Assembly (NCBI RefSeq): GCF_035609205.1
Contig: NZ_CP141184.1
Location: 2,198,501-2,262,500, forward strand
Length of the DNA stretch: 64,000 nt
Source: Hymenobacter sp. GOD-10R
GTDB taxonomy: Bacteria; Bacteroidota; Bacteroidia; Cytophagales; Hymenobacteraceae
Reading direction: 5' to 3'
This document shows, piece by piece, positions 1-64,000 of this stretch; positions within the stretch are counted from its first letter, which is position 1, and each line of letters opens with the position of its first letter. The position numbers and the translations under genes were made by a program. The notes beneath the pieces are model-generated. The model worked only from the letters and a program-made list of their open reading frames with translations, was not told the DNA's origin and did not search any database.

Positions 1-399
1 GGAGAAAGCAAGGCCACCCAGAAGCGGAAAGCAGCGCTAACCTACTAGTTGTCGCGCGCATCTTAGGCACCGCTGGCTTGGTATTTTATGCAGCAGCTTG
101 TTCCTGGTCTTACCGGGTAATATAGGTTGAATCAAAAAACTGATAATCAACGCATAATTCCGAAAACAAGCGTAAATTATTGTTGTTCAAGAAGGGCGAA
201 AAGTCGAGTCAGATCTGCCGGCCGTATCAGGCATATTTTGCTCAGAACATAGTGCGAGGCGGGCAGGAAATAGTATCGTAGACGTGACCTAGAAAGGTCC
301 CAGCAGTTGCTGGCTAGTTGTGGAGAATCAGGGGCAGTTTGGCCATGCATCGGCCGCCCCCCTGACGAGTAGAAAGATACGCTGCCAGACGACTGCGCC
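1..399. other. Window-edge region without a confident gene
   Basis: No convincing complete gene is visible. Reading frame 1 on the plus strand is open from the window edge to a TAG at 46-48, and frame 3 is open to about 125, so the 3' end of an upstream gene could lie here, but nothing identifies it. From about 120 to 200 the sequence is AT-rich and holds AAAAACTGATAATCAA (135-150). The same 16 bases occur at 24545-24560, also upstream of a gene, so it may be a shared regulatory site. The stretch probably contains the promoter of the L,D-transpeptidase gene. Confidence 0.4.
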
Positions 400-1885
400 A
401 TGAGAAAACACTTACCCTATCTACTTACTCCCTGCCACCCCCGCAGCCTAGGTTTTTGGCTGCGCTACCTAGGGTGTTTAGCGTTTGCTTTGGAATGCAA
501 CAATGGCTTCACACTGAATACAGCATCGGCCGCAGAATCGCCTGACGCTCAAGTTACAGCGTTGCTACGCCAACGCGTCTTCAGCGGCAGCCTCGTCACC
601 ACTACCGATGCGGCGCAGGTCGCCCAGTTTTACGGCCTCACCAACTATCTGCCGGTTTGGACGCGCAGCACGTCGCTCGTGCCCGAAGCTTGGACCGGGC
701 TGCAACTGCTTTCCAAGGCTGCGGATTTTGGGCTGAAAGCAACAGACTATAAGGTGGCTCGCTTGCGCAGCATGTTCGATTCGTTGCAGCAGGAGCAGGC
801 GTTATCGGTGTCGCTGCGCGTGCGCACCGAGCAGCAGCTGACAGCCGAATTGTTGCGCTTTGCGCGGCATCTGCGCAATGGCCGTATCAACGATACCCTA
901 TTGCGCCCAACCCAGTCGGGCAGCGAGCTAGCTTTCGACCCGGTGGTACACGTGCTGCAAGCGCTGCGCAGTGGGCAGTTTTCGACGCAACTGTTAGCGG
1001 CGCAGCCCACTTCTCGCAGCTACGTGCGCTTGCGCTGGGCGTGGCAGCGCCTACTGCAAACCGACAGCGTCGCGGCCCGCCGCCTCGCGCTACCCGTGGC
1101 CCTGAACCTAGTAACGGCTGCGTTGGGAACCGCAAGCGGATTCTGTGTACATGGTGGTTAATATCCCGGCGTACAGCCTGCAAGTGATACGCGGCGCGCA
1201 GGTGGTGGCAAGTTACCGGGTGGTAGTTGGCAAAGCCGACACCCCAACCCCGGAGCTGTACAGCCAACTCACGTATTTTCAGGCAGCGCCGGAGTGGCGT
1301 GTGCCGCATAGCATTGCCGTCGGCGAGATGCTGCCTCAGCTGCGCCGCGCGCCCAACTACCTCGATCGGCACGGCTATAAGCTGTACACGGCGGGTGGAG
1401 AGCGAGCCAACCCGTATCGCATCAACTGGAAACAGGTAACCCCCGAAACGTTTCGCTACCAAGTGCGCCAGGCACCATCAGGCCGCAACGCGCTAGGGCG
1501 AGTGGTGTTCAGGTTTGTGAATCCGTATTCTATCTACCTGCATGATACACCCACCAAGGCTGCCTTTCGGGCAAATAACCGGGCGCTGAGCCATGGCTGC
1601 ATTCGGGTGGAAAAGCCGTTGGAGCTAGCGCGTTTTCTGCTGCAACGGGATGATGCCGCTCAGGCCATTAAGCGCGTAAAAGACTTGCAAACGAGCTTAA
1701 GCCAGAACCGCACGCAGGTATTTTCGCTGAAAGCACCGGTGCCCTTGTATGTGCGCTACCTTACCTGCGAGGCAGAAGGCAGCCAGCTCCGCCAATTGCC
1801 CGATGTGTACCAATGGGATAATGCGCTCGCGCAGGCTTGGAACACAGGGCCTAGCGCTCTTGCTGGCGTTGGGGCAGGCCAATAA
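400..1885 (+). pseudogene. Frameshifted L,D-transpeptidase (YcbB/LdtD-like)
   Basis: Two overlapping frames together read as one murein L,D-transpeptidase, which would make 3-3 cross-links in periplasmic peptidoglycan. The first part (400-1161) holds an N-terminal hydrophobic stretch and the YcbB-type scaffold domain, including a peptidoglycan-binding-like segment. The second part (in frame from 1115) holds the YkuD catalytic domain with the nucleophile motif SHGCIRV near 1590-1610. The frames switch at about 1108-1117. Dropping the single T at 1112 restores a reading of N-L-E-R-L-R-W, which is what this family carries before the catalytic domain. The repaired protein would be about 495 residues, normal for the family. 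As written, the first product stops at 1161 without a catalytic domain. A true mutation or a one-base sequencing error are both possible. Confidence 0.8.
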
Positions 1886-2026
1886 GCTTACGCCGCACCA
1901 GAGTAGAAGGGAAACAAACACTTTTTTACAGCCTAGCTTGTGTGGCTTGTATGGCCGCTTGCTAGCTAGGTGTGCAGCTTAGGCCGCGGGAGCGTGCTAT
2001 CTTGTCCACTTGTCGTATACTGCGGC

Positions 2027-2365
2027 ATGAGCCTAGACCTTGAGACCTTCCTGCAACATGCCCCCGACGCCGAGAAGACCGTCATTCACACGTACAAAGG
2101 CAAACAGCGCCAGCAGTTTCCGGCTCTCCTCGTTGCGCAAACGTTCCGCCAGAAGCTGTTCATAACGCTGGAAGTCCAGCGGCGCTACGTTACGCACACC
2201 CTAGCCGAAGACAATGCAGAAGAGATAGAGCTAGATTTCGTGGAAGACTACGCCGAGGTAGAAGCCCTGATGGAAGACGCCGGCCTTTATGGGTTACACG
2301 ATGGAGAAGTTGGCATCGTGTACCACAATTTGCTCTTTCTTTTGATGAACCCAGCTGTCAATTAA
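2027..2365 (+). CDS. Hypothetical acidic 112-residue protein
   Basis: I do not recognise this family. The ATG at 2027 (MSLDLETFLQ) is chosen because upstream in-frame sequence looks non-coding. The product is small, acidic in its second half (a run rich in E and D such as AEDNAEEIELDFVEDYAEVE) and has no signal peptide or membrane segment, so it is probably cytoplasmic. It lies 30 bases upstream of msrB on the same strand, so co-transcription is plausible. Its short length and clean coding pattern support a real gene, but no function can be assigned. Confidence 0.65.
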   Translation: MSLDLETFLQHAPDAEKTVIHTYKGKQRQQFPALLVAQTFRQKLFITLEVQRRYVTHTLAEDNAEEIELDFVEDYAEVEALMEDAGLYGLHDGEVGIVYHNLLFLLMNPAVN

Positions 2366-2395
2366 CTCTTTCATTATCAATAGTTCTCTGCACTC

Positions 2396-2842
2396 GTGTT
2401 GCGCTGGATCGACGTCCTGAAATTTGCCAAATATAGCAACCCCGAACCGCCCCGGCGCGTGGAGAAAACAGAAGCGGAATGGCAGGCGCAGCTTACGTCT
2501 GCGCAGTATCGGGTGCTGCGGGAGAAGGGCACCGAGTCGCCGTACCGCAACGCGTACTGCCGTTCCTACGAGCCTGGTGTGTATGCCTGCGTGGGCTGCG
2601 GTAGCCTCCTGTTCAATGCCACTGAGAAGTACCACGCCATATCTGGCTGGCCTAGCTTCACACAGCCAATGGCCAAAAACGCCATCAAGTACGCCTTCGA
2701 CGACAGCTACCACATGCAGCGCATCGAGGCGCTCTGCAACGTCTGCGACGGCCACCTAGGTCACGTCTTCCCCGACGGCCCCGAGCCAAGCGGCTTGCGC
2801 TACTGCATGAATTCGGAAAGTATGGTGCGGTTAGATCAGTAG
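2396..2842 (+). CDS. msrB: Peptide-methionine (R)-S-oxide reductase
   Basis: Reduces the R epimer of methionine sulfoxide in oxidised proteins back to methionine, normally recycled by thioredoxin. The 148-residue product is a single SelR/MsrB domain. Zinc ligands are visible as two CxxC pairs (C65/C68 in CVGCG and C114/C117 in CNVC), and the catalytic cysteine is C137 in RYCMNS. The GTESPY and SGWPSF motifs typical of the family are present. C55 is a candidate resolving cysteine. The start is GTG at 2396; no ATG precedes the domain. No signal peptide is seen, so it acts in the cytoplasm. It converges on the amidase gene across an inverted repeat. Confidence 0.93.
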   Translation: MLRWIDVLKFAKYSNPEPPRRVEKTEAEWQAQLTSAQYRVLREKGTESPYRNAYCRSYEPGVYACVGCGSLLFNATEKYHAISGWPSFTQPMAKNAIKYAFDDSYHMQRIEALCNVCDGHLGHVFPDGPEPSGLRYCMNSESMVRLDQ

Positions 2843-2850
2843 CATTCTGA

Positions 2851-2953
2851 CCTCACCCCCGGCCCCTCTCCAAAAGAGAGGGGTGCGTTCTGACGGATCA
2901 ATGACTTGGATCGTCTGGCACCCCTCTCTTTTGGAGAGGGGCTGGGGGTGAGG
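2851..2953. repeat. Long inverted repeat between convergent genes
   Basis: Two near-perfect 36-base arms (2851-2886 and 2918-2953) face each other around a 31-base spacer. Each arm is itself partly palindromic (CCCCTCTCCAAAAGAGAGGGG). The right arm ends directly against the stop codon of the amidase gene on the other strand. The pair would form a strong hairpin in RNA from either strand and may serve as a bidirectional terminator, but its size suggests a mobile intergenic (REP/MITE-like) element. Confidence 0.8.
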
Positions 2954-4006
2954 TTAACGACTTCTATAATCGGCGATAATGCCCTCGCAAATCCAGTTAG
3001 CCATGGCTTGACGGTTATCGGGTACCACAAAACGACGTTGATCCTTGGTATTGCGGATATTGCCTAGCTCCAGAAACACGGCGGGCGCGTGACTATTGCG
3101 CACCACGTACAGGCTATTGCGGGTTGAGACGGTGCCGGAATAGGGCCGATTCGGCTGGGCGCGCTTGTAGCGAGCCGTGAACGTCTTGTGGATGCGCTCC
3201 GCCAAGCGCTTGCCGGCGGCGCTTGCCGAGTTGTGGTAGAAGAACACGTCAATGTTCTGGCCACTGCTACGACTGTCTACGTGCAAGCCAATAAAGCGCT
3301 GGTAGCTGTTCTTGTGCGCAGCTTTGAGCTTGTTTACGGCGTTGATGCGCAGACGCAAGCGCGCAAGCTGATTGATGGGCGTAACCTGGTGCGGGTACGT
3401 CACTTCGTCGTTATCCATCTTGAGCACCGCTTGGTCGCGGATGCCGTCGTTGGGGTCTTGAATGATCATGTACGCCGTGGCGCCGTGTTCTAGCAGGGCC
3501 CGCACTAGGCGTAGACCTACGTCGTAGGCGTATTCGTCTTCGGCCAGCGAGTTGCCGCCGTACTTGCCAATAGCGCCTGGATCGGGGCCGCCGTGCCCCG
3601 TCGAAACGTAGAGCACGGCTCCGCGCAATTGCTGGTCACGTACGCTCACCTGGCTGTAGGCAGGTCCAAATAGCACTGGCAGCGGAATGCTCAGCTTCGA
3701 AGGTTTGGCCGCAAGCTTTGGCACCACGGTGGAAGCTGGCACGTTGCGCTTGGCAACAGGCCGCAATAGCGGGCGCGGCAGCGTGTACTTTCGGCCCGCA
3801 ACCAGCGTATTTTTTCTGCCAAGCTTGCCCCGGTTGAGGCTCAGAAAGGCTCGAAGGTTGGAGCTAGGGTCGAGCCGGTTGCGCCGCAGCAGCGTTACCA
3901 CATTGTCACCACGACGTGCCACCACTTTCCGGTAGCCACTCTGGCCAAAAGCTAGGACAGCAGCCAGCAGGAGGGTTAAAAAAAGAGAAACGGTACGCAA
4001 AAGCAA
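2954..4006 (-). CDS. LysM-like N-acetylmuramoyl-L-alanine amidase
   Basis: A secreted zinc amidase that cuts the bond between MurNAc and the stem peptide in peptidoglycan. The 350-residue protein starts with a clear signal peptide (LLLAAVLAFGQ). A LysM-like segment follows (roughly residues 25-80, KVVARRGDNVVTLLRRNRL then the GRKYTLP ending). A linker leads to an Amidase_3 domain from about 125 to the end. Zinc and catalytic positions can be seen in STGHGGPDPGA, the acidic AEDEYAYD, GLHVDSR and the C-terminal LELGNIRN. The last two fit the family's second zinc histidine and catalytic glutamate. It converges with msrB and is likely used in wall turnover or cell separation. Confidence 0.88.
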   Translation of the reverse strand: MLLRTVSLFLTLLLAAVLAFGQSGYRKVVARRGDNVVTLLRRNRLDPSSNLRAFLSLNRGKLGRKNTLVAGRKYTLPRPLLRPVAKRNVPASTVVPKLAAKPSKLSIPLPVLFGPAYSQVSVRDQQLRGAVLYVSTGHGGPDPGAIGKYGGNSLAEDEYAYDVGLRLVRALLEHGATAYMIIQDPNDGIRDQAVLKMDNDEVTYPHQVTPINQLARLRLRINAVNKLKAAHKNSYQRFIGLHVDSRSSGQNIDVFFYHNSASAAGKRLAERIHKTFTARYKRAQPNRPYSGTVSTRNSLYVVRNSHAPAVFLELGNIRNTKDQRRFVVPDNRQAMANWICEGIIADYRSR

Positions 4007-4174
4007 CAGACGGTAGAGGGGGACAGAATCGTGATGTACGACGATGATACTAGGAAATGTTCGGAGCTAGGTGCGGTGCCCTGCAAGAAATGTTCCTGAC
4101 ACGCTCTGATTCGGCGAATTAAGCTAGGTCTGCGTATTTGAGCTCAGCAGCACTTACTGATTGCGCTTTACAAC

Positions 4175-6718
4175 ATGGCGAAAGATTCACCACTTCTTGA
4201 TAATAAAGAGTTTACTGGTTTTGTCCGTGTCCGCGGGGCACGAGAGCACAATCTGAAGAATGTTGACCTAGAAATTCCGCGCGACGCGTTGGTCGTGTTC
4301 ACGGGCGTATCGGGGTCGGGCAAGTCGAGCCTAGCATTCGGGACGCTATACGCGGAGGCGCAGCGGCGCTACCTGGAGTCGGTTTCGCCGTACGCGCGGC
4401 GGCTGTTTCACCAAATGGCCGTGCCCGAAGTCGATGCCATCGACGGGTTGCCGCCGGCCGTGGCCTTGCAGCAGCAGCGCGGCACGCCTACCACGCGTTC
4501 TTCTGTGGGCAGCGTCACGACGCTCTCCAACCTGGTGCGCATGCTCTACTCGCGGGCAGGCGACTACCCCGCAGGCCAGGGCATTATTTACGCCGAAGCC
4601 TTTTCGCCCAACACGCCCGAAGGCGCTTGCCCAACCTGCCACGGCCTAGGTTGCATCTACGAGGTAACCGAAAGATCCATGGTGCCCGACGACTCGCTCA
4701 CTATCCGGGAGCGGGCCATTGCGGCGTGGCCCCAAGCTTGGGGCGGTCAGAACCAGCGCGATATCCTGGTCACAATGGGCTACGACGTAGATACGCCCTG
4801 GCGCGACTTGCCCCAAAAAGACCGAGACTGGATTCTGTTCACCGATGAGCAGCCGGTTGTGCCTGTGTACCCCGGCTACTCGCCCGAGGAAACCCAGCGC
4901 GCCCTGAAGCGCAAAGAGCCGCCCAACTACATGGGCACCTTCACGAGCGCTAAGCGGCACGTGCTGCACACCTTCGCCACCACCCAAAGCCCCTTGATGA
5001 AAAAACGGGCTTTGCAGTACATGCTCAGCACCGAGTGCCCGCTGTGCCACGGCAAGCGCCTGCGGCCCGAGTCGTTGTCGGTCACGTTTGCCGGGCTCGA
5101 CATTGCTGATTTGTCGGGCCTGCCGCTGAAGCGCGTGACGGGCTTGCTGCAAGCCTACGCCGACGGCACGGCCACGAGTCGCCAAGAGCACGACGCCGCG
5201 CAATTAATTGTGAAACAGCGTATCGCGGCCGACCTCGTGGCTCGCCTCGCCGTGTTGCTCGACCTAGGCCTAGGCTACCTGTCGTTAGAGCGGAGCACGC
5301 CCACGCTGTCACCGGGCGAGTTGCAGCGCTTGCGTTTGGCCACACAGCTGTATTCCAATCTGTTTGGGGTAGTGTACGTACTCGATGAGCCCTCCGCCGG
5401 TTTGCATCCTTCCGATACGGAAGCCCTGCTGAAGGCGCTGGCAGGGTTAAAGCAGGCAGGCAATTCGCTCTTTGTCGTGGAGCATAACTTAGATGTAATT
5501 CGGCAGGCCGATTGGCTCGTGGATGTGGGGCCCGCCGCGGGCGAGCAAGGTGGCGAGGTGCTCTATAGCGGACCACCGAAAGGCCTCGCGACTATTGAAA
5601 CGTCGCAAACCCGTCGTTTCCTGTTCACCTCCGACGCTGAGCAGTCCTTGCGTCAACCGCGTACGCCTACGGGCTGGCTTCGGCTGGCTGGGGTCACGCG
5701 CAATAACCTCGAACAGCTCGACGTGGCGTTTCCGCTGGGTGTGCTCACCACCGTCACGGGTGTGTCGGGGTCGGGCAAATCGAGCCTGGTCAGCCAGGTA
5801 CTGGTGGAACTCGTGGCCGAGCAGCTAGGTCAGGAGGTGGAAGCCGAGGAGGAAGAAGCCGACCCGCTGGAGCGCACCGAGTCCGCGGAGCTAGGTGGAC
5901 AAATCGTGGCGGGCATGGAACAGATCAAGCGTCTGGTGCGCGTGGACCAAAAGCCGATTGGCCGCACGCCGCGCTCCAACATGGCGACCTACACCGGCCT
6001 CTTCGACCACGTTCGTAAGCTGTTTGCGGCTACCAAAACGGCCAAAGCGCGCCGCTACGATGCCGGTCGGTTCTCTTTCAACGTAGCCAAAGGGCGCTGC
6101 GAAAACTGCCAAGGCGAAGGCTTTGTGATGGTAGAGCTGCTGTTTCTGCCAAGCGTGTACGCCCCGTGCCCCGTCTGCCACGGCGCCCGCTACAACGCCA
6201 AAACCTTGGAAGTCACCTACCGCGACAAGAACATTGCCGAGGTGCTCGGTCTGACTGTAGATGCTGCCTGGGAGTTCTTTGCCGACGAGCCGACGATTTT
6301 GCGTCCCCTCACCGTGCTGCGCGAGGTGGGTCTAGGGTATCTGCGCCTCGGCCAGCCGGCCACCGAGCTTTCGGGCGGCGAGGCCCAGCGCATCAAGCTA
6401 GCTACCGAACTACAACGTGCCCAACGCGGCAACTCGCTCTACGTGCTCGATGAGCCCACCACCGGTCTGCACCCCTCCGATGTGGAGAAGCTGATGACGC
6501 AGCTCGACGGCCTCGTGGAAGCTGGCAACACGGTCATCGTGGTGGAGCATGATATGCGCGTGGTGGCTGGCTCCGACTGGGTGCTTGACATGGGTCCCGG
6601 CGCCGGCGACGAGGGTGGGCAGGTCGTAGCCGCTGGTTCGCCTGCCGAGGTAGCGAAGGTGAAGGCAAGCCGCACGGCACCATACCTTGCTAGGTTTCGC
6701 AGCGGCGCATCCCAGTAG
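4175..6718 (+). CDS. UvrA-family excinuclease subunit, short paralogue
   Basis: A DNA-damage-recognition ATPase of the UvrA family. Two ABC modules are visible: Walker A GVSGSGKSS at about residues 44-52 and again near 528-536; signatures LSPGELQRLRLA and LSGGEAQRIKLA; Walker B/D-loop VLDEPSAGLH and VLDEPTTGLH. Zinc-finger modules are seen as CPTCHGLGC, CPLCHGKR and the CENCQGEGF...CPVCHGAR pair. At 847 residues it is about 100 shorter than housekeeping UvrA. This fits the class II (UvrA2) paralogues, which are known to lack the UvrB-binding domain; that deletion is inferred here from length. The main uvrA is presumably elsewhere. The gene stands alone, divergent from the amidase gene. Confidence 0.88.
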   Translation: MAKDSPLLDNKEFTGFVRVRGAREHNLKNVDLEIPRDALVVFTGVSGSGKSSLAFGTLYAEAQRRYLESVSPYARRLFHQMAVPEVDAIDGLPPAVALQQQRGTPTTRSSVGSVTTLSNLVRMLYSRAGDYPAGQGIIYAEAFSPNTPEGACPTCHGLGCIYEVTERSMVPDDSLTIRERAIAAWPQAWGGQNQRDILVTMGYDVDTPWRDLPQKDRDWILFTDEQPVVPVYPGYSPEETQRALKRKEPPNYMGTFTSAKRHVLHTFATTQSPLMKKRALQYMLSTECPLCHGKRLRPESLSVTFAGLDIADLSGLPLKRVTGLLQAYADGTATSRQEHDAAQLIVKQRIAADLVARLAVLLDLGLGYLSLERSTPTLSPGELQRLRLATQLYSNLFGVVYVLDEPSAGLHPSDTEALLKALAGLKQAGNSLFVVEHNLDVIRQADWLVDVGPAAGEQGGEVLYSGPPKGLATIETSQTRRFLFTSDAEQSLRQPRTPTGWLRLAGVTRNNLEQLDVAFPLGVLTTVTGVSGSGKSSLVSQVLVELVAEQLGQEVEAEEEEADPLERTESAELGGQIVAGMEQIKRLVRVDQKPIGRTPRSNMATYTGLFDHVRKLFAATKTAKARRYDAGRFSFNVAKGRCENCQGEGFVMVELLFLPSVYAPCPVCHGARYNAKTLEVTYRDKNIAEVLGLTVDAAWEFFADEPTILRPLTVLREVGLGYLRLGQPATELSGGEAQRIKLATELQRAQRGNSLYVLDEPTTGLHPSDVEKLMTQLDGLVEAGNTVIVVEHDMRVVAGSDWVLDMGPGAGDEGGQVVAAGSPAEVAKVKASRTAPYLARFRSGASQ

Positions 6719-7077
6719 TGTTAGAAGGTTCTTGTTGAACTTGTGAAATTGCCTTTTTTGCTGTGTATCACATCATTATGTGATTGTTGTGCTGTACTAG
6801 TGGTACTACCTTGGCGAAAGATACCACTAGCCAATAGGGTTGTGGGAGGCCGTTAACAGGCTGTTCAGATGGAGCGCAAAGCCCAGGGAACGTCAGCAAA
6901 ACAGCTGCGCGCAACCTAGTAAGCACGCCTGCCTGCTACTGCTTGCTAAGCCGCAGTAGGTGCGTGATTACTTCTAGAGTAATAAGCTAGGGTCAGGCTT
7001 ACTGAATAAATAGCCGCGCCCTAGGTACGCATTAGTAAGCACAACAATAGTCTATACACTTTAGAGACAAGCTCAGC
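6719..7077. other. Intergenic region with two small hairpins
   Basis: No gene is supported. A 7-bp hairpin (ATCACAT 6767-6773 with ATGTGAT 6778-6784) lies just after the uvrA-like gene and could end its transcript, although there is no T-run. A second inverted repeat, CTAGTGGTA (6797-6805) with TACCACTAG (6822-6830), could be an operator or a hairpin. The rest presumably carries the promoter of the 7078/8064 gene pair; no clear motif was found. Confidence 0.5.
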
Positions 7078-8055
7078 ATGGCAAATTTGACAGGTGATTC
7101 CGCGGATGCTACACTGCCCGGCGTAAAAGGAGAAAATACGGCCGGGGACGGCGTAACGGGCACCAGCAATACCGGCTACGGCGTTCATGGCACTAGCCAA
7201 ACGGGCTATGGCGTACTGGGCGAAAGTCAGGGCAGCGGCGTGGTAGGAAAAAGTACTGGCTGGTTCGGGGTTGTCGGGCTTAGTGACACTGGTTCTGGCG
7301 TTTATGGCGAAGCTACTGGTTCCGGCGTGATTGGTAAAAGCAAAACCTGGCACGGTACGGCTGGCTTTAGCGAAAGTACTACGGGCGGCGCTGGCCTGTA
7401 TGGCGAGGCAACTGGTCCCGGCGTCATTGGCAAAAGCAAGACCTGGCACGGCATCTACGGCGAAACGACGAGCACCACGGGTGGCGCCGGCGTGTGGGGC
7501 GAGCACAAAGGCGACGGTAGTGGCGTGGTCGGCATTAGCCAGAGCGGCGCGGGCGTGTATGGCAAGGGTGGCCGAGTAGCTGGCTTCTTCGAAGGAAGGG
7601 TAGAAGTGAAAGGCGACCTAGACGTAACGGGTGACATCCGGCTCGCCAACGCTGACTGCGCCGAAGACTTTGACATAGCCGACGCTAGCTCCGTGGAGCC
7701 CGGAACGGTGATGGTGCTGGGGGAAGATGCGTTGCACGCCAGTCAGCAGCCTTACGATAAGCGCGTCGCGGGCGTCATTTCTGGCGCTGGAGCCTACAAA
7801 CCCGGCATTGTACTGGATCAGCAGCCCGCGCGAACGAACCGTAAGCCTCTTGCTCTGATGGGCAAGGTGTATTGCAAAGTCGATGCAGGCTACGCCTCGA
7901 TTGAGGTGGGTGATTTGCTAACGACCTCTGCTACGCCCGGGCACGCCATGAAAGCTTCCGAGCCGCTAAAAGCCTTCGGTGCAGTACTTGGCAAAGCATT
8001 GCGGCCGCTCAAAGAAGGCCAAGGGCTGATTCCGGTTTTAATTGCTTTGCAATAA
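7078..8055 (+). CDS. Glycine-repeat fibre-like protein with conserved C-terminal domain
   Basis: The first 175 or so residues are an imperfect repeat of the form GVYGxSxTGxGVxG (for example GYGVHGTSQTGYGVLGES), which usually folds as a beta-helix or phage-fibre-like rod. From about residue 185 comes a non-repeat domain with the stretch LANADCAEDFDI, then VEPGTVMVL, KRVAGVISGAG, ALMGKVYCKVD, VGDLLTTSATPGHAM and GQGLIPVLI. This domain recurs in many bacterial proteins of unknown role and resembles tail-fibre or Peptidase_G2-like C-terminal modules; that link is my inference. No signal peptide is seen. The next gene starts 8 bases downstream on the same strand, so the two are almost certainly one operon. 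Confidence 0.75.
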   Translation: MANLTGDSADATLPGVKGENTAGDGVTGTSNTGYGVHGTSQTGYGVLGESQGSGVVGKSTGWFGVVGLSDTGSGVYGEATGSGVIGKSKTWHGTAGFSESTTGGAGLYGEATGPGVIGKSKTWHGIYGETTSTTGGAGVWGEHKGDGSGVVGISQSGAGVYGKGGRVAGFFEGRVEVKGDLDVTGDIRLANADCAEDFDIADASSVEPGTVMVLGEDALHASQQPYDKRVAGVISGAGAYKPGIVLDQQPARTNRKPLALMGKVYCKVDAGYASIEVGDLLTTSATPGHAMKASEPLKAFGAVLGKALRPLKEGQGLIPVLIALQ

Positions 8056-8063
8056 GCGTCGCC

Positions 8064-9311
8064 ATGAAAAGCGTACGGCAGGCAATTCAAAAATCGTGGT
8101 TTCCGGAGCTTCGCATACTGAGAAGCGACCTAGGCACTGCGCTTCAGCTAGGGGAGCCCTTGTCGCTCACGGCGCTCACACGCCACCTAGAGCAGCCGGA
8201 GGAGCGGATCTTCCGCGCCCCGCTCGACGCCGACGCACTGCATGGCGAAGTCGAGTTCATAATTCGAAGCGACGGCACGTACACCTTCCGCGGGCATGTG
8301 CGCGCCACGGGTTTTCCTTCATTTGCTTACCGCGTGCAAGCGGCAATTCGCTCAGCATCGGCGGGTATCGTGGTGGTGGCACAAACCAAAGGGCGGGTGT
8401 TCGGCACCGACACGCCCGGCGACCGGCAGCGAAGTTGGGATGAAAGCAATAGCAGCCCGTCGTTGCGTCAGTTTTGGATGGGCCTGCGGGCCGATGCGAA
8501 GCTCGAAACCAACTTAGAAAAAGACTTGTCTGGGGTCACTGGTGCCGTGCTCGACGTGGCTACAGTTATCGTAGAAACCTACGTGGCGGCGCAGTTCGCC
8601 GGCGCGGTTGGTGCCGTACTGGTGTTAGGAGCGGAGCTAGGGTCGGCCACGGGCCAAACCTTCATCAATCCTAATGTACTGGCGGGTATCACCGTTGGGG
8701 CGGGTATTCTACTAGTGTTTGGACCTAGCGCCATTATTCCGGCCTTGGTGGCCGGCACGGGTACTGCTCTGCTAGCTGATATTCGTTCACGGTCGCTGAA
8801 TGAAGCCGAAAAAGCATTAGCACGCACCGTTTTCGGGAATACGTTGCCTTTCGACCGCATCAGAATCACCGACTTGTACTCGCCCAGTCACAACGAAAAA
8901 GGGTTTGTAGCGCGCGAGTTTGTGGTGCCCGGCATCGATGGATCCATCTTGGTGAACATGGGTAAGAACTTCGACCATACGCTGGAGGCTGATGTGCAGG
9001 CTGCGGTGCGCGGCTCCTATACGAATCCTGGGGAGGTGCTCATTCACGAGCTAACGCACGCCTGGCAAATTCACCATTCTTCCTTTACACCAGGTCTGCT
9101 GTGCGATGCGCTGCTGAACCGTAACTATCACTACGACCAAGCCAAGGTAAGCGCGCGTGCTCCTTGGTCGGATTTCGGGGTGGAAGAGCAAGCCACCATT
9201 GTGAACGAATGGTTTGGCAAATACAATACAGCAGGTTTACAGAGCCCGGAAGCGCTAAACGATGAGCGGTTCTTCTACGTGGCCCAAAACCTCCGGCTAG
9301 AGCGCACCTGA
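8064..9311 (+). CDS. Unknown protein with hydrophobic core and HELTH zinc motif
   Basis: I do not recognise the full-length family. The N-terminal 150 residues are soluble and mixed. Residues of about 160-240 form a long Gly/Ala/Val-rich hydrophobic region (GAVGAVLVLGAELGSATG, then GAGILLVFGPSAIIPALVAG) that could insert in a membrane. The C-terminal part holds HELTHAWQIHH with the HExxH zinc motif at residues 328-332, followed by acidic residues, as in zincin metallopeptidases or the inactive-looking DUF4157 type. No signal peptide is present. Being in an operon with a fibre-like repeat protein, it might be a surface or secreted effector, but this is inference. Confidence 0.7.
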   Translation: MKSVRQAIQKSWFPELRILRSDLGTALQLGEPLSLTALTRHLEQPEERIFRAPLDADALHGEVEFIIRSDGTYTFRGHVRATGFPSFAYRVQAAIRSASAGIVVVAQTKGRVFGTDTPGDRQRSWDESNSSPSLRQFWMGLRADAKLETNLEKDLSGVTGAVLDVATVIVETYVAAQFAGAVGAVLVLGAELGSATGQTFINPNVLAGITVGAGILLVFGPSAIIPALVAGTGTALLADIRSRSLNEAEKALARTVFGNTLPFDRIRITDLYSPSHNEKGFVAREFVVPGIDGSILVNMGKNFDHTLEADVQAAVRGSYTNPGEVLIHELTHAWQIHHSSFTPGLLCDALLNRNYHYDQAKVSARAPWSDFGVEEQATIVNEWFGKYNTAGLQSPEALNDERFFYVAQNLRLERT

Positions 9312-9522
9312 GGGGGGCGGTAAGAAGGGAGGAAGGCTAGGCAACACTGTTTCTTGGATCGAGCTGACTAGATCGTAATGCCGCAGCGCGTGGCTTACAG
9401 TACGGTTGGGGTTGCTGAATGGAAGGTTGAGCGAGCAGAAATAGGCACTAATCAAAAGCCAAAAACTGTCGTACAAAGTCGTTTTTACCTAGGCTTGCTT
9501 TCGCTCCATTCTCTGCATCGTC

Positions 9523-10137
9523 ATGCCCTCATTCGTAGAAGAGTTCTTCCGTAACCCCGCTATGGTCGGTTCGCTCATCCCGAGCTCGCGCGAGCTGACC
9601 GACAAAGTGATAGAACCCATCGACTTTGCCGCTGCCCGCTGTATCGTGGAGTACGGCCCTGGCACGGGCGTCTTCACTGATATCTTGGTGGCGCGCCGCC
9701 GCGCCGAAACGGTCATCGTGCTGGTAGAAACCAACCGCCGCTTCGCCACGCTCCTGCAAGAGCGCTACGCCCACCAGCCCAATGTGCACATCATCCACGG
9801 CTCAGCCGACAAAACCGGTGACTACCTGAGCAAGCTAGGTATCCAGGAGGTAGACTATGTAGTCTGTGGGTTGCCTTTCTCCTCACTGCCGCGAAAGCTA
9901 GGCTGGCGCATTGTGGAGCATACCCAACAGCTACTACTGCCCGCCGGCAAGCTGATCCTGTTTCAGTACTCGCTCCAGAATCGAAAGCTGTTCGAGAAGT
10001 TCTTCCGCCTCACCAGTCATGCCCACGTGTTGCTGAATCTGCCGCCTGCGTATGTGCTGGTATATGAGCCAAGAGCAGCGGCCGATGACGATAAAAGGGA
10101 GAACCAGCCGGCTGAAGCCGTGCAAAAGCAGGCGTAA
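9523..10137 (+). CDS. Small SAM-dependent methyltransferase, PmtA/KsgA-like fold
   Basis: A 204-residue class I methyltransferase. The SAM-binding motif I is seen as IVEYGPGTGVFTD (about residues 41-53), followed by an acidic strand end at VETNRR and a motif IV-like VVCGLPFSSLP. The start FVEEFFRNPAMVGSLIPSSREL matches the N-terminus of the phospholipid N-methyltransferase-like group (COG3963), which resembles rRNA adenine dimethylases but is shorter. Substrate is uncertain: phosphatidylethanolamine is the family guess. The C-terminal 20 residues are charged and low-complexity. It converges with the stress-protein gene over a hairpin. Confidence 0.75.
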   Translation: MPSFVEEFFRNPAMVGSLIPSSRELTDKVIEPIDFAAARCIVEYGPGTGVFTDILVARRRAETVIVLVETNRRFATLLQERYAHQPNVHIIHGSADKTGDYLSKLGIQEVDYVVCGLPFSSLPRKLGWRIVEHTQQLLLPAGKLILFQYSLQNRKLFEKFFRLTSHAHVLLNLPPAYVLVYEPRAAADDDKRENQPAEAVQKQA

Positions 10138-10146
10138 GGCTGTTGG

Positions 10147-10183
10147 GCCGATAGCCCTGGGCTCGTAGCCTAGGGCAATCGGC
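10147..10183. terminator. Hairpin between convergent genes
   Basis: Arms at 10147-10162 and 10168-10183 (GCCGATAGCCCTGGGC with GCCTAGGGCAATCGGC) pair almost fully around a 5-base loop, with one bulge. It lies between the stops of the methyltransferase and the stress-protein gene, so it probably ends transcripts from both sides. No long T-run follows. Confidence 0.6.
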
Positions 10184-10193
10184 TTCACCGCAC

Positions 10194-11042
10194 CTAGGTA
10201 TGAACCGTCAACACGGGAGCCGCTGCCCGCACGGCTACGCTTTCGGCTAGGTTGTGGTGCAGCAAGTGCCCCAGACCCGTGTGCGCGTGGGTAAGCATGA
10301 CAACCAAATCGGCGTGGGTTCGGGCGGCGTAGCTCGGGATACCGGTCCGCACTTGTGGCGCACTGAATACTTCGTGCTGGTAGGCGGTTAGCTGGTGGCG
10401 CTGGGCAAAGGCATGAATGCGCTCAAGCGCGGCCGGAGCCTCGCTGGCGCTGGTGACCACATCAAGCAGATACAGCGTGGCCTCGGGGAAGGCAGCGGTG
10501 AGCTGACGCAGGCTGCTCACTGCGCGGTCGGCTTCGGGGGAGAAGTCAGAGGCAAACACAATGGAATGCATGACGAACTCGGGCGCGGGGTGCTTCACGG
10601 TGAGCACCGGACAGGGCGACAGGCGCACCAAGCGCTCGGCGTGCGAGTCGGGCGCGAAGAGATGGGTAGTAGGAGAATGCTCCTCCGTTCCAATGACGAT
10701 CAGGTCGATATGTCGTTCGCGAACCACCTCCAAAACGGCTTCGTCGACGGTGCCGGTGGCAATGTGGTCCTGTACGGCTACCTCGGGCCACTTGCCGGCC
10801 ATTTCGGCCATAAGCTCGTGCATGCGGCGCTTGGTGCGTTGCAGCAACTGGACCATAAACACGCCCTCAAGCGACGAACCGCTCGCCACTCCGCCGGTCG
10901 TTACCATTCCAGAGGTTTTGGGAGCGTCAATCACGTGTAGCAAGGTAATGTGACCGCCCGTACGATGAGCTAGTTGCAGCGCGAGCTCAAAAGCATGATG
11001 CGACTGCGGGGAGAAGTTGGTAGGAACGAGGATGTTTTGCAT
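10194..11042 (-). CDS. Tandem universal stress protein (two UspA domains)
   Basis: A 282-residue cytoplasmic protein with two UspA folds. The first begins MQNILVPTNFSPQSHHAFELA and runs to about residue 150, ending near VIGTEEHSPTTHLFAPDSHAERLVRLSPCPVLTVK. The second, from about 155, starts MHSIVFASDFSPEADRA and ends with HNLAESVAVRAAAPVLTVH. The ATP-binding G-x-H/S pattern is only partly kept (IGTEEHS in domain one, MLTHAHT in domain two), so nucleotide binding may be limited to one half. Such tandem Usps in Bacteroidota are stress- or starvation-induced. The ATG at 11042 is chosen since the domain starts right there. Confidence 0.88.
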   Translation of the reverse strand: MQNILVPTNFSPQSHHAFELALQLAHRTGGHITLLHVIDAPKTSGMVTTGGVASGSSLEGVFMVQLLQRTKRRMHELMAEMAGKWPEVAVQDHIATGTVDEAVLEVVRERHIDLIVIGTEEHSPTTHLFAPDSHAERLVRLSPCPVLTVKHPAPEFVMHSIVFASDFSPEADRAVSSLRQLTAAFPEATLYLLDVVTSASEAPAALERIHAFAQRHQLTAYQHEVFSAPQVRTGIPSYAARTHADLVVMLTHAHTGLGHLLHHNLAESVAVRAAAPVLTVHT

Positions 11043-11382
11043 GGCACGGGTGGAAGAGAAAGAAGGGAAAACCGAGAGCAAATCGCCTCAGATAAGGTAC
11101 AAAAAATAAACGGTTAACGCTTATTTATGACGCGTTTTCTATCTGTATGCTAGAGGGTTATATGGAGCGCAGTCAAAAGCCAAGCTGGGCTCATCATCAG
11201 AGCAAAGCCACCATACGCTTTTCCTTTGGTCCGAAGGACGGATTGGCTCGCACGTAACTATTTCCCTGCCCACTAGTAGCCTGGAACGCGCAGGCTGTAC
11301 CTTCGCCTTGCGCAACTGCCACTGACGGCCCCACCCAACCTAGGTGCTCGGGTAGTTCACCCAAAACTTCTCCTCGAATTAT
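11043..11382. other. Intergenic region between divergent genes
   Basis: It holds the 5' flanks of the stress-protein gene (minus) and the ABC ATPase gene (plus). An AT-rich patch lies at about 11095-11160. I see no repeat, gene or clear promoter box here. Confidence 0.4.
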
Positions 11383-12366
11383 ATGAGTTTATTGAGTGTC
11401 ACAGGAATATCGCTACAGGAGAATAATAAATTCGCTTTAAAGGATATTAGCTTCACCTTAGAAAAATTTCAGAAGCTAGCTATTGCGGGCGAAACCGGCG
11501 CCGGAAAAAGTACCTTGCTGCAAATTACCGCCGGCTTACTTCAGTCCGAAACTGGTGAAGTTCGCTTCGAGGATAAAATTGTAAGAGGGCCCGCCGATAA
11601 ATTGGTGCCGGGCCACCCAGCTATTGCGTACTTGTCGCAGCAATTTGAACTGCCGCAGTTTTTGCGGGTAGAACAGGTACTGCGCTACGCTAATAAGTTA
11701 ACAGCTGAACAGGCGCGCACGCTGTACGACGTGTGCCGCATCAATCATTTAATTACGCGCAAGACCAACCAACTTTCTGGAGGCGAGCGTCAGCGTATTG
11801 CGCTGGCTAAGTTGCTCTTAGCTTCGCCAACGCTGCTGCTGCTGGATGAGCCTTTTTCAAACTTGGATCGGGTGCACAAGAATATTCTGAAATCAGTTAT
11901 TCACGACCTCGGCGAAAAGCTAGGTATTACGTGTATTTTAATTTCGCATGACCCGCACGATACTCTTTCGTGGGCCGATGAAATTATGGTGCTGAAGGCT
12001 GGCCAATTAATTCAGCGCGGCACGCCTGCGCAGATTTACCGGCAGCCCGTGGATGAATATACCACGTCACTTTTCGGAGATTATAATTTAATAACCGGCG
12101 AAGCAGTGCCTGTCTTCGCAGAATTAGCTGGAATAGAAATTACGAGCGAGGCGCTGGTAATTAGGCCGGAGGATTTTAAAATATCGTCAGAAGATAATGG
12201 GGGCCTCTTAGGCGAAGTGACGCAGGCTAGGTTTTTTGGCGCTTATTCCGAGCTAGAAATAAAGCTCGCAGGCACCAGCATCACGGCCAAAACCGGCGCG
12301 CACGATTATGTACCAGGGGCTGCGGTGTATGTCACGCTTGCTCCGGAGAGCGGCTGGTTTCTGTAA
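11383..12366 (+). CDS. Orphan ABC transporter ATP-binding protein
   Basis: A 327-residue ABC ATPase. Walker A is GETGAGKST (about residues 36-44), Q-loop YLSQQF, signature LSGGERQRIALAKLL, Walker B LLLLDEPFSNLD and the switch histidine in LISHDP. After about residue 235 comes a TOBE-like C-terminal domain (ALVIRPEDFKIS...), as in the CysA/PotA/FbpC importer ATPases for sulfate, iron or polyamines. No permease or binding-protein gene is adjacent, so the partner and substrate are unknown. Codon use is visibly richer in A/T-ending codons (AAT, TTA, ATT, GAA, AAA) than in the flanking genes, which hints at recent acquisition. Confidence 0.85.
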   Translation: MSLLSVTGISLQENNKFALKDISFTLEKFQKLAIAGETGAGKSTLLQITAGLLQSETGEVRFEDKIVRGPADKLVPGHPAIAYLSQQFELPQFLRVEQVLRYANKLTAEQARTLYDVCRINHLITRKTNQLSGGERQRIALAKLLLASPTLLLLDEPFSNLDRVHKNILKSVIHDLGEKLGITCILISHDPHDTLSWADEIMVLKAGQLIQRGTPAQIYRQPVDEYTTSLFGDYNLITGEAVPVFAELAGIEITSEALVIRPEDFKISSEDNGGLLGEVTQARFFGAYSELEIKLAGTSITAKTGAHDYVPGAAVYVTLAPESGWFL

Positions 12367-12423
12367 GATTTTTGGCGCTGAACCTAGATAGCAATTACTT
12401 ACGGCAAGGAGCCCGCAACAGCA

Positions 12424-13146
12424 TCAGAAGCCAAGGCCTTGTTTGAAACCTTGAAAGCTGCCGTGCAAGCTCACCAGACGGGCGAGGAACACGCCCAGGA
12501 AGAGCTGCCCCGACACGGCCTCCAAATTAGCGAGACTGCGGGCCAGCGGGTGCACCGGCAGAATGTCGCCGTAGCCAGTGGAAGTAATGGTGGTTAGGCT
12601 GAAGTAAACCAGCTCGCCAGATTGCAGCGGGGCCTTACTCAAGGTCATGAAGGCGTCGGGAAACAGGCATTTCACGCCCGCAAAAGCGCCCACAAACAGC
12701 AACGCAATGTTCAGGTATACGACCACAGCCCCTAGCAGTTGGTGGCGCGTGACCTTACGGGCCTGAAACACAGCTTGCGCCACGGCAACTGTCACCGCCA
12801 GCGTCACGAGTGTGCGCAGCAACATGCCAATGTAGATGTTGGAGCCCGCAAACAGAACCCATATCATCGGCGCAATGGTCACCAGGATGAGCAGCCGCAC
12901 CTTATTATGACGCTGCAAGGCGAAAAAGGAAACCATCGGCATCACCACTTGCGCGCCATCGAGTAGGTAGTGGGGAAGGGCATTGATGTTAGACAGCGGC
13001 CCGACGATAAAGAGAAAGGTGAGCTGAATGACTAGCAGCACCGTAAGGGCCGGCTCCCGTACCTGATCTTGCCACCGCTGAAATCGCACCCAGAAAACGG
13101 CCGCCGGTTGGTGAGGTAAAGCGGGTCGAACAGAAGTAATTGCCAT
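12424..13146 (-). CDS. Two-pore-helix potassium channel, Ion_trans_2 type
   Basis: A 240-residue inner-membrane protein with about six hydrophobic segments. The K+ selectivity filter TITSTGYGD sits at residues 186-194, between the last two helices. No RCK/TrkA-N domain follows, so gating is not obviously ligand-controlled. The ATG at 13146 (MAITSVRP) is chosen because the frame upstream is atypical and overlaps the divergent permease gene. A second, RCK-linked K+ channel gene lies at 60992. Confidence 0.8.
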   Translation of the reverse strand: MAITSVRPALPHQPAAVFWVRFQRWQDQVREPALTVLLVIQLTFLFIVGPLSNINALPHYLLDGAQVVMPMVSFFALQRHNKVRLLILVTIAPMIWVLFAGSNIYIGMLLRTLVTLAVTVAVAQAVFQARKVTRHQLLGAVVVYLNIALLFVGAFAGVKCLFPDAFMTLSKAPLQSGELVYFSLTTITSTGYGDILPVHPLARSLANLEAVSGQLFLGVFLARLVSLHGSFQGFKQGLGF

Positions 13147-13364
13147 AAAAAAGCGGACGAGGATGAAGCTAGGTTGACGCCAGAGAGCGAGAGGAGTACG
13201 GTAAAGGTGGCGCCATCTCGAAGTCGAGCCAACGCAAATCGACCAGCAGTAATCCTCAATCGACGGCGGCCTCGGTGAAAGACCAACAGCGGCGAGGAAA
13301 GCCTTGGTTGCGAAAGACTTGCGCAACTGCTTTATTTACCAAGAACCCTCTTAAGTTCTTGCGC

Positions 13365-14876
13365 ATGAAGCCGATCCAGAATGTAGCAACCGATTCGCAG
13401 AGCGCCGCCGGGTTGCTGAGCGACGACCTCGCGCCCGTGCCCACCGCCGCCCGCACCTGGACCACCGCCAACTACGCGGCCCTCTGGATCAGCATGAGTT
13501 TGTGCATCCCGACCTATATGCTGGCCAGCTCGCTCATCGAAGGGGGCATGAACTGGTGGCAGGCGCTACTCACTATTCTGCTCGGCAACACGGTGGTGCT
13601 GGTGCCTATGCTGCTCAACGGGCACGCTGGGGCTAAGTATGGCATTCCGTTCCCGGTGTTTGCGCGGGCTAGCTTTGGGGTACGTGGGGCCAATGTGCCG
13701 GCGCTGCTGCGCGCCATCATCGCGTGCGGCTGGTTTGGCATCCAAACGTGGATTGGGGGCTACGCGCTTTACCAGATGCTCGTGCTCTGGGTGCCAAGCC
13801 TTGGTACACTGCCGGCCGTGTTTCCCACTTCCTGGGGCTTGGCAACGGGACCCGCGCTGGTGTTCTTCCTATTCTGGCTCGTGAATATGTACGTGGTGTA
13901 CCTAGGTGTCGAGAGCATTCGGAAGCTGCTGGTATTCAAGGCATTTTTTCTGCCGGTGGCGGCGGTGGCGCTGCTGGCCTGGGCTATTTCGGCGGGTCAT
14001 GGGTTGGGTCCGATCTTGGCGCAACCAGCTAAGTTTACCTCGTCGGCGGCGTTTTGGGCGTACTTTTTTCCGGCCCTCACGGGCATGGTGGGCTTCTGGG
14101 CCACGCTGTCGCTCAACATCCCCGATTTCACGCGCTACGCCGTCAGCCAGCGGGCGCAGGTGCTTGGGCAGGCGCTGGCCTTACCCTCGTCGATGACGTT
14201 GTTTTCGTTTGTGGGCGTGGTGGTTACGTCGGCCACGTTTGTAATTTACGGCCAAACGATCTGGGACCCGGTGGTGTTGGCGGGCAAGTTCGATAGCAAG
14301 CTGCTGGTGAGCGTGGCCATGTTGGCCGTGGCGCTGTCGACCCTGGCTACCAATATTGCCGCCAACATTGTGAGCCCCGCCAACGACTTTGCCAACTTAG
14401 CTCCCGCCAAGATTGACTTCAAAACGGGCGGCTACATTACGGGCGTTATTGGGCTGCTGATCTTCCCTTGGAAGCTCATTGCCGACCCATCGGGTTATAT
14501 ATTCACTTGGTTAGTAGGCTATTCGGCGCTGCTAGGACCTATTGGCGGTATCATGATTGCTGACTATTACCTGCTGCGCCATCAGCAGCTCGATGTACCC
14601 GACCTGTACCGCTACGAGGGGCGCTATGGGTACCGCAATGGTGTGAACCCGCAGGCCATGCTAGCGCTGGTCGTTGGTATTTTGCCCAACATTCCCGGGT
14701 TTTTGCAAGCGGTCGGGGCCGTGCCGGCGGGTGCCGTGTGGCCGTGGCTGGCCGCCGTGTATAACTACGCGTGGTTTGTGGGCTTCCTCTTGTCGGGTGG
14801 GTTGTACGTGGTACTCATGCGTCAGCGGCCGGTGGTGGCGCCCACCCTGACACCCGTCGAAGCTATGGGAGGCTAG
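13365..14876 (+). CDS. NCS1-family nucleobase/hydantoin:cation symporter
   Basis: A 503-residue integral membrane transporter of the nucleobase:cation symporter-1 family (Mhp1, PucI, cytosine permease relatives). About 12 hydrophobic segments are visible. Family motifs include the early helix YAALWISMSLCIPTYMLAS, the FARASFGVRGANVPALLRA block, CGWFGIQTWIGG and the later SPANDFANLAPAKI segment. The W-x-x-x-Q-T-W arrangement is usual for substrate contact. Likely cargo is allantoin, hydantoin, uracil or cytosine; nothing adjacent (no hydantoinase or pyrimidine catabolism gene) decides. The ATG at 13365 is preferred over an upstream in-frame ATG because the upstream part is not family-like. Confidence 0.85.
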   Translation: MKPIQNVATDSQSAAGLLSDDLAPVPTAARTWTTANYAALWISMSLCIPTYMLASSLIEGGMNWWQALLTILLGNTVVLVPMLLNGHAGAKYGIPFPVFARASFGVRGANVPALLRAIIACGWFGIQTWIGGYALYQMLVLWVPSLGTLPAVFPTSWGLATGPALVFFLFWLVNMYVVYLGVESIRKLLVFKAFFLPVAAVALLAWAISAGHGLGPILAQPAKFTSSAAFWAYFFPALTGMVGFWATLSLNIPDFTRYAVSQRAQVLGQALALPSSMTLFSFVGVVVTSATFVIYGQTIWDPVVLAGKFDSKLLVSVAMLAVALSTLATNIAANIVSPANDFANLAPAKIDFKTGGYITGVIGLLIFPWKLIADPSGYIFTWLVGYSALLGPIGGIMIADYYLLRHQQLDVPDLYRYEGRYGYRNGVNPQAMLALVVGILPNIPGFLQAVGAVPAGAVWPWLAAVYNYAWFVGFLLSGGLYVVLMRQRPVVAPTLTPVEAMGG

Positions 14877-14995
14877 CGGCTAGCGCTTCCGGTGCCACTT
14901 CGTCGGTAGCTAGGTCTACTGGCAACAAAGCTATTACCTTCGCAAAGCGGAGCGGCATCTTATTGCTTTGCTTCTGACACATGCAGCGGGCTGGT

Positions 14996-15811
14996 ATGAA
15001 TGTATTAAAGCGCAATAACGTCACGATTTCTGGTGCAGGAGAGCAGGCGATGGTATTCGTCCACGGCTTTGGCTGCGACCAGCGAATGTGGCGGCTAGTG
15101 GCCCCCGCTTTCAGAGAACACTACCAAGTGGTGCTGCTCGATCTGGTGGGCTCCGGGCAATCAGACCTAGCCTCTTACGATCCGGTTCGGTATAGTTCGC
15201 TGGAGGCCCACGCCGATGACGTGCTAGAAGTGCTGCATACGCTGAACCAGCACCAAGTGGTGCTGGTGGGACACTCCGTAAGTGCAATAATTGGCCTGTT
15301 AGCTTCCATCCGGGAGCCAAGTCGTTTTGCACAACTGGTGCTGGTGGCTCCCTCGCCGTGCTACATCAACAACGGAAATTACATCGGGGGCTTCGAAAAG
15401 GCAGATATCGAAGAGCTGCTAGAAGCTATGGACGAAAACTACCTAGGTTGGTCGAGTACGATTGCTCCCGTTATCATGGGCCACCTCGAGCGTCCAGAGC
15501 TGGCTGCGGAGTTGAACAACAGCTTTTGCCGGACCGACCCCGCCATTGCTCGGCACTTCGCCCGGGTCACATTTTTGTCGGATAACCGCAACGATTTGCC
15601 TAAGGTGAGCACGCCTTCGTTAATCTTGCAGAGTGCCCACGATCTGATTGCGCCTATCGTCGTAGGTACTTACCTGCATCGGCAGCTTGCCAACAGTCAA
15701 CTGTTTGTGGTAGAGACGTCTGGTCACTGCCCGCACCTCAGCGTGCCGCAGGTGACCATCGAAGCTATTAATCGTTTTTTGAGCGCAGGCGTATGCAGGC
15801 AATATGAGTGA
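14996..15811 (+). CDS. RsbQ-like alpha/beta hydrolase
   Basis: Strongly resembles Bacillus RsbQ, the hydrolase that hands a small-molecule signal to the PAS sensor RsbP, and its plant relatives KAI2/D14. Seen: FVHGFGCDQRMWRLVAPAF, DLVGSGQSDL, nucleophile Ser94 in GHSVSAIIGLLASIR, SPCYINN, the YLGWSS lid, SLILQSAHDLIAP (Asp) and SGHCPHLS (His), giving a full Ser-Asp-His triad. The start at 14996 matches the RsbQ N-terminus; an ATG at 14981 would add five residues. It overlaps the following PAS histidine kinase by 8 bases, so the two are translationally linked and probably work together. Confidence 0.88.
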   Translation: MNVLKRNNVTISGAGEQAMVFVHGFGCDQRMWRLVAPAFREHYQVVLLDLVGSGQSDLASYDPVRYSSLEAHADDVLEVLHTLNQHQVVLVGHSVSAIIGLLASIREPSRFAQLVLVAPSPCYINNGNYIGGFEKADIEELLEAMDENYLGWSSTIAPVIMGHLERPELAAELNNSFCRTDPAIARHFARVTFLSDNRNDLPKVSTPSLILQSAHDLIAPIVVGTYLHRQLANSQLFVVETSGHCPHLSVPQVTIEAINRFLSAGVCRQYE

Positions 15812-16991
15812 AGCCGACGACGAGCTATTACCGGAGCTGGATTTACGCCTGACCCAGGAAAACCTGGAGGACTTGTACGAGCATGCGCCCTGCGGCTACT
15901 GCTCTTGCCTGCCCGATGGCACGTTGGTAAAGCTAAATCACACGCTGCTAAGCTGGCTAGGCTACACGCGCGAGGAGCTAGTGGCTCACCGCTGCCTGCA
16001 GGACCTATTCACCATGGGGGGGCGCTTGCACTACGAAACGCATTGCGCACCCTTGCTGCTGCTGCAAGATCACGTACGGGAAATCAGTTACACGCTACGG
16101 CGCAAAGACGGCACCACGCTGCCGGTGCTGATGAGTGCCGTGCTATTGCGCGACATCGACGGACAGCCGCTAGTCGTGCGCATCACTTTGTTTGATATCA
16201 CCGACCGGCGCCGCTACGAGCAGGAACTGCTGCGCGCCAAAATGCAGGCTGAGGATCAGCGCGAGCAGCTAGCCCACGCCAACGAGCTGCTGCTCACAAA
16301 GAACGAGCAACTCACGCGCACCAATGCCGACCTCGACAGCTTTGTGTATACCGCTTCGCACGATCTGAAGCAACCCGTAACGAACATGGCCGGGTTGTTT
16401 CAGGAATTGAAACGTACGGTTTCCTTCCACGACCCCGAAGCGGCCGGCATGATGGGCATGTTTGAGGAAGCGCTACAGCAGATTCTAGCCACCATTCAGG
16501 GGCTCACGGAAGTCGTACAGCAACAGCGGGAGCCGGAACAAACTGCCTCCGATATGGTGGAGTTGCAGCCGTTTGTGGAGGATATTATCCGCAGCTTGCA
16601 GCCCAGCGAGCAGGCCGCTACGTTCGCGCTCGACTTTGCGGCGGTGCCCGCGTTGCGCATGCCTCGGGCTAGCTTGCACAGCATGTTGTACAACCTGCTC
16701 AGCAATGCCCTCAAGTACGCCGACCCTGACCGGGCACCGCACATTCAAGTCAGCACGGCTCAGCTAAAGGACAAGGTGGTGCTCAGCGTACAGGATAACG
16801 GCCGTGGCATTAACATGGAGCGGCATGGCGCGGAAATATTCCAGTTGTTCCGGCGCTTTCACCCCGGCGTAGCTGGCTCAGGCGTAGGCTTGTACCTAGT
16901 CAATCGGCTGGTGCACCAAGCAGGAGGGCGGGTAGAAGTTGCTAGCCAGGTAGGAGAGGGCACTACTTTTCACATCTATCTACCGCAGTAA
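15804..16991 (+). CDS. PAS-domain sensor histidine kinase
   Basis: A 395-residue soluble kinase without membrane segments. A PAS domain spans about residues 20-135 (APCGYCSCLPDGTLVKLN, LGYTREELV, then the PAC-like ITLFDITDRRRYE). A short coiled coil follows. The dimerisation domain carries His186 in YTASHDLKQPVTN, and the HATPase_c domain shows the N box NLLSNALKYA, DNGRGIN and SGVGLYLVNRLV. It begins inside the RsbQ-like gene. Knowledge of RsbQ-RsbP suggests the hydrolase supplies or removes a ligand for the PAS domain; here the output is phosphorylation rather than a PP2C phosphatase. No response regulator is adjacent. Confidence 0.88.
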   Translation: MSEADDELLPELDLRLTQENLEDLYEHAPCGYCSCLPDGTLVKLNHTLLSWLGYTREELVAHRCLQDLFTMGGRLHYETHCAPLLLLQDHVREISYTLRRKDGTTLPVLMSAVLLRDIDGQPLVVRITLFDITDRRRYEQELLRAKMQAEDQREQLAHANELLLTKNEQLTRTNADLDSFVYTASHDLKQPVTNMAGLFQELKRTVSFHDPEAAGMMGMFEEALQQILATIQGLTEVVQQQREPEQTASDMVELQPFVEDIIRSLQPSEQAATFALDFAAVPALRMPRASLHSMLYNLLSNALKYADPDRAPHIQVSTAQLKDKVVLSVQDNGRGINMERHGAEIFQLFRRFHPGVAGSGVGLYLVNRLVHQAGGRVEVASQVGEGTTFHIYLPQ

Positions 16992-17118
16992 GCGCATAGG
17001 GCCGGCAGTAGCCGGGTGAAGAGAAAGCCTTACGCTTAACAGGCTGCTTATGCCTTCTTTGTTGCCAGGGGCCGCCTCACTAGTTTACTGAACCAACAAC
17101 GTATAGCTAGCTTCCAGA

Positions 17119-17682
17119 CTAGGCAGTCTGGGCAGAAGCTTCTGCCTCGACTTGTGCTGGCTGCCATTCGTGCTTTAGCATGCCCATTTCCACCAGCGAC
17201 CAGTACTCGTCGCCGTAGCGAACCACGTCGCGCAGGGTTCCTTCGGTGCGCAGGCCCGCGCGGTGGTAGCAACGGATGGCACTGTGGTTGAAGTCGTATA
17301 CGCCCAAGCTGATGCGGTGCAGACCTAGGTCCTCGAAGCCAATGGCCAAGATAGCCTTTACCATGGCTTGGCCGTACCCCTTGCCACGGGCAGCCGAGTT
17401 GCCAATCAACACGCGTGTGATGCGGCCGGCGCTATGGTAGCGGCTGATGCTGCCCAGGGAAATGTGCCCAACGGTTTCGCCAGTGTCAGTGTCAATGGCT
17501 TTGTATACAAATGCTTCGGAGTTCTCTAAATCGTTGGTATCCTCGATGTACCAGCGTAAGCTGTCCTCGGTCAGCGGAAACGAAAACAGGCCACCCGACC
17601 ATTCTTTGAGTAGGCGCTCGTTGTCAATCCAAGAAATAAGTTGAGAGAAATCGGCTTCAGTGAAAGGTTCCAGTATAATCAT
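17119..17682 (-). CDS. GNAT-family N-acetyltransferase
   Basis: A 187-residue acetyl-CoA-dependent acetyltransferase of the RimJ/RimL-like type (Acetyltransf_3). The acetyl-CoA pyrophosphate loop appears as RVLIGNSAARGKGYGQAMVKAIL, and the later GLHRISLGVYDFNHSAIRCYHRAGLRTEGTLRD block is the typical motif B region. Substrate could be a protein N-terminus, an aminoglycoside or polyamine; nothing decides. The ATG at 17682 (MIILEPFTEADF) is chosen because the domain starts there. The tail is a low-complexity Ala/Glu stretch. Confidence 0.83.
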   Translation of the reverse strand: MIILEPFTEADFSQLISWIDNERLLKEWSGGLFSFPLTEDSLRWYIEDTNDLENSEAFVYKAIDTDTGETVGHISLGSISRYHSAGRITRVLIGNSAARGKGYGQAMVKAILAIGFEDLGLHRISLGVYDFNHSAIRCYHRAGLRTEGTLRDVVRYGDEYWSLVEMGMLKHEWQPAQVEAEASAQTA

Positions 17683-17870
17683 AGTGCAAGATAAGCTGAG
17701 CAGTACGCAAAGCAACATAGCACAAGGTTATGAGCTTCTTCTTATACTACAATCCTGAAGCCTTGTCAGTGCCTGCTCGCTGCACTTTTGCGTATTTATT
17801 TTCCAAAATTTATGCAGATCACATTGGAGTGCAAATGCTCACTAGCGTAAGCTGATTGGGTGGGTAGAAG

Positions 17871-18482
17871 CTAGCTTTCTGGGTTGGTGCGCACGGCGTA
17901 CCCCAAAATCATCCAAGCGCTGGTACTGTAGCAGGCGTCAAATAGCATAGCGCCTGCGTTGCTCCCCAAACAACCATACACCAGTGTGATGCTAGGCAGC
18001 CACAGCCCAACCAGAAGCGGTACGTAGCGGCGCCAACCTATTAGCTCCTCAGCGCGCAGCACGCAGATTCCTACCAGCAACATCATGAGGTTACTGATTG
18101 GCCAAAACATGTTCAAGGCCCTGTAGAGCAGCGTCCAGGCGTTGGGATGAAAGGCGTGGTACATGTTCCAGAAGTTGGCCAGAATCAGAGTGCTGAACAT
18201 GATGTAGAGCACGCCACGACCAATGCGGTCGGGGCCCGTGGCGCGCAGCTGCGCAAGGCCAAGCAGGCTGCACATCCACGCCGAGATGTACACCAAGCAA
18301 AGCACACCATCGAGGTAAGAAGGATTAAGCCAGTGGTTGCCCCACAGGGCTCCCCAGAGCATTGCCAACGCCAAGAAGGGTGCCCCCAGCATGCCCACCG
18401 TACCGAGGGTTTTGTTGCTGAAATAGAACCTGGAAGGGGAGCGAGGAAGCCTCACCACAGCACTTCCGACCTGGTCTTGCAT
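17871..18482 (-). CDS. Unknown six-helix membrane protein
   Basis: I do not recognise the family. The 203-residue product has about six hydrophobic segments (for example LGAPFLALAMLWGALWG, VLCLVYISAWMCSLLGLAQL, LYIMFSTLILANFWNMYHAF, PISNLMMLLVGICVL), so it is an inner-membrane protein. No conserved charged or catalytic motif stands out. The ATG at 18482 (MQDQVGSAVV) is supported by a good Bacteroidota promoter about 30 bases upstream (18514-18544). It appears monocistronic. Confidence 0.68.
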   Translation of the reverse strand: MQDQVGSAVVRLPRSPSRFYFSNKTLGTVGMLGAPFLALAMLWGALWGNHWLNPSYLDGVLCLVYISAWMCSLLGLAQLRATGPDRIGRGVLYIMFSTLILANFWNMYHAFHPNAWTLLYRALNMFWPISNLMMLLVGICVLRAEELIGWRRYVPLLVGLWLPSITLVYGCLGSNAGAMLFDACYSTSAWMILGYAVRTNPES

Positions 18483-18513
18483 AGCTGCTGAGTTGATTAG
18501 CAATGATGAAAGA

Positions 18514-18544
18514 CAAAGGTAAGCTACCTCCAAAAGCACAACAA
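18514..18544 (-). promoter_or_regulatory. Bacteroidota-type promoter of the six-helix protein gene
   Basis: On the minus strand a TACCTTTG box (18521-18514) fits the phylum -7 consensus TAnnTTTG, and a TTG (18544-18542) lies 20 bases upstream, fitting the -33 element. The start codon follows about 30 bases downstream. Confidence 0.6.
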
Positions 18545-18633
18545 TCGCATAATAATGTGGGAGTTACTGCGGCATACTAGCCATGCCACATACCATGGGG
18601 CGTGACCATGGTACCCCTAGGCTCAACAGCGGC

Positions 18634-21600
18634 TCAGCGCAACAGCCGCAAGGTGGTATCTAGGCGCTGGGTAAGCAGGAGTTGCTGGTACTGCTTGCGG
18701 AGGGCCGCTTGCTGTTGGCGCTGTTCGCTTTTCTTGAAAAGCCGCACGTTGTACTTAGCACCGGGGGATGGGCGTTTCAGATTCACGTAGGTGAGGGCGC
18801 GGCTGGGACGCTGCGCGGCTTCGCCGCTCTGGATGCGGGCGATGCGCTTTTCGTTGTTGCCGAATAATGCCTGCAGAGGACTCAGGCCGATGTACAGATC
18901 TGACCGCCCATCTAGGCCGTAGCGGCCGCTGATGTGCAGATCGGAGAGGTTACTGTTCAGGTGCAGCGACGGAATTAGGAGCTGGCCCCGATCAAGAATG
19001 AAGCGGGTACTCACTGGCTCGAAATACAAGTGATTGGTGCGTTTATCCTTCAGGAAGCGCAGCGTTTGCGTGAGAGCCTCCACATCCATCAGCTCCAAAT
19101 CGCGCAGGTCGGTGCGCAGGTACCCTAGGGTTTGGTCAAAGTCGGGGAGGAAGTCGGCGTTGAGGTCGGTGCGCACGTCGGCGGCGCAATGCATCGAGCC
19201 GCGTACGTTGTCGCCTTTCATGATGTTGAGGTTCATGGCCGTGGCGGCCGTGAATAGCTCTGAAAGCTGAATATTATCGAGCAGCGCTTGCACGTGCAGC
19301 GGGTGATGGCGCCGACCAGCGTTGGTGCGCATAAAGCCACGCAGCTGTATTTTCCCCTGAAAAGCGTTCAGCGAGCAATCATCGAGGCGGGCGGCGCCAT
19401 CGCGCAAGCGCGAGACCAACCGGAAGTCGCTGCCGGTCAGAGAGGCGTAGCGCACGTGGGCGGCTTGCACACGTACCATCGCCGTGAGCGAGCCATCTGC
19501 CAGCATGGCCGCAGCAGCTTGGCGGTTCTTGGGTACGTTCGCAACAGGTTGCGCGGTGGACTCATCGTCATCACCGGCTGGGTTGATGCTAGCTAGCAGC
19601 TTCAGCAGCTCTTGCACGTCGAGGGTGGCATAGCGTAGATCCAAGCTGGCATCGGCGGCTTTCAGGTGGTTGCCGGCTACTTGAGCCCACGCCGTGGCGT
19701 TTCCCTGCCCGCCCCGTGTGGTGTTAAACCGAAGATAGGGCATGCGCAACTTGTTTTCTTGCTTGTCGAAGCGCACCTGTAGGTTCCGAAGGTGCTCCTG
19801 GCTCGACAACTGCACAGCATCTATTGTGCACGTAATATGGCCATTGGCAGCCAGCAGTAGCTCACGCAGCGCCGGACTAGTAGGAGCCTTCGTCGAGCGC
19901 TGCGGGGGGCGCGACATCTTGGCGAGTAAGTGCTGGTAGTTGATCGTTGCGAAGTGCACGCCTACCTCAAAATCGACGGGCGCCACCCGGTGCGTGGTAT
20001 CTGTAGACCACCGTACCTGGCCCCGCACCTGGCCGCCCCACACGTCGCCGGCTAAGTTGGAGAGCTGTACTTGGCGGCCATCATGGCGAACCGTTACGGC
20101 GAGATGCCGGAGCGTATCGGTTGGTAAGAGCAACTGCTGGCAGCGAAGCGATACATCTAGGCGCAAACCGGGCGGGAAAAGGTCCGGACCTAGGTTCGTA
20201 GAATGCTGAGTTTGCTGGTTCTTGTTGCGCTTGCGTGCCAGGCCAGGCGTAGTGGCAGGTTTGGCGGCCAAGGGTAGGGGACGCAGCAACTCGCGTAGGC
20301 GGCTTATGTGCAGTTTGTCGACGGTAAAGTTGCCCTTGATAGAAGTAACTGGCTGCTGGCCGGTCAGATAATCCAATAGGTTTTTAGTGGTGGCAGCGGC
20401 TTTGAACCGCATCTTATCCAACACGCCTGAGGCATCCGACAGCTGCCAAACGCTGTTTTGCAAACCGATCCGTACGTTCAGCTCCGACATGTCGGCACCC
20501 CGATCGAGCAATACAAACGAAGCATTGCGCAACGCCACGGAGCCCTGAACCGATAAGCTAGGTTGGTGCGCTATTGCTGTGCGCGTACCCGGTGGGGGCG
20601 GTAAGAGGCCGCGCAGGCGCACATCGAGCTGGGCGGTGCCGTGGCGGGCCCGCCACAAGCCCGGCGACACCACCGCGGCTAGTTCCGGTAACTCGGTGCG
20701 CCCAGTCAGGCGGCCATTCACAAACGGGTGGTCAAAGTCGCGCAGCTGCATGGCAATATTGAGCTGCCCGGCAGAGGAGTAGATGCGGCAATGGTCAAAC
20801 GTGAGGCTTGTGGTGCGGCTATTCTGCTCCGGGCCGTTGTCGTAGGTGCCTGCTAGGTCCCACCGATCGATGCGGCGGGTTGAGTCGGGCCACTGCAAGC
20901 TAGCCCCGCGTAGCGCAAACTTCAGCACGTTGCGGGTGCTAACGGTGGGGCCGTTCAGCCCCGAAATGGTGTACACGATGTGGGCCTTACTCGGGCTGGT
21001 GGCACCCGCCAAATAAGTATGCAAGCTAGGAGGCAAGGCCGTGTAGAGCACTTCCATCAGCGGCTGCTTGCCCTCAAAGCGCAGGTTCATGCGCGTCCCG
21101 GCCTTCTCGTTGTCGGTGCCCGTGTGGGTGCCACTGACCTGAATCGTGTCTTCGTTGAGAGTGGCCCAGGAATGCGAGAAGGAGCCCTGGCGCTTTTTGA
21201 ATTCAAAACGATAGTTGGCCCACGCATGCACGGGCTCTTTTTCAAACAACGTGGTGCTGCTGTTACGCAGATAGTCGATTTGGGCATCGAGGGCGCCGCG
21301 GGCGTAGAGAGAGCCATCTTGCACCCGCACGCCGAGGCTAGCCCGCCGCACGCTCGCCCCAAATGAGCTTTGGGCGTACTCATTGCGCGTACGCATCCGG
21401 AAGTTGTGTACGATGAGTGAGTCGAGCACCAGCGTCATCCCCGGCCCGTCGCCACGTTCTTTGCTGCGGTGTTTGCTGTGCAGCCCCCAGCTGTGGCCCA
21501 ACGAGTCGGTCCGCTCCTGGAAGAGGACGCCGCTTATTACCAACCGCGTGACGCGCACGCGGCTGCGTAGCAGGCCAGCTAGCTCTAGGCGCATATCCGC

Positions 21601-21882
21601 ACGGTTTATGCTGAGTACTACTTCGGGTTGATGATACGTGGTGTCCGTCAGTCGCAGGCCACGCAAGGAAGCCGTGACGTGGGGAAAGTCACGCCAGGGC
21701 GAAAATTCAATATCGAACGGCGCCACTACTAGGCTTGAATTATGGCTAATTCGGTCGCGCACCAGCTGCTCTAGTCGGCGGCGTCCATACGCCGAGCCGA
21801 TCAGCCAAGCGACTAAGCTCAACAGTAGCAGTACCAGCAAGAACCCAGCGACGAGCAAGCGCCGAAAAGAAAACCATTTCAT
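18634..21882 (-). CDS. AsmA-like envelope protein
   Basis: A 1082-residue protein with one N-terminal membrane anchor (VAGFLLVLLLLSLVAWLIG) and a very long periplasmic body. The start of the mature part (YGRRRLEQLVRDRISH...FSPWRDFPHVTASLRGLRL) is typical of AsmA, and the region from about 850 (TAATAMNLNIMKGDNVRG...LRDLELMDVEALTQTLRFLKDK) matches the AsmA C-terminal domain. The AsmA/TamB/YhdP superfamily forms long grooved beta-rods that move phospholipid between membranes. The Bacteroidota versions are often about this size. The C-terminus has a basic coiled stretch rich in Q and R. Monocistronic, no partner adjacent. Confidence 0.85.
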   Translation of the reverse strand: MKWFSFRRLLVAGFLLVLLLLSLVAWLIGSAYGRRRLEQLVRDRISHNSSLVVAPFDIEFSPWRDFPHVTASLRGLRLTDTTYHQPEVVLSINRADMRLELAGLLRSRVRVTRLVISGVLFQERTDSLGHSWGLHSKHRSKERGDGPGMTLVLDSLIVHNFRMRTRNEYAQSSFGASVRRASLGVRVQDGSLYARGALDAQIDYLRNSSTTLFEKEPVHAWANYRFEFKKRQGSFSHSWATLNEDTIQVSGTHTGTDNEKAGTRMNLRFEGKQPLMEVLYTALPPSLHTYLAGATSPSKAHIVYTISGLNGPTVSTRNVLKFALRGASLQWPDSTRRIDRWDLAGTYDNGPEQNSRTTSLTFDHCRIYSSAGQLNIAMQLRDFDHPFVNGRLTGRTELPELAAVVSPGLWRARHGTAQLDVRLRGLLPPPPGTRTAIAHQPSLSVQGSVALRNASFVLLDRGADMSELNVRIGLQNSVWQLSDASGVLDKMRFKAAATTKNLLDYLTGQQPVTSIKGNFTVDKLHISRLRELLRPLPLAAKPATTPGLARKRNKNQQTQHSTNLGPDLFPPGLRLDVSLRCQQLLLPTDTLRHLAVTVRHDGRQVQLSNLAGDVWGGQVRGQVRWSTDTTHRVAPVDFEVGVHFATINYQHLLAKMSRPPQRSTKAPTSPALRELLLAANGHITCTIDAVQLSSQEHLRNLQVRFDKQENKLRMPYLRFNTTRGGQGNATAWAQVAGNHLKAADASLDLRYATLDVQELLKLLASINPAGDDDESTAQPVANVPKNRQAAAAMLADGSLTAMVRVQAAHVRYASLTGSDFRLVSRLRDGAARLDDCSLNAFQGKIQLRGFMRTNAGRRHHPLHVQALLDNIQLSELFTAATAMNLNIMKGDNVRGSMHCAADVRTDLNADFLPDFDQTLGYLRTDLRDLELMDVEALTQTLRFLKDKRTNHLYFEPVSTRFILDRGQLLIPSLHLNSNLSDLHISGRYGLDGRSDLYIGLSPLQALFGNNEKRIARIQSGEAAQRPSRALTYVNLKRPSPGAKYNVRLFKKSEQRQQQAALRKQYQQLLLTQRLDTTLRLLR

Positions 21883-22098
21883 AAAAGCAGGCTACTGATC
21901 TCGGCGCCGGGAACGAACAGCAGCCCTCGTGCTACTTCCTGTCGAGCCAGAATCTGAAAGCAATACGAGAAATGGAAGGAATTGGCTGAAGTGAAAAGCA
22001 AAGGCTAGCAAGCACCAACAACGGCCGGTGAAGCTCCTACAAGGCTACCGCCATTGGTGCCTGCTTGGTGGGCGCGAGTTGTTCCGTACTGTTCTTTT

Positions 22099-23082
22099 CT
22101 AGAACGTGTCGTGCTCGGCGGAAGCTAGGTCCTTCAGCGCATCGCGTAAGCCTGCCGGCTCCGCAATGATACCGGCCACGTGCGCGAGGTATTCAGCTTC
22201 GGCGCGCAGGTGGCGTTTGAGCTGGCGCAGCTCGGCTTCCTGCTTTTTGCCGGTGCTGCCCGAGAAGCCATTGGCGCCGTACTTCAACTCGTTGAGCTGC
22301 TGTTTGAGCTCAGTTTGCTGCTGCTGCAAGGCTTGGGTGTAGCGCGCGAGCAAGTTGTCGTCGGGTGCTTCGGCAGAATCTTCGGCCAGGAGTTGCAGGA
22401 GCGTGTAGAGGTCGTTTGCTTCATACGCTTCTGTGATGCGCTGCATGCGGGTCGTCTTTGCGGCGGCACGTTCCGGGTCACGCTCTAAGTCGGGGTGGTT
22501 GACGCGGGCTAGCTGCCGGTACACGGTTTTGGTGTTCGACAGCAGCCGTTGCTGCTCCTCGCGGGCCTGTTGGGCAGCCGCCTCGGCGGCACGCTCCGCT
22601 TTCGTTTTGCGCGTAGCCTTGGCTTGTCGTGCGGCTTCTTCGTGCGAGCTAGGTTCGGTGGCGGGTTCCGGTTGAGTTGGGCGTGGTGGCTTGGTCGCCG
22701 GGTCATACTTCTGCAAAATCTCCGCCTCATCCTCCCCGAAGCGGTCTTGCAGCGAACGGGCATTGCCTACAATTACTTCCACAATCTGCCGCTCCTCGCC
22801 GCGGTTGAAATAGCCGAGCAGCAAGGCTTCTTCCAGCGGCTGATACAGTGCTCGTCGCGCCGCTACCACTGTTTGAGCCAACGGCCCAACTTGCTGCCAG
22901 TAGCGTCGGCGAGCGTCGGCCTGCTCCGCCTTCAGGTCGCGCAGCCGTTGACGCAAGCTCTCCACGTCTTGCACCGCCTGCCGAAACGCTTGCTGAGCCG
23001 GGGAGCTAGGTGCTTCTGCCGGCTGCTTCACGGGTACGTGCTGGGCGGCGGGCAGGTCGATGGCAGGGTTGTGCAGGTTCAT
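22099..23082 (-). CDS. Coiled-coil protein with an HPD-bearing J-like segment
   Basis: A 327-residue cytoplasmic protein that is mostly charged helix. Residues of about 180-235 read like a J-domain: a helix (NTKTVYRQLARVN), the HPD tripeptide at 196-198, then the second half (ERAAAKTTRMQRITEAYEANDLYTLLQL). A true J-domain would recruit and stimulate DnaK. The flanking regions are Ala/Glu/Gln-rich coiled coils. The family is common but uncharacterised in Bacteroidota. A TACCTTTG promoter box lies only four bases upstream of the ATG, which would make the transcript nearly leaderless. Confidence 0.72.
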   Translation of the reverse strand: MNLHNPAIDLPAAQHVPVKQPAEAPSSPAQQAFRQAVQDVESLRQRLRDLKAEQADARRRYWQQVGPLAQTVVAARRALYQPLEEALLLGYFNRGEERQIVEVIVGNARSLQDRFGEDEAEILQKYDPATKPPRPTQPEPATEPSSHEEAARQAKATRKTKAERAAEAAAQQAREEQQRLLSNTKTVYRQLARVNHPDLERDPERAAAKTTRMQRITEAYEANDLYTLLQLLAEDSAEAPDDNLLARYTQALQQQQTELKQQLNELKYGANGFSGSTGKKQEAELRQLKRHLRAEAEYLAHVAGIIAEPAGLRDALKDLASAEHDTF

Positions 23083-23086
23083 AGCG

Positions 23087-23094
23087 CAAAGGTA
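23087..23094 (-). promoter_or_regulatory. -7 promoter box immediately before the J-like gene
   Basis: TACCTTTG on the minus strand fits the Bacteroidota -7 consensus. It ends four bases before the ATG at 23082, so transcription would begin at or very near the start codon. Confidence 0.5.
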
Positions 23095-23116
23095 GGAGAG
23101 AAGGCAAGGAGGAAGG

Positions 23117-23274
23117 CCTAGCGCTAGATTAAACTAGCGCTAGGGTTAATAGCTCCCCTCCTTTTTTAAGGAGGGGGTTGGGGGTGGTCTGGCTAGAGCT
23201 AGAGAACTAAAGCTAGCCTATCGTTCAACGACAAGAAACCACCCCCAACCCCTCCTTAAAAAAGGAGGGGAGCT
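23117..23274. repeat. Hairpin plus long inverted repeat
   Basis: An 11-bp perfect hairpin (CCTAGCGCTAG 23117-23127 with CTAGCGCTAGG 23134-23144) precedes a larger inverted repeat. The latter has arms at 23151-23188 and 23238-23274 that pair nearly base for base (AGCTCCCCTCC... against ...GGAGGGGAGCT), each again with an internal palindrome around TTTAAG/CTTAAA. Design is the same as the repeat at 2851 but the sequence differs. It fills the gap between two minus-strand genes. Confidence 0.8.
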
Positions 23275-23295
23275 TTTTAGTTCTAGTCGAGTTTC

Positions 23296-24198
23296 TTAGC
23301 CAAACAACTCGTACGCTGTGCGAAACGTGTTGCAGTGCGCGTCCACGATGTCGCCGATGCGCTCGGAGTAGCCGCCGCCCATGCTCACGGCTACCGGCAG
23401 TTGGTGCTGGCGGCACAGGCCAAGTACGAACGCATCACGCTGGCGGCAGCCCTCTTTTGTGAGGGCTAGCTTGCCGAGCTTATCGGTAGCTAATACATCG
23501 ACGCCCGCCTGAAAGAAGATGAAATCGGGCTGCACCTGCTCCAAAAGGCTTGGCAGTGTCGCGTGGAGTTGGGCTAGATAAGCCGCATCGCCCATGCCCA
23601 GAGGCAGTTCTACATCGAGGTCCGATTGCTCTTTGCGCAGTGGGTAATTGGCGCCGGCGTGCATGGAGAACGTGAACACCCTAGGTTCGTGGCGGAAGAT
23701 GCTAGCTGTGCCGTCGCCCTGGTGCACGTCCAAATCCACGACCAGTACCTGGCGTGCTAGACCGTGGTGCAGCAGGTGCATGGCCGCAATAGCAATGTCA
23801 TTGAACACGCAGAACCCCTCGCCGCGGTCTGCAAAGGCATGGTGCGTGCCGCCGGCTAGGTTCAGGGCCACCCCGTCGCGCAGGGCGTGCCGCGCCGATT
23901 GCAGCGTGCCGGCGCTGCTGCTCAACGAGCGTAACACCAACCGCTCGCTCTGCGGCAAGCCGAGGCGGCGTACTTCGGCGGGAGAAAGCTGTTGATCACG
24001 CACTTTATGCCAATACTCTAGTGTGTGCACGCGTAACAGGTCTTCCTCAGCACACAGGCCGGGGTCGTAGAAGTCGGTGAGCGGCGCGATGCCTTGCCAC
24101 AACAGCTGCTGATGAATCAGCTCGTACTTAGTGATGGGGAAGCGGTGGCCGGCAGGCAGATCGAGAACGTACCGGTCGGAGGTGGCAAGGCAGGGCAT
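23296..24198 (-). CDS. Histone-deacetylase-superfamily (AcuC-like) deacetylase
   Basis: A 300-residue zinc hydrolase of the HDAC/AcuC/acetylpolyamine amidohydrolase superfamily, likely removing acetyl groups from a small amine or protein lysines in the cytoplasm. Family signatures are present: GGTHHA with the tandem histidines 119-120, the zinc-binding DLDVHQGDGT (D155, D157/H159 region), FSMHAGANYP, FFQAGVDVLATD (second aspartate) and MGGGYS near the C-terminus. Length is normal for the short bacterial class. It has no adjacent partner gene. Confidence 0.88.
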   Translation of the reverse strand: MPCLATSDRYVLDLPAGHRFPITKYELIHQQLLWQGIAPLTDFYDPGLCAEEDLLRVHTLEYWHKVRDQQLSPAEVRRLGLPQSERLVLRSLSSSAGTLQSARHALRDGVALNLAGGTHHAFADRGEGFCVFNDIAIAAMHLLHHGLARQVLVVDLDVHQGDGTASIFRHEPRVFTFSMHAGANYPLRKEQSDLDVELPLGMGDAAYLAQLHATLPSLLEQVQPDFIFFQAGVDVLATDKLGKLALTKEGCRQRDAFVLGLCRQHQLPVAVSMGGGYSERIGDIVDAHCNTFRTAYELFG

Positions 24199-24646
24199 GC
24201 GGCAATAAGCAAAACGGCCGGCAGATCAGCGAAGAACCCCGTGCCTGGCTACGATAACAAGCAGACATACGCAGCGAAGCTAGGGAAGGTGGGTGAGCGG
24301 CACAGCCAAACCTTTGCCTATAGTAAGCTTCAGGCTGTTTCACTTGCCTGAACGATGTAGAGACGCAACACTTTGCGTCTTGTCGTTGCGGATGTTGTTT
24401 GCCTAGGTTACGCTGACCTGGTTGTTCAACGAGGAGACGCAAAGTATTGCGTCTCTACATCGTTTATCCATGCATGAATGAACTCCAACCGCTTTTAGGA
24501 GTTGTCCAGAACCGGACAATAGCTGTTCACTTGTGGACGAAGTTAAAAACTGATAATCAATGTAATATGCTGGATGTAAGGTGGTTTAGCGGGTGGCATG
24601 GCTATTGGATTACGACCTCTACACGTTCATACTAAAACACCATAAA
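24199..24646. other. Intergenic region with inverted repeat and palindromic motif
   Basis: No gene is supported. It contains the inverted repeat at 24351-24464 (separate entry), a small hairpin TTGTCC (24502-24507) with GGACAA (24514-24519), and the 16-base motif AAAAACTGATAATCAA (24545-24560) that also occurs at 135-150. The last 90 bases are AT-rich and probably hold the promoter of the DUF5694 gene. Confidence 0.5.
24351..24464. repeat. Inverted repeat with 38-base arms
   Basis: Arms at 24351-24388 and 24427-24464 pair almost completely (AACGATGTAGAGACGCAA... with ...TTGCGTCTCTACATCGTT). Each arm has an internal hairpin built on GACGCAA/TTGCGTC. Same architecture as the other intergenic repeats in the window, but an unrelated sequence. 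Confidence 0.8.
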
Positions 24647-25531
24647 ATGAAATTCTTATTCGCGCTGCTCGTGGTCTGTTTCCTATTCCCACGTTCCGGA
24701 TGGAGCCAAGAAAAACCTACCCAGATCATGCTACTCGGCTGCGACCATCTGCGGCAGACGTATAAGAAGGATAACCCGAACACCGACGTATTCACGGCCC
24801 GTCGGCAGCAGGAACTAGCCGACTTAATTAGTCGCATTCGCAAGTTTCAACCCGACCTGATTGTGGTCGAGCGGGTGCCTGAAGGCCAAGCGGCCCTCGA
24901 CAGCACCTACGCGCTTTATGTGGCCAACAAACTCCAACTCGCTGATATGGAGGATGGTCGGGGCGAGGAGTATCAACTAGGTTTCGCGCTCGGCAAGCAG
25001 CTAGGCCTAAAAAGGATTGTGGGCGTGAATGCGCCCGGCGGCACTTCGCAAAGCATTCTGAGCAATGGCCAAAACATCGACCTCTACAAAGAAGAAGGCG
25101 TGCAGATGCGCACCTTCTCCAAAGCCAAGCAAGAAGAGCTAGCTTCTGGGAAGCTGACCCTCACCGAGTATTTCACCTTTCTAAATCAACCCGCTGTTAC
25201 GCAGATGATTTACCACCTGCGCTACATCACCCCCGCCCGCGTTACCAACGGCCACTTCACCAACCCCGACGCCATGGTGGACACAGCCTTCGTCAACCCC
25301 CGCTACATCGGCGCCGAACTGACTTCCGTCTTCAAAAACCGCGACTACAAGATCTACTCCAACATTGTGACCACGCAGATGGCCGAGAAAGCGAAAAGGG
25401 TACTGGTGCTTATTGGGGGAGCTCACATTGGCTCCCTACAAAGTATTTTTCGCGATGATCCAGCTTACCAGTTGGTGCCCGCTACTACCTACCTAGGTAA
25501 GACGCGCGTGTCAACCAGCGCCGTGCAATAA
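24647..25531 (+). CDS. DUF5694 secreted protein (TraB/GumN-like)
   Basis: A 294-residue protein with a signal peptide (MKFLFALLVVCFLFPRSGWSQ) and a mature domain starting KPTQIMLLGCDHLRQT. This start, with the later DLIVVERVPEGQ and the C-terminal KRVLVLIGGAHIGSLQ, fits the DUF5694 family, which I relate to the TraB/GumN (erythromycin-esterase-like) fold by its GxxH...E...GxxH pattern. The biochemical role is unknown; location is periplasmic or outer-membrane. The ATG at 24647 is chosen because the signal peptide begins there. Confidence 0.78.
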   Translation: MKFLFALLVVCFLFPRSGWSQEKPTQIMLLGCDHLRQTYKKDNPNTDVFTARRQQELADLISRIRKFQPDLIVVERVPEGQAALDSTYALYVANKLQLADMEDGRGEEYQLGFALGKQLGLKRIVGVNAPGGTSQSILSNGQNIDLYKEEGVQMRTFSKAKQEELASGKLTLTEYFTFLNQPAVTQMIYHLRYITPARVTNGHFTNPDAMVDTAFVNPRYIGAELTSVFKNRDYKIYSNIVTTQMAEKAKRVLVLIGGAHIGSLQSIFRDDPAYQLVPATTYLGKTRVSTSAVQ

Positions 25532-25718
25532 CCCCTTGATTATCGTTGAACGTCACGCTTCGGCAAGCGCATCATGACAAAACTAAAATCATAAATAGGC
25601 ACACATTTTAAATAGCGAGCAGGGGAGAGTTAATTAGTTATTCTAGAAGAATCCTGTTCGTTTTTGGATTCTGTAATTTACGTTAATAAAAAAAAGTAAA
25701 AATATTTTTTGATAGATA

Positions 25719-25750
25719 TTGACTTTAAGAAAATAACCTTTCTATATTTG
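25719..25750 (+). promoter_or_regulatory. Bacteroidota-type promoter for a putative small RNA
   Basis: TTG at 25719-25721 and TATATTTG at 25743-25750 match the -33 and -7 elements with about 21 bases between. The surroundings are very AT-rich. Transcription would start near 25756. Confidence 0.6.
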
Positions 25751-25756
25751 TCACGT

Positions 25757-25950
25757 TCAAAGCACAAAACTTAACCAGACTTCTTAGTCAATCCTCGTCA
25801 TGCGGCGCCACGAATCAAATTTCTGCCCCACGCAAAGTCAGCTGAAGCGCGATGTTCAGCCGGGGTTCGGCGCGTATGAAATGAGGTAGGTTTACCTGAT
25901 AGAAACCAACCATATGAAACGCCCGAACCCACCAAGGTTCGGGCGTTTTT
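25757..25950 (+). ncRNA. Putative small RNA of about 190 nt
   Basis: Defined by the promoter just upstream and a strong intrinsic terminator at its 3' end. No convincing reading frame spans it. Small helices are visible: GCTGAA (25841-25846) with TTCAGC (25855-25860) and AGGTA/TACCT near 25884-25897. It does not match a riboswitch or 6S layout that I can recognise. It could be a free small RNA or a terminated leader of the Ro60 operon; its location next to a Y RNA locus is notable. Confidence 0.45.
25917..25950 (+). terminator. Strong rho-independent terminator
   Basis: A 13-bp stem, AAACGCCCGAACC (25917-25929) with GGTTCGGGCGTTT (25936-25948), has a 6-base loop and is followed by TTCTTTTTCC. 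A textbook intrinsic terminator on the plus strand. Confidence 0.88.
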
Positions 25951-26502
25951 CTTTTTCCTCTATCCTAAGCAGTTACTTCCATGACGTCTTCTCATCACTC
26001 CTCCTTTTGCTTGGCAGCCACATATCCAGCCCAAGTGCTAGGGTCGTGGTGTGACGCCCTGGACCAGCTACGAAAGCCAAACGGCTGGCGAAAACGTAGC
26101 TAAGAGTACCGGTTTATTTACGGTTCGTGAATTTCTAAATCGGTTTTATTCTCGGGTTGTATTTTCTGTTTTAATCGTCAGTAAATGACGATGCGGAAAA
26201 GTATTGCCTAAAGTTTTTGCTTCGATAATAATTTATTAACGGCAATTAATTCCGCTGGAATTGCCGAACGGATGGTTACACCCTTTTTCTTCTACGGCCA
26301 TGTACGAAATCTTTAGACTATCATTTAGTAATTCAGCACCTACTTCATTAGCTGATTTATCACATAGCAAACAATCGCGCTCGGATTCGAAAAATAGCCA
26401 TCCCAACGCCAAACTTGACTCCGTTAAATCGGTCAAGCCACTCAAAACCTAGCCTTTTATTCCGAAGCCTCGCTTCTCTTTACCCGATTACGCTTTCCTG
26501 TT

Positions 26503-28050
26503 ATGCGCTTCAACTTCAACTTCCGCAAAAACGAATCGGTGCCGGTGGTTAACCACGAAGGCGCCGCTGCTTACCAGCTTACGCCCCAACTCGAACTGTA
26601 CGCCGCCGTGGCTACCGCCGCGCTCAGCGACCAGTTTTATGAAAAGGCCGATACGCGGCTGGCACGATTGCGCGAGTTGGTAGCGCAAAACGAGCCCTTA
26701 TTTGTAGCACAACTGGCGGTGTATGCCCGCGAAAAGCTCTACTTACGCTCGGTCCCTTTGGTGCTGACTGTGGAGCTAGCCCGCCTGCACCGCGGCGATA
26801 ATCTCGTGAGCCGCCTCGTGGCTCGTGTGGTGCAGCGCCCCGACGAAATCACGGAGTTGCTGGCTTTCTACGCCGTCGCCAATGAGCGCCAAGGCACGAA
26901 CGGCAAAGCACCCGTGAAAACCCTCAACCGCCTTTCCAAGCAGTTGCAGAAAGGCCTAGCGCTCAGCTTCAACCGCTTCGATGGCTACCAGCTCGCCAAG
27001 TACGACCGCGCTGGTCAAGTGCGTCTCCGCGACGCCTTGTTCCTGGTGCACCCCCAAGCTAAAGACGCGGCCCAACAAGCATTGTTCGACCAACTAGTGC
27101 GCGGTGAACTCGCCACGCCCTATACCTGGGAAACGGAGCTGTCGGCCCAAGGGCAATAGTCGTTTGCTAGTGCCGCGGAGCGTCAAGCGGTCTTCAAAGC
27201 CAAGTGGGAAGAGCTGATTGCCAGCGGCAAGCTAGGCTACATGGCCTTGCTACGAAACCTGCGCAACATCATCGAAGTCGATGTGTCGGCCGATGCGGTG
27301 CAGACGGTATGTGCTACGCTTGCCAACCGGGCAGCGGTGGCGCGCAGCAAGCAGTTGCCGTTCCGCTTCTTGGCGGCTTACCGCGAGGTGCTGGAGTTGA
27401 AGTTGGGGCGCGTACCCGGCGTGTTAGCGGCATTGGAAACGGCCATCGGCCACTCCGTCGCCAACTTGCGCGGCTTCGATGCTAACACCCGTGTGCTCTT
27501 GGCCTGCGACGTGTCGGGCTCCATGCAACAACCCATATCAGCGCGCAGCAAAGTGCTGCTCTATGACATCGGGCTGGTGTTGGCTATGCTCCTGCAAAGC
27601 CGCTGTCAGCATGTCGTAACGGGCATGTTTGGCGATAAATGGAAGCGCATCAGCTTGCCCACTGGGCAGGTGTTGCGCAACGTGCAGGAGATGTACCGCC
27701 GGGAAGGGGAGGTGGGCTACAGCACCAACGGCCACTTGGTCGTCTACGACTTGCGGCAGCGCCGTGAGGTAGTAGATAAGGTGATGATCTTCACCGACTG
27801 CCAGCTGTGGGACAGCACTGGTCGGGCCGGCTCGCTGGCCGCCGAGTGGCGCGAATATCGCCGCACGGTAGCGCCGCAAGCGCAGCTCTACCTCTTCGAC
27901 CTAGCCGGTCACGGCACCGCGCCGCTGCAAGTGCGTCGCGAAGATGGTGTAGCGCTGGTCGCGGGCTGGTCGGACAAAGTGTTCGACGTACTGGCCGCGC
28001 TGGAAGACGGTGGCTCCGCCCTGACGGAGATTGAAAAGGTTGAGTTCTAA
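26503..28050 (+). pseudogene. rsr: Ro60/Rsr (TROVE-VWA) protein gene with in-frame amber codon
   Basis: Ro60 is a ring-shaped protein that binds Y RNAs on its outer face and misfolded or fragmentary RNA in its central hole. The frame 26503-28050 is uninterrupted except for TAG at 27157-27159 (codon 219). Without it the product would be 515 residues, normal for bacterial Rsr. The 5' part carries the HEAT-like TROVE repeats (LYAAVATAALSDQFYEKAD, PLFVAQLAVYAREKLYLRSVP); immediately after the stop the family sequence continues (FKAKWEELIASGKLGYMALL, then RNLRNI). A VWA domain with the MIDAS motif DVSGSM at about residue 336 ends the protein. TAG ends other genes here, so suppression is not general. 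Nonsense mutation (CAG or AAG to TAG), readthrough or sequence error are the options. The Y RNA array and rtcB follow. Confidence 0.85.
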
Positions 28051-28067
28051 TTCAATAAAGCGGTCCA

Positions 28068-28099
28068 GGAGCGGCAGATAGAAAAGCGGCTGCCGCTCC
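28068..28099 (+). terminator. Stem-loop after the Ro60 gene
   Basis: A perfect 10-bp stem, GGAGCGGCAG (28068-28077) with CTGCCGCTCC (28090-28099), has a 12-base loop and lies 17 bases after the Ro60 stop. No T-run follows, so it may be a processing or mRNA-stabilising hairpin rather than a terminator, which would let transcription continue into the RNA array. Confidence 0.55.
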
Positions 28100-28170
28100 C
28101 TCGCTAATAGGTAAAAGGATCTTCTGAAACAGGTTACATGAAACATAATTAAACAACACTTCCCAACTAG

Positions 28171-28313
28171 CCTACAAGGTGCCGTAAGCGGGCGCTACTT
28201 CGTGGTCCGTTTTCGACTTCACCATGTGGAGTCTCGCAGGTTCGAACCCTGCTCCCCGGCCTGAAGGCTTGGGGGATGAAAACATGCGCTTGCTGCTTGT
28301 TGTCCTTGCTAGG
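28171..28313 (+). ncRNA. Y RNA-like unit 1 (T-arm type, degenerate D side)
   Basis: Terminal helix CCTACAAGG (28171-28179) with CCTTGCTAGG (28304-28313), one bulge. The conserved GGTGCCGTA follows, then a 9-bp inner helix AGCGGGCGC (28187-28195) with GCGCTTGCT (28286-28294, two G-U pairs), and the signature TACTTCG. The apical module has a perfect T-arm GCAGG-TTCGAAC-CCTGC (28236-28252) and an acceptor-like helix TCCCC/GGGGA closed by a hairpin loop. The canonical D-arm sequence is missing. The 3' strand carries TTGTTG. The tRNA elements are permuted (T side before D side), as in YrlA-type Y RNAs. Confidence 0.78.
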
Positions 28314-28332
28314 TTGGTTGCGGAAAGGTATT

Positions 28333-28470
28333 CCGTCGGGTGTCGTAGCGGCGTGTTACTTCGGGTCGCAGGTTCGAGCCCTGCCTTTCAGGTTTGCCTG
28401 AGAGTAGCTCAGTTGGTAGAGCAGAGCGGTTTCGGTCGTGTCTTTCGCGCCGTGCTTTTTACCCCGACGG
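28333..28470 (+). ncRNA. Y RNA-like unit 2 with permuted tRNA module
   Basis: Terminal helix CCGTCGGG (28333-28340) with CCCGACGG (28463-28470), perfect. Then GGTGTCGTAG, inner helix CGGCG with CGCCG (about 28349-28353 and 28448-28452) and the signature TTACTTCG. T-arm GCAGG-TTCGAGC-CCTGC at 28368-28384. Acceptor-like helix CTTTCAGG (28385-28392) with CCTGAGAG (28397-28404), 8 bp with one G-U, closed by a TTTG tetraloop. D-arm TAGCTCAGTTGGTAGAGCA at 28405-28423. Thus T-arm, acceptor and D-arm appear in circularly permuted order, with the long stem standing where a tRNA anticodon arm would be. Confidence 0.83.
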
Positions 28471-28484
28471 ATTTCTTCTTACCT

Positions 28485-28629
28485 CACTGGGTGCCGTAGT
28501 TCAGCCATACTTCGCACTTTGATTGCCCGGGTCGCGGGTTCGAGCCCCGCCAACTGGTCCTAGCTAGGTTCAGTTGTAGCTCAGTTGGTTAGAGCAGGAT
28601 ACAGAGGCTGGGCGCTTGTTGCCCCGGTG
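28485..28629 (+). ncRNA. Y RNA-like unit 3 with permuted tRNA module
   Basis: Terminal helix CACTGGG (28485-28491) with CCCCGGTG (28622-28629). GGTGCCGTAG follows, inner helix CAGCC (28502-28506) with GGCTG (28606-28610), and the signature ATACTTCG. T-arm GCGGG-TTCGAGC-CCCGC at 28534-28550. Acceptor-like helix CAACTG (28551-28556) with CAGTTG (28571-28576), perfect 6 bp, whose 14-base loop contains CCTAGCTAGG. D-arm TAGCTCAGTTGGTTAGAGCA at 28577-28596. The 3' strand carries GCTTGTTGCCCC. It lacks any anticodon loop, so it is a tRNA mimic, not a tRNA. Confidence 0.85.
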
Positions 28630-28639
28630 AGAAAAGTAC

Positions 28640-28768
28640 CTGACAGGTGCCGTAGCAAAGTCTTACTTCGCCTTGGACGCTGGGGTCGCGGGTTCGAGTC
28701 CCGCTCATCCTTCGGGGTGGTAGCTCAGTTGGTTAGAGCACAGAGACTTGCGGTTGTTGCCCTGTCAG
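28640..28768 (+). ncRNA. Y RNA-like unit 4 with permuted tRNA module and UUCG loop
   Basis: Terminal helix CTGACAGG (28640-28647) with CCTGTCAG (28761-28768), perfect 8 bp. GGTGCCGTAG, inner helix AAGTCT (28658-28663) with AGACTT (28744-28749), signature TTACTTCG. T-arm GCGGG-TTCGAGT-CCCGC at 28688-28704. Acceptor-like helix TCATCC (28705-28710) with GGGTGG (28715-28720), 6 bp with two G-U pairs, capped by a very stable C(UUCG)G tetraloop. D-arm TAGCTCAGTTGGTTAGAGCA at 28721-28740. 3' strand GGTTGTTGCCC. This is the clearest copy of the permuted tRNA module in the array. Confidence 0.86.
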
Positions 28769-28774
28769 CTTATA

Positions 28775-28858
28775 GGAATGCCAGAAGGTGCCGTAGGGTA
28801 GTCTTACTTCGACTGAAAATCCAACGTGACTACTCGGCTGTCGCCCTTCTTACATTCC
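28775..28858 (+). ncRNA. Minimal Y RNA-like unit 5, no tRNA module
   Basis: Terminal helices GGAATG (28775-28780) with CATTCC (28853-28858) and AGAAGG (28783-28788) with CCTTCT (28845-28850). GGTGCCGTAG, inner helix GTAGTC (28798-28803) with GACTAC (28828-28833), and the signature TTACTTCG directly after it. The apical part is a short single-stranded loop in place of the tRNA module. The 3' strand GGCTGTCGCCC corresponds to TTGTTGCCC of the other units. It keeps the putative Ro60-binding stem only. Confidence 0.8.
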
Positions 28859-28865
28859 TCTCAAC

Positions 28866-28943
28866 CTAGCCGGATGCCGTAGGGCAGCGTTTCTTCGACT
28901 TTTATTCGCAAACAGACTGCTGTCCATTTGTTGCTCCGGCTAG
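28866..28943 (+). ncRNA. Minimal Y RNA-like unit 6, no tRNA module
   Basis: Terminal helix CTAGCCGG (28866-28873) with CCGGCTAG (28936-28943), perfect 8 bp. ATGCCGTAGG, inner helix GGGCAGC (28882-28888) with GCTGTCC (28919-28925, one G-U), then TTTCTTCG, the variant of the ACTTCG signature. The apical loop is short and AT-rich with no T- or D-arm. The 3' strand has ATTTGTTGCTCC. Last member of the array. Confidence 0.8.
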
Positions 28944-29281
28944 CTAGGGTTGGGCTTCGTGTAAACGCTTCATCAACATAATAGTATGGAACCAAGATTT
29001 ACGCTTAGCCCATTCGGGAGAAGAGTTCTGCGGCTTTTCGCCAAGCACTTGCACCGGTTCGCCGCGCTGAATTGCTTGGATCGATAAGAAAGTGTCAGCA
29101 GATAGTAGCAGTATCCGTTTGGAACGCCTCCTGTTTGCCAACGCTTGCTTGGTCCGACGCCCTAGGTGTTCGACCGGTATCGGTGAACAGGCTTCGTGCG
29201 GGCGTTTACAAACAGATTAGTATTTAACACAGACATCAGCAACGATACCGGTCAGGCGACTCACGCCTTCGGACCAGTGCC
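28944..29281. other. Spacer between the RNA array and rtcB
   Basis: It holds an inverted repeat at 29150-29279 (separate entry). On the minus strand a frame at 28944-29141 would encode 65 basic residues from a TTG codon; its stop touches the end of RNA unit 6. I do not recognise it and cannot support it as a gene, although it could be a remnant. The rtcB start lies at the very end of the repeat. Confidence 0.45.
29150..29279. repeat. Inverted repeat of the GGTCCGACGCC family, before rtcB
   Basis: Arms at about 29150-29186 and 29243-29279. The left arm contains GGTCCGACGCCCTAGG and TTCGACCGGTATCG; the right arm is its imperfect complement (CGATACCGGTCAGGCGA...GGACCAG). The same core is found at 39871-39992, 43185-43323 and 44755-44878, so this is one dispersed family. 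It ends two bases before the rtcB GTG start and may influence translation or RNA processing. Confidence 0.72.
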
Positions 29282-30748
29282 GTGCGGAAACACAAGGTCG
29301 TTGGTTTACCAAAAACCAACGCCAAAATAGCAAACCAGATCATGGCTCAACAACTACGTGGCAACGACCTCCGCCAACTCGGATTTCCGGAAGGGCGTGC
29401 CATTGGCTTGGCGCTGGCTCAATTGCAGCGCAAGCACTTAAAAAAACTCTCCCACACGGAGCAGCTGAATCTGCTCCAAACCTTACTACATAGCCCCAAA
29501 GAGTACTTGACCGACCTCGACTGGAGCCACACGGCCGCCGCGCTGCTGCCGCCACCCAGCCGCCATATTGCTCTGGCCGAGCGCAAGGAATACGCCGTGT
29601 TCGGCCCCGAGTACATCGACCAAGGTGCCATTCACCAGATGGAAACGGCCATGAAGCTGCCCATCACGGTCGCCGGCGCCCTCATGCCCGACGCTCACCA
29701 CGGCTACGGCTTGCCTATCGGCGGCGTACTGGCCACAGACAACGCTGTGATTCCTTACGCCGTGGGCGTGGACATCGGGTGCCGGATGGCGCTGTCGGTG
29801 TACGCGCTGCCGCCCAAACACTTGGAGCAGCGCGTACAGGAGTTGCGCAAGATCTTGCTCGACAACACCAAGTTCGGCAACCGCGACGTGTTCCGCTACG
29901 GCCAAAAGCTAGATCACGCCGTGTTGGAGCGCGATGAGTTCTTGAGCATCCCTTTCCTTCGCAACAAGCAGGAAACGGCGGCCGCACAGATCGGCACTTC
30001 GGGTGGCGGCAACCACTTTGTGGAGTTCGGCGTGGTCGACATCACCGATCCGCAAAACGAGCTAGGCGTACCGGTGGGCCAATACCTAGGTCTGCTCTCG
30101 CACTCCGGCTCCCGCGGCCTCGGCGCGAGCATCGCCAACCACTACACCAAGCTGGCGAAAGACGTTTGCCAACTGCCCGCCGAAGCCCAACACCTAGCTT
30201 GGCTTTCGCTCGACACGGAAGCGGGGCAGGAGTACTGGGCTGCCATGAATTTGGCCGGTGACTACGCCTCCGCCTGTCACCACCAGATTCACCAACGCAT
30301 TGCCAAAGCGTTGGGCGAACGGCCCCTAGGAAAAGTGGAAAACCACCACAACTTCGCCTGGAAGGAACGCCTAGCTGATGGTCGCAACGTGGTGGTGCAC
30401 CGCAAGGGCGCTACGCCGGCCGGCGCGGGGGTGCTCGGCATCATTCCCGGCTCGATGACGGCTCCCGGCTTCATCGTGCGCGGGCGAGGCGAAGCGACGT
30501 CGCTAGCTTCGGCCTCGCACGGCGCTGGGCGGGCCATGTCGCGGACGCGGGCCAAGCAGGAGCTAGGCGAAGCCGAAGTGCGCCAGTACCTAGCCGACGC
30601 GGGCGTGTCGCTCATCGGTGGCGGCGTGGACGAAGCGCCCCAGGCTTACAAGGACATTTTCGCCGTGATGCGCAGCCAGCAGGAGCTCGTGGACGTGCTC
30701 GGCACGTTCACCCCGCGCATCGTGCGGATGGAAGGGGCTACCACGTGA
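29282..30748 (+). CDS. rtcB: RNA-splicing ligase RtcB
   Basis: Joins RNA ends bearing 2',3'-cyclic phosphate (or 3'-phosphate) to 5'-OH ends using GTP and manganese; used for tRNA and rRNA repair. The 488-residue product shows the family motifs: PDAHHGYGLPIGG (about 136-148), the metal-binding VGVDIGCRM with D164 and C167, GTSGGGNHFVEF, LSHSGSRG, RKGATPAGAG with IPGSM, and ASHGAGRAMSR, where H413 should be the guanylylated histidine. The GTG at 29282 is the longest start; an ATG at 29342 is an alternative. No RtcA cyclase or RtcR regulator is adjacent, unlike enterobacterial rsr-yrl-rtcBA loci. Confidence 0.93.
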   Translation: MRKHKVVGLPKTNAKIANQIMAQQLRGNDLRQLGFPEGRAIGLALAQLQRKHLKKLSHTEQLNLLQTLLHSPKEYLTDLDWSHTAAALLPPPSRHIALAERKEYAVFGPEYIDQGAIHQMETAMKLPITVAGALMPDAHHGYGLPIGGVLATDNAVIPYAVGVDIGCRMALSVYALPPKHLEQRVQELRKILLDNTKFGNRDVFRYGQKLDHAVLERDEFLSIPFLRNKQETAAAQIGTSGGGNHFVEFGVVDITDPQNELGVPVGQYLGLLSHSGSRGLGASIANHYTKLAKDVCQLPAEAQHLAWLSLDTEAGQEYWAAMNLAGDYASACHHQIHQRIAKALGERPLGKVENHHNFAWKERLADGRNVVVHRKGATPAGAGVLGIIPGSMTAPGFIVRGRGEATSLASASHGAGRAMSRTRAKQELGEAEVRQYLADAGVSLIGGGVDEAPQAYKDIFAVMRSQQELVDVLGTFTPRIVRMEGATT

Positions 30749-30753
30749 TACTA

Positions 30754-30798
30754 CCTCCCGTTGTGAAGATGAGATCTTCTCGTTTTCACAACGGGAGG
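30754..30798. terminator. Strong hairpin between rtcB and a convergent gene
   Basis: A perfect 14-bp stem, CCTCCCGTTGTGAA (30754-30767) with TTCACAACGGGAGG (30785-30798). It lies six bases after the rtcB stop and directly abuts the stop of the convergent gene, so it can end transcripts of both. Confidence 0.82.
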
Positions 30799-31698
30799 TT
30801 ATGGTTGAATCCTTGCCTGCACGGCTAAGCGAGACCGAGTACTGTCGGGTATAACTCCCTTGTATTTGGTTAGGATTGCTTTGGCTATTTCTTGTTGTTG
30901 CGCTGGCGTGAGCTTGGTCAGAGGACCATCCGCCGGACGATTCGTCGTGCGATACTGGTGCAAGTAGCGGCTCAATTCGTAGTAGTTGCTCCGGCCAGGA
31001 GCGGCAAAGTCGGCCTTGGCAAAGTAGCTTTGGGCATTCGCTGCTTCGCCGTTTAAGAGCTTGATATAGCCTTGCACGGCCAGACTATCTGCTTTTTGCC
31101 GGGCGTGGCCCAGTGCCTGACTGGCTTCATTGGCGATGTTCTTCGCGACGGCGCCCACCGCTTGCGTGGGTAGTTGTACATTTTGTTTAAGCTGGGCGAA
31201 GCGTATTTCCTGCTGCTGCCGCCGGGCCGAGTCTGACGAGGCTAGCGTCGAGGAAGGAAGTGCCGCCGGAATAATGCTCTTGCGTTGAGCTAAGGTATTC
31301 AGGGTATTATTCATCGCCTTAGCAAACGTGGGATCTTGCGCCAGCAACGTACGGGTGAGATTAGCCGTGTTGAGCAAAACGGGCGTGGAACCGTCGGCGA
31401 GGGCTTTGCTGTAGAGGTCGGCGGCTAGCTTGGCGCGTTCTACTTTGGCTTTCTCCTCTTCGTTATGGTTGGTAGCATTATAGGTGATGAGTGCAATGCA
31501 AAGCGTGAGCAAAGGTGTTAGGGCCGATACCGACAGCTGAACATACGCCGTCCAGCGTGTGGTTTTCTTCAAGTCGTCGAGCTGAGTGCCTAGGTCGCGG
31601 AGCTTATCGGTGCCGTAGAAACTGCGAAATTCCTGCATTTCCTGTTGCAGCGCTTCGTAGTTACGCTTGAGCTGATCGTAGTCATCCTGAGCCATCAT
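30799..31698 (-). CDS. Unknown membrane-anchored coiled-coil protein
   Basis: I do not recognise the family. The 299-residue product has an N-terminal coiled coil (residues of about 3-50), one membrane segment (YVQLSVSALTPLLTLCIALITYNA, about 53-76), then a helical domain. The middle is rich in Ala, Gln, Leu. Part of the C-terminal half (AVQGYIKLLNGEAANAQSYFAKA, from about 208) resembles a tetratricopeptide-like helix pair, which would suggest protein-protein contacts. Two adjacent Met codons (31698, 31695) are both possible starts. It converges with rtcB, so it is not in that operon. Confidence 0.65.
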   Translation of the reverse strand: MMAQDDYDQLKRNYEALQQEMQEFRSFYGTDKLRDLGTQLDDLKKTTRWTAYVQLSVSALTPLLTLCIALITYNATNHNEEEKAKVERAKLAADLYSKALADGSTPVLLNTANLTRTLLAQDPTFAKAMNNTLNTLAQRKSIIPAALPSSTLASSDSARRQQQEIRFAQLKQNVQLPTQAVGAVAKNIANEASQALGHARQKADSLAVQGYIKLLNGEAANAQSYFAKADFAAPGRSNYYELSRYLHQYRTTNRPADGPLTKLTPAQQQEIAKAILTKYKGVIPDSTRSRLAVQARIQP

Positions 31699-32019
31699 GA
31701 GTAGGAATAGTAGCACAAAAGGGTAATGCTATGCATTGGACGACCAGCGTACATCCGTACCAGCACGGAATTTTGCGAAGGGCCATCGACTTACCCGGTA
31801 AGGCCTAGGTCTTCTCCGATGTTTTATTAGAAAGGCAGCATAACTCAGCGTTGTGCTGCCTTTTTTCGTGCTTGAACTCAAGGAAAATAAATGCTGTCCA
31901 CGTTGTGATAAGCGCCTAACATGATCCTTTTGTTATCGTTAGGTTACCTTTTGAGTGACAACTTGCGGCTATCTTCGCCGCCGTTTGCTGCCTACTTTTC
32001 CCTCAAGCCTATTCCTTTC
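31699..32019. other. Intergenic region with a plus-strand terminator
   Basis: Holds the upstream flanks of divergent genes. A clear hairpin with T-run lies at 31831-31866 (separate entry), although no plus-strand gene ends here, so a short RNA between about 31740 and 31866 is possible. TATCTTCG at about 31970 resembles a weak -7 box for the DUF2490 gene. Confidence 0.45.
31831..31866 (+). terminator. Intrinsic terminator with no preceding plus-strand gene
   Basis: Stem AAAGGCAGCA (31831-31840) with TGCTGCCTTT (31854-31863), 13-base loop, then T-run to 31866. The nearest plus-strand gene upstream is rtcB, 1.1 kb away and already followed by its own hairpin. Confidence 0.68.
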
Positions 32020-32814
32020 ATGACTAAATCATTACTCATTGCGGCCTCAGTGCTGGTGTTGGTAAGTAACAGCCGTGTAGCCCATGCTCAAACTCCTGCT
32101 AACCCCGTTTTGCCGTGGGGCACCTGGTTTATCGGAACGGCACAACTGGTAGGTAGCCCCGAGAAGAAGTGGGGTGCGTGGGCCGAAGTGCAAGCCCGCA
32201 CTGATGGGGTGTTTAAGCGCTATTTCTACAACGAGCTGAAGGGCGGCCTGACGTACGACCTAGATAAGAATTCGTACGTGCTGCTCGGTGGGGGGCGATA
32301 TAGCACTTCCGACTACCGGGAGCTTAGCGACGGGCCGCTCAACGTAGAGAAGCGCCTCTGGCTGCAACTAGTACAAAACCAGTTCATCGGGCGGGTGAAG
32401 CTTGAACACCGCTACCGGGTAGAGCGGCGCTGGTTTGCCTACCGCGGGGATAGTAGCGAGGTGCGCCACCGCATCCGCTACCGGCTGAACACGTTCATCC
32501 CTCTGAACAAACCAACCATGACGGGCAAAACGGTCTTCCTGTCGGTTTACGACGAGATATTCCTCAACCCTAAAGGGCCCGTTTTTGAGCGTAACCGCGT
32601 ATATGGTGGCCTAGGTTATCAGTTCAATGATCATTGGGTGGTGCAGGCAGGGTGGGTGCATCAGGCTAATTACAATCTGCCGGTGGTTATGCAGAACCAG
32701 TTTATTCCTCAGAATACGTCGGCCAAAAACAACGTGGTGCTAAGCGCGTTCTACCGTCTACGGCACCGCAACGATACGTCGCCGGTTAACCGCCTGCCCT
32801 CGCAGCCCGACTAA
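32020..32814 (+). CDS. DUF2490-like outer-membrane protein
   Basis: A 264-residue exported protein with a signal peptide (MTKSLLIAASVLVLVSNSRVAHAQ). The mature part has alternating hydrophobic/aromatic strands (WGAWAEVQARTDGVFKRYFY, NELKGGLTYDL, RVKLEHRYRVERRWF, HRIRYRLNTFIPLN, VFLSVYDEIFLN), as expected of a small beta-barrel of the DUF2490 type. Role unknown; likely outer membrane. The ATG at 32020 is chosen because the signal peptide begins there. It is followed 84 bases later by a two-component operon, which may or may not include it. Confidence 0.76.
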   Translation: MTKSLLIAASVLVLVSNSRVAHAQTPANPVLPWGTWFIGTAQLVGSPEKKWGAWAEVQARTDGVFKRYFYNELKGGLTYDLDKNSYVLLGGGRYSTSDYRELSDGPLNVEKRLWLQLVQNQFIGRVKLEHRYRVERRWFAYRGDSSEVRHRIRYRLNTFIPLNKPTMTGKTVFLSVYDEIFLNPKGPVFERNRVYGGLGYQFNDHWVVQAGWVHQANYNLPVVMQNQFIPQNTSAKNNVVLSAFYRLRHRNDTSPVNRLPSQPD

Positions 32815-32898
32815 GCAGGTGGCGCAAAGCGCAGATTAAGTCCTACATTTCGCTTCGATCGTCACGTTGCTACCTTCCCTATCCCATCTGTCTGCGCC

Positions 32899-33573
32899 TT
32901 GAAAATTCTCCTCGTTGAAGACGAAGTCAGCCTAGCTTCCTTTATCCGCAAGGGTATTGAAAGCGAAAACTACGAGCTAGCAGTAGCTTACGACGGCCTG
33001 ATGGGGCAGCGCCTGTTTGAGCAGCAGCCCTACGACGTGGTGATTCTGGACGTGAACCTGCCCGTGCTCAACGGCTTCGAGCTGTGCCGCTACATCAAGC
33101 AGCACTCGCCGCGCCAGGCCGTGCTTATGCTCACGGCTCTGGATAGCCTGCAGGACAAGGAAAGCGGCTTCGGGGCGGGCGCCGACGATTACCTCGTCAA
33201 GCCTTTTGTCTTTCGGGAGCTGCTGCTCCGCATTCGGGCACTCGCCCGTCGCAGCTCTTCTTACGCCGGGCAGCACGCCGTTTTACAAGTGGCCGACCTT
33301 GAAATGGATACCGATGCGCGCATAGTACGCCGGGCCGGACAGCGTATCGAACTCACCACCCGCGAGTATGCCTTGCTCGAATACCTGATGGTAAACCGCG
33401 GCAAAACGGTGAGTCGCGTTGACATTGCTGAGAAGGTCTGGGACTTGCACTTTGATACCAATACCAACGTCATTGACGTGTACGTCAACTACCTGCGCAA
33501 GAAAATTGACAAAAACTACGACCAAAAGCTCTTGCATACGGTGGTCGGGATGGGGTATTTACTGCAAGGCTGA
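32899..33573 (+). CDS. OmpR/PhoB-family response regulator
   Basis: A 224-residue two-domain regulator. The receiver domain has the acidic pocket VEDEVSL, phospho-acceptor Asp51 (VVILDVNLP), MLTALDS and the lysine in YLVKPF. The C-terminal winged helix contains ELTTREYALLEYLMVNRGKTVSR and the wing region DVYVNYLRKKID...VVGMGYLL. The start is TTG at 32899 (MKILLVEDE). Its stop overlaps the start of the histidine kinase gene (TGATG), so the pair is translationally coupled. By context it should control the TolC/RND/adaptor genes that follow. Confidence 0.93.
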   Translation: MKILLVEDEVSLASFIRKGIESENYELAVAYDGLMGQRLFEQQPYDVVILDVNLPVLNGFELCRYIKQHSPRQAVLMLTALDSLQDKESGFGAGADDYLVKPFVFRELLLRIRALARRSSSYAGQHAVLQVADLEMDTDARIVRRAGQRIELTTREYALLEYLMVNRGKTVSRVDIAEKVWDLHFDTNTNVIDVYVNYLRKKIDKNYDQKLLHTVVGMGYLLQG

Positions 33574-34961
33574 TGATGGCGCGGCTCCAGATTAAGCACA
33601 AGCTACTGCTGTGGTTTAGTAGTCTGGTGGGCCTGATCTTGCTGGCGTTCTCCACCTATGTGTACCTGAACTATGTCGACTATCGGCATGACTCCTTTGT
33701 CAGGCGCCTGACGCGCAAAGCGAAGGTCGCGCCCGAGGCATTCTACGAATCGGGGATGAGCCCAGTGCTCGCTTCCTTGCCCGAGCAAGCCGAATACCTT
33801 TACGCGCCCGATAACACGCCGCTTTACGCCAGCCTGCACGGCCAAGACTTTCAGGCGACTCCCGAAATGCTAGCCCACGCTCGCCGGGAGAAAGAGCACG
33901 CATTTGCTTTCAGAAGCTCCGGCCACCGCTTCCCCAAAGATGGCGTAGCAGTGGTGTACCACATGCCCAACAAGCCTGGTGATTACGTGAGCATTGTAAC
34001 TGCCTACGACAACGCGGGCTATTCGCGCCAGCACGACTTGCTCCGTTCGCTGCTCTACGGCAACCTGATGGCAGTGGTATTGGTTGGGGGGCTAGGTCTG
34101 CTGTTTGCCAGCCGTGCCCTCGCCCCGCTCAATTTTCTCATTCGCCAGCTGCGCGCCCCCGGTGCCCAAACGCGCGACTTCCGGCTGCGCGCCCTCAACA
34201 GCCACGACGAAGTGGGGGTGCTAGCTGCTGCCTTCAACGACTTGCTGGCCCGCCAAGAGGCGCTGTCGGAAAGTCAGCAGGCCTTTATTGCCCAGGCTTC
34301 GCACGAGTTGCGCACGCCCCTCACCACCATCAAAGGCTGGTTGGAAACGTCCCTCGACTACGATTCGGACGTGGCTAGCCTGAAGGAAGGCATCAGCCAA
34401 GCCGCGCAGGAGCTCGATAAACTCACTGCGCTGACGAACGGGCTACTGCACCTAGCGCGCCTGGGCGGGTTCAGTGGCCCCTTGGAGCGCCAGCCTTTGG
34501 AGCTGATGGATGTGCTGCTGGATGTAATTGATACGGTGCAGCGCCAGCACCCCGGGCAGCGCCTTTCGTTGGCGGTGAGTGAAGGCGTGGAGCGCCAACT
34601 CACGGCGCCGGTTGTGCTCGGCAACGCCCATCTGTTGCGCACGGCCCTAGTAAACCTGGTTGATAATGCCTGCAAGTACTCCGCGGGGCAGCCCGTTGCA
34701 CTGTGCTTGGAAATGAACACCGACGAAGGCGTGCGCCTGCGCATCGAAGACCGCGGCATCGGCATTGCCTCCGCCGATATAGAGCGCATCTTTCAGCCCC
34801 TGATTCGTGGTAGCAACGTGCAAAACATCAATGGCTTCGGGATCGGCCTGACGCTGGCCGGCCAGATCTTACAACTACACCAAGCGCAGCTGCGCTTACA
34901 TCCCCGCGCCGGTGGCGGCACCGTAGCGGAAGTAGATCTGCCCCTTGTGAAGAGTGTATAG
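33573..34961 (+). CDS. Sensor histidine kinase of the efflux operon
   Basis: A 462-residue inner-membrane kinase. One membrane segment lies at about residues 10-30, a periplasmic sensor region of roughly 130 residues follows, then a second segment (LLYGNLMAVVLVGGLGLLFASRAL), HAMP (to about 230), HisKA with His244 in ASHELRTPLTTIKGW, and HATPase_c with NLVDNACKYS, IEDRGIGIA and GFGIGLTLA. The sensor region has no recognised domain. Partner is the adjacent OmpR-type regulator. Such CusS/ArlS-like pairs next to RND genes usually sense a metal or toxic compound; the signal is not identifiable here. Confidence 0.92.
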   Translation: MMARLQIKHKLLLWFSSLVGLILLAFSTYVYLNYVDYRHDSFVRRLTRKAKVAPEAFYESGMSPVLASLPEQAEYLYAPDNTPLYASLHGQDFQATPEMLAHARREKEHAFAFRSSGHRFPKDGVAVVYHMPNKPGDYVSIVTAYDNAGYSRQHDLLRSLLYGNLMAVVLVGGLGLLFASRALAPLNFLIRQLRAPGAQTRDFRLRALNSHDEVGVLAAAFNDLLARQEALSESQQAFIAQASHELRTPLTTIKGWLETSLDYDSDVASLKEGISQAAQELDKLTALTNGLLHLARLGGFSGPLERQPLELMDVLLDVIDTVQRQHPGQRLSLAVSEGVERQLTAPVVLGNAHLLRTALVNLVDNACKYSAGQPVALCLEMNTDEGVRLRIEDRGIGIASADIERIFQPLIRGSNVQNINGFGIGLTLAGQILQLHQAQLRLHPRAGGGTVAEVDLPLVKSV

Positions 34962-35084
34962 GGAGGCTAGTCGATAAAAAAATGGTAGGAAAGCGTCCCT
35001 AGCACGACTCATACCACCTCTCTAATAACTTCTAATCTGTTGCTAATACCAGTCTAATACCGGCGGGGGAGCTTTGCGTTCACT

Positions 35085-36521
35085 ATGCTAGCTGCCCTTT
35101 CAATAAGTATTACAGGTATTCATTGCCGCCGTGGCCTGCTGCTGGCGGCAGTTGGCTTGCTTAGCCAACAAGCTGCCGTGGGGCAAACCGTGCCGACTAC
35201 CCCACTTACTCTTCCTCAGGTGCTGGAGGTGGCCCAAACCACTTACCCGACGCTACGGGCGCGCCAAGCCGCCGTGGAAGCCGCCGCAGCCGACGTGCGC
35301 ACGACGCGCGCCAACTACCTGCCCCAAATAACCATGCAGGCCCAGGCGCTGAATGGCACTTCCAACCAAGTGCGCGGCGCGGCGCTTGGGGGTGGGGCTA
35401 TTCCTATTTCCGGTGTGCGGCCCGATTTCAGCAGCCAAACCACTTGGACCAGCCAGGCTGGCCTAGCGGTGGAGTGGCCCGTGCTGACCTTTGGGCGCTA
35501 CCAGGCCCTTGTGCAGCGCGCCAACACCGGCGTTGCGCAGGCCCAGGCCGACTACGAAAAGGAGCTGTTTGCGCGCCAAGTGCAGGTAGCTGATGCGTAC
35601 TTGTTGGCGCTAGTAGCCCAAAAATCGGTGGCTTTGCAAGCGGCAAACTTGAAACGGGCGCAGGCACTGCGTACCGTTATCCGAGCCGGCGCACTGTCGG
35701 GCATCCGGGCTGGTATCGATAGCTCGGTGACCAATGCCGAAACCTCGCGGGCGCAGCTACAGCTGCTGACGAGTCAGCAGCAAGCCTTGCAGCAGCGGGT
35801 GCGGCTGGCGGGTTTGCTAGGTGTGCCCACGCAAGCCATTCAGCTCGATTCGATGCAGTTCTATACCAAGCTGCCCAATACGGCACCAGCCATTAGTTCC
35901 GACACCACGCGGCTGCCACCGATTTTGCGGGCGTATCAGCAGCGCATTCGGGCCAGCGAAGCCCAAACCAACGCATTGCGCATGAACACGCGCCCAACGT
36001 TGTCGTTGGTGGGTGCTACCTGGGGGCGGGGCTCAGGTATCGGCAACCGCGCCGGCGAGAATGGTGCGTTTGCCATTGATCCGGCATTGAGCGCAGGCAT
36101 TCCTTTTAAGGCCTACAACTACGTGCTAGGTGCGTCTTTGAGCTGGAACGTGACCGAGCTGTGGCGCACGAAATATGCCACCGCCGCCCAACAGCAACGG
36201 GTAAACCAAGCCCAGGCTGAGTACGCTCAACAAACGCTACAGCTGCAAATGGAGCGGCAAAACGCCGTGCTGCAACTGGAGCTAGCCCGCCAAACGACCA
36301 AAGAAGCACCCTTGCAGCTCGATGCCGCCAAGCGCGCCTACGTGCAAGCCAAAGCCCGCTACGACGCCGGCCTTGACAACCTCGTGGTGCTCACGCAAGC
36401 CGCCGTGGTGCTCAACCGCGCCGAAACTGACCAGGCCCTGGCCGTGAACAACCTATGGCGCGCCCTGCTGCTACGCGCCGCTACCAACGGCAGCCTAAGT
36501 GTGCTACTGGACCAACTGTAG
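35085..36521 (+). CDS. TolC-family outer-membrane efflux protein
   Basis: Outer-membrane exit duct of a tripartite pump. The 478-residue protein has a signal peptide (LLLAAVGLLSQQAAVGQ) and two OEP repeats, each with long amphipathic helices: TLPQVLEVAQTTYPTLRARQ, FARQVQVADAYLLALVAQK and, in the second half, RQNAVLQLELARQTTKEAP then AKARYDAGLDNLVVLTQA. Length and the repeated AAxxDxxxxRxNYLPQ-type pattern fit the family. It lies 123 bases after the kinase gene and 110 bases before the RND pump, with a small repeat between. Confidence 0.92.
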   Translation: MLAALSISITGIHCRRGLLLAAVGLLSQQAAVGQTVPTTPLTLPQVLEVAQTTYPTLRARQAAVEAAAADVRTTRANYLPQITMQAQALNGTSNQVRGAALGGGAIPISGVRPDFSSQTTWTSQAGLAVEWPVLTFGRYQALVQRANTGVAQAQADYEKELFARQVQVADAYLLALVAQKSVALQAANLKRAQALRTVIRAGALSGIRAGIDSSVTNAETSRAQLQLLTSQQQALQQRVRLAGLLGVPTQAIQLDSMQFYTKLPNTAPAISSDTTRLPPILRAYQQRIRASEAQTNALRMNTRPTLSLVGATWGRGSGIGNRAGENGAFAIDPALSAGIPFKAYNYVLGASLSWNVTELWRTKYATAAQQQRVNQAQAEYAQQTLQLQMERQNAVLQLELARQTTKEAPLQLDAAKRAYVQAKARYDAGLDNLVVLTQAAVVLNRAETDQALAVNNLWRALLLRAATNGSLSVLLDQL

Positions 36522-36523
36522 TC

Positions 36524-36610
36524 GAGTGACTGAGTGGCTGAGTGACTGAGTGAGAAGTCAAGAACAAACACTCAGCCACTCAGCCACTCCAGCGAAGCCA
36601 CTCAACGAAG
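36524..36610. repeat. Short inverted/tandem repeat between tolC-like and RND genes
   Basis: GAGTGACTGAGTGGCTGAGTG-type units (36524-36553) face CACTCAGCCACTCAGCCACTC-type units (36569-36605). The sequence is both locally tandem (7-8 base period) and inverted, so it can form a long hairpin inside the operon. A related GAGTAAC/GTTACTC repeat occurs at 62028-62102. Confidence 0.65.
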
Positions 36611-36631
36611 TTAAAAATCACCATTTCGCTT

Positions 36632-39600
36632 ATGATTAAAGCTGCCTTAGCCAAACCCGTTGCTGTGATAGTGGCGCTGCTTGGCATCCTGGTATTCGCG
36701 GTATTGGCCCTAGGGCGCATTCCAGTAGATATCTTTCCCCGTCTTAATCTGCCGACGATCTACATCGCGCAGCCCTACGGCGGCATGGCGCCGGCCCAGA
36801 TGGAGGGCTTCATTGCCACACGCTACCAAAACCAGATGCTCTACGTGTCGGGGATTAAAGACGTGGAAGTGAAGAACATCCAGGGGCTTTGCCTGGTGAA
36901 ATGCACCTTCTACGAAGACGCCAATATGGCGCAAGCGGCTGGGGAGGTGGCCAACCAGGTAAGCCGGGTGCTGAACTACTTGCCGCCCGGCTCGGTGCCC
37001 CCCACCGTCGTGCGCTTCGATGCTTCCAGTTTGCCGGTCGGGCAGCTGGTGTTTAGCAGCCGCTCAGCCTCGCTCGGGCAAATGCAGGACCTAGCTTCGA
37101 CCCGCATCCGACCACTGTTCTCGCAGATTCCGGGCGCGTCGGCGCCTTCGCCGTTTGGCGGCAACGAGCGCACCATCGTGATTCGGGTGAACCCCGAGCG
37201 CATGAAAAGCTATGAGCTGACGCCCGATCAGATTGTGGCAGCGGTAGTGAAGAATAACCAGATAGCGCCCGCCGGCTCGGTTGGCATCGGCGACTACATG
37301 ATTATGACGCCCAGCAACGCCGTGATGGAAAAGGTGAGCGAATTCCTCGACGTTCCTTTGCGCCAGGGAGTGGGGCCTACCGTGTTCCTGCGCGACCTAG
37401 CTACCGTGGAAGACGCCACCGATGTGCCCGTGGGCTACGCTCTCATCAACGGCAAACGTTCGGTGTACATTCCGGTGACCAAGTCAGCCGAGGCCTCCAC
37501 CATGAACGTGGTGAATGCGCTGAAAGCCAAGCTACCGGAAATGCAGTCGTTACTGCCCGACAACATTCACCTGAGCTACGAGTTTGATCAGTCGGTGTAC
37601 GTGACCCAGGCCGTGCACAGCCTCGTGGTGGAAGGCGGTATCGGGGCGCTGCTCACGGGGCTGGTGGTGCTGCTGTTTCTGGGCGACTTCCGCAGCTCTA
37701 TCATTGTGATTCTGACCATTCCGGTGTCGCTGCTCGCGGCTGTGCTCCTGCTACAGCTCACGGGGCAAACCATCAACATCATGACGCTAAGCGGCCTAGC
37801 ACTGGCCATTGGCATTCTGGTCGATCAAGCCACGGTCGTCATTGAGAACATTCACCAGCACTTGGAAATGGGCAAGCCCAAGGCTAGGGCCATTCTGGAT
37901 GCTTCCAAGGAGGTGTCGTTTCCGTTGTTGCTCATCACCATCAGCATTCTGGCCGTGTTCGCGCCGGCCTTCCTGATGACGGGCGTGCCACGGGGCATGT
38001 TCATTCCATTGTCGCTGTCGGTGGGCTTTTCCATCATTGTCTCTTACCTTCTGTCTCAAACCTTTGTGCCGGTGGTAGCCAACTGGTGGCTGAAAAATCA
38101 TCCGCACGAACCTAGCTTGGCGCACACGTCGGCGGAACCTAGCTCCGACTACGATCAGCCCGAAAAAGTAAGCGGGTTTGAGCGCGTAAAGCGTGGTTAC
38201 CTGCGTACGCTTGACGGCCTGCTAGCCCGGCGGGCGCTCGTCCTGACGATTTATGGCGTGGTATGCGCGGCCCTGATCGGGTGGGGCTTTACCAATATTG
38301 GCCAGGATATGATGCCGAATATTACGCACGCCAAGCAGTTTCAGCTCCGCATCCTAGCACCCCAGGGCATGCGCATCGAGCGCACCGAGCAACGCACCAA
38401 AGAGGTTATCCAGTTGATTGAGCAGATTGTGGGTCCCAAAAACGTGGCCATCACGTCGGCGTTCGTCGGTATGACGCCCTCTAGCTACGGCACCAGCGCC
38501 CTGTACGTGTTCAATGCCGGCCCCAACGAAGCCGACTTGCAGGTAAATCTGGCCGAAGACTACGAAGTGAAATCGTTGGACGCGCTGAAGGAGCAAATCC
38601 GCGCCGCCGTGCGCGAGCACCTGCCCGACGTGAAAATTACTTTTGAGCCGATCAGTCTCACTGACAAGATTATGAGCCAAGGCGCTCAGACGCCCATCGA
38701 GATTCTGGTGGGCGGCAAAGACCTAGGCGAAGGGGCGCAGTACGCCGAAAAGCTCGTGCGGCAGCTGAAAAAAGTGCCCTCGTTGCGCGATGTGCGCGTC
38801 AACCAGCCGCTGAGCTACCCGACCATGCAGATCCAGATTGACCGTGAGCGAGCCGCACAGTTTGGTCTCACCCCTGATCAGATTTCGCGGTCGTTGGTGG
38901 CGGCCACGTCGAGTAGCCGCTTCACGGCCAAAAACCTGTGGCTCGACCGCAGCAAGGGCTTTGCCTACCAAGTGCAAGTGCAGATGGAGCCCCAGCAAAT
39001 GCGCTCAACGGCGGATATGCAGAACATTCCGCTGGTGCCCGGCCAACTGCGCCCGACCCTGGCCGACGTAGCTACCCTGCGCCCCGCCACCGAGCCCGGC
39101 GAGTACGACCGCATCGGTCCGCGCCGCATCGTAACGGTGTCGGCCAACATCAACCAGCAGGACCTAGGCTCGGCCACCCGCGCCGTGCAGGCCGCCATCG
39201 ATGAAGTGGGCGCGCCGCCCAAAGGTTCGGTGGTGGAGATGCGCGGCCTCTCAAAGCTGCTGCAAGAAACCATGAGCAGCTTGCAAACGGGCCTAGGTCT
39301 GGCCGTGGTAGTGATTTTCTTGCTGCTGGCTGCCAACTACCAGTCCCTTAAAGTGGCTGGCGTAGTGCTCGTGACGGTGCCGGCGGTGCTGGTGGGCGCG
39401 CTGTTGCTGCTGCTCGGCACAGGGCAGACGCTGAACCTGCAATCGTATATGGGCCTGATTATGTCGGTGGGCGTGTCGGTGGCCAATGCGGTGCTGGTCG
39501 TAACGAATGCCGAGGGCTTGCGCCTGCGCTACCGCGACGCTGTGTCGGCGGCGCGAGCAGCCGGGGCGACGCGTCTGCGGCCCATCCTGATGACTTCTAT

Positions 39601-39868
39601 TGCCATGATTTTCGGCATGATTCCAATGGCTTCGGGCCTAGGTGAATCGGGCGAGCAAACAGCGCCGCTGGGCCGGGCCGTTATCGGCGGCCTGCTTGCC
39701 TCAACGCTGGCGGCGCTGTTTATCCTGCCCGTGGCGTTTGCCGCCGTGCAGCGCAAAACCTCCTTCGATTCCGTTTCGCTCGACCCCGATGACCCCGAGA
39801 GCAGCACTTACGATGGCGACGAATTGGCTGCACTAGCCGAGCACAACGCCGAGCCCGTGCACGCCTAG
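36632..39868 (+). CDS. RND-family efflux pump (inner-membrane subunit)
   Basis: Proton-driven exporter subunit, 1078 residues, of the AcrB/HAE1-like superfamily. N-terminal helix AVIVALLGILVFAVLALGRIPVDIFP, large periplasmic loop, TM2-6 block, second periplasmic loop and TM8-12 block are all present. The TM4 proton-relay site reads GILVDQATVVIEN: only the first aspartate of the usual DD pair is kept, the second is Gln. TM10 region has MSVGVSVANAVLVVTNAEG. By operon it works with the adjacent TolC-like duct and lipid-anchored adaptor. Substrate not determinable; the single Asp sets it apart from standard multidrug HAE1 pumps. Confidence 0.92.
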   Translation: MIKAALAKPVAVIVALLGILVFAVLALGRIPVDIFPRLNLPTIYIAQPYGGMAPAQMEGFIATRYQNQMLYVSGIKDVEVKNIQGLCLVKCTFYEDANMAQAAGEVANQVSRVLNYLPPGSVPPTVVRFDASSLPVGQLVFSSRSASLGQMQDLASTRIRPLFSQIPGASAPSPFGGNERTIVIRVNPERMKSYELTPDQIVAAVVKNNQIAPAGSVGIGDYMIMTPSNAVMEKVSEFLDVPLRQGVGPTVFLRDLATVEDATDVPVGYALINGKRSVYIPVTKSAEASTMNVVNALKAKLPEMQSLLPDNIHLSYEFDQSVYVTQAVHSLVVEGGIGALLTGLVVLLFLGDFRSSIIVILTIPVSLLAAVLLLQLTGQTINIMTLSGLALAIGILVDQATVVIENIHQHLEMGKPKARAILDASKEVSFPLLLITISILAVFAPAFLMTGVPRGMFIPLSLSVGFSIIVSYLLSQTFVPVVANWWLKNHPHEPSLAHTSAEPSSDYDQPEKVSGFERVKRGYLRTLDGLLARRALVLTIYGVVCAALIGWGFTNIGQDMMPNITHAKQFQLRILAPQGMRIERTEQRTKEVIQLIEQIVGPKNVAITSAFVGMTPSSYGTSALYVFNAGPNEADLQVNLAEDYEVKSLDALKEQIRAAVREHLPDVKITFEPISLTDKIMSQGAQTPIEILVGGKDLGEGAQYAEKLVRQLKKVPSLRDVRVNQPLSYPTMQIQIDRERAAQFGLTPDQISRSLVAATSSSRFTAKNLWLDRSKGFAYQVQVQMEPQQMRSTADMQNIPLVPGQLRPTLADVATLRPATEPGEYDRIGPRRIVTVSANINQQDLGSATRAVQAAIDEVGAPPKGSVVEMRGLSKLLQETMSSLQTGLGLAVVVIFLLLAANYQSLKVAGVVLVTVPAVLVGALLLLLGTGQTLNLQSYMGLIMSVGVSVANAVLVVTNAEGLRLRYRDAVSAARAAGATRLRPILMTSIAMIFGMIPMASGLGESGEQTAPLGRAVIGGLLASTLAALFILPVAFAAVQRKTSFDSVSLDPDDPESSTYDGDELAALAEHNAEPVHA

Positions 39869-39870
39869 GT

Positions 39871-39992
39871 CGCCTGCCGGTCCGACGCCCTAGGCGCCCG
39901 ACTGGTTACCGTCAGAACGATACGCCAGAACAACCCACCCGTGCAGCCGTCAGCAAGCGGCAACCGGTCGGACGCCCTAGGCGTCCGACCGG
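39871..39992. repeat. Inverted repeat of the GGTCCGACGCC family inside the efflux operon
   Basis: Left arm 39871-39907 (GCCGGTCCGACGCCCTAGG...CCCGACTGGTT), right arm 39962-39992 (AACCGGTCGGACGCCCTAGG...). The core GTCCGACGCCCTAGGCG is itself palindromic. It separates the RND gene from the adaptor gene by about 155 bases. Confidence 0.78.
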
Positions 39993-40024
39993 AGTACGAC
40001 TTCAAAACAGATTCTCACACAGGT

Positions 40025-41149
40025 ATGAATATCACTCGTCATTTCTTGCAAAGCACCCTTGGAGCCTGTCTGCTCACGGGCCTGGGGCTACTCACCGGCT
40101 GCAACAACGACCCTACCAAGGAGGTCGTCACGGAGGAGCCGGCCAAAGACATGCCTTACGATGCGGTACAGGTCACAGGCGCACAGCCGACCCAGTCGCT
40201 CAGCTTGCCCGGCGAGCTAGATAGCTACTACCAAACCGACATCTATCCGCGCGTGAGCAGCTACATCAAGCGCCTCCACGCGGATATCGGCGACCCGGTG
40301 CGGCCGGGGCAGTTGCTCGCCGAGCTGGAAGCGCCGGAGCTTACGTCGGCCCTGAGCGAGGCCTTGTCGCAACTGAAAGCGTCGCAGGCTAGCTACAGCT
40401 CTAGCCGGGCCGCCTACCACCGCTTGCTGGTCACGAGCCGCACGGCCGGAGCCGTATCGCCCCTGAACCTCGAGCAGGCACACGCCAAAGCCTTGTCCGA
40501 CAGCCTGATGGTAGCGGCCGGCCGGGCGCACTACCAATCCGCTAACCAGATGGCGAGCTACTTGCGCATCACGGCCCCATTCGCGGGCGTCGTGACGGAG
40601 CGTAACCTAGCGCCGGGTGCTTTCGTGGGGCCGGGCGGCCAAACGGCGTTGCCCATCTTCAAGATTCGGCAGCTCAGCCGCCTGCGCCTACGCTTGGCTG
40701 TGCCGGAAGCCTACGTAGGCAGCATCCATCTGCACGATTCGGTGGGCTTTATGGTACGCACGTTTCCGGGCGAGACCTTCACCGGCGTCATCAACCGCTT
40801 GGCAAACAGCGTACGACCCGAAACCCGCTCCGAGCAGATCGAAATCGACGTGCCGAACCCCAAGAACCGGCTGCGACCGGGCATGTTTGCTACGGCCACG
40901 TTGCCCGTGAATATTGCCAAGAGCAGCCTGTTTGTGCCCCGTTCGGCCGTGGTCAGCACCGCCGAGCGAACTTATGTCATTCGGATAACAAAGGGCCGCG
41001 CCGAGCTGGTTGACGTGCAAAAAGGCGACGAAACCGCCGGCCAAATTCAGGTATTCGGTACGTTGAAAATAGGCGATGTAGTGCTAAAAGCTGGCAACGA
41101 GGAAATCACCAACCACGAGCCCTTACAGGTAGAGCTAGCGAGTCGATAA
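40025..41149 (+). CDS. RND efflux periplasmic adaptor lipoprotein
   Basis: Membrane-fusion protein that bridges the RND pump and TolC. The 374-residue product has a lipoprotein signal (LGACLLTGLGLLTGC, Cys near residue 22), a barrel-sandwich (lipoyl-like) domain (YYQTDIYPRVSSYIKRLHADIGDPVRPGQLLAELEAPEL, split by a helical hairpin), and a beta-barrel and membrane-proximal domain (LRITAPFAGVVTERNLAPGAFV...LRLRLAVPEAYV). The ATG at 40025 is chosen because the lipoprotein signal begins there. Gene order tolC-RND-adaptor is reversed from the usual adaptor-first layout. Confidence 0.9.
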   Translation: MNITRHFLQSTLGACLLTGLGLLTGCNNDPTKEVVTEEPAKDMPYDAVQVTGAQPTQSLSLPGELDSYYQTDIYPRVSSYIKRLHADIGDPVRPGQLLAELEAPELTSALSEALSQLKASQASYSSSRAAYHRLLVTSRTAGAVSPLNLEQAHAKALSDSLMVAAGRAHYQSANQMASYLRITAPFAGVVTERNLAPGAFVGPGGQTALPIFKIRQLSRLRLRLAVPEAYVGSIHLHDSVGFMVRTFPGETFTGVINRLANSVRPETRSEQIEIDVPNPKNRLRPGMFATATLPVNIAKSSLFVPRSAVVSTAERTYVIRITKGRAELVDVQKGDETAGQIQVFGTLKIGDVVLKAGNEEITNHEPLQVELASR

Positions 41150-41164
41150 CCGGTGAACCATAGC

Positions 41165-41244
41165 GCGGAAATCCGTTCTGCGCCGAACAACGCGAGTTCT
41201 GCCGCTTGGACACTCGCGTTGCTCGGAGCAGAACGGATTTCCGC
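41165..41244. repeat. Inverted repeat with CTCGCGTTGCTCG core
   Basis: Arms 41165-41197 and 41212-41244 (GCGGAAATCCGTTCTGC... with ...GCAGAACGGATTTCCGC). The inner part of the right arm, ACTCGCGTTGCTCGG, is shared with the repeats at 46729-46833 and 52665-52780. Located between the adaptor gene and the CocE-like gene. Confidence 0.8.
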
Positions 41245-41298
41245 ACTACATTTAAGCACGTTATTCGGCGCTCCTCGTTGCTTCGCTACTTCTCCTAC

Positions 41299-43170
41299 AT
41301 GACTCACTTTCTCTACGCTTCTGCGCTGGTATTTGCGCTAGGTTTATCAACCAACAGCTCCGCGCAGCGCGCTCCGGTTTCCGCCCAGGATTCTGCCTTC
41401 GTTCGCCAAAACTACCGCAAGCTCGACCGCGAGATTACTATGCGTGACGGCGCCAAGCTGTACACGGTCATCTACGTGCCTACGGATGCGTCGGCGCAAA
41501 AGCAGTACCCGTTTCTGCTGGAGCGCACGCCGTACTCCGCGGCACCTTACGGCGAAAGCAACTACCGTAAGCGCGGCCCCGGCCCTAGCCGAGAATTATC
41601 AGAGGAGAAGTACATTTTCGTGTACCAAGATGTGCGCGGGCGCTACAAGAGCGAAGGACAGTTTGAGGAAATGACCCCCAACGTGCCCGGCAATACGGGT
41701 AAGCAAACCGACGAAAGCGCGGATACTTACGATACTATTGAGTGGTTGCTCAAGAACGTGACCGGCAACAACGGCCGCGTGGGCCTGATGGGCATTTCGT
41801 ATCCCGGCTTCTACGCCACCGCAGCTTTACCCGACGCCCACCCAGCTCTCAAGGCGGTGTCGCCCCAAGCACCTGTGACAGACGAATTCATGGGGGATGA
41901 CGCCAACCACAAAGGCGCATTCTACCTGCTCGATAACTTCGAGTTTATGAACTACTTCGACTCGCCCCGCCAAGGCCCGACGGAGAAGTACAGCGAGGTT
42001 TTCGCCGCTGCACCAAAGGATTTATACAAGTTCTTCCTGGAGCTAGGTCCGCTCAAAAACAGCAACAGTGCGCAGTATTTTAACAACCGCGCTAAGATTT
42101 GGAACGAGTATCTGGCTCACCCAACCTACGATGCGTACTGGCAAGCCCGCAATATTCGCCCGGCGCTAAACAACGTAAAGCCCGCAGTGCTCGTGGTAGG
42201 CGGGTGGTTTGATGCCGAAGATTTGTATGGGGCGTTGAACACCTATAAAGCCATTGAAAAGCAGAGCACGAGCACCAACAACCGCCTCGTGATGGGTCCG
42301 TGGACGCACGGTGCCTGGGCACGGCCAGAGTGGAGCAAGTTTGGTCCGCTGAATTTCGGACAGAACACGGCCAAATACTTCCGCGACAACCTGGAAACCA
42401 AGTTCTTCAACTACTACCTCAAAGACAAAGGCGACTTTAAGCCCGCTGAGGCCACAGTGTTCAACACCGGTAACAACGAGTGGAAAACCTACGACGCCTG
42501 GCCCCCAAAAGCCACGAAGTCGCAGATGTTTTACTTGCAGGAAGGCAACCGCTTGGCGCTGACCAAACCAACCGCTGCTGAAAGTCTGAACGAATACGTC
42601 AGTGACCCGGCCAACCCGGTGCCGTACACCAACGGCGTATATGCTCACCGCAACAACGAGTACATGATTGAGGATCAGCGCTTCGCTGCCAAGCGTCCCG
42701 ACGTACTTACCTTTCAAACTGAGCCTTTAACGGAAGACCTAACCCTTGCTGGTCCGCTCACTGCCGGTCTGTTTGTGTCGACAACTGGTACCGATGCCGA
42801 CTTCATCGTGAAGCTCATTGACGTGGCGCCTGCTGACGGGAAAGCTAGCTCCGCAAACGACGGTTACCAGCGGCTCGTGCGCGCCGAACCAATTCGGGGC
42901 AAATTTCGCAACAGCTTTGAGAAGCCGGAGCCGTTTACGCCGGGCCAAGTAGCCGAGGTGAAATATGAACTGCCCGACGTGCTGCACACCTTCAAGAAAG
43001 GTCACCGCGTGATGGTACAGGTGCAAAGCTCCTGGTTTCCACTGGTCGACCGCAATCCTCAGACATTCACCAATATTCCCCAAGCTGACGTCAAAGACTT
43101 CCAGAAAGCCACCATTCGCCTGTTCCACGATGCCAAGCGGCCATCAGGACTGGGAGTGAATGTGTTATAA
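41299..43170 (+). CDS. CocE/NonD-family alpha/beta hydrolase (X-Pro dipeptidyl-peptidase-like)
   Basis: A 623-residue exported hydrolase with a signal peptide (MTHFLYASALVFALGLSTNSSAQ). The Peptidase_S15 domain begins ITMRDGAKLYTVIYVPTD and contains the nucleophile Ser167 in GISYPGFYA. The cap and acid region follow (VLVVGGWFDAEDLYG, with the catalytic Asp), the His is likely in MGPWTHGAW, and a C-terminal jelly-roll PepX_C domain ends the protein. Members cleave X-Pro peptides, cocaine, glutaryl-cephalosporins or similar amides and esters. Location is periplasmic or outside. It follows the efflux operon by 150 bases across a repeat and may be separate. Confidence 0.88.
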   Translation: MTHFLYASALVFALGLSTNSSAQRAPVSAQDSAFVRQNYRKLDREITMRDGAKLYTVIYVPTDASAQKQYPFLLERTPYSAAPYGESNYRKRGPGPSRELSEEKYIFVYQDVRGRYKSEGQFEEMTPNVPGNTGKQTDESADTYDTIEWLLKNVTGNNGRVGLMGISYPGFYATAALPDAHPALKAVSPQAPVTDEFMGDDANHKGAFYLLDNFEFMNYFDSPRQGPTEKYSEVFAAAPKDLYKFFLELGPLKNSNSAQYFNNRAKIWNEYLAHPTYDAYWQARNIRPALNNVKPAVLVVGGWFDAEDLYGALNTYKAIEKQSTSTNNRLVMGPWTHGAWARPEWSKFGPLNFGQNTAKYFRDNLETKFFNYYLKDKGDFKPAEATVFNTGNNEWKTYDAWPPKATKSQMFYLQEGNRLALTKPTAAESLNEYVSDPANPVPYTNGVYAHRNNEYMIEDQRFAAKRPDVLTFQTEPLTEDLTLAGPLTAGLFVSTTGTDADFIVKLIDVAPADGKASSANDGYQRLVRAEPIRGKFRNSFEKPEPFTPGQVAEVKYELPDVLHTFKKGHRVMVQVQSSWFPLVDRNPQTFTNIPQADVKDFQKATIRLFHDAKRPSGLGVNVL

Positions 43171-43184
43171 TGAATGTGGCTCGT

Positions 43185-43323
43185 GCCTGCCGGTCCGACG
43201 CCCTAGGCGTCCGACCGGTTGTCGGCCGCGACGTCTGCAAGAGCTAGGTGCACGCAAGTCGTTCTAGCATCTCGTTTTCACGATAACCGATCGGACGTCT
43301 AGGGCGTCAGACTGGCAGGCGCG
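43185..43323. repeat. Inverted repeat of the GGTCCGACGCC family
   Basis: Left arm 43185-43220 (GCCTGCCGGTCCGACGCCC...), right arm 43283-43323 (ATAACCGATCGGACGTCTAGGGCG...GGCAGGCGC). Lies between the convergent CocE-like and fumarylacetoacetase genes. Same family as 29150, 39871 and 44755. Confidence 0.8.
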
Positions 43324-43342
43324 AGTTGTTCTGTACTGCGCG

Positions 43343-44620
43343 CTACAGCGTACCTAGCACCGTGCCACTGACTTCCCCAAAGCCAATGCGCAACCCATCC
43401 TTCTCAGCGTAGCCGCACATGATTACCGTGTCGCCGTCGAGCAGGAAGCCGCGCTCCGTGCCCTCCGACAAGGGCACCGGCCGAGTGCCGGCTAGGGTAA
43501 GCTCCAGTAAAGAGCCGAGCGAATCGGGGGTGGGGCCGCTGATCGTGCCGCTGGCATATAGGTCACCGACTTGCAGGTTGCAGCCGTTGCTAGTTTGGTG
43601 AGCGAGCTGCTGGGCCATGCTCCAATACAGATGCCGGGAGTTGGAATGGGTGACGACCGTGGCAGGGCCGTCGGCAGGCTGAATTTTCACTTCCAGCTGA
43701 ATGTCAAAATGATGCGGATCGATAGTGCGCAGGTAGAGTAGCGGTTCGGGCTCTTGCACCGGCCCCGCGACGCGGAACGGCTCCAACGCGTCCAGCGTAA
43801 CCACCCACGGTGAAATGCTACTCGCGAAGCTTTTACCTAGGAAAGGACCCAGGGGCGTGGTTTCCCAACTCTGAATGTCGCGGGCGCTCCAGTCGTTGAA
43901 CAGCACTAGCCCAAAAATGGCATCTTCGGCGTGCTGAACTGGCACCGGGTGCCCTAGCTCCGTGGTCCGCCCCGAAATGAAGGCCATCTCCAACTCGAAA
44001 TCTAGTTGCTGCGACGGGCCGAACGTAGGTGCCACGGCGTCGGGAGCTTTGCGCTGCCCGTTCGGCCGCCGCACCTCGGTGCCCGATACCACGATGCTGC
44101 TGGCCCGGCCGTGGTAGCCGATAGGCAAATGGCGCCAGTTGGGCGGTAATGGGTTCGTGGGGTCGCGGAAGAGGCGGCCGACGTTGGCGGCGTGCTCCAG
44201 GCTAGAATAAAAATCGGTGTAGTTGCCGGGCCTCACGGGGCGTAGCATTTGCACGTCGCGCTGGCGCACGAGACAAGCCTGCATGGTCTCGTCGTCGCGG
44301 AGGACGGGGTTATCGTGGCGCAGCAGCTCGCTGGCCCGCTGGCGCACCGCCCGCCACGTCGTGCGGCCTTGGGCAATGAAGCTGTTCAGCGAGCGGCGGC
44401 GAAACATCTTAGGCTCGTGCGGACCTAGGTCGAGGTCGTCGAAGAAGCCGCGCTGACTCAGTGCGTACAGGTCCAGCACGTAGTCGCCAATGGCTACGCC
44501 CACGCGCGGGCCGCGCTCCGGGGTTTCAAACACGCCAAAAGGTAAGTTTTGGATAGGAAAGTGGCTGGTAGTGGCAATGTCGATCCAGGAGCGGAGGTCA
44601 GGATTGTTGGCGGAGAGCAT
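43343..44620 (-). CDS. fahA: Fumarylacetoacetase
   Basis: Last enzyme of tyrosine/phenylalanine degradation; splits fumarylacetoacetate to fumarate and acetoacetate. The 425-residue product is full-length. An N-terminal SH3-like domain (FGVFETPERGPRVGVAIGDYVLDLYAL) is followed by the catalytic fold with DFYSSLEHAANVGRLFR, PIGYHGRASSIV, DFELEMAFISG (metal-binding acids) and the FGLVLFNDWSARDIQSWE block. The start at 44620 (MLSANNPDLRSW) is preferred over an upstream ATG because it matches the family N-terminus. No other tyrosine-pathway gene (hppD, hmgA) is in view. Confidence 0.92.
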   Translation of the reverse strand: MLSANNPDLRSWIDIATTSHFPIQNLPFGVFETPERGPRVGVAIGDYVLDLYALSQRGFFDDLDLGPHEPKMFRRRSLNSFIAQGRTTWRAVRQRASELLRHDNPVLRDDETMQACLVRQRDVQMLRPVRPGNYTDFYSSLEHAANVGRLFRDPTNPLPPNWRHLPIGYHGRASSIVVSGTEVRRPNGQRKAPDAVAPTFGPSQQLDFELEMAFISGRTTELGHPVPVQHAEDAIFGLVLFNDWSARDIQSWETTPLGPFLGKSFASSISPWVVTLDALEPFRVAGPVQEPEPLLYLRTIDPHHFDIQLEVKIQPADGPATVVTHSNSRHLYWSMAQQLAHQTSNGCNLQVGDLYASGTISGPTPDSLGSLLELTLAGTRPVPLSEGTERGFLLDGDTVIMCGYAEKDGLRIGFGEVSGTVLGTL

Positions 44621-44754
44621 GGCGAAGGAGAAGCGTTTGTCGGAAAGGTAAGGAGCAGAAAGGAACGTAAAACCGATTACGTTCGGCAAGCTCCGCCGTT
44701 GTTGCCAAACGCGTATTTGCCGATGGTACCCGCACTTAGGTCGACGAACTTGTT

Positions 44755-44878
44755 CCGTTCTGATGGCTTAGGTGTTCGACTGGTTGTCTTCTGCACAAGT
44801 CAGGTAGACGAGAGTCGTTTCAGTGGCCTGTACTGCCGGTAACTGGTCGGACGCCTAGGGCGTCGGACCGGCAGGCGT
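44755..44878. repeat. Degenerate inverted repeat of the GGTCCGACGCC family
   Basis: The right arm 44838-44878 is well kept (GGTAACTGGTCGGACGCC...GACCGGCAGGCG), the left arm 44755-44788 has diverged (TTCCGTTCTGATGGCTTAGG...). It lies upstream of the fumarylacetoacetase gene. Confidence 0.68.
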
Positions 44879-44944
44879 CCGCGGACGGTAAGAATTTGCT
44901 AGGCTATCCTTCGTGTGATTGGTAGCTACAGTCTAAAAATGAGA

Positions 44945-44974
44945 AGGTCTGCTTTCCGTGCGGAAAGCAGACCT
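44945..44974 (-). terminator. Hairpin terminator after the NifU-like gene
   Basis: A perfect 13-bp stem, AGGTCTGCTTTCC (44945-44957) with GGAAAGCAGACCT (44962-44974), four-base loop. It lies 45 bases beyond the stop of the NifU-like gene on the minus strand, followed there by TCTCATTTTTAG. Confidence 0.75.
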
Positions 44975-45019
44975 TTGTATAGCTCTCTGAATTGTAAGTT
45001 GTTAGCTGACAGCTAAACC

Positions 45020-45355
45020 TTAAAACTCTGGCGTTGGAACAGGAGTGGGGGGTAACGGATGACCTGGCTGACCGGCGGGCTGTCCTTGCATGGGCGTCAC
45101 GTTAATGGCTTCCACGGAGCGAATCTCAGGTACGGCTTTCTTTACTGATTCCTCTACCCCAGCTTTCAGCGTCATTGGCGACATAGGGCAGGTGCCACAC
45201 GCACCGAGCAGCTCCAGTCGAAGCACCATATCATCCGTGATATCGAGCACGCGCACGTTGCCCCCGTCTGCCGCCAGATAGGGGCGGATGCCATCCAGCG
45301 CCTGCTCGATGCGGGATAACAGAGGATGATCTTCTACGACTGCGGGATACGACAT
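45020..45355 (-). CDS. NifU C-terminal-domain iron-sulfur protein
   Basis: A 111-residue NifU-like protein of the Nfu type, which holds an iron-sulfur cluster and passes it to target enzymes. The domain reads RIEQALDGIRPYLAADGGNVRVLDI...LLGACGTCPMSPMTLKAGVEE; the CxxC cluster motif is CGTC. The C-terminus is a short Pro/Gly tail. The ATG at 45355 (MSYPAVVEDHP) is chosen since the upstream frame is not family-like. The Mrp-type ATPase gene lies 187 bases upstream on the same strand, the usual Bacteroidota pairing for cluster biogenesis. Confidence 0.88.
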   Translation of the reverse strand: MSYPAVVEDHPLLSRIEQALDGIRPYLAADGGNVRVLDITDDMVLRLELLGACGTCPMSPMTLKAGVEESVKKAVPEIRSVEAINVTPMQGQPAGQPGHPLPPTPVPTPEF

Positions 45356-45542
45356 GAGGTGATGAATAATGTGCTGGTAAGTGGGAATTGGCTGATCTGC
45401 TGCTGAGTAACTACTTAACAAATCAGAATGTTAAACTTTGCCAGAATGAACCGATCTGCTGGGGCTTTGAGGTACGAGTTTAGGTATTTATTCCTGAACT
45501 ACTCTGCGCCTTTACCTACTGGCTTCTCGGTGCATCGACAAA

Positions 45543-46646
45543 CTAGCGAGTCATTTCTACAATCTGCGTGCGGCCTTGGGTAGCGTTGCGGATTGAGATT
45601 TGACGGGCTAGCTCCTCGGCGAGCTGTTCAAATAACTCCGCTGGGGCACTGCCTGGTTCCAAAATGGCCGGTGTACCCTGGTCGCCGTTCTCACGAATGC
45701 TTTGTATCAGCGGAATCTGACCCAGCAGCGGCACCTCGTGCTTGTCGGCCAGCGCCTTGCCGCCGCCTTGGCCGAAGATGTAGTACTTATTTTCGGGCAA
45801 CTCAGCGGGTGTAAACCACGCCATGTTCTCCACAACACCTAGCACTGGCACGTTGATCTGAGGCTGGCGGAACATCTGCAAGCCTTTCTGGGCGTCGGCG
45901 AGGGCCACTTTCTGTGGCGTCGTCACGATAAGGGCACCGGTTACGGGCACGGTTTGTACCAGCGTGAGGTGAATGTCGGAGGTGCCAGGCGGCAAATCGA
46001 GCAGCAGGTAGTCGAGCTCGCCCCAGTCCACTTCCGTGATGAACTGCTTCAGCGCCGACGAAGCCATTGGGCCACGCCATACGATAGCGCTTTCAGCAGG
46101 AGCTAGGAAGCCAATGCTCATCAGCTTCACGCCGTATTGCACGACGGGCTGGATCAGGTTTTTGCCTTCGGGCGTCTGGAAAACGTGGGGGCGGGCATCT
46201 TCCACGCCAAACATCGTCGGCATGGAGGGGCCGGAAATATCGGCGTCTACGAGGCCTACTTTGGCGCCGGTGCGAGCTAGCGCGAGGGCTAGGTTAGCCG
46301 TCACGGTGCTCTTGCCCACGCCGCCTTTACCAGAGGCAATGGCAATAATATTCTTCACGCCATTCAGCACGGCGGCATTGGCAGCACGCGCCGTGGTAAC
46401 ACGTGAGGTCAGATTTACATTTACCACTGCGTCTTTGTCGACCATCGTGTGGATGGCGCGGACGCAGGCGTTGTGAATCAGCTCCTTCAGCGGACAAGCA
46501 GGCGTGGTGAGAATGACAGAAAACGATACGTTCAAGCCATCAATCTTCACGTCCTCAATCATGTTGAGCGTCACGAGGTCTTTGCCTAGGTCGGGCTCTT
46601 CCACGTAGCTCAGCGCGCGCAGAACGTCTTCTTGGGTAATAGCCAT
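45543..46646 (-). CDS. Mrp/NBP35-family iron-sulfur carrier ATPase
   Basis: A 367-residue protein thought to assemble or carry Fe-S clusters with ATP. An N-terminal MIP18/DUF59 domain (ALSYVEEPDLGKDLVTLNMI...VILTTPACPLKE) is fused to a deviant-Walker ATPase (SGKGGVGKST, residues 105-114; DADISGPSMP; LLLDLPPGTSDIHL). The C-terminal CxxC that binds the cluster in many Mrp proteins is not seen: the stretch after VVENMAW reads FTPAELPENKYYIFGQGGG. This Cys-less form is common in Bacteroidota by my recollection. Start ATG at 46646. Confidence 0.9.
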   Translation of the reverse strand: MAITQEDVLRALSYVEEPDLGKDLVTLNMIEDVKIDGLNVSFSVILTTPACPLKELIHNACVRAIHTMVDKDAVVNVNLTSRVTTARAANAAVLNGVKNIIAIASGKGGVGKSTVTANLALALARTGAKVGLVDADISGPSMPTMFGVEDARPHVFQTPEGKNLIQPVVQYGVKLMSIGFLAPAESAIVWRGPMASSALKQFITEVDWGELDYLLLDLPPGTSDIHLTLVQTVPVTGALIVTTPQKVALADAQKGLQMFRQPQINVPVLGVVENMAWFTPAELPENKYYIFGQGGGKALADKHEVPLLGQIPLIQSIRENGDQGTPAILEPGSAPAELFEQLAEELARQISIRNATQGRTQIVEMTR

Positions 46647-46665
46647 AAGTCAGGGTTTCAAAGTG

Positions 46666-46673
46666 CAAAGATA
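46666..46673 (-). promoter_or_regulatory. -7 promoter box of the Mrp gene
   Basis: TATCTTTG on the minus strand fits TAnnTTTG; the ATG follows about 20 bases downstream. Confidence 0.5.
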
Positions 46674-46728
46674 ACCCGGAAATGCGGGTAGAAGTTGCCT
46701 GAAATCGGAACCAAGGTGAAAAAGGCGT

Positions 46729-46833
46729 TTGTCATTCCGAGCAACGCGAGGAATCTGACTTAGGGTCTACCTACTCCGCCAATAGCGTTAAGTAAATTCT
46801 AAATCAGATTCCTCGCGTTGCTCGGAATGACAA
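46729..46833. repeat. Inverted repeat with CTCGCGTTGCTCG core
   Basis: Perfect 30-base arms, 46729-46758 (TTGTCATTCCGAGCAACGCG...) and 46804-46833 (...CGCGTTGCTCGGAATGACAA). It shares its core with the repeats at 41165 and 52665. It lies between two minus-strand genes and could end transcription of the peptidase-side gene or be an inert element. Confidence 0.85.
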
Positions 46834-46854
46834 TGGCTGTCGTTGCTACTTCCT

Positions 46855-49191
46855 TTATTGCACTTCCGTGCGCGGGTCGGGCTTAGGCTTCATTTCGTAA
46901 TCATGTGGGGGCTGAGCGCCGGCTAGGTTCTGCACGAAGTAGTCCCAGCGGCGGCGCGTCATGTAAGGAGAGTAGGCCCCGTAGCCGTGCTGGGCGTTTG
47001 GAAACACCACTAAGTCATAGCTCTTGTTGGCTTTCGTGAGGGCCTCCACTACCAGCATGGTGTTGTAGGGTGGCACGTTGTCGTCCATGAGGCCGTGGGC
47101 CAGCATCAGCTTGCCTTTGAGGTTCTTGGCGAAGGTGGCGTTGGCTTGGTTGTCGTAGTTGGTGGTGCCGTCGGAGTTAGTTTTGAGTAGGCCGATATAG
47201 CGCTCCGCCCAGTCGTCCTCGTAGTTGCGGTTTTCGTGGTTACCCGACTCCGAAATGCCCACTTTGAAGAAGTCGGGGTAGCGGAACATGGCCGCTGCCG
47301 TGGCGTAGCCGCCGCCCGAGTGCCCCCAGATGCCAGCCCGTTCCAGATCAATGTACGGGTACTTTTGCGCCAACTGCCGCATACCAGTCACTTGGTCCGA
47401 TAACGTGTTTTCGGCCATGTTGCCATAGCAAACGTCGTGGTAGCTCTTGGAACGCAGCGGGTTACAGCTGCCCTCAATCACTACCACCACGAAACCTAGC
47501 TCAGCCAACGCTTGGTTGTCGCCCCGCGCCGCCGAAAAAGACCAGCTACCCACGCCGCCGCCCTGCGGACCGGGGTAGATGTAGTTAATAATCGGGTACT
47601 TCTTGGCTGGGTCCAGCGTCGTGGGCGTGAACATTAGGCCGTAGAGGTCATTCTTGCCGTCCTGATCCTTCACTGTAATAGGCGTCGGCGCCTTCCAGCC
47701 GGTAGCCGTGAGGCGCGAAATATCAGTCTTCTCTAGGGTCGAAACGAGCTTGCCGTCGGCCCCGCGCAGCACCGTCGCGCCCGGCTTGTCGGGCTGCGAA
47801 TAAGTGTCGATGAAGTAGCGGCCCGAGGGCGCCAGCATCACTTGGTGGTTGCCGGCTTCGGGCGTGAGCAGGGTCAGGTTCTTGCCATCCAGCCCAATGC
47901 GGTAAAGGTGGGTAAAGTAAGGGTTGCCCGCCTCGCGTCCATCGGCCAGGAAGTAGAGCTGGCGCTTCGCCTCGTCTACTTTCAGCAGTTGCGTCACTAC
48001 GAAATTGCCCTTCGTAATCTGGTTCTTCACCTTGCCGGTGCCCGCATCGTAGAGGTACAAGTGGCCCCAATTGTCGCGCTCCGAGTACCAGATAACTTCT
48101 TTGGTTTTGGGCAAATAGCGCCAGTTGATAGTACGCTGACCTGATTCGTACTGCGTTGCCACGGTTTCTTCAAACACTTCACGCACCGCGCCGGTAGTAG
48201 CATCCGCCACGCGTAGCTTTTCCTGCTTGTGGTCGCGCGAAGTGGATACGAAAGCTAGCTGCTTGGCGTCGGGGCTCCAATCTACGTCGTCGAAGGTGCC
48301 GCTGCTCGAAATGTCGTCCGATAGTGACCCACGGTGCGGATCAGGCGCCACTTGCAGGCGCACCACTTTCGGGCTGTTCACTTCCACTATCACCCGCTCA
48401 ATCATGGCAATGTCCTTGTCGCCGGGCAGCGGATATTTCCATGACTCCAACCTAGGATGGCCGATGTTGGTGGTCACCAGGTACATGTCGCCCACCTGGC
48501 GCTGGTCTTGCCGGAAGGTGGCGATTTTGCGCGAATCGGGCGACCAGCGCAGCACCGGCGCGTCGCTGTGGGTCCAGCCGGCGTTGTCGGTGGCGTAACC
48601 GTAGTCCTTTATGCCGTCGGTGGTGAGCTGGGTGCTCTGGCCTGTTTCCGTGTTGCGCACCCACAGGTTGTAGTCCTTGATGTAGGCGGCGAGCTGACCA
48701 TCGGGCGATACTACTTCGTTCCGGGCGTTAGGGCTAGGTTGGGCGGCGCCCGTAGCATTGGGGCTCAGCTGCCCATTGCCTAAGTCGTACTTCCAACCTT
48801 TGCCGCTCGCGGCGAAAAAAACCGACTTTCCATCGGGCGAAAACATGAGGTCCCGAAAGGGCAGCCGGTTGGCCTCGTAGGTTTTACCGCTGGCCGTGGA
48901 AAGCGCGGCAGCTAGCTTGGCGTGGTCGAAGGCCGCGGTGCGGGTTTTACGGGCCGGGTCTACCAGTACGTATTCGCTTCCCCGGGCCGTCAGCACGCGG
49001 TACCAAAACCGGTCGCCGGCAAGCCAGTGGGGCTGCCCGGCACTACCGTCTATCAGCGGCTGGGTGTTGTAGCCCATAAACCGCTCGGCGCGGGCATAAT
49101 CCTGGTCGGTGAGGACGGGCCGTTGCTGGGCCATCACTGCTTCTGAAACGCAAAAAGCCGTCGCAGTGAGGGTCAGTAAATACTTGTGCAT
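46855..49191 (-). CDS. S9 prolyl oligopeptidase-family peptidase, DPP-IV-like
   Basis: A 778-residue exported peptidase with a signal peptide (LLTLTATAFCVSEAVMAQ). The first 500 residues form a beta-propeller (DPPIV_N), with WD-like motifs such as MFSPDGKSVFFAA and LRWSPDSRKIATF. The C-terminal alpha/beta hydrolase has Ser625 in GIWGHSGGGYAT, the aspartate in HGLMDDNVPP and the histidine in QHGYG. The family removes X-Pro/X-Ala dipeptides or cleaves short peptides in the periplasm. A second S9 enzyme lies at 50439. No operon partner. Confidence 0.9.
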   Translation of the reverse strand: MHKYLLTLTATAFCVSEAVMAQQRPVLTDQDYARAERFMGYNTQPLIDGSAGQPHWLAGDRFWYRVLTARGSEYVLVDPARKTRTAAFDHAKLAAALSTASGKTYEANRLPFRDLMFSPDGKSVFFAASGKGWKYDLGNGQLSPNATGAAQPSPNARNEVVSPDGQLAAYIKDYNLWVRNTETGQSTQLTTDGIKDYGYATDNAGWTHSDAPVLRWSPDSRKIATFRQDQRQVGDMYLVTTNIGHPRLESWKYPLPGDKDIAMIERVIVEVNSPKVVRLQVAPDPHRGSLSDDISSSGTFDDVDWSPDAKQLAFVSTSRDHKQEKLRVADATTGAVREVFEETVATQYESGQRTINWRYLPKTKEVIWYSERDNWGHLYLYDAGTGKVKNQITKGNFVVTQLLKVDEAKRQLYFLADGREAGNPYFTHLYRIGLDGKNLTLLTPEAGNHQVMLAPSGRYFIDTYSQPDKPGATVLRGADGKLVSTLEKTDISRLTATGWKAPTPITVKDQDGKNDLYGLMFTPTTLDPAKKYPIINYIYPGPQGGGVGSWSFSAARGDNQALAELGFVVVVIEGSCNPLRSKSYHDVCYGNMAENTLSDQVTGMRQLAQKYPYIDLERAGIWGHSGGGYATAAAMFRYPDFFKVGISESGNHENRNYEDDWAERYIGLLKTNSDGTTNYDNQANATFAKNLKGKLMLAHGLMDDNVPPYNTMLVVEALTKANKSYDLVVFPNAQHGYGAYSPYMTRRRWDYFVQNLAGAQPPHDYEMKPKPDPRTEVQ

Positions 49192-49565
49192 AGACTAGGT
49201 AAGAAACAGACTAAAGGTCAGAATAAGTGTGCCTGTAAGGTAGTAGGAAATGCGCAACGAGGCGTTATATTGGCACGACCTAGGTATTCAAGTGCCTGCT
49301 GTGTAAGTGAATAGAGCGTCAGGAGTTCAACTCTTATTTGCGCCAATTCTCAAAAGGCTGTATTATCAGCTTCGCGCTTGATACCAAGCTAGGTACGGCG
49401 TGTTTCGGCTGCTGCGGATACACTGACCTAAGAACTACCTGGGTGGTTGCTACACAGGTAAGCAAGTCGCTCAGGTGCTCACTCCTCTAGTTTTATAAAG
49501 CCAGGCAACGGCTAGCCTTTTTTATGCATCTGACTACCTGAACGCCAACTCTAAAACCCTTTCCG
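49192..49565. other. Intergenic region between divergent genes
   Basis: It carries the upstream flanks of the DPP-IV-like gene (minus) and the GIN-domain gene (plus). I see no gene, repeat or clear promoter element in it. Confidence 0.4.
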
Positions 49566-50246
49566 ATGAAAACGACGACTGCTCTCCAACTCTGCACGCT
49601 GACCTTGGGCCTAGGTCTGGTTTCCTGCTCCGCTTCCGCACAGGAAAAGCAAACGCGTCAAACCGGCGATTTTCGTGCGATTAAGGCAAGCGGCGCGGTC
49701 AACATCATTTTGAAGCAGGGCGCCAAGACGTCGGTGGTGCTGGAAGCGCAGGATGAGATGCTGAGCCACATTCGCACCGAAGTGGAGAATGGCACCTTGC
49801 GTATTTATCGGGATAAAGATGGTGGCAGCCTACGCAGTTTGCTAGGTGGCAAAAGCGACAAAGTTGTGGCCTACATCACCACGCCTCAACTAACTGGCTT
49901 AGAGCTAAGTGGTGCCAGCGACGTGAAAAGCGAATCGGTTTTCTCCGCTGATCATTTTACCATTAAAGCCAGTGGTGCCAGCGACGTAACCCTAGGGGTG
50001 AAAGCCAGCACGCTCAACGTGGAAGCCAGCGGCGCCAGCGACATTCGCCTGACCGGCCAAGTGGAAAGCCAGCAAGTGCACATCAGCGGCAGCAGCGACT
50101 ATCGCGCCTCTGAGCTGCTAAGCAAGCGCGCCACCGTAGAAGCCTCTGGCGCCAGCGACGCGTACGTATCGGCTGAGAGCTTGTCCTCGCACGCCTCTGG
50201 GGCGAGTGATGTGCACAATAAAAGCAAGTCGGTAGGGGCACGTTAA
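49566..50246 (+). CDS. GIN-domain (DUF2807) lipoprotein-like protein
   Basis: A 226-residue exported protein (LCTLTLGLGLVSCSASAQE, with Cys that could be lipidated). The mature part is a DUF2807/GIN domain: FRAIKASGAVNIILKQGAKTSVVLEAQDEML, then repeated SGASDV/EASGASD units spaced about 20 residues (residues 115-215) that build a beta-helix. These putative adhesin-head domains are widespread in Bacteroidota and of unknown role. The C-terminal third is almost wholly Ser/Ala/Gly repeat. It is followed by a terminator and converges with the second S9 gene. Confidence 0.85.
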   Translation: MKTTTALQLCTLTLGLGLVSCSASAQEKQTRQTGDFRAIKASGAVNIILKQGAKTSVVLEAQDEMLSHIRTEVENGTLRIYRDKDGGSLRSLLGGKSDKVVAYITTPQLTGLELSGASDVKSESVFSADHFTIKASGASDVTLGVKASTLNVEASGASDIRLTGQVESQQVHISGSSDYRASELLSKRATVEASGASDAYVSAESLSSHASGASDVHNKSKSVGAR

Positions 50247-50274
50247 GCTGTTAGCCGCTCCAAACTAGGTTCAT

Positions 50275-50310
50275 AAAAAAGCCTCATCCAGAATCGGATG
50301 AGGCTTTTTG
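50275..50310 (+). terminator. Rho-independent terminator after the GIN-domain gene
   Basis: AAAAAGCCTCATCC pairs with GGATGAGGCTTTTT around a 6-base loop (50276-50309). An intrinsic terminator that can work in both directions. Confidence 0.88.
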
Positions 50311-50333
50311 CTTGGTTGCCGATAATTAAAAAA

Positions 50334-50428
50334 GTCATGCTGAGCTTGTCGAAGCATCTCGCGTGCAATGGTAATCCTGATACTAGCTCAACAAAGCAGG
50401 CGAGATGCTTCGACAAGCTCAGCATGAC
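50334..50428. repeat. Perfect 29-base inverted repeat
   Basis: Arms GTCATGCTGAGCTTGTCGAA... (50334-50362) and ...TTCGACAAGCTCAGCATGAC (50400-50428) pair without mismatch around a 37-base spacer. Directly precedes the stop of the second S9 gene. An element of this kind, unrelated in sequence to the other repeats here. Confidence 0.85.
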
Positions 50429-50438
50429 GTTCTACTTA

Positions 50439-52481
50439 CTACTTCATCTCCATCGTTGCCGTACCGACTTTCTTGAGCGTCACCGTCTTCGGATCCACCG
50501 TGATTTCACCCAGGCGCTTGGCAACGGCGGGCGTCATGCTTTCCTGGTAGCGGCCGTGCAGGTAGCTAGCCATGAATTTCTCGGATGCGGCTATCATGGC
50601 TAGGTTGTTCACGGGGCGGGCAAAGCCGTGGCCTTCGTCGGGGGCGAGCAGGTATTGTACGGGGTAGTTCCGGTCGCGCAGGGCTACCACGATTTGGTCG
50701 GCTTCAGCCTTGTTCACGCGCGGGTCGTTGGCACCCTGCACCACCATCAGCGGCGTCTTGATCTTATCGGCCGAGTTCAAGGGCGACTGGCGGAACATCT
50801 GCGCTTTGCCAGCTTCCGTGTTGGGGTCGCCCATGCGGGCGTACATCTGCTTGCGGCCGGCTTCCCAGTACGGCGGAATGGCGTTGAGCAGCGTTATCAG
50901 GTTAGAAGGCGCCACGATGGCCACCGCTGCCGAATACACATCGGGCGTGAAGGCGACGCCGGCTAGGGTCGCGTAGCCACCGTAGGAGCCACCCATGATG
51001 CCGACGCGCTTCGGGTCGGCAATGCCTTGCTCCACCAGGTACTTCACGCCCCAGGTCAGGTCGTCCTGCATTTTCTGGCCCCATTCGTTGTTGCCGGCTT
51101 CCAAAAACTTCTTGCCGTAGCCGGTGGAGGCGCGGAAGTTTGGCGACAGCACCGCGTAGCCGCGGTTGGCCAAAAACTGATGATAGGCATTGAACCCGTA
51201 CATGTCACGGGCCCACGGTCCGCCATGCGGGAAAATTACCACGGGCAAGTTCTTGGGATCAACACCTTTAGGCAAAGTCAGGTACGCGGGAATTTCTAAA
51301 CCATCCGACGATTTGTAGCGCACTACCGTCATCGTAGCTAGGTCGGCGACGGGCAGTTTGGGCCGCGTTTCGTACTGTTTGGTGAGTTGCTTGGTTTGGC
51401 GGTCGAACAGGTAAGCGACGCTAGGGTGCGTGGCATCAGTAGCCGACAGCAGCCACAGGCGCTCATCAGTTGTGTGCGACGTGGGGTACACGTCGAGGTT
51501 CGGGAGCTTAGCAGCAACGGTTTTAAAGTCTTGCTCAAAGCTTTTGTCCAGCCACACGCGCCGCATCCGGTCATCGTTGTAGTCAATGAGAACGGGCTCG
51601 TGCGTTTTCTCCGAAATTTCCAGCGCACCTACATCGACGCGGTGCTGCGGATCGGCAGCAAACATGGTTTCCTGACTTGTGGCCGGGTCCATCAGCACAA
51701 TTTCCGATAGGTTGCGGTCGGCACCCTTGTTAGTCGTTAGGTAAACGTGCTGATTGTCCTTTGCAAAGCCGACTACTTCGCTTTCTTCATCGAGTGAGGT
51801 TTTGTAGAACGGTGTCATCTGGTCGCCGTTCACACGCAGCCACTCGGTGCTGCCGTCGGCGTTCGAGCGGGCTGCTAGGCGGAGTTGGTCTTTCCAGTCG
51901 AAAATCCAACCTGAAATTCGGTCGGTATTCTTGCGCACCAGCGTTTTCGCGCCGGTAGCTAGGTTTAGTTTGTAGAGGTCGTGCCAAGCTTTGTCGCGGT
52001 CGTTGAGGCCGATGTAGAGCGTGTTGGGGTCGGTGAGGGGCACGTTATAAATAGCCACGCGCACGCCTTTGAGGCCGGTCAGGTCGCGGGCGGCGGGCAC
52101 TTCTTGGCCAGTAGCCGGCTTTTCAGCGGGGTTCACGGCGTAGATGTTGAAGTTCTCATCGCCGCCTTTATCCTGCACGTAGAGCAGGTACTTGCCGTCG
52201 CGGCTCCAGAAGTAGTTGCGTACCGGCCGTGTCTGGTCGTTGGTCATAGGCCTAGCTTTATCGAACGGCTCCTTCAGGCCCTTCACCCAGATGTTGCGGG
52301 TGCCTTTATACGGTTTTATAAAGGACAGAAATCGGCCATCCGGTGAAAGCTGCCCGCCCGAAATCTCGGGGTCTCCGAAGAGCAATTCTCGATCAATGAG
52401 CGGCGGCAGGCCTTTTTGCGCCGATGCAACCCAAGGCAGCAATGCCAAGAGCAAGCAGAGAATAGTAGCATTTTTTTTCAT
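50439..52481 (-). CDS. S9-family peptidase (prolyl oligopeptidase/acylaminoacyl type)
   Basis: A 680-residue exported serine peptidase with signal peptide (ILCLLLALLPWVASAQ). An N-terminal propeller (GQLSPDGRFLSFIKPYKGTRNIWVKG and following) leads to an alpha/beta hydrolase domain: PHGGPWARD, NFRASTGYGKKF, nucleophile Ser499 in GIMGGSYGGYAT, Asp in GANDPRVNKAE and His in DEGHGFARP. It differs from the DPP-IV-like neighbour by its shorter propeller. Probably periplasmic peptide degradation. A perfect inverted repeat lies just after its stop. Confidence 0.9.
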   Translation of the reverse strand: MKKNATILCLLLALLPWVASAQKGLPPLIDRELLFGDPEISGGQLSPDGRFLSFIKPYKGTRNIWVKGLKEPFDKARPMTNDQTRPVRNYFWSRDGKYLLYVQDKGGDENFNIYAVNPAEKPATGQEVPAARDLTGLKGVRVAIYNVPLTDPNTLYIGLNDRDKAWHDLYKLNLATGAKTLVRKNTDRISGWIFDWKDQLRLAARSNADGSTEWLRVNGDQMTPFYKTSLDEESEVVGFAKDNQHVYLTTNKGADRNLSEIVLMDPATSQETMFAADPQHRVDVGALEISEKTHEPVLIDYNDDRMRRVWLDKSFEQDFKTVAAKLPNLDVYPTSHTTDERLWLLSATDATHPSVAYLFDRQTKQLTKQYETRPKLPVADLATMTVVRYKSSDGLEIPAYLTLPKGVDPKNLPVVIFPHGGPWARDMYGFNAYHQFLANRGYAVLSPNFRASTGYGKKFLEAGNNEWGQKMQDDLTWGVKYLVEQGIADPKRVGIMGGSYGGYATLAGVAFTPDVYSAAVAIVAPSNLITLLNAIPPYWEAGRKQMYARMGDPNTEAGKAQMFRQSPLNSADKIKTPLMVVQGANDPRVNKAEADQIVVALRDRNYPVQYLLAPDEGHGFARPVNNLAMIAASEKFMASYLHGRYQESMTPAVAKRLGEITVDPKTVTLKKVGTATMEMK

Positions 52482-52664
52482 CGATAGGATGTTGTAAAGT
52501 TCTGGTTTGAAGTAGGTTGTAATGAATGAATAAGTACAGCTATAGCTAGGTTAAATGCAAGTTTGTAGCGGACTATTTGAAGCCAAAGTAGAACCATACA
52601 TCACTCAGATCAGATACCACCCCAGCGGCTCCTCGACCCGTAACGCTAGCCGAAGCGGAACGAT

Positions 52665-52780
52665 GTAGCGCTAAGCTCCTGCTTGGCGCACGAGCAGCGC
52701 GAGTAATCGGAACTGCACCACCTAGCCCAAACGCGTAGGAACTCGCGTTGCTCGTGCGCCAAGCGGGAGCTTAGCGCTAC
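52665..52780. repeat. 40-base-arm inverted repeat with CTCGCGTTGCTCG core
   Basis: Arms 52665-52704 (GTAGCGCTAAGCTCCTGC...) and 52741-52780 (...GGAGCTTAGCGCTAC) are almost perfectly complementary. The right arm starts ACTCGCGTTGCTCG, as in the repeats at 41165 and 46729. Confidence 0.83.
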
Positions 52781-52812
52781 TGTTATTTAGTACTACTTCT
52801 AGGTAGTGCACG

Positions 52813-52820
52813 TACCTTTG
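52813..52820 (+). promoter_or_regulatory. -7 promoter box directly before dnaG
   Basis: TACCTTTG ends four bases before the dnaG ATG (TACCTTTG-CTAC-ATG). Transcription would begin at or next to the start codon, giving a leaderless or nearly leaderless mRNA. Confidence 0.5.
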
Positions 52821-52824
52821 CTAC

Positions 52825-54879
52825 ATGGCCCGCATCCCCAAAGAAACCGTTGATCAGATTATACACCTCGCCGACATTGTGGAGGTGGTAGGCGACTTCG
52901 TGACCCTGAAGCGCAAAGGCCAGAATATGTGGGCCTGCTGCCCGTTTCACCACGAGAAGTCGCCGTCGTTTTCGGTAGCGCCGGCTAAGGGGCTATACAA
53001 GTGCTTTGGCTGCGGCAAGGCTGGTGGCGTGATTCAGTTCATCATGGACATCGAGGGCACCAGCTACGTGGAGGCTCTGAAGTACCTAGCCAAGAAGTAC
53101 GGCGTTGATATTCAGGAAGAAGAAAAGACGCCGGAAGAACAGCTCATTCAGAACGATAAGGACTCGCAGTACATCGTTTCGAACTGGGCCAAGGATCATT
53201 ACCACAAGCTGCTCACCGACACCGACGAGGGCCAAAGCATTGGCCTGAGCTACCTGCGCCAGCGCGGCCTCAACCAGCAGACCATCAAAACCTTCGAGCT
53301 AGGTTACTCGCTCGACCAGTGGGACGACCTGCTGAAATCGGCGGAGAAAGCGGGTTTTGAGCGCAAGTATTTAGAAAAGACGGGTCTCGCTATTGAGCGT
53401 AAGGACGACCAAGGCAAGGACACCGGCCGCCGCTACGACCGATTCCGCGGCCGGGTGATGTTCCCGATCCACAATATTTCGGGTCGCGTGATTGGCTTCG
53501 GCGCGCGCACGCTCAAGGCCAACGATAAGAGCGCCAAGTACCTGAACTCGCCTGAATCGGATATTTACCATAAATCCGACGTGCTATATGGCCTGTACCA
53601 AGCTAGGCAGGCCATTCGGAATGAGGAACTGTGCTATTTGGTGGAAGGCTACTTGGATGTGCTGAGCTTGCACCAGGGCAGCATCCGCAACGTAGTGGCC
53701 TCGTCGGGCACTTCGCTCACGGAGAGCCAGATACGTTTAATTGGTCGTTACACCGACAACGTGACGGTGCTCTACGATGGCGACGCGGCCGGTATTCGGG
53801 CGTCGTTGCGCGGCATTGACCTGATTCTGGAAGGCGGGCTGAATGTGCGTGTGGTGCTCTTCCCCGACGGCGATGATCCCGACAGCTACATCCGCAAAGT
53901 TGGCGACCAGCGCTTTAAAGAGTATCTGGATAATAATAGCCAGGACTTTATCAGTTTCAAAACCAATCTGGTAGCGAAGGAAGCGGCCCACGACCCCGTG
54001 AAGAAGGCCGAAGCTATCCGCGACGTGTTGCAAAGCATTGCCAAAGTGCCTGATCCGATCAAGCGGCAGGTGTTTTTGCAGCAAACCAGCGGCACCTTCG
54101 GCATCGATGAGCAAGTGCTCATTACGGAGTATAATAAGCTGGTAAAGAACAGCTCATCGAAAGCGGCAGGAGGGACGCCACCTAGCAGTAGTAGCACAGC
54201 GGCAAGGCCAGCATCTTTGCCGACGCCTAGCAGAGGTCCGCAGCTACAACCTGAACTCAGCCCTGAGGATGAAGCCGCTATGTACGGTGCTACCGAGGAG
54301 CTGTTTGGCCCGTCGGGTACCGGCTCAGCGGCCGATCCGGATGCCGAGCCGGTACCTGATGTGCTGCAAGCCTGCGAGCGGGAAGTGGTGCGCCTGTTGC
54401 TGCTTTATGCCGCGCAGCCGCTCTCTGATGACGTTAGCGTAGCACAATACCTACTTAGCCAACTGGATGAAACGCCACTCCGCACGCCCATCTACGCCGA
54501 TATGCTGCACCTGTGCCAGGAGGAAATGAACCAGGGCCGCTGGCCCGAGGTGCGCACCTTTATTCAGCACGGCCGCGGCGACATTCGTGCGCTGGTCAGC
54601 GACCTAGCTACGGAGAAGTATGAGCTAAGCCCCAACTGGAGCACCCACCAAATCTACGTGCCCCGCGAGCTGGATCAGCTGCAACAAGCCTGCGACAACG
54701 CTATTCTGCGCTTTAACAAGGTAAATGTGCAACGCGAGCTAGCCGCCCGCCTCGACTCGTTGCGTGAGCCGCTGGATGAGGAAACGTTGATGGAAACCCT
54801 GCACGCCGTGAAGCTGCTCAAGCAAATGGATGACCAGCTCGGTACTATGCTCGGTACAGTGATTCCAAGGGGGGCGTAA
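52825..54879 (+). CDS. dnaG: DNA primase
   Basis: Makes RNA primers for replication. The 684-residue protein has an N-terminal CHC2 zinc domain (C39, H42, C60, C63 in CPFHHEKSPSFS...CFGCGKAGG), a TOPRIM catalytic core with LVEGYLDVLSL and LYDGDAAGIRAS, and the DnaB-binding helical C-terminus. A low-complexity Ser/Pro linker (about residues 448-478) joins core and C-terminal part. The start is well supported: MARIPKETVDQI is the typical DnaG N-terminus. Monocistronic, with no rpoD or rpsU neighbour as seen in Proteobacteria. Confidence 0.95.
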   Translation: MARIPKETVDQIIHLADIVEVVGDFVTLKRKGQNMWACCPFHHEKSPSFSVAPAKGLYKCFGCGKAGGVIQFIMDIEGTSYVEALKYLAKKYGVDIQEEEKTPEEQLIQNDKDSQYIVSNWAKDHYHKLLTDTDEGQSIGLSYLRQRGLNQQTIKTFELGYSLDQWDDLLKSAEKAGFERKYLEKTGLAIERKDDQGKDTGRRYDRFRGRVMFPIHNISGRVIGFGARTLKANDKSAKYLNSPESDIYHKSDVLYGLYQARQAIRNEELCYLVEGYLDVLSLHQGSIRNVVASSGTSLTESQIRLIGRYTDNVTVLYDGDAAGIRASLRGIDLILEGGLNVRVVLFPDGDDPDSYIRKVGDQRFKEYLDNNSQDFISFKTNLVAKEAAHDPVKKAEAIRDVLQSIAKVPDPIKRQVFLQQTSGTFGIDEQVLITEYNKLVKNSSSKAAGGTPPSSSSTAARPASLPTPSRGPQLQPELSPEDEAAMYGATEELFGPSGTGSAADPDAEPVPDVLQACEREVVRLLLLYAAQPLSDDVSVAQYLLSQLDETPLRTPIYADMLHLCQEEMNQGRWPEVRTFIQHGRGDIRALVSDLATEKYELSPNWSTHQIYVPRELDQLQQACDNAILRFNKVNVQRELAARLDSLREPLDEETLMETLHAVKLLKQMDDQLGTMLGTVIPRGA

Positions 54880-55059
54880 GCTAGGTGGTTGTAAAAGTAG
54901 GGCAGGAGCCAACAAAATTGATTAGGTGCTGGTGGCGCCATGATCCAATTACCTTACAGCAGGTTGAAGCACAAGTGCTTCTTGAGGCTACAGGCTATGG
55001 CGCGTACTTAACCAGCAAGCCTTATCTCGACCTAGCTTGCTGATCACACTCGTTTTCGT

Positions 55060-55638
55060 ATGACGCCACACGAGACTCTGCTTACTGTTATTCGCCGCTT
55101 CGTGCCGCTTACCCCAGCCGAGGAGGAACTGATTATCCCGTGGTTCGTGGCCGAGGAGCTACCCAAGGGTGGCTTCTTCCTGCGCCCGGGGGAGGTGAGC
55201 CGTAAAGTTGCTTTCATCGTGGAGGGCGTGTTTCACAACTTTCGCAACCGCGACGGGCAGGAACACACCTTCTACTTTGGCCGCGAGCAGGAGTTTATCG
55301 GCGACTACAGCAGCTTCTTGCCCGCTCAGCCTGCTGTGCACGCCATCCAGGCCCTGGAGCCGGCCCGCCTGCTCTCCATCTCCTATGATAACCTAGAGCG
55401 CCTCTACCGCCAGGTGCAGCAAGGCGAGCGGTTTGGCCGCTTGGTAGCGGAGATGTTGTTTGTGGACGTGTTGGGGCAACTCACCTCTTTCTACGAAGAG
55501 ACACCCGAGGAGCGCTACGCCCGCTTTGTGCGCACCTACCCCGACCTGCAGCAGCGCATTCCCCAGTACTACATCGCCTCCTACGTGGGCGTGAAGCCCC
55601 AGTCGCTGAGCCGTATTCGGGGCCGCGCGATGTTGTAA
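55060..55638 (+). CDS. Crp/Fnr-family transcriptional regulator
   Basis: A 192-residue regulator with a cyclic-nucleotide-binding-like beta-barrel (about residues 20-120; FLRPGEVSRKVAFIVEGVFHNF, EQEFIGDYSSFLPAQPA) and a C-terminal helix-turn-helix (QRIPQYYIASYVGVKPQSLSRIRGR). The cAMP-contact motif is not conserved, as usual for the Bacteroidota short Crp group, so a ligand is unknown. It is followed 91 bases later by a DUF4267 gene on the same strand, which it may regulate. Confidence 0.85.
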   Translation: MTPHETLLTVIRRFVPLTPAEEELIIPWFVAEELPKGGFFLRPGEVSRKVAFIVEGVFHNFRNRDGQEHTFYFGREQEFIGDYSSFLPAQPAVHAIQALEPARLLSISYDNLERLYRQVQQGERFGRLVAEMLFVDVLGQLTSFYEETPEERYARFVRTYPDLQQRIPQYYIASYVGVKPQSLSRIRGRAML

Positions 55639-55729
55639 GCCGCCGTGCCTTTATGCACTTGAGTGAATGACTGGCTGGTCAGGGCCACTGCACCTTTGTG
55701 CAGTACTTAACCCCGCTAACCTCCTGGTC

Positions 55730-56131
55730 ATGACACAACGCAACATCACCCGCAGCCTGAGCCTACTTCTGGGCCTAGGCATGATCTTCATTGGCGCCCG
55801 TTTTCTGCTGGCACCCCGCGCGGGAGCGGAAGGCTTTGGCGTGTTTTTGCCGGCCGACAGCAATTACGCTTTTCATTACGCGAAAGGGATCCGCGACGTC
55901 TTCTCGGGTCTGTTGCTGGCGCTCTTCGCCGGGCTCGGGTACGACCGCCCCTTGGCTTGGGTCACACTATTGGGCGCGCTGATTCCTTGTGTAGACCTAG
56001 CCATCGTGCTGGCCCAGCCCACCGGCTCGCTCGCGTTGGCCACCCCGCACCTGTTGGCCATTGTCCTGCTGCTAGCGTTGACGGTGTCGCTTTTCACGCT
56101 GACTCGGCCCGCTTCCACTAACACTAAATAG
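55730..56131 (+). CDS. DUF4267-like small membrane protein
   Basis: A 133-residue membrane protein with about four hydrophobic segments (LSLLLGLGMIFIGARFLLAP, GIRDVFSGLLLALFAGLGYDRPLAWVTLLGALIPCVDLAIVL, LLAIVLLLALTVSLFTL). The layout GxRFLLAPRAG...FGVFLP...YAKGIRDVFSGLL fits DUF4267, a family with no known function, often beside Crp- or TetR-type regulators. The ATG at 55730 is chosen as the first with family-like sequence after it. Confidence 0.75.
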   Translation: MTQRNITRSLSLLLGLGMIFIGARFLLAPRAGAEGFGVFLPADSNYAFHYAKGIRDVFSGLLLALFAGLGYDRPLAWVTLLGALIPCVDLAIVLAQPTGSLALATPHLLAIVLLLALTVSLFTLTRPASTNTK

Positions 56132-56240
56132 ACTCCTTCTGAGGGCTATAATAAGTAGGCTCTTCAGCGCGCTCTTCAACTGCCAGTCCGTAGCTTTTGT
56201 GGTTTTACGTCCGCAATGAAAGGCGTCTCCTTTGGAAGCC

Positions 56241-56978
56241 TTACCACGGGCACGTGGCTGGGGCAGGAAAGTATTCTTCACTGAAGAACTTACCGGTTGG
56301 GCCATCCGGACCTAGCAGCGCGTACTTTACGATGCGCTGCCCGGCCTCCGCTACCGTGCTAGTGCCTTGGTAGCCCGTGAAGTCGGTTTTGGTGTAGCCA
56401 GGGCATACTGCGTTAACTTTGAAGGGCGTGTCGCGCAGTTCATAGGCTAGGTTGAGGGTGTACATGTTCAAGGCCGTCTTCGACGCCTGGTACACCGGAA
56501 ACCGGTAGGCAAAATGCTCGTCGTCGAAGTTGGCGTATGAGGTGAGGGACGCCATGGCTGTGCTCACATTAACGATGCGCGGCTGTGGCGACTTCTCCAG
56601 CAGGTCGAGGAAGGCCTGTGTGACCCCAGCCACGCCGAATACGTTCGTTTCAAACACGTCTCGGAACTGCTCTCGCGTGGCGTGGCGGGCCGGCTGGTAC
56701 ATACCGCCGGAAATACCGGCATTGTTGACCAGCACATCCAGAACCGGTGTTTTCTCACCAATCGTGGCCCGAGCGGCCCGGATAGAGTCGGGATTGGTAA
56801 CGTCTAATTGGATGGCAGCGAGGGTTGTGAGTCCGGCGGCCTGGAGCTGTTGAACTGCGGCTTCGCCGCTCTCCAGATTACGGCTGCCGAGATACACGAA
56901 ATAGCCTTGCTGGGCGAGTTGTTTGGCGACTTCTAGGCCAATGCCTTTGTTGGCACCGGTGACTAATGCTGATTGCAT
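56241..56978 (-). CDS. Short-chain dehydrogenase/reductase (carbonyl-reductase-like)
   Basis: A 245-residue NAD(P)H-dependent oxidoreductase. Rossmann motif TGANKGIGLEVAK at the N-terminus, NNAGISGG, a serine in VNVSTAMASL and the catalytic YQASK (Tyr and Lys) are all visible, then PGYTKTDFTGYQG. The early GANKGIG and the later layout are like plant and animal carbonyl reductases, so NADPH and a small ketone or aldehyde are likely. The ATG at 56978 (MQSALVTGAN) is used; the longer frame upstream is not SDR-like. An AraC regulator lies upstream on the same strand. Confidence 0.88.
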   Translation of the reverse strand: MQSALVTGANKGIGLEVAKQLAQQGYFVYLGSRNLESGEAAVQQLQAAGLTTLAAIQLDVTNPDSIRAARATIGEKTPVLDVLVNNAGISGGMYQPARHATREQFRDVFETNVFGVAGVTQAFLDLLEKSPQPRIVNVSTAMASLTSYANFDDEHFAYRFPVYQASKTALNMYTLNLAYELRDTPFKVNAVCPGYTKTDFTGYQGTSTVAEAGQRIVKYALLGPDGPTGKFFSEEYFPAPATCPW

Positions 56979-57195
56979 GGGGGTTGAACTATGTGAATAG
57001 GTGAAGGAAAATGAGCCGGTGAACCCTTTCAGCCGGACAACTTGGGGCAGGGCGGGCATAGCCCTAGCCGGAAGGCACTAATGGGTGCCTTTTATGCATT
57101 TGTGTTTAGTAGGAACAGCGCGCTATGGGGCGCTTATTTGCTGATCTATCTCAGCTGTTTTCAACAGGCGCTGCTGGTTTCAGTGGCTTGCTGTT

Positions 57196-58032
57196 TCAAC
57201 CTGTTAGCAACCGGTCGCTAGCCCCGGATCCGGCTAGAGCGGTAGGGGGATAGCCATATTGCTTTTTAAATGCATAAGAGAAGTGCGCCAGATTCTCAAA
57301 GCCTACCTCCAAGTACAGGTCCACGGGTTTTCTCCTTTTTTCCGCTAACTGGTAGTGAGCCAACTCCAATCGTTTCTGCGTGAGCCAGCGCTGAGGGGAC
57401 AGTTGAAACGCTTTTTGGAAGTCCCGCTTGAAAGTAGTGAGGCTACGGCCGGTCAGGTAGCTGAACCGGGTCAAGGGCAGATTGAACTGATAGTTGGCTT
57501 CCATAAACTCTACTAGGTTCACTTTTCCGGGCGCGGAAAAATCGGCCAGCACCCCGTCGCTCTGCGAGTCGAGGCTACGTAAGATTTCGATGACCTCCGT
57601 TATTTTCACTTCAAGGAGCTTTTCCGGTAGGTGCTGTTCCAGTTCCAGGTAGGGGAGAAGGGAAGCGAAGAGACTCTGTAGGAGTAGGCTTTTGGGAAAC
57701 AGCAACAGGCCAGCGGCCACAGGCTGGGTAGGTTCCGCCGGATGTTGTGTGTAATACGCCCGCACCAGGTCTGTGGGCAGCTTGAGGATAACGGCTTGAT
57801 ATGCAGCCCTATCTTTCGGGTACTTCAGCAGCGTTGTTGGTTGGTTTCGGCGCAACAGCACCGTGTCACCCGCTGTGGCATAGTGCATGCGGTCGGCCTG
57901 CACTACTTTCAACTCGCCAGCAAGCACACGGATCAGGACATTATCAACGAAGGTTTTCTCTCCTCCGTAGCGTTGGTCGCCACTACAAACTGCCACTAGG
58001 TCTGCGTAGGGATTTATCTGCTTGACGTTCAT
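57196..58032 (-). CDS. AraC-family transcriptional regulator
   Basis: A 278-residue regulator. The N-terminal cupin-like ligand domain (residues of about 15-110, MHYATAGDTVLLRRNQPTTLL) is followed by two helix-turn-helix units at the C-terminus (FNLPLTRFSYLTGRSLTTFKRDFQKAFQLSPQRWLTQKRLELA and PVDLYLEVGFENLAHFSYAFKKQYGYPPTAL). It belongs to the group that often sits beside short-chain dehydrogenases, and such a gene follows 217 bases downstream, suggesting it controls it. A TACTTTTG box at 58097-58104 (minus) is a possible promoter. Confidence 0.88.
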   Translation of the reverse strand: MNVKQINPYADLVAVCSGDQRYGGEKTFVDNVLIRVLAGELKVVQADRMHYATAGDTVLLRRNQPTTLLKYPKDRAAYQAVILKLPTDLVRAYYTQHPAEPTQPVAAGLLLFPKSLLLQSLFASLLPYLELEQHLPEKLLEVKITEVIEILRSLDSQSDGVLADFSAPGKVNLVEFMEANYQFNLPLTRFSYLTGRSLTTFKRDFQKAFQLSPQRWLTQKRLELAHYQLAEKRRKPVDLYLEVGFENLAHFSYAFKKQYGYPPTALAGSGASDRLLTG

Positions 58033-58356
58033 GGGGGAGTGTGGTTTAACAGCTTACTCAACCGCTTGCTTCAGCGTTGAGTGCTTGTTAACTATGCAAA
58101 AGTAAACAGTACTGACCCGGTCTACTTTGTTGACAAGGCCGAATATGCTTTGTTCAGCGGCCCACCCTAGCATGATCCAATTTGTCCTCGCGTGTAGCGG
58201 TATTCTCTCGAAAGCCTGCTGGGCGCATCTTGTCACTGCTGATCATGCATGAGCACGGCGAAGTTTCATCATGACATTTGCCGAGCAAGGTCCCAGAAGG
58301 ATTGTAGGCTCAGTTGAGCTCCCAAGCAGAGCTTAAATGACAACTAGATGCGTGGC
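58033..58356. other. Intergenic region upstream of the AraC regulator
   Basis: Contains a possible -7 box (TACTTTTG, 58097-58104, minus) and, further on, the end of the DoxX-like gene. No gene or repeat was seen. Confidence 0.4.
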
Positions 58357-59001
58357 TTATGGCAAGCGCACGGCCTGTGCTCGGATCGTCCGGCGGTGTA
58401 CGAACCAGGCCGCGAGCAAGCCTAGCATGCCTATTCCCACACAGATACCTAGCCAGAGCAGCAGGTTGTAAACGTCAGTCAGAGTTCGGTAGATGGCCGT
58501 GTAGAGAAAGAGCACCAGGCCCACCATTTCCCATAAACGGCTTCGGTACAAAGCGGAGGTAGGCACCGTTAGCAATGGCTGCTGCACCAACACGCGCAAT
58601 ATATTCCAGTCCCACACCAGCAGCCCCACCGTAGCGAGCAGCATGCCCGCGGTGATGATATAGGTGTAGCCAAATGGGTAGGAAATGGTGATGACGTAGA
58701 TGTTGGCGATGATAGGTAAAAAGGCCAAGGCGCCGGCTAAGGCATAGCGCTGGGTCATTAGCAAGAAGCCCGCGACAAGCTGCCCTAGCCCAATGAATTG
58801 CCAGTACAGGCCCGACTGGTACATTGTTTCAAAGAAGTGCGCTGCGCTGTGAAACGGGCTGCCCTCCCCACTGATGCTCGTAAAGCGATGCCCTTTGAGC
58901 TTAATTAAGCTGGCAAAGACAAATGTACCGCCAAGCAGATAGCGGGTATAAATAACGGCGAGTTGTAACCATACCTTTTCTTTCAGAGCGGACAGCGACA
59001 T
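58357..59001 (-). CDS. DoxX-like membrane protein
   Basis: A 214-residue inner-membrane protein with about six hydrophobic segments. The first helix YTRYLLGGTFVFASLIKLKGHRF and the later GLYWQFIGLGQLVAGFLLMTQRYALAGALAFLPIIANIYVITI match the DoxX/MauE-like layout. Function of these proteins ranges from thiosulfate-quinone oxidoreduction to redox stress; no catalytic Cys pair is obvious, so no role is claimed. Start ATG at 59001. It is divergent from the S41 peptidase gene. Confidence 0.7.
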   Translation of the reverse strand: MSLSALKEKVWLQLAVIYTRYLLGGTFVFASLIKLKGHRFTSISGEGSPFHSAAHFFETMYQSGLYWQFIGLGQLVAGFLLMTQRYALAGALAFLPIIANIYVITISYPFGYTYIITAGMLLATVGLLVWDWNILRVLVQQPLLTVPTSALYRSRLWEMVGLVLFLYTAIYRTLTDVYNLLLWLGICVGIGMLGLLAAWFVHRRTIRAQAVRLP

Positions 59002-59162
59002 AGCTAGGATAAGCGTTAAGAAACACGACTACTATCAAGTGGAAAGCTAAGCAAGGAACCTGCTGTTTTTCAAGAATTTCTTGATAACGCCGTGGCTGTT
59101 GTAATGCTAGACAACCACATAAAGCAGCCGCAATTAGACTGAAGAAGCGGTTTGTATAAAGT

Positions 59163-59194
59163 ACGAAATATTTCGTGTTTCTTAAGTAAGTTTG
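59163..59194 (+). promoter_or_regulatory. Promoter with a 14-bp palindrome before the S41 gene
   Basis: TAAGTTTG (59187-59194) fits the -7 consensus. The perfect palindrome ACGAAATATTTCGT (59163-59176) lies where the -33 element would be and could be a repressor or activator site. The start codon is 34 bases downstream. Confidence 0.5.
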
Positions 59195-59227
59195 TCGGCA
59201 TCCTTCTGCCACTTTGCTTCTTGTCGT

Positions 59228-60691
59228 ATGAAAACCTGGCTACTAGTGTTGTTACTAGTAAGTGCCCGTAGCTGGGCTGTCGCTCAAGCTACGGTGACCA
59301 CCGCTTATGATTCAGCGGCACGCTACTCAGTGACCCAAATGCGCGCTGACCTAGCCTATGTGCGTCGAGCGCTGGAAGAAGTGCATCCGGCCCTTTACTG
59401 GTACACTTCACAGGATACGCTTAACCGGGCTTTTTCTCGTGCGGAAGCGGCGCTCACGCGCCCGTTGAGCGAGCCGGAGTTTTGGCGTCAGTTGCAAGCC
59501 TTGGTGGTGCAAGTGCATTGTGGCCACACGCGGATACGGCACTCGGCTGCCTACCAAGCGTGGTTTCGGCGGCAGCCTCATTCGTACCTACCTTTCTTGG
59601 TGGTCGTTCGGCAAAACAGGCTGTTCATTACGGATAATCAGAGCGCTACGCCGGATTTGCGCCCTGGCACCGAGGTGCTCGCCATTGACGGACACCCCAC
59701 GGCCGAGCTGCTGCCGCGCCTACGCTCTCTTATTGCCGCCGACGGCTACGGAACACAGTTCCAGAACCAAGAGTTGGCCGCAGGCTTTTTCGACGAGTAT
59801 TACTGGAATTTCTATCCCAGCCGCTCCGTGTACCCGCTGCTGGTAGCCGACAGCACCGGCCAGCCGCAACAGCTAACCCCGCAGCCCCGCCCGGCTACCC
59901 CGCGTCCGGCATCGGCGCCGCTTACGCCCGACCAGCAACGAACCCGCAAGCTGGAGCGGCTGCGCTCGGTCAGTTACCTCGGACAGCTGCCGGGCACAGC
60001 CGTGCTACGTATCCGCGAGTTCAGCTACGACGAGCTGGAAGACTACCGAACCTTTCATGCGCAGACGTTTGCCGAGTTGAAGCAGCGCCAGGTCAAGCGG
60101 TTAGTGCTGGACTTGCGCGGTAACGGAGGTGGTAACCTGAACCTAGCCAACGACCTGCTGAAGTATCTACTTAAGCGGGACTTTTACCTAAGCAAGAGCG
60201 GGCGGGGCCGCGTGTTTCTGCCCTCCTTCATGCAGCCCGACTCGACCCAGGCTGCCTATTTCGATACCACCAGTGTGCGGCGTCTACCAGGCGGCGGGTT
60301 TGCGAAAGTCAGTAGCAGCCTGGGCCAGCAGCATCCGTACCGGGGAAGCTATTTTCGGGGGCAAGTGGTGGTGCTAGTTGATGGTGGTACCTTTTCGGCC
60401 GCGTCCCAGCTAGCCGCTAGTTTACGGGCGCAACGGCGGGTGGTCGTCATCGGTCAAGAAACTGGGGGCGGCGAGGCCGGGTGCAATGGGGGTACTCTCT
60501 CCGAGTTGGAACTACCCAACACCCACCTAGTTCTGCAACTACCGCACTTCCAAATGCTATCGGCTTGCCCTCGCCCGCACCTAGGTCGTGGCGTGCAGCC
60601 CGACGTGGAAGTACTACCTACGCCTCAGCAGGTGGCCGTTCACGCCGACCCCATCTTGGAGCAGCTGCCGTTGTTGTTACAAAGGCACTAG
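59228..60691 (+). CDS. S41-family (C-terminal processing-like) peptidase
   Basis: A 487-residue exported protein with signal peptide (MKTWLLVLLLVSARSWAVAQ). An N-terminal helical region and a PDZ-like segment (LRPGTEVLAIDGHPTAELLPRL) lead to the tail-specific protease domain: VKRLVLDLRGNGGGNLNLANDLL, then VLVDGGTFSAASQLAASLRAQ, where the serine in GGTFSAAS fits the nucleophile. The distal lysine is replaced by Glu/Gly-rich QETGGGEAG, so it is tricorn-like (Ser/His/Glu) or weakly active. A Pro/Ala linker sits near residues 225-245. Confidence 0.85.
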   Translation: MKTWLLVLLLVSARSWAVAQATVTTAYDSAARYSVTQMRADLAYVRRALEEVHPALYWYTSQDTLNRAFSRAEAALTRPLSEPEFWRQLQALVVQVHCGHTRIRHSAAYQAWFRRQPHSYLPFLVVVRQNRLFITDNQSATPDLRPGTEVLAIDGHPTAELLPRLRSLIAADGYGTQFQNQELAAGFFDEYYWNFYPSRSVYPLLVADSTGQPQQLTPQPRPATPRPASAPLTPDQQRTRKLERLRSVSYLGQLPGTAVLRIREFSYDELEDYRTFHAQTFAELKQRQVKRLVLDLRGNGGGNLNLANDLLKYLLKRDFYLSKSGRGRVFLPSFMQPDSTQAAYFDTTSVRRLPGGGFAKVSSSLGQQHPYRGSYFRGQVVVLVDGGTFSAASQLAASLRAQRRVVVIGQETGGGEAGCNGGTLSELELPNTHLVLQLPHFQMLSACPRPHLGRGVQPDVEVLPTPQQVAVHADPILEQLPLLLQRH

Positions 60692-60991
60692 CATGCGCGT
60701 AGTTGAAGCTAGGCCCATGGCCTTCGACTTAGTAAGAAACACGCGGTAGGGGTGCGAGCCGATTTGCTCGATTATTTTGCTGTGACGGTTGCGGAACGCA
60801 GGGTCAGATGCTCCGTTATCTTGCAGCCCAATTAGCTAACTCTCTTCTTTTCCCTAATCCTCCGAAAAGAAGAGAGTTAGTTTTGGATTCAGGTAGGCTA
60901 CCAGCGCTAGCTTTAAATGAAATAGAAGCTAGCTTTGAAGCTAGGCCGCTTGGCTAGGAAGCAAGGCACGTCGAACACAACTAGAACCCCC
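60692..60991. other. Intergenic region with a strong hairpin
   Basis: Holds the 17-bp hairpin at 60836-60880 (separate entry). The last 100 bases are rich in GCTAGC motifs. A TTG at 60935 is an alternative start for the next gene. No other feature seen. Confidence 0.45.
60836..60880. terminator. 17-bp hairpin terminator
   Basis: CTAACTCTCTTCTTTTC (60836-60852) pairs perfectly with GAAAAGAAGAGAGTTAG (60864-60880) and is followed by TTTT. Probably ends the S41 peptidase transcript. Confidence 0.82.
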
Positions 60992-62014
60992 ATGTGGAAG
61001 CGCGCTGCTGCTTTGAACCGCTTTATGGTGTCGTTGGTGCTGGCCTTGGCCAGCCTTACCATCGGGGTCATTGGCTTCATCCTGATTGAGCACTATAGCC
61101 TGCTCGACGCCTTCTACATGACCATCACCACCATTTCGACGGTGGGATACGGGGAGCTGCATCCATTTTCGCCGGCGGGGCGGCTGTTCGTTTCGGTTTA
61201 TATCTTCTTTAACCTGCTTTTTGTTGCCTACTTAATATCCCAACTCACCACGTATATCTTCAACGGGGAGCTGAGCACGCTGTTTAATATGTACCGGACC
61301 GACCAGGAAATCAAAGGGTTTACGAATCACGTCATTGTGTGTGGCTTCGGGCGCAATGGCAGCAAGGCCTGCGCCGAACTCCTGGCCAATGGTGCGCAAG
61401 TAGTCGTGGTAGAGCAAGACCAGGAGCTGCTGCGGGCAGCCACCGAAAGCGGCCTAGGACCTATTGCGGCTATTCTCGGCGATGCTACTGCCGACGAAAC
61501 GTTGTTACAAGCCGGCGTTGAACGCGCTCAGGCGCTCATCTCGGCCCTACCCAAAGATGCCGACAATGTGTTTGTAGCCCTCACAGCCCGTGGCCTCAAT
61601 CCGACGCTCAAGATCATTGCCCGGGCCAGCATCAAAACCAGCGAGAGCAAGTTGCTGCGTGCTGGGGTCGATTCGGTGGTGATGCCGGAGGAAATCGGCG
61701 GCTCGCACATGGCCAACCTGATTATGCGGCCGGAAGTAATCCGCTTCCTAGATATGATGAGCGGCCTAGGTCCTAACAAGTTGCGATTGGAAGAGCTACG
61801 CTACCAGGAGTTTCGCCGCGAGTGGCAAGGCCGCAGTATTCGGGAGCTAGATGTCCGCTCCCGCACCGGCGCCACCATCATTGGCTTGCGTCTGCAAAGC
61901 GGGGAAGTGCTCGTCAGCCCGAGCGCTGATACCCGCCCCGCGCCCGGCGACGTGCTGCTGATTTTGGGCACCGACGAACAGGTGCGCGCCATGTTGCAGC
62001 AGTTTCACGTATAA
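60992..62014 (+). CDS. Potassium channel with RCK (TrkA-N/TrkA-C) domain
   Basis: A 340-residue inner-membrane K+ channel. Two hydrophobic helices flank a pore loop with the filter TTISTVGYGE (residues 46-55). A cytoplasmic RCK domain starts at about residue 108 with the nucleotide-binding motif HVIVCGFGRNGSKAC and an acidic strand end at VVEQD, followed by a TrkA-C domain (about 265-340). The channel should be gated by nucleotide or Ca2+ bound to the RCK ring. The ATG at 60992 is preferred over TTG at 60935. Confidence 0.9.
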   Translation: MWKRAAALNRFMVSLVLALASLTIGVIGFILIEHYSLLDAFYMTITTISTVGYGELHPFSPAGRLFVSVYIFFNLLFVAYLISQLTTYIFNGELSTLFNMYRTDQEIKGFTNHVIVCGFGRNGSKACAELLANGAQVVVVEQDQELLRAATESGLGPIAAILGDATADETLLQAGVERAQALISALPKDADNVFVALTARGLNPTLKIIARASIKTSESKLLRAGVDSVVMPEEIGGSHMANLIMRPEVIRFLDMMSGLGPNKLRLEELRYQEFRREWQGRSIRELDVRSRTGATIIGLRLQSGEVLVSPSADTRPAPGDVLLILGTDEQVRAMLQQFHV

Positions 62015-62027
62015 GACCTAGGAGCCG

Positions 62028-62102
62028 AGTAACGGAGTAACTAAGTAAGTTTGCTACACGATAGTAGACCGTTGCTCCGTTACTCTGTCACTCAGTTACT
62101 CT
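62028..62102. repeat. Short inverted repeat of GAGTAAC type
   Basis: GAGTAACGGAGTAAC (62028-62042) faces GTTACTCTGTCACTCAGTTACTC (62080-62102). The 7-8 base tandem-plus-inverted design is like that at 36524-36610. It ends three bases before the GTG of the glycosyltransferase gene. Confidence 0.6.
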
Positions 62103-62105
62103 TTC

Positions 62106-63320
62106 GTGCATATTCTTCAGCTTTGCTTCCGCGTACCATTTCCGCCAACCGATGGTGGCGCCATTGCCATGTATGACGTTACGGCGGGGTTGGTGCAAGC
62201 GGGTCACCGCGTGACCGTCGTAGCGCCCAATACTCACAAGCACTGGCAAGAAGCAGATGTGCTCGACCACCTAGGTCCCCAGGTGCGCTTAGTGCCGGTG
62301 CCCGTCGATACGCGCCTCTCGCCCTGGAAGGCCCTGAAAAATTTGCTGGTGGGCAAGCTGCCCTACAACGTTGAGCGGTTCGTTAGTCCTGCTCTGGCCG
62401 CCACCTTGACGGACATAGTCCGAACCGAGCAGATCGATGTCGTGCAGATAGAAGGCACGTTTGTAGCCTGGTACCTCGATATTATTAAGCAGGTAAAGCC
62501 CGCTTTGCCAGTGGTGCTGCGGGCGCATAACGTGGAATACACCATCTGGCAGATGCTAGCTGAGCGAGCGTCCAACCCGATGCGGCGCTTTTACTTGCTG
62601 CACCTTGCTAGAGGCGTCAAGCAGTTTGAAGCCGCGTATCTGCCGCGCTTCGATGCTGTTGCGGCCATCACGGAGCCTGATCAGCGCCGGTTGCGCGCAA
62701 TGGGTTGCAAAGAGCCCGTGGTATTTATCCCGGCCGGAGTCAACTTGGAGCGCATTCACCCCAACCTAGCTATTCAGCCCAAACCCAAAACGCTGTTCAT
62801 GATCGGCTCCCTGGATTGGATGCCGAACTTGGAAGGACTCGATTGGTTTCTGACGAACGTGTGGCCTACTGTGCAGGAACGCTTGCCAGACGTGGAGCTG
62901 CATATTGCCGGCAAAAACCCGCCCGAGCGCTTACAGCGTTTGAAAGCCAAAAACGTGTTTATGCATGGCTTTGTCGAGTCGGCTACGGAGTTTATGCAGC
63001 AGTATGAGATGATGCTGGTGCCACTGCTGTCGGGTGGGGGCATGCGAATCAAGATTATTGAGGGCATGGCCATGGGTAAGTGCATCTTGAGCACGGGGCT
63101 AGGCTCCGAAGGCATTCACGCCTCCAACAACGAAGATATTCTCGTGTGCGACGAACCCAGCGAGTGGATCGACCGCATCGAGCGCTACTACCACGGCGAC
63201 ATTGACTACGTGAAGATCGGGCAGACGGCGGCGCAAACCGTCGGCCGGCTATATGACAATCGCCGCGTAGTAGAGCGTTTTCTGGAGCTTTATCACCGCT
63301 TTACGCCCGCTACGGTATGA
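62106..63320 (+). CDS. GT4-family glycosyltransferase
   Basis: A 404-residue GT-B sugar transferase for surface polysaccharide or glycan. N-terminal half begins MHILQLCFRVPFPPTDGGA (start GTG) with the usual donor-side GG loop, and the C-terminal half has LFMIGSLDWMPNLEGLDWFL, IAGKNPPERL, VFMHGFVESATEF and the E-x7-E-like region LVPLLSGGGMRIKIIEGMAMGK with SEGIHA. It overlaps the next glycosyltransferase by 4 bases (ATGA), so both belong to one biosynthetic operon running out of the window. Confidence 0.9.
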   Translation: MHILQLCFRVPFPPTDGGAIAMYDVTAGLVQAGHRVTVVAPNTHKHWQEADVLDHLGPQVRLVPVPVDTRLSPWKALKNLLVGKLPYNVERFVSPALAATLTDIVRTEQIDVVQIEGTFVAWYLDIIKQVKPALPVVLRAHNVEYTIWQMLAERASNPMRRFYLLHLARGVKQFEAAYLPRFDAVAAITEPDQRRLRAMGCKEPVVFIPAGVNLERIHPNLAIQPKPKTLFMIGSLDWMPNLEGLDWFLTNVWPTVQERLPDVELHIAGKNPPERLQRLKAKNVFMHGFVESATEFMQQYEMMLVPLLSGGGMRIKIIEGMAMGKCILSTGLGSEGIHASNNEDILVCDEPSEWIDRIERYYHGDIDYVKIGQTAAQTVGRLYDNRRVVERFLELYHRFTPATV

Positions 63321-64000
63321 TAGAGGTTGTGGCGATAATTGTGCTCTGGGGGAGCTTGTTACTAGTGGCGCACACCTATGCGCTGTTTCCGGTGCTGCTC
63401 GGTAAGCTGGCGAAAGGACGGCAGCCAAACACCAACGTGTTTGCACCAAACGCCCGCGATTTGCCCGCTGTCGATATTCTGCTAGCGGTACACAACGAGG
63501 AGCAAGTGATTGAGGAGAAGATTCGCAGCACCTTTCAAACCACGTACCCGCTCGACCGGCTCACGCTTTATATTGGCTCCGACAACTCTCAGGATCAAAC
63601 CAACTCCTTGGTCGAGCGGCTCACAGCCAAATATCCCGGTGTGCAGTTTCGGCCTTTCTACCAGCGCACCGGCAAGCCGGGCGTAATAGAGGCCCTAGCC
63701 CAAGAAGCCACGGCGCCTGTACTGGTGCTCACCGATGCCAACGTGTTTTTCGCGCCCGACACGATCTATCAGTTGGTCAAGCACTTTCGCAATCCAGTCA
63801 TCGGACAAGTTGGAGGCAACATCATCAATCCGGAACACCGGCAAGAGGGCATTTCGGGGCAGGAAAAAGCTTACTTGGAGCGCGAGAACCTAATTAAGTA
63901 CCAAGAAGGAGTGGTGTGGGGCGCCATGATTGGGGCGTTTGGGGGCTGCTTTGCCGTGCGGCGCAGTGCTTACCACCCCGCTCCAGCCTCTTTCCTGGTT
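63317..64000 (+). CDS. GT2-family glycosyltransferase, cut by the window end
   Basis: The frame starts at ATG 63317 inside the stop of the GT4 gene and stays open to the last base, so 228 codons of the 5' part are seen. A membrane segment (VVAIIVLWGSLLLVAHTYALFPVLLG) precedes a GT-A domain: VDILLAVHNEEQVIEEKI, then YIGSDNSQDQT, and the DAN (D-x-D-like) motif in VLVLTDANVFFAPD, followed by QVGGNIINP and GAFGGCFAVRRSAY. This is the layout of membrane-bound processive-type GT2 enzymes. The C-terminal part and further helices lie outside the window. Confidence 0.85.
   Translation, partial: MIEVVAIIVLWGSLLLVAHTYALFPVLLGKLAKGRQPNTNVFAPNARDLPAVDILLAVHNEEQVIEEKIRSTFQTTYPLDRLTLYIGSDNSQDQTNSLVERLTAKYPGVQFRPFYQRTGKPGVIEALAQEATAPVLVLTDANVFFAPDTIYQLVKHFRNPVIGQVGGNIINPEHRQEGISGQEKAYLERENLIKYQEGVVWGAMIGAFGGCFAVRRSAYHPAPASFLV

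Follow-up and report, generated by a model that had tools for sequence, protein, structure and literature searches.

Several Y RNAs per species are already known, and Deinococcus has few of them per locus. A criterion for such RNAs, reportedly set out by Chen in 2014, is that one or more of those in a species have a permuted tRNA-like domain. Four described systems come closest to the locus analysed here (PMC8394870, PMC7790460 and PMC12409363 are drawn on in part throughout). YrlA (Rfam RF02553) lies beside Ro60/Rsr and rtcB and combines a long closing stem with a permuted T arm, acceptor and D arm. Deinococcus encodes Y RNAs adjacent to its Ro60 ortholog (PMC8394870). The Salmonella rsr-yrlBA-rtcBA operon brings Ro60, Y RNAs and RtcB together and has a link to cut tRNAs, and competitive inhibition of an anticodon nuclease has been named as a possible role of the YrlA tRNA-like domain (PMC7790460). 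Phage-borne tRNAs that escape host tRNA nucleases are likewise an RNA answer to such enzymes (PMC12409363).

Here we describe a locus of Hymenobacter sp. GOD-10R (genome size 7.5 Mb) in which six structured units fill positions 28171-28944 of the window, i.e. of the whole stretch of 64,000 nucleotides that was analysed. The Ro60 gene lies upstream of the array and rtcB lies downstream. Like other Y RNAs, the units are encoded beside Ro60/Rsr, the gene ending at 28050 and the array starting at 28171. The original prediction had overlooked the permuted tRNA-like modules and the anticodon-like hairpins, as well as modules of Leu/Ser type in relatives and an in-frame stop in Ro60.

Architecture of the six-unit array

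The original prediction had placed six units of one plan between Ro60 and rtcB, and the 5' core, the folds and a covariance model all agree with it. A motif search puts the starts of the 5' core at 28177, 28338, 28489, 28645, 28786 and 28872. The core reads GGTGCCGTAG exactly in U3-U5, while U1, U2 and U6 carry the variants GTGCCGTAA, GTGTCGTAG and ATGCCGTAG, respectively. The 3' strand, which had been described as TTGTTGC-like, has exactly this sequence in U3, U4 and U6, and it is TTGTTGTCC in U1, TTTTTACC in U2 and CTGTCGCC in U5. The ACTTCG signature that had been ascribed to every unit is found in five of them, whereas the version in U6 is TTCTTCG. The proposed division into long and short units corresponds to U1-U4 and U5-U6. 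ViennaRNA predicts a long closing stem for each of the six (Table 1).

The helices had also been said to differ between units while pairing is kept, and this turned out to be correct. When all 5' and 3' arms were paired with each other in a 6x6 comparison, a unit's own partner came top in 6/6 rows, with a narrow win (13 vs 12.8) for U1, whose helix has a bulge. Among relatives, there were 111 both-side changes compared to 27.3 ± 4.4 in shuffled and 15-31 in slid alignments; helix 1 is favoured in this count because the terminal helix had been used to pick the unit borders. At 46% of 510 motif sites (101 loci), the terminal helix scored 20 or more, compared to 4.7% when the region was taken from another genome. 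A duplex-energy test separated only weakly and was superseded by the cross-pairing and terminal-helix tests.

The covariance model, R1, was built of 27 third-type units, 26 of which come from named Hymenobacter and one is the window's own U3. In the window, R1 recovers all six units with 34-141 bits (U3 by construction) and gives no other match up to E=1. Genome-wide, its only matches are again these six units, 150 of 4064 first-look candidates having been scored. R1 and the covariation together describe a long closing stem, paired ends and conserved internal strands in all six units, as in other Y RNAs. Two further alignments contain the window together with 26 of 30 third-type units (A2) and with 11 of 16 sixth-type units (A3), the rest having been dropped for wrong borders or lengths. 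Promoter-like matches are present near the array when two mismatches are allowed, but they carry no information.

Table 1. Features of the locus in window coordinates
Feature	Position	Strand	Support
Ro60 (TROVE + vWA) gene, split by in-frame TAG 27157-27159 into 218 + 296 codons	26503..28050	+	Pfam
U1, predicted long Y RNA; T arm 28235-28251, acceptor-like hairpin, no D arm	28171..28313	+	R1 50.7 bits
U2, predicted long Y RNA; T arm 28367-28383, acceptor hairpin, D arm 28405-28422; no anticodon-like hairpin	28331..28472	+	R1 62.9 bits; YrlA 31.6 bits (sub-gathering)
U3, predicted long Y RNA; anticodon-like hairpin, T arm 28534-28550, acceptor hairpin, D arm 28577-28595	28482..28632	+	R1 140.5 bits (U3 in model); YrlA 34.0 bits
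U3 anticodon-like hairpin GCA-CTTTGAT-TGC, anticodon UUG	28514..28526	+	Stem predicted unprompted by RNAalifold on A2
U4, predicted long Y RNA; T arm 28687-28703, acceptor hairpin, D arm 28721-28739	28638..28770	+	R1 88.7 bits; YrlA 43.9 bits
U4 possible hairpin GC-CTTGGAC-GC, ambiguous	28670-28680	+	U4 type without 7-nt loop preference
U5, predicted short Y RNA; loop CTGAAAA 28813-28819 identical to tRNA-Phe(GAA) anticodon loop, closing stem 2 bp only	28779..28854	+	R1 34.2 bits
U5 outer helix AGGAATG/CATTCCT	28774-28859	+	Fold prediction
U6, predicted short Y RNA	28865..28944	+	R1 42.3 bits; alignment A3
U6 anticodon-like hairpin CGA-CTTTTAT-TCG, anticodon UUU	28896..28908	+	Hairpin scan
RtcB RNA ligase gene, ORF intact	29342..30748	+	Pfam RtcB 9.2e-84

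tRNA-like bodies

In U2-U4, a variable loop is followed by a T arm, an acceptor capped with 4-12 nt of loop and a D arm, which is the order of a permuted tRNA body. The permuted tRNA-like domain is present in these three units and partial in U1, where the T arm is present and the D arm is missing; U5 and U6 have no tRNA body. In an Rfam scan of the window, no unit reaches the RF02553 gathering threshold of 69 bits, the best scores being those of U4, U3 and U2. R1, in turn, matches a Rhizobium etli unit (L353) at 43.9 bits, and Rfam scores that unit as YrlA with 98.4 bits. Adjacency to Ro60, the stem plan and the YrlA-like domain of U2-U4 bear out the proposed Y RNA-like identity, and, judged by their sequence, the units belong to the YrlA kind of bacterial Y RNA.

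The T and D arms are near tRNA sequence, as they would be in decayed or permuted tRNA genes that have no Y RNA function. We regard such an origin as exceedingly improbable. Decayed tRNA genes, already raised as an alternative in the original prediction, explain the array worse because ARAGORN finds zero tRNA genes in it, the arm order is permuted and the helices covary. The shared Y stem and the linkage to Ro60 also speak against them. A complete cloverleaf with a free acceptor end is not what the units form, the acceptor being closed by a short loop and the anticodon stem having 2-3 bp. We also considered permuted tRNA genes that are spliced into working tRNAs and rejected them, as the anticodon stems are too short and the acceptor is shut by a short loop.

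Class II-like units occur in relatives, 20 with a Leu-type and 16 with a Ser-type D arm, and the window array has no Leu/Ser-type unit. A long variable-arm hairpin accompanies 25/36 of the Leu/Ser-type units compared to 8/173 of class I, in counts that ignore relatedness. Six loci (L205, L209 and L212-L215) contain Y RNAs that resemble pieces of tRNA-Leu permuted inside the D loop, in the order D-loop end, long hairpin, T arm, acceptor and D-stem start. In Brevundimonas phage Kikimora, a tRNA-Ser annotated by the depositor (L355:2766-2840) lies inside an 86-bit match of the Y RNA model (2764-2903), one of four R1 matches there, and is likely a mislabelled Y RNA.

An adaptor set, too, would be expected to have several distinct modules in one array, such as the Leu/Ser-type bodies of relatives. 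In such a set, every Y RNA would link Ro60 to a tRNA-binding partner of its own for the purpose of RNA decay or quality control. The RYPER model, in which a Deinococcus Y RNA tethers Rsr to PNPase (PMC8394870, PMC7790460), is a precedent. Tethering to PNPase alone, however, does not call for anticodon hairpins or for many anticodons at one place, both of which are described below. We consider an adaptor set possible, if on the unlikely side.

Anticodon-like hairpins

The window itself contains zero exact anticodon hairpins of at least 3 bp. Its U3 loop (UUG) is one mismatch away from the loop of the host tRNA-Gln(UUG), and its U6 loop (UUU) is one mismatch away from that of the host tRNA-Lys(UUU). 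The exact Phe loop of U5 has a 2-bp stem and an alternative fold exists. Within the window, U1 and U2 are without an anticodon-like hairpin and the U4 candidate is ambiguous. In the near relative H. cavernae (L040/L222), the anticodons are UCG in U3 and UCU in U6.

A comparison with host tRNAs was carried out across the family. The host tRNAs found by ARAGORN (39 distinct) supplied 38 distinct anticodon loops, Ala-UGC and Ile-GAU being absent from the set. At offsets 0-4 after CTTCG, 120 exact host anticodon loops were found at the 510 sites, and none of 500 shuffled-loop controls was as high (mean 7.2, max 43). The main exact loops are those of Lys-UUU, Asp-GUC, Phe-GAA, Asn-GUU and, doubtfully, Trp-CCA. 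The Trp-type loop CTCCAAA has 13 exact occurrences at offset 0, yet it is the best hairpin loop (stem of at least 2) in only 5 of the 32 units of cluster C4. ATGGGGT at offset 9 (25 matches) was left out of the count, as it belongs to the variable-loop strand. A set of named Hymenobacter loci, whose species are largely those already counted among the 510 sites, has 69 exact loops in 279 sites (control 3.8, max 19). Beside Ro60, exact hairpins of at least 3 bp number 56 in 31/47 Hymenobacter loci (control mean 7.3, max 26), whereas the 2-kb background upstream of Ro60 has 32 in 25/80 loci, within the control range (19.5, max 40).

A second test, independent of any tRNA list and giving no bonus for U33, shows that a 7-nt loop with a stem of at least 3 is present at 316/510 sites compared to 165 after shuffling, and that other loop lengths reach 106-211. 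The unit types are defined by clusters that we made by similarity, and the loci are related. In the U3 type (three clusters), 88/97 units have such a hairpin, the stem being 3 bp long in 86/88, and U33 is found in 81/88, A37 in 78/88 and an exact host anticodon loop in 38/88. RNAalifold on A2 shows this stem changing from A-U to G-C on both sides in 5/27. The U6 type has stems of 3-5 bp, GUC in 27/39 loci and U33 in 37/39, with A37 in only 26/39. The U5-type hairpin is ambiguous because a 7-nt loop with a stem of at least 3 occurs in 1/19 and a hairpin with a 4-nt loop in 15/19. The U4 type shows no preference, with 7-nt loops in 55/80 vs 59 at 5 nt and 62 at 10 nt.

Cluster C2 (U3 type, one unit per locus, 47 loci) is the cleanest set for comparing loop positions. 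U33 is kept in 44/47 and A37 in 47/47, and there are 8 anticodons with at least 19 anticodon changes on the Ro60 tree; an earlier count of anticodon swaps had pooled three clusters and used a single unit at each of the 10/78 loci with more than one. Positions 34, 35 and 36 change 15, 9 and 10 times, positions 33 and 37 change 3 and 0 times, and positions 32 and 38 change too, 9 and 11 times. At every position, the number of changes is about that obtained with shuffled labels (15 vs 17.6 at position 34, 3 vs 3.0 at position 33). Hence, the changes mainly reflect letter frequencies; there is little tree signal in the anticodon, and the positions differ in how variable they are.

Conserved U33 and A37 flanking variable positions 34-36 in the U3 type, together with the weak tree signal of the anticodon, would suit a purely structural U-turn, a 7-nt loop serving as a fold for Ro60 or for a modification enzyme while the anticodon identity drifts neutrally. 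This explanation is at odds with the 38/88 U3-type loops that are exact host anticodon loops. It is also at odds with the association of G at position 36 with T32/T38 in 20/24 vs 3/55 (U3 type), a combination found in the host tRNA-Gln and tRNA-His loops, from which the other host G36 loops differ. We judge a structural U-turn unlikely.

Ro60, RtcB and neighbouring genes

Pfam TROVE matches both pieces of the interrupted Ro60, the only Ro60 found in this genome, and vWA_Ro60 matches the second piece. The TAG is either recent or a sequencing error, since identity to an intact relative is 94% and 93% on its two sides. A second genome of the family (G125, locus L105) also has an in-frame TAG, inside the N-terminal Ro60 match. 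Two loci of the same genus, L349 (about 4145-4508) and L350 (about 6169-6535, minus strand), have kept the array and rtcB next to a Ro60 with a large internal deletion, and some units in both look decayed. Counting the window, a broken Ro60 with the array and rtcB retained is thus seen at three loci.

RtcB is adjacent to the array, as in a repair operon, whereas the RtcR family and the RNA cyclase family of RtcA have no match in this genome. The adjacency of rtcB might suggest that the Y RNAs are sensors or substrates, i.e. that the activity of tRNA nucleases is signalled by their cut loops, or that RtcB reseals these loops as part of the repair system. Also in favour, Salmonella RtcR binds tRNA 5' halves with a cyclic phosphate; against it, in the part of the same source drawn on here, YrlA fragments went undetected in Salmonella (PMC7790460). 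With this and the missing RtcR and RtcA families on the other side, we find a sensor or substrate role very unlikely.

Other genes were seen at related loci. An ORF cluster has 36 members in 35/101 stretches; the one member checked, L048:2078-2920, is a microbial-type PARG (PF10021, TIGR02452) located between Ro60 and the array. At five loci with no rtcB seen in the stretch, the array is followed by an ORF of a single cluster, and the one checked, L038:2702-4078, is a Hen1 RNA-repair methyltransferase. In L082, L105 and L131, the last motif sites are about 1.5-1.7 kb away from the rest of the array.

Distribution in the family and beyond

A TROVE gene is present in 103/204 genomes of the family. 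The strict core pattern occurs in 102/103 genomes with Ro60 and in 5/101 without it; two of these five (G038 and G054) are the cases described above, with arrays beside rtcB and a large internal deletion in Ro60, and three have single sites. Loci were fetched from 100 of the 102 other Ro60-containing genomes (G101 and G130 were left out), and all 100 have motif sites, with rtcB within the stretch in 80. With the window included, the 101 loci hold 2-8 motif sites (mean 5.05), some of which may be false, and 1-8 sites whose terminal helix scores 16 or more. Multi-unit Y RNA arrays are normal in the family, and a six-member array is nothing special to this genome. A covariance-model search, as envisaged by the original prediction, recovered the six window units and gave matches in other Bacteroidota.

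Outside the family, 28 named loci of other Bacteroidota have 2-7 motif sites each, and plasmid loci of Rhizobium, Shinella and Novosphingobium have 3-4. In a sample of the phylum, Ro60 was found in 28/395 Bacteroidota genomes, four of them of the window's own genus, and 18/20 stretches fetched from outside the family have motif sites. R1 at E<=0.01 gives 63 matches in 27/31 stretches, from Bacteroidota, Rhizobium, Shinella, Methylosinus, Novosphingobium, Deinococcus and a Brevundimonas phage, and zero matches in the Allomeiothermus, Streptomyces, Pseudomonas Leaf58 and L218 stretches.

In other Bacteroidota, exact anticodon hairpins of at least 3 bp number 24 in 12/28 loci, a weak excess, as the count is just above the control maximum (8.6, max 22) and the number of loci is within the control range (7.4, max 17). 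Exact loops at the signature are within the control range in other Bacteroidota (7 in 88 sites, max 11), in the phylum sample (4 in 61 sites, max 5) and in Rufibacter/Pontibacter (1 in 22 sites, control mean 0.26, max 3). In viral contigs, motif sites are present in 20/49 Ro60 loci, with 2 exact loops in 28 sites (control mean 0.47, max 4).

In Proteobacteria and Deinococcus, 7/8 plasmid loci, hand-chosen from searches with 77 and 82 matching records and including two that are near identical (R. etli and Kim5), contain 8 exact hairpins (control 0.3, max 5). Allomeiothermus and Streptomyces were left out of this set, and haloarchaeal and most Rhizobium records are outside the sample. The hairpins were sought downstream of Ro60 and, in Deinococcus, upstream of it. 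Examples are Asn in Shinella, Gly in D. gobiensis and Lys in Pseudomonas Leaf58, where the exact hairpin is present though R1 gives no match. Rhizobium NLR16a has an Asp hairpin at the same place as the Asn hairpin of Shinella, with the stem exchanged. Among the eight loci, Novosphingobium has no exact hairpin.

Discussion

The reading that we favour, tentatively and at somewhat less than even chances, is that Ro60 holds Y RNA decoys that draw tRNA-cutting or tRNA-handling enzymes off real tRNAs, with RtcB encoded alongside. The six predicted Y RNA genes would be transcribed, and their products would bind Ro60 via the shared stem. The ends of the units, which by sequence and comparison imitate different parts of tRNAs, would compete with tRNAs for enzymes that cut or handle them, and RtcB may reseal the cut decoys or tRNAs. 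The features consistent with this are the shared stem, the permuted body of U2-U4 and the 7-nt loop that obeys anticodon-loop rules in the U3 and U6 types. To these, the relatives add exact anticodon loops and Leu/Ser-type bodies, anticodons that differ at one place, and linkage to Ro60 and mostly to rtcB. Among described nucleases, AriB has targets that include Lys(UUU) and Asn(GUU) (PMC12409363).

Several observations count against decoys. The window's hairpins are near matches only and have short stems, its Ro60 is interrupted, and A37 is kept in the U6 type at the rate given above. The anticodon has a weak tree signal, and the loop counts of Rufibacter/Pontibacter and of other Bacteroidota are within control. 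A loop kept merely as a U-turn would likewise retain U33 and A37. Furthermore, Salmonella YrlA is not cut by its anticodon nuclease, as stated in the cited part of PMC7790460.

A wider form of the decoy reading is conceivable, which we hold to be doubtful. Ro60 would display a library of tRNA impostors, composed of class I, Leu and Ser permuted bodies and of hairpins with the anticodons of many isoacceptors. The anticodons would turn over in an arms race against nucleases that cut there, and RtcB or a Hen1-type enzyme would repair what is cut nonetheless, across Bacteroidota, Proteobacteria and Deinococcus.

If the hairpins at a fixed place do imitate tRNAs with differing anticodons, the tRNAs imitated should tell which tRNA enzymes are met. 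The tRNA-mimic reading would also supply a reason for having several Y RNAs per locus, and Hymenobacter strains are cultures in which tRNA mimicry by Y RNAs could be tested. Among the matches listed in our literature search, no title or abstract opening mentions bacterial Y RNAs with anticodon hairpins or with bodies of Leu/Ser type; a prior mention may exist in the main papers on Y RNAs, which lie outside this scope. As far as the literature covered shows, the diversified tRNA-mimic ends of Y RNAs are new.

In comparison to YrlA, the window's units score 31.6-43.9 bits against a gathering threshold of 69, and they differ in their number per locus, in the anticodon-like hairpins, in the Leu/Ser-type bodies of relatives and in the presence of short units without a tRNA body. 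The role described for the Deinococcus Y RNA, in the part of PMC8394870 used here, is that of tethering Rsr to PNPase. The Salmonella operon, going by its name, has yrlB and yrlA where the window has six Y RNAs, and its RtcR and RtcA have no family counterpart here (PMC7790460). Finally, the RNAs with which phages escape tRNA nucleases are tRNAs (PMC12409363), whereas the units of the window have a closed acceptor end.
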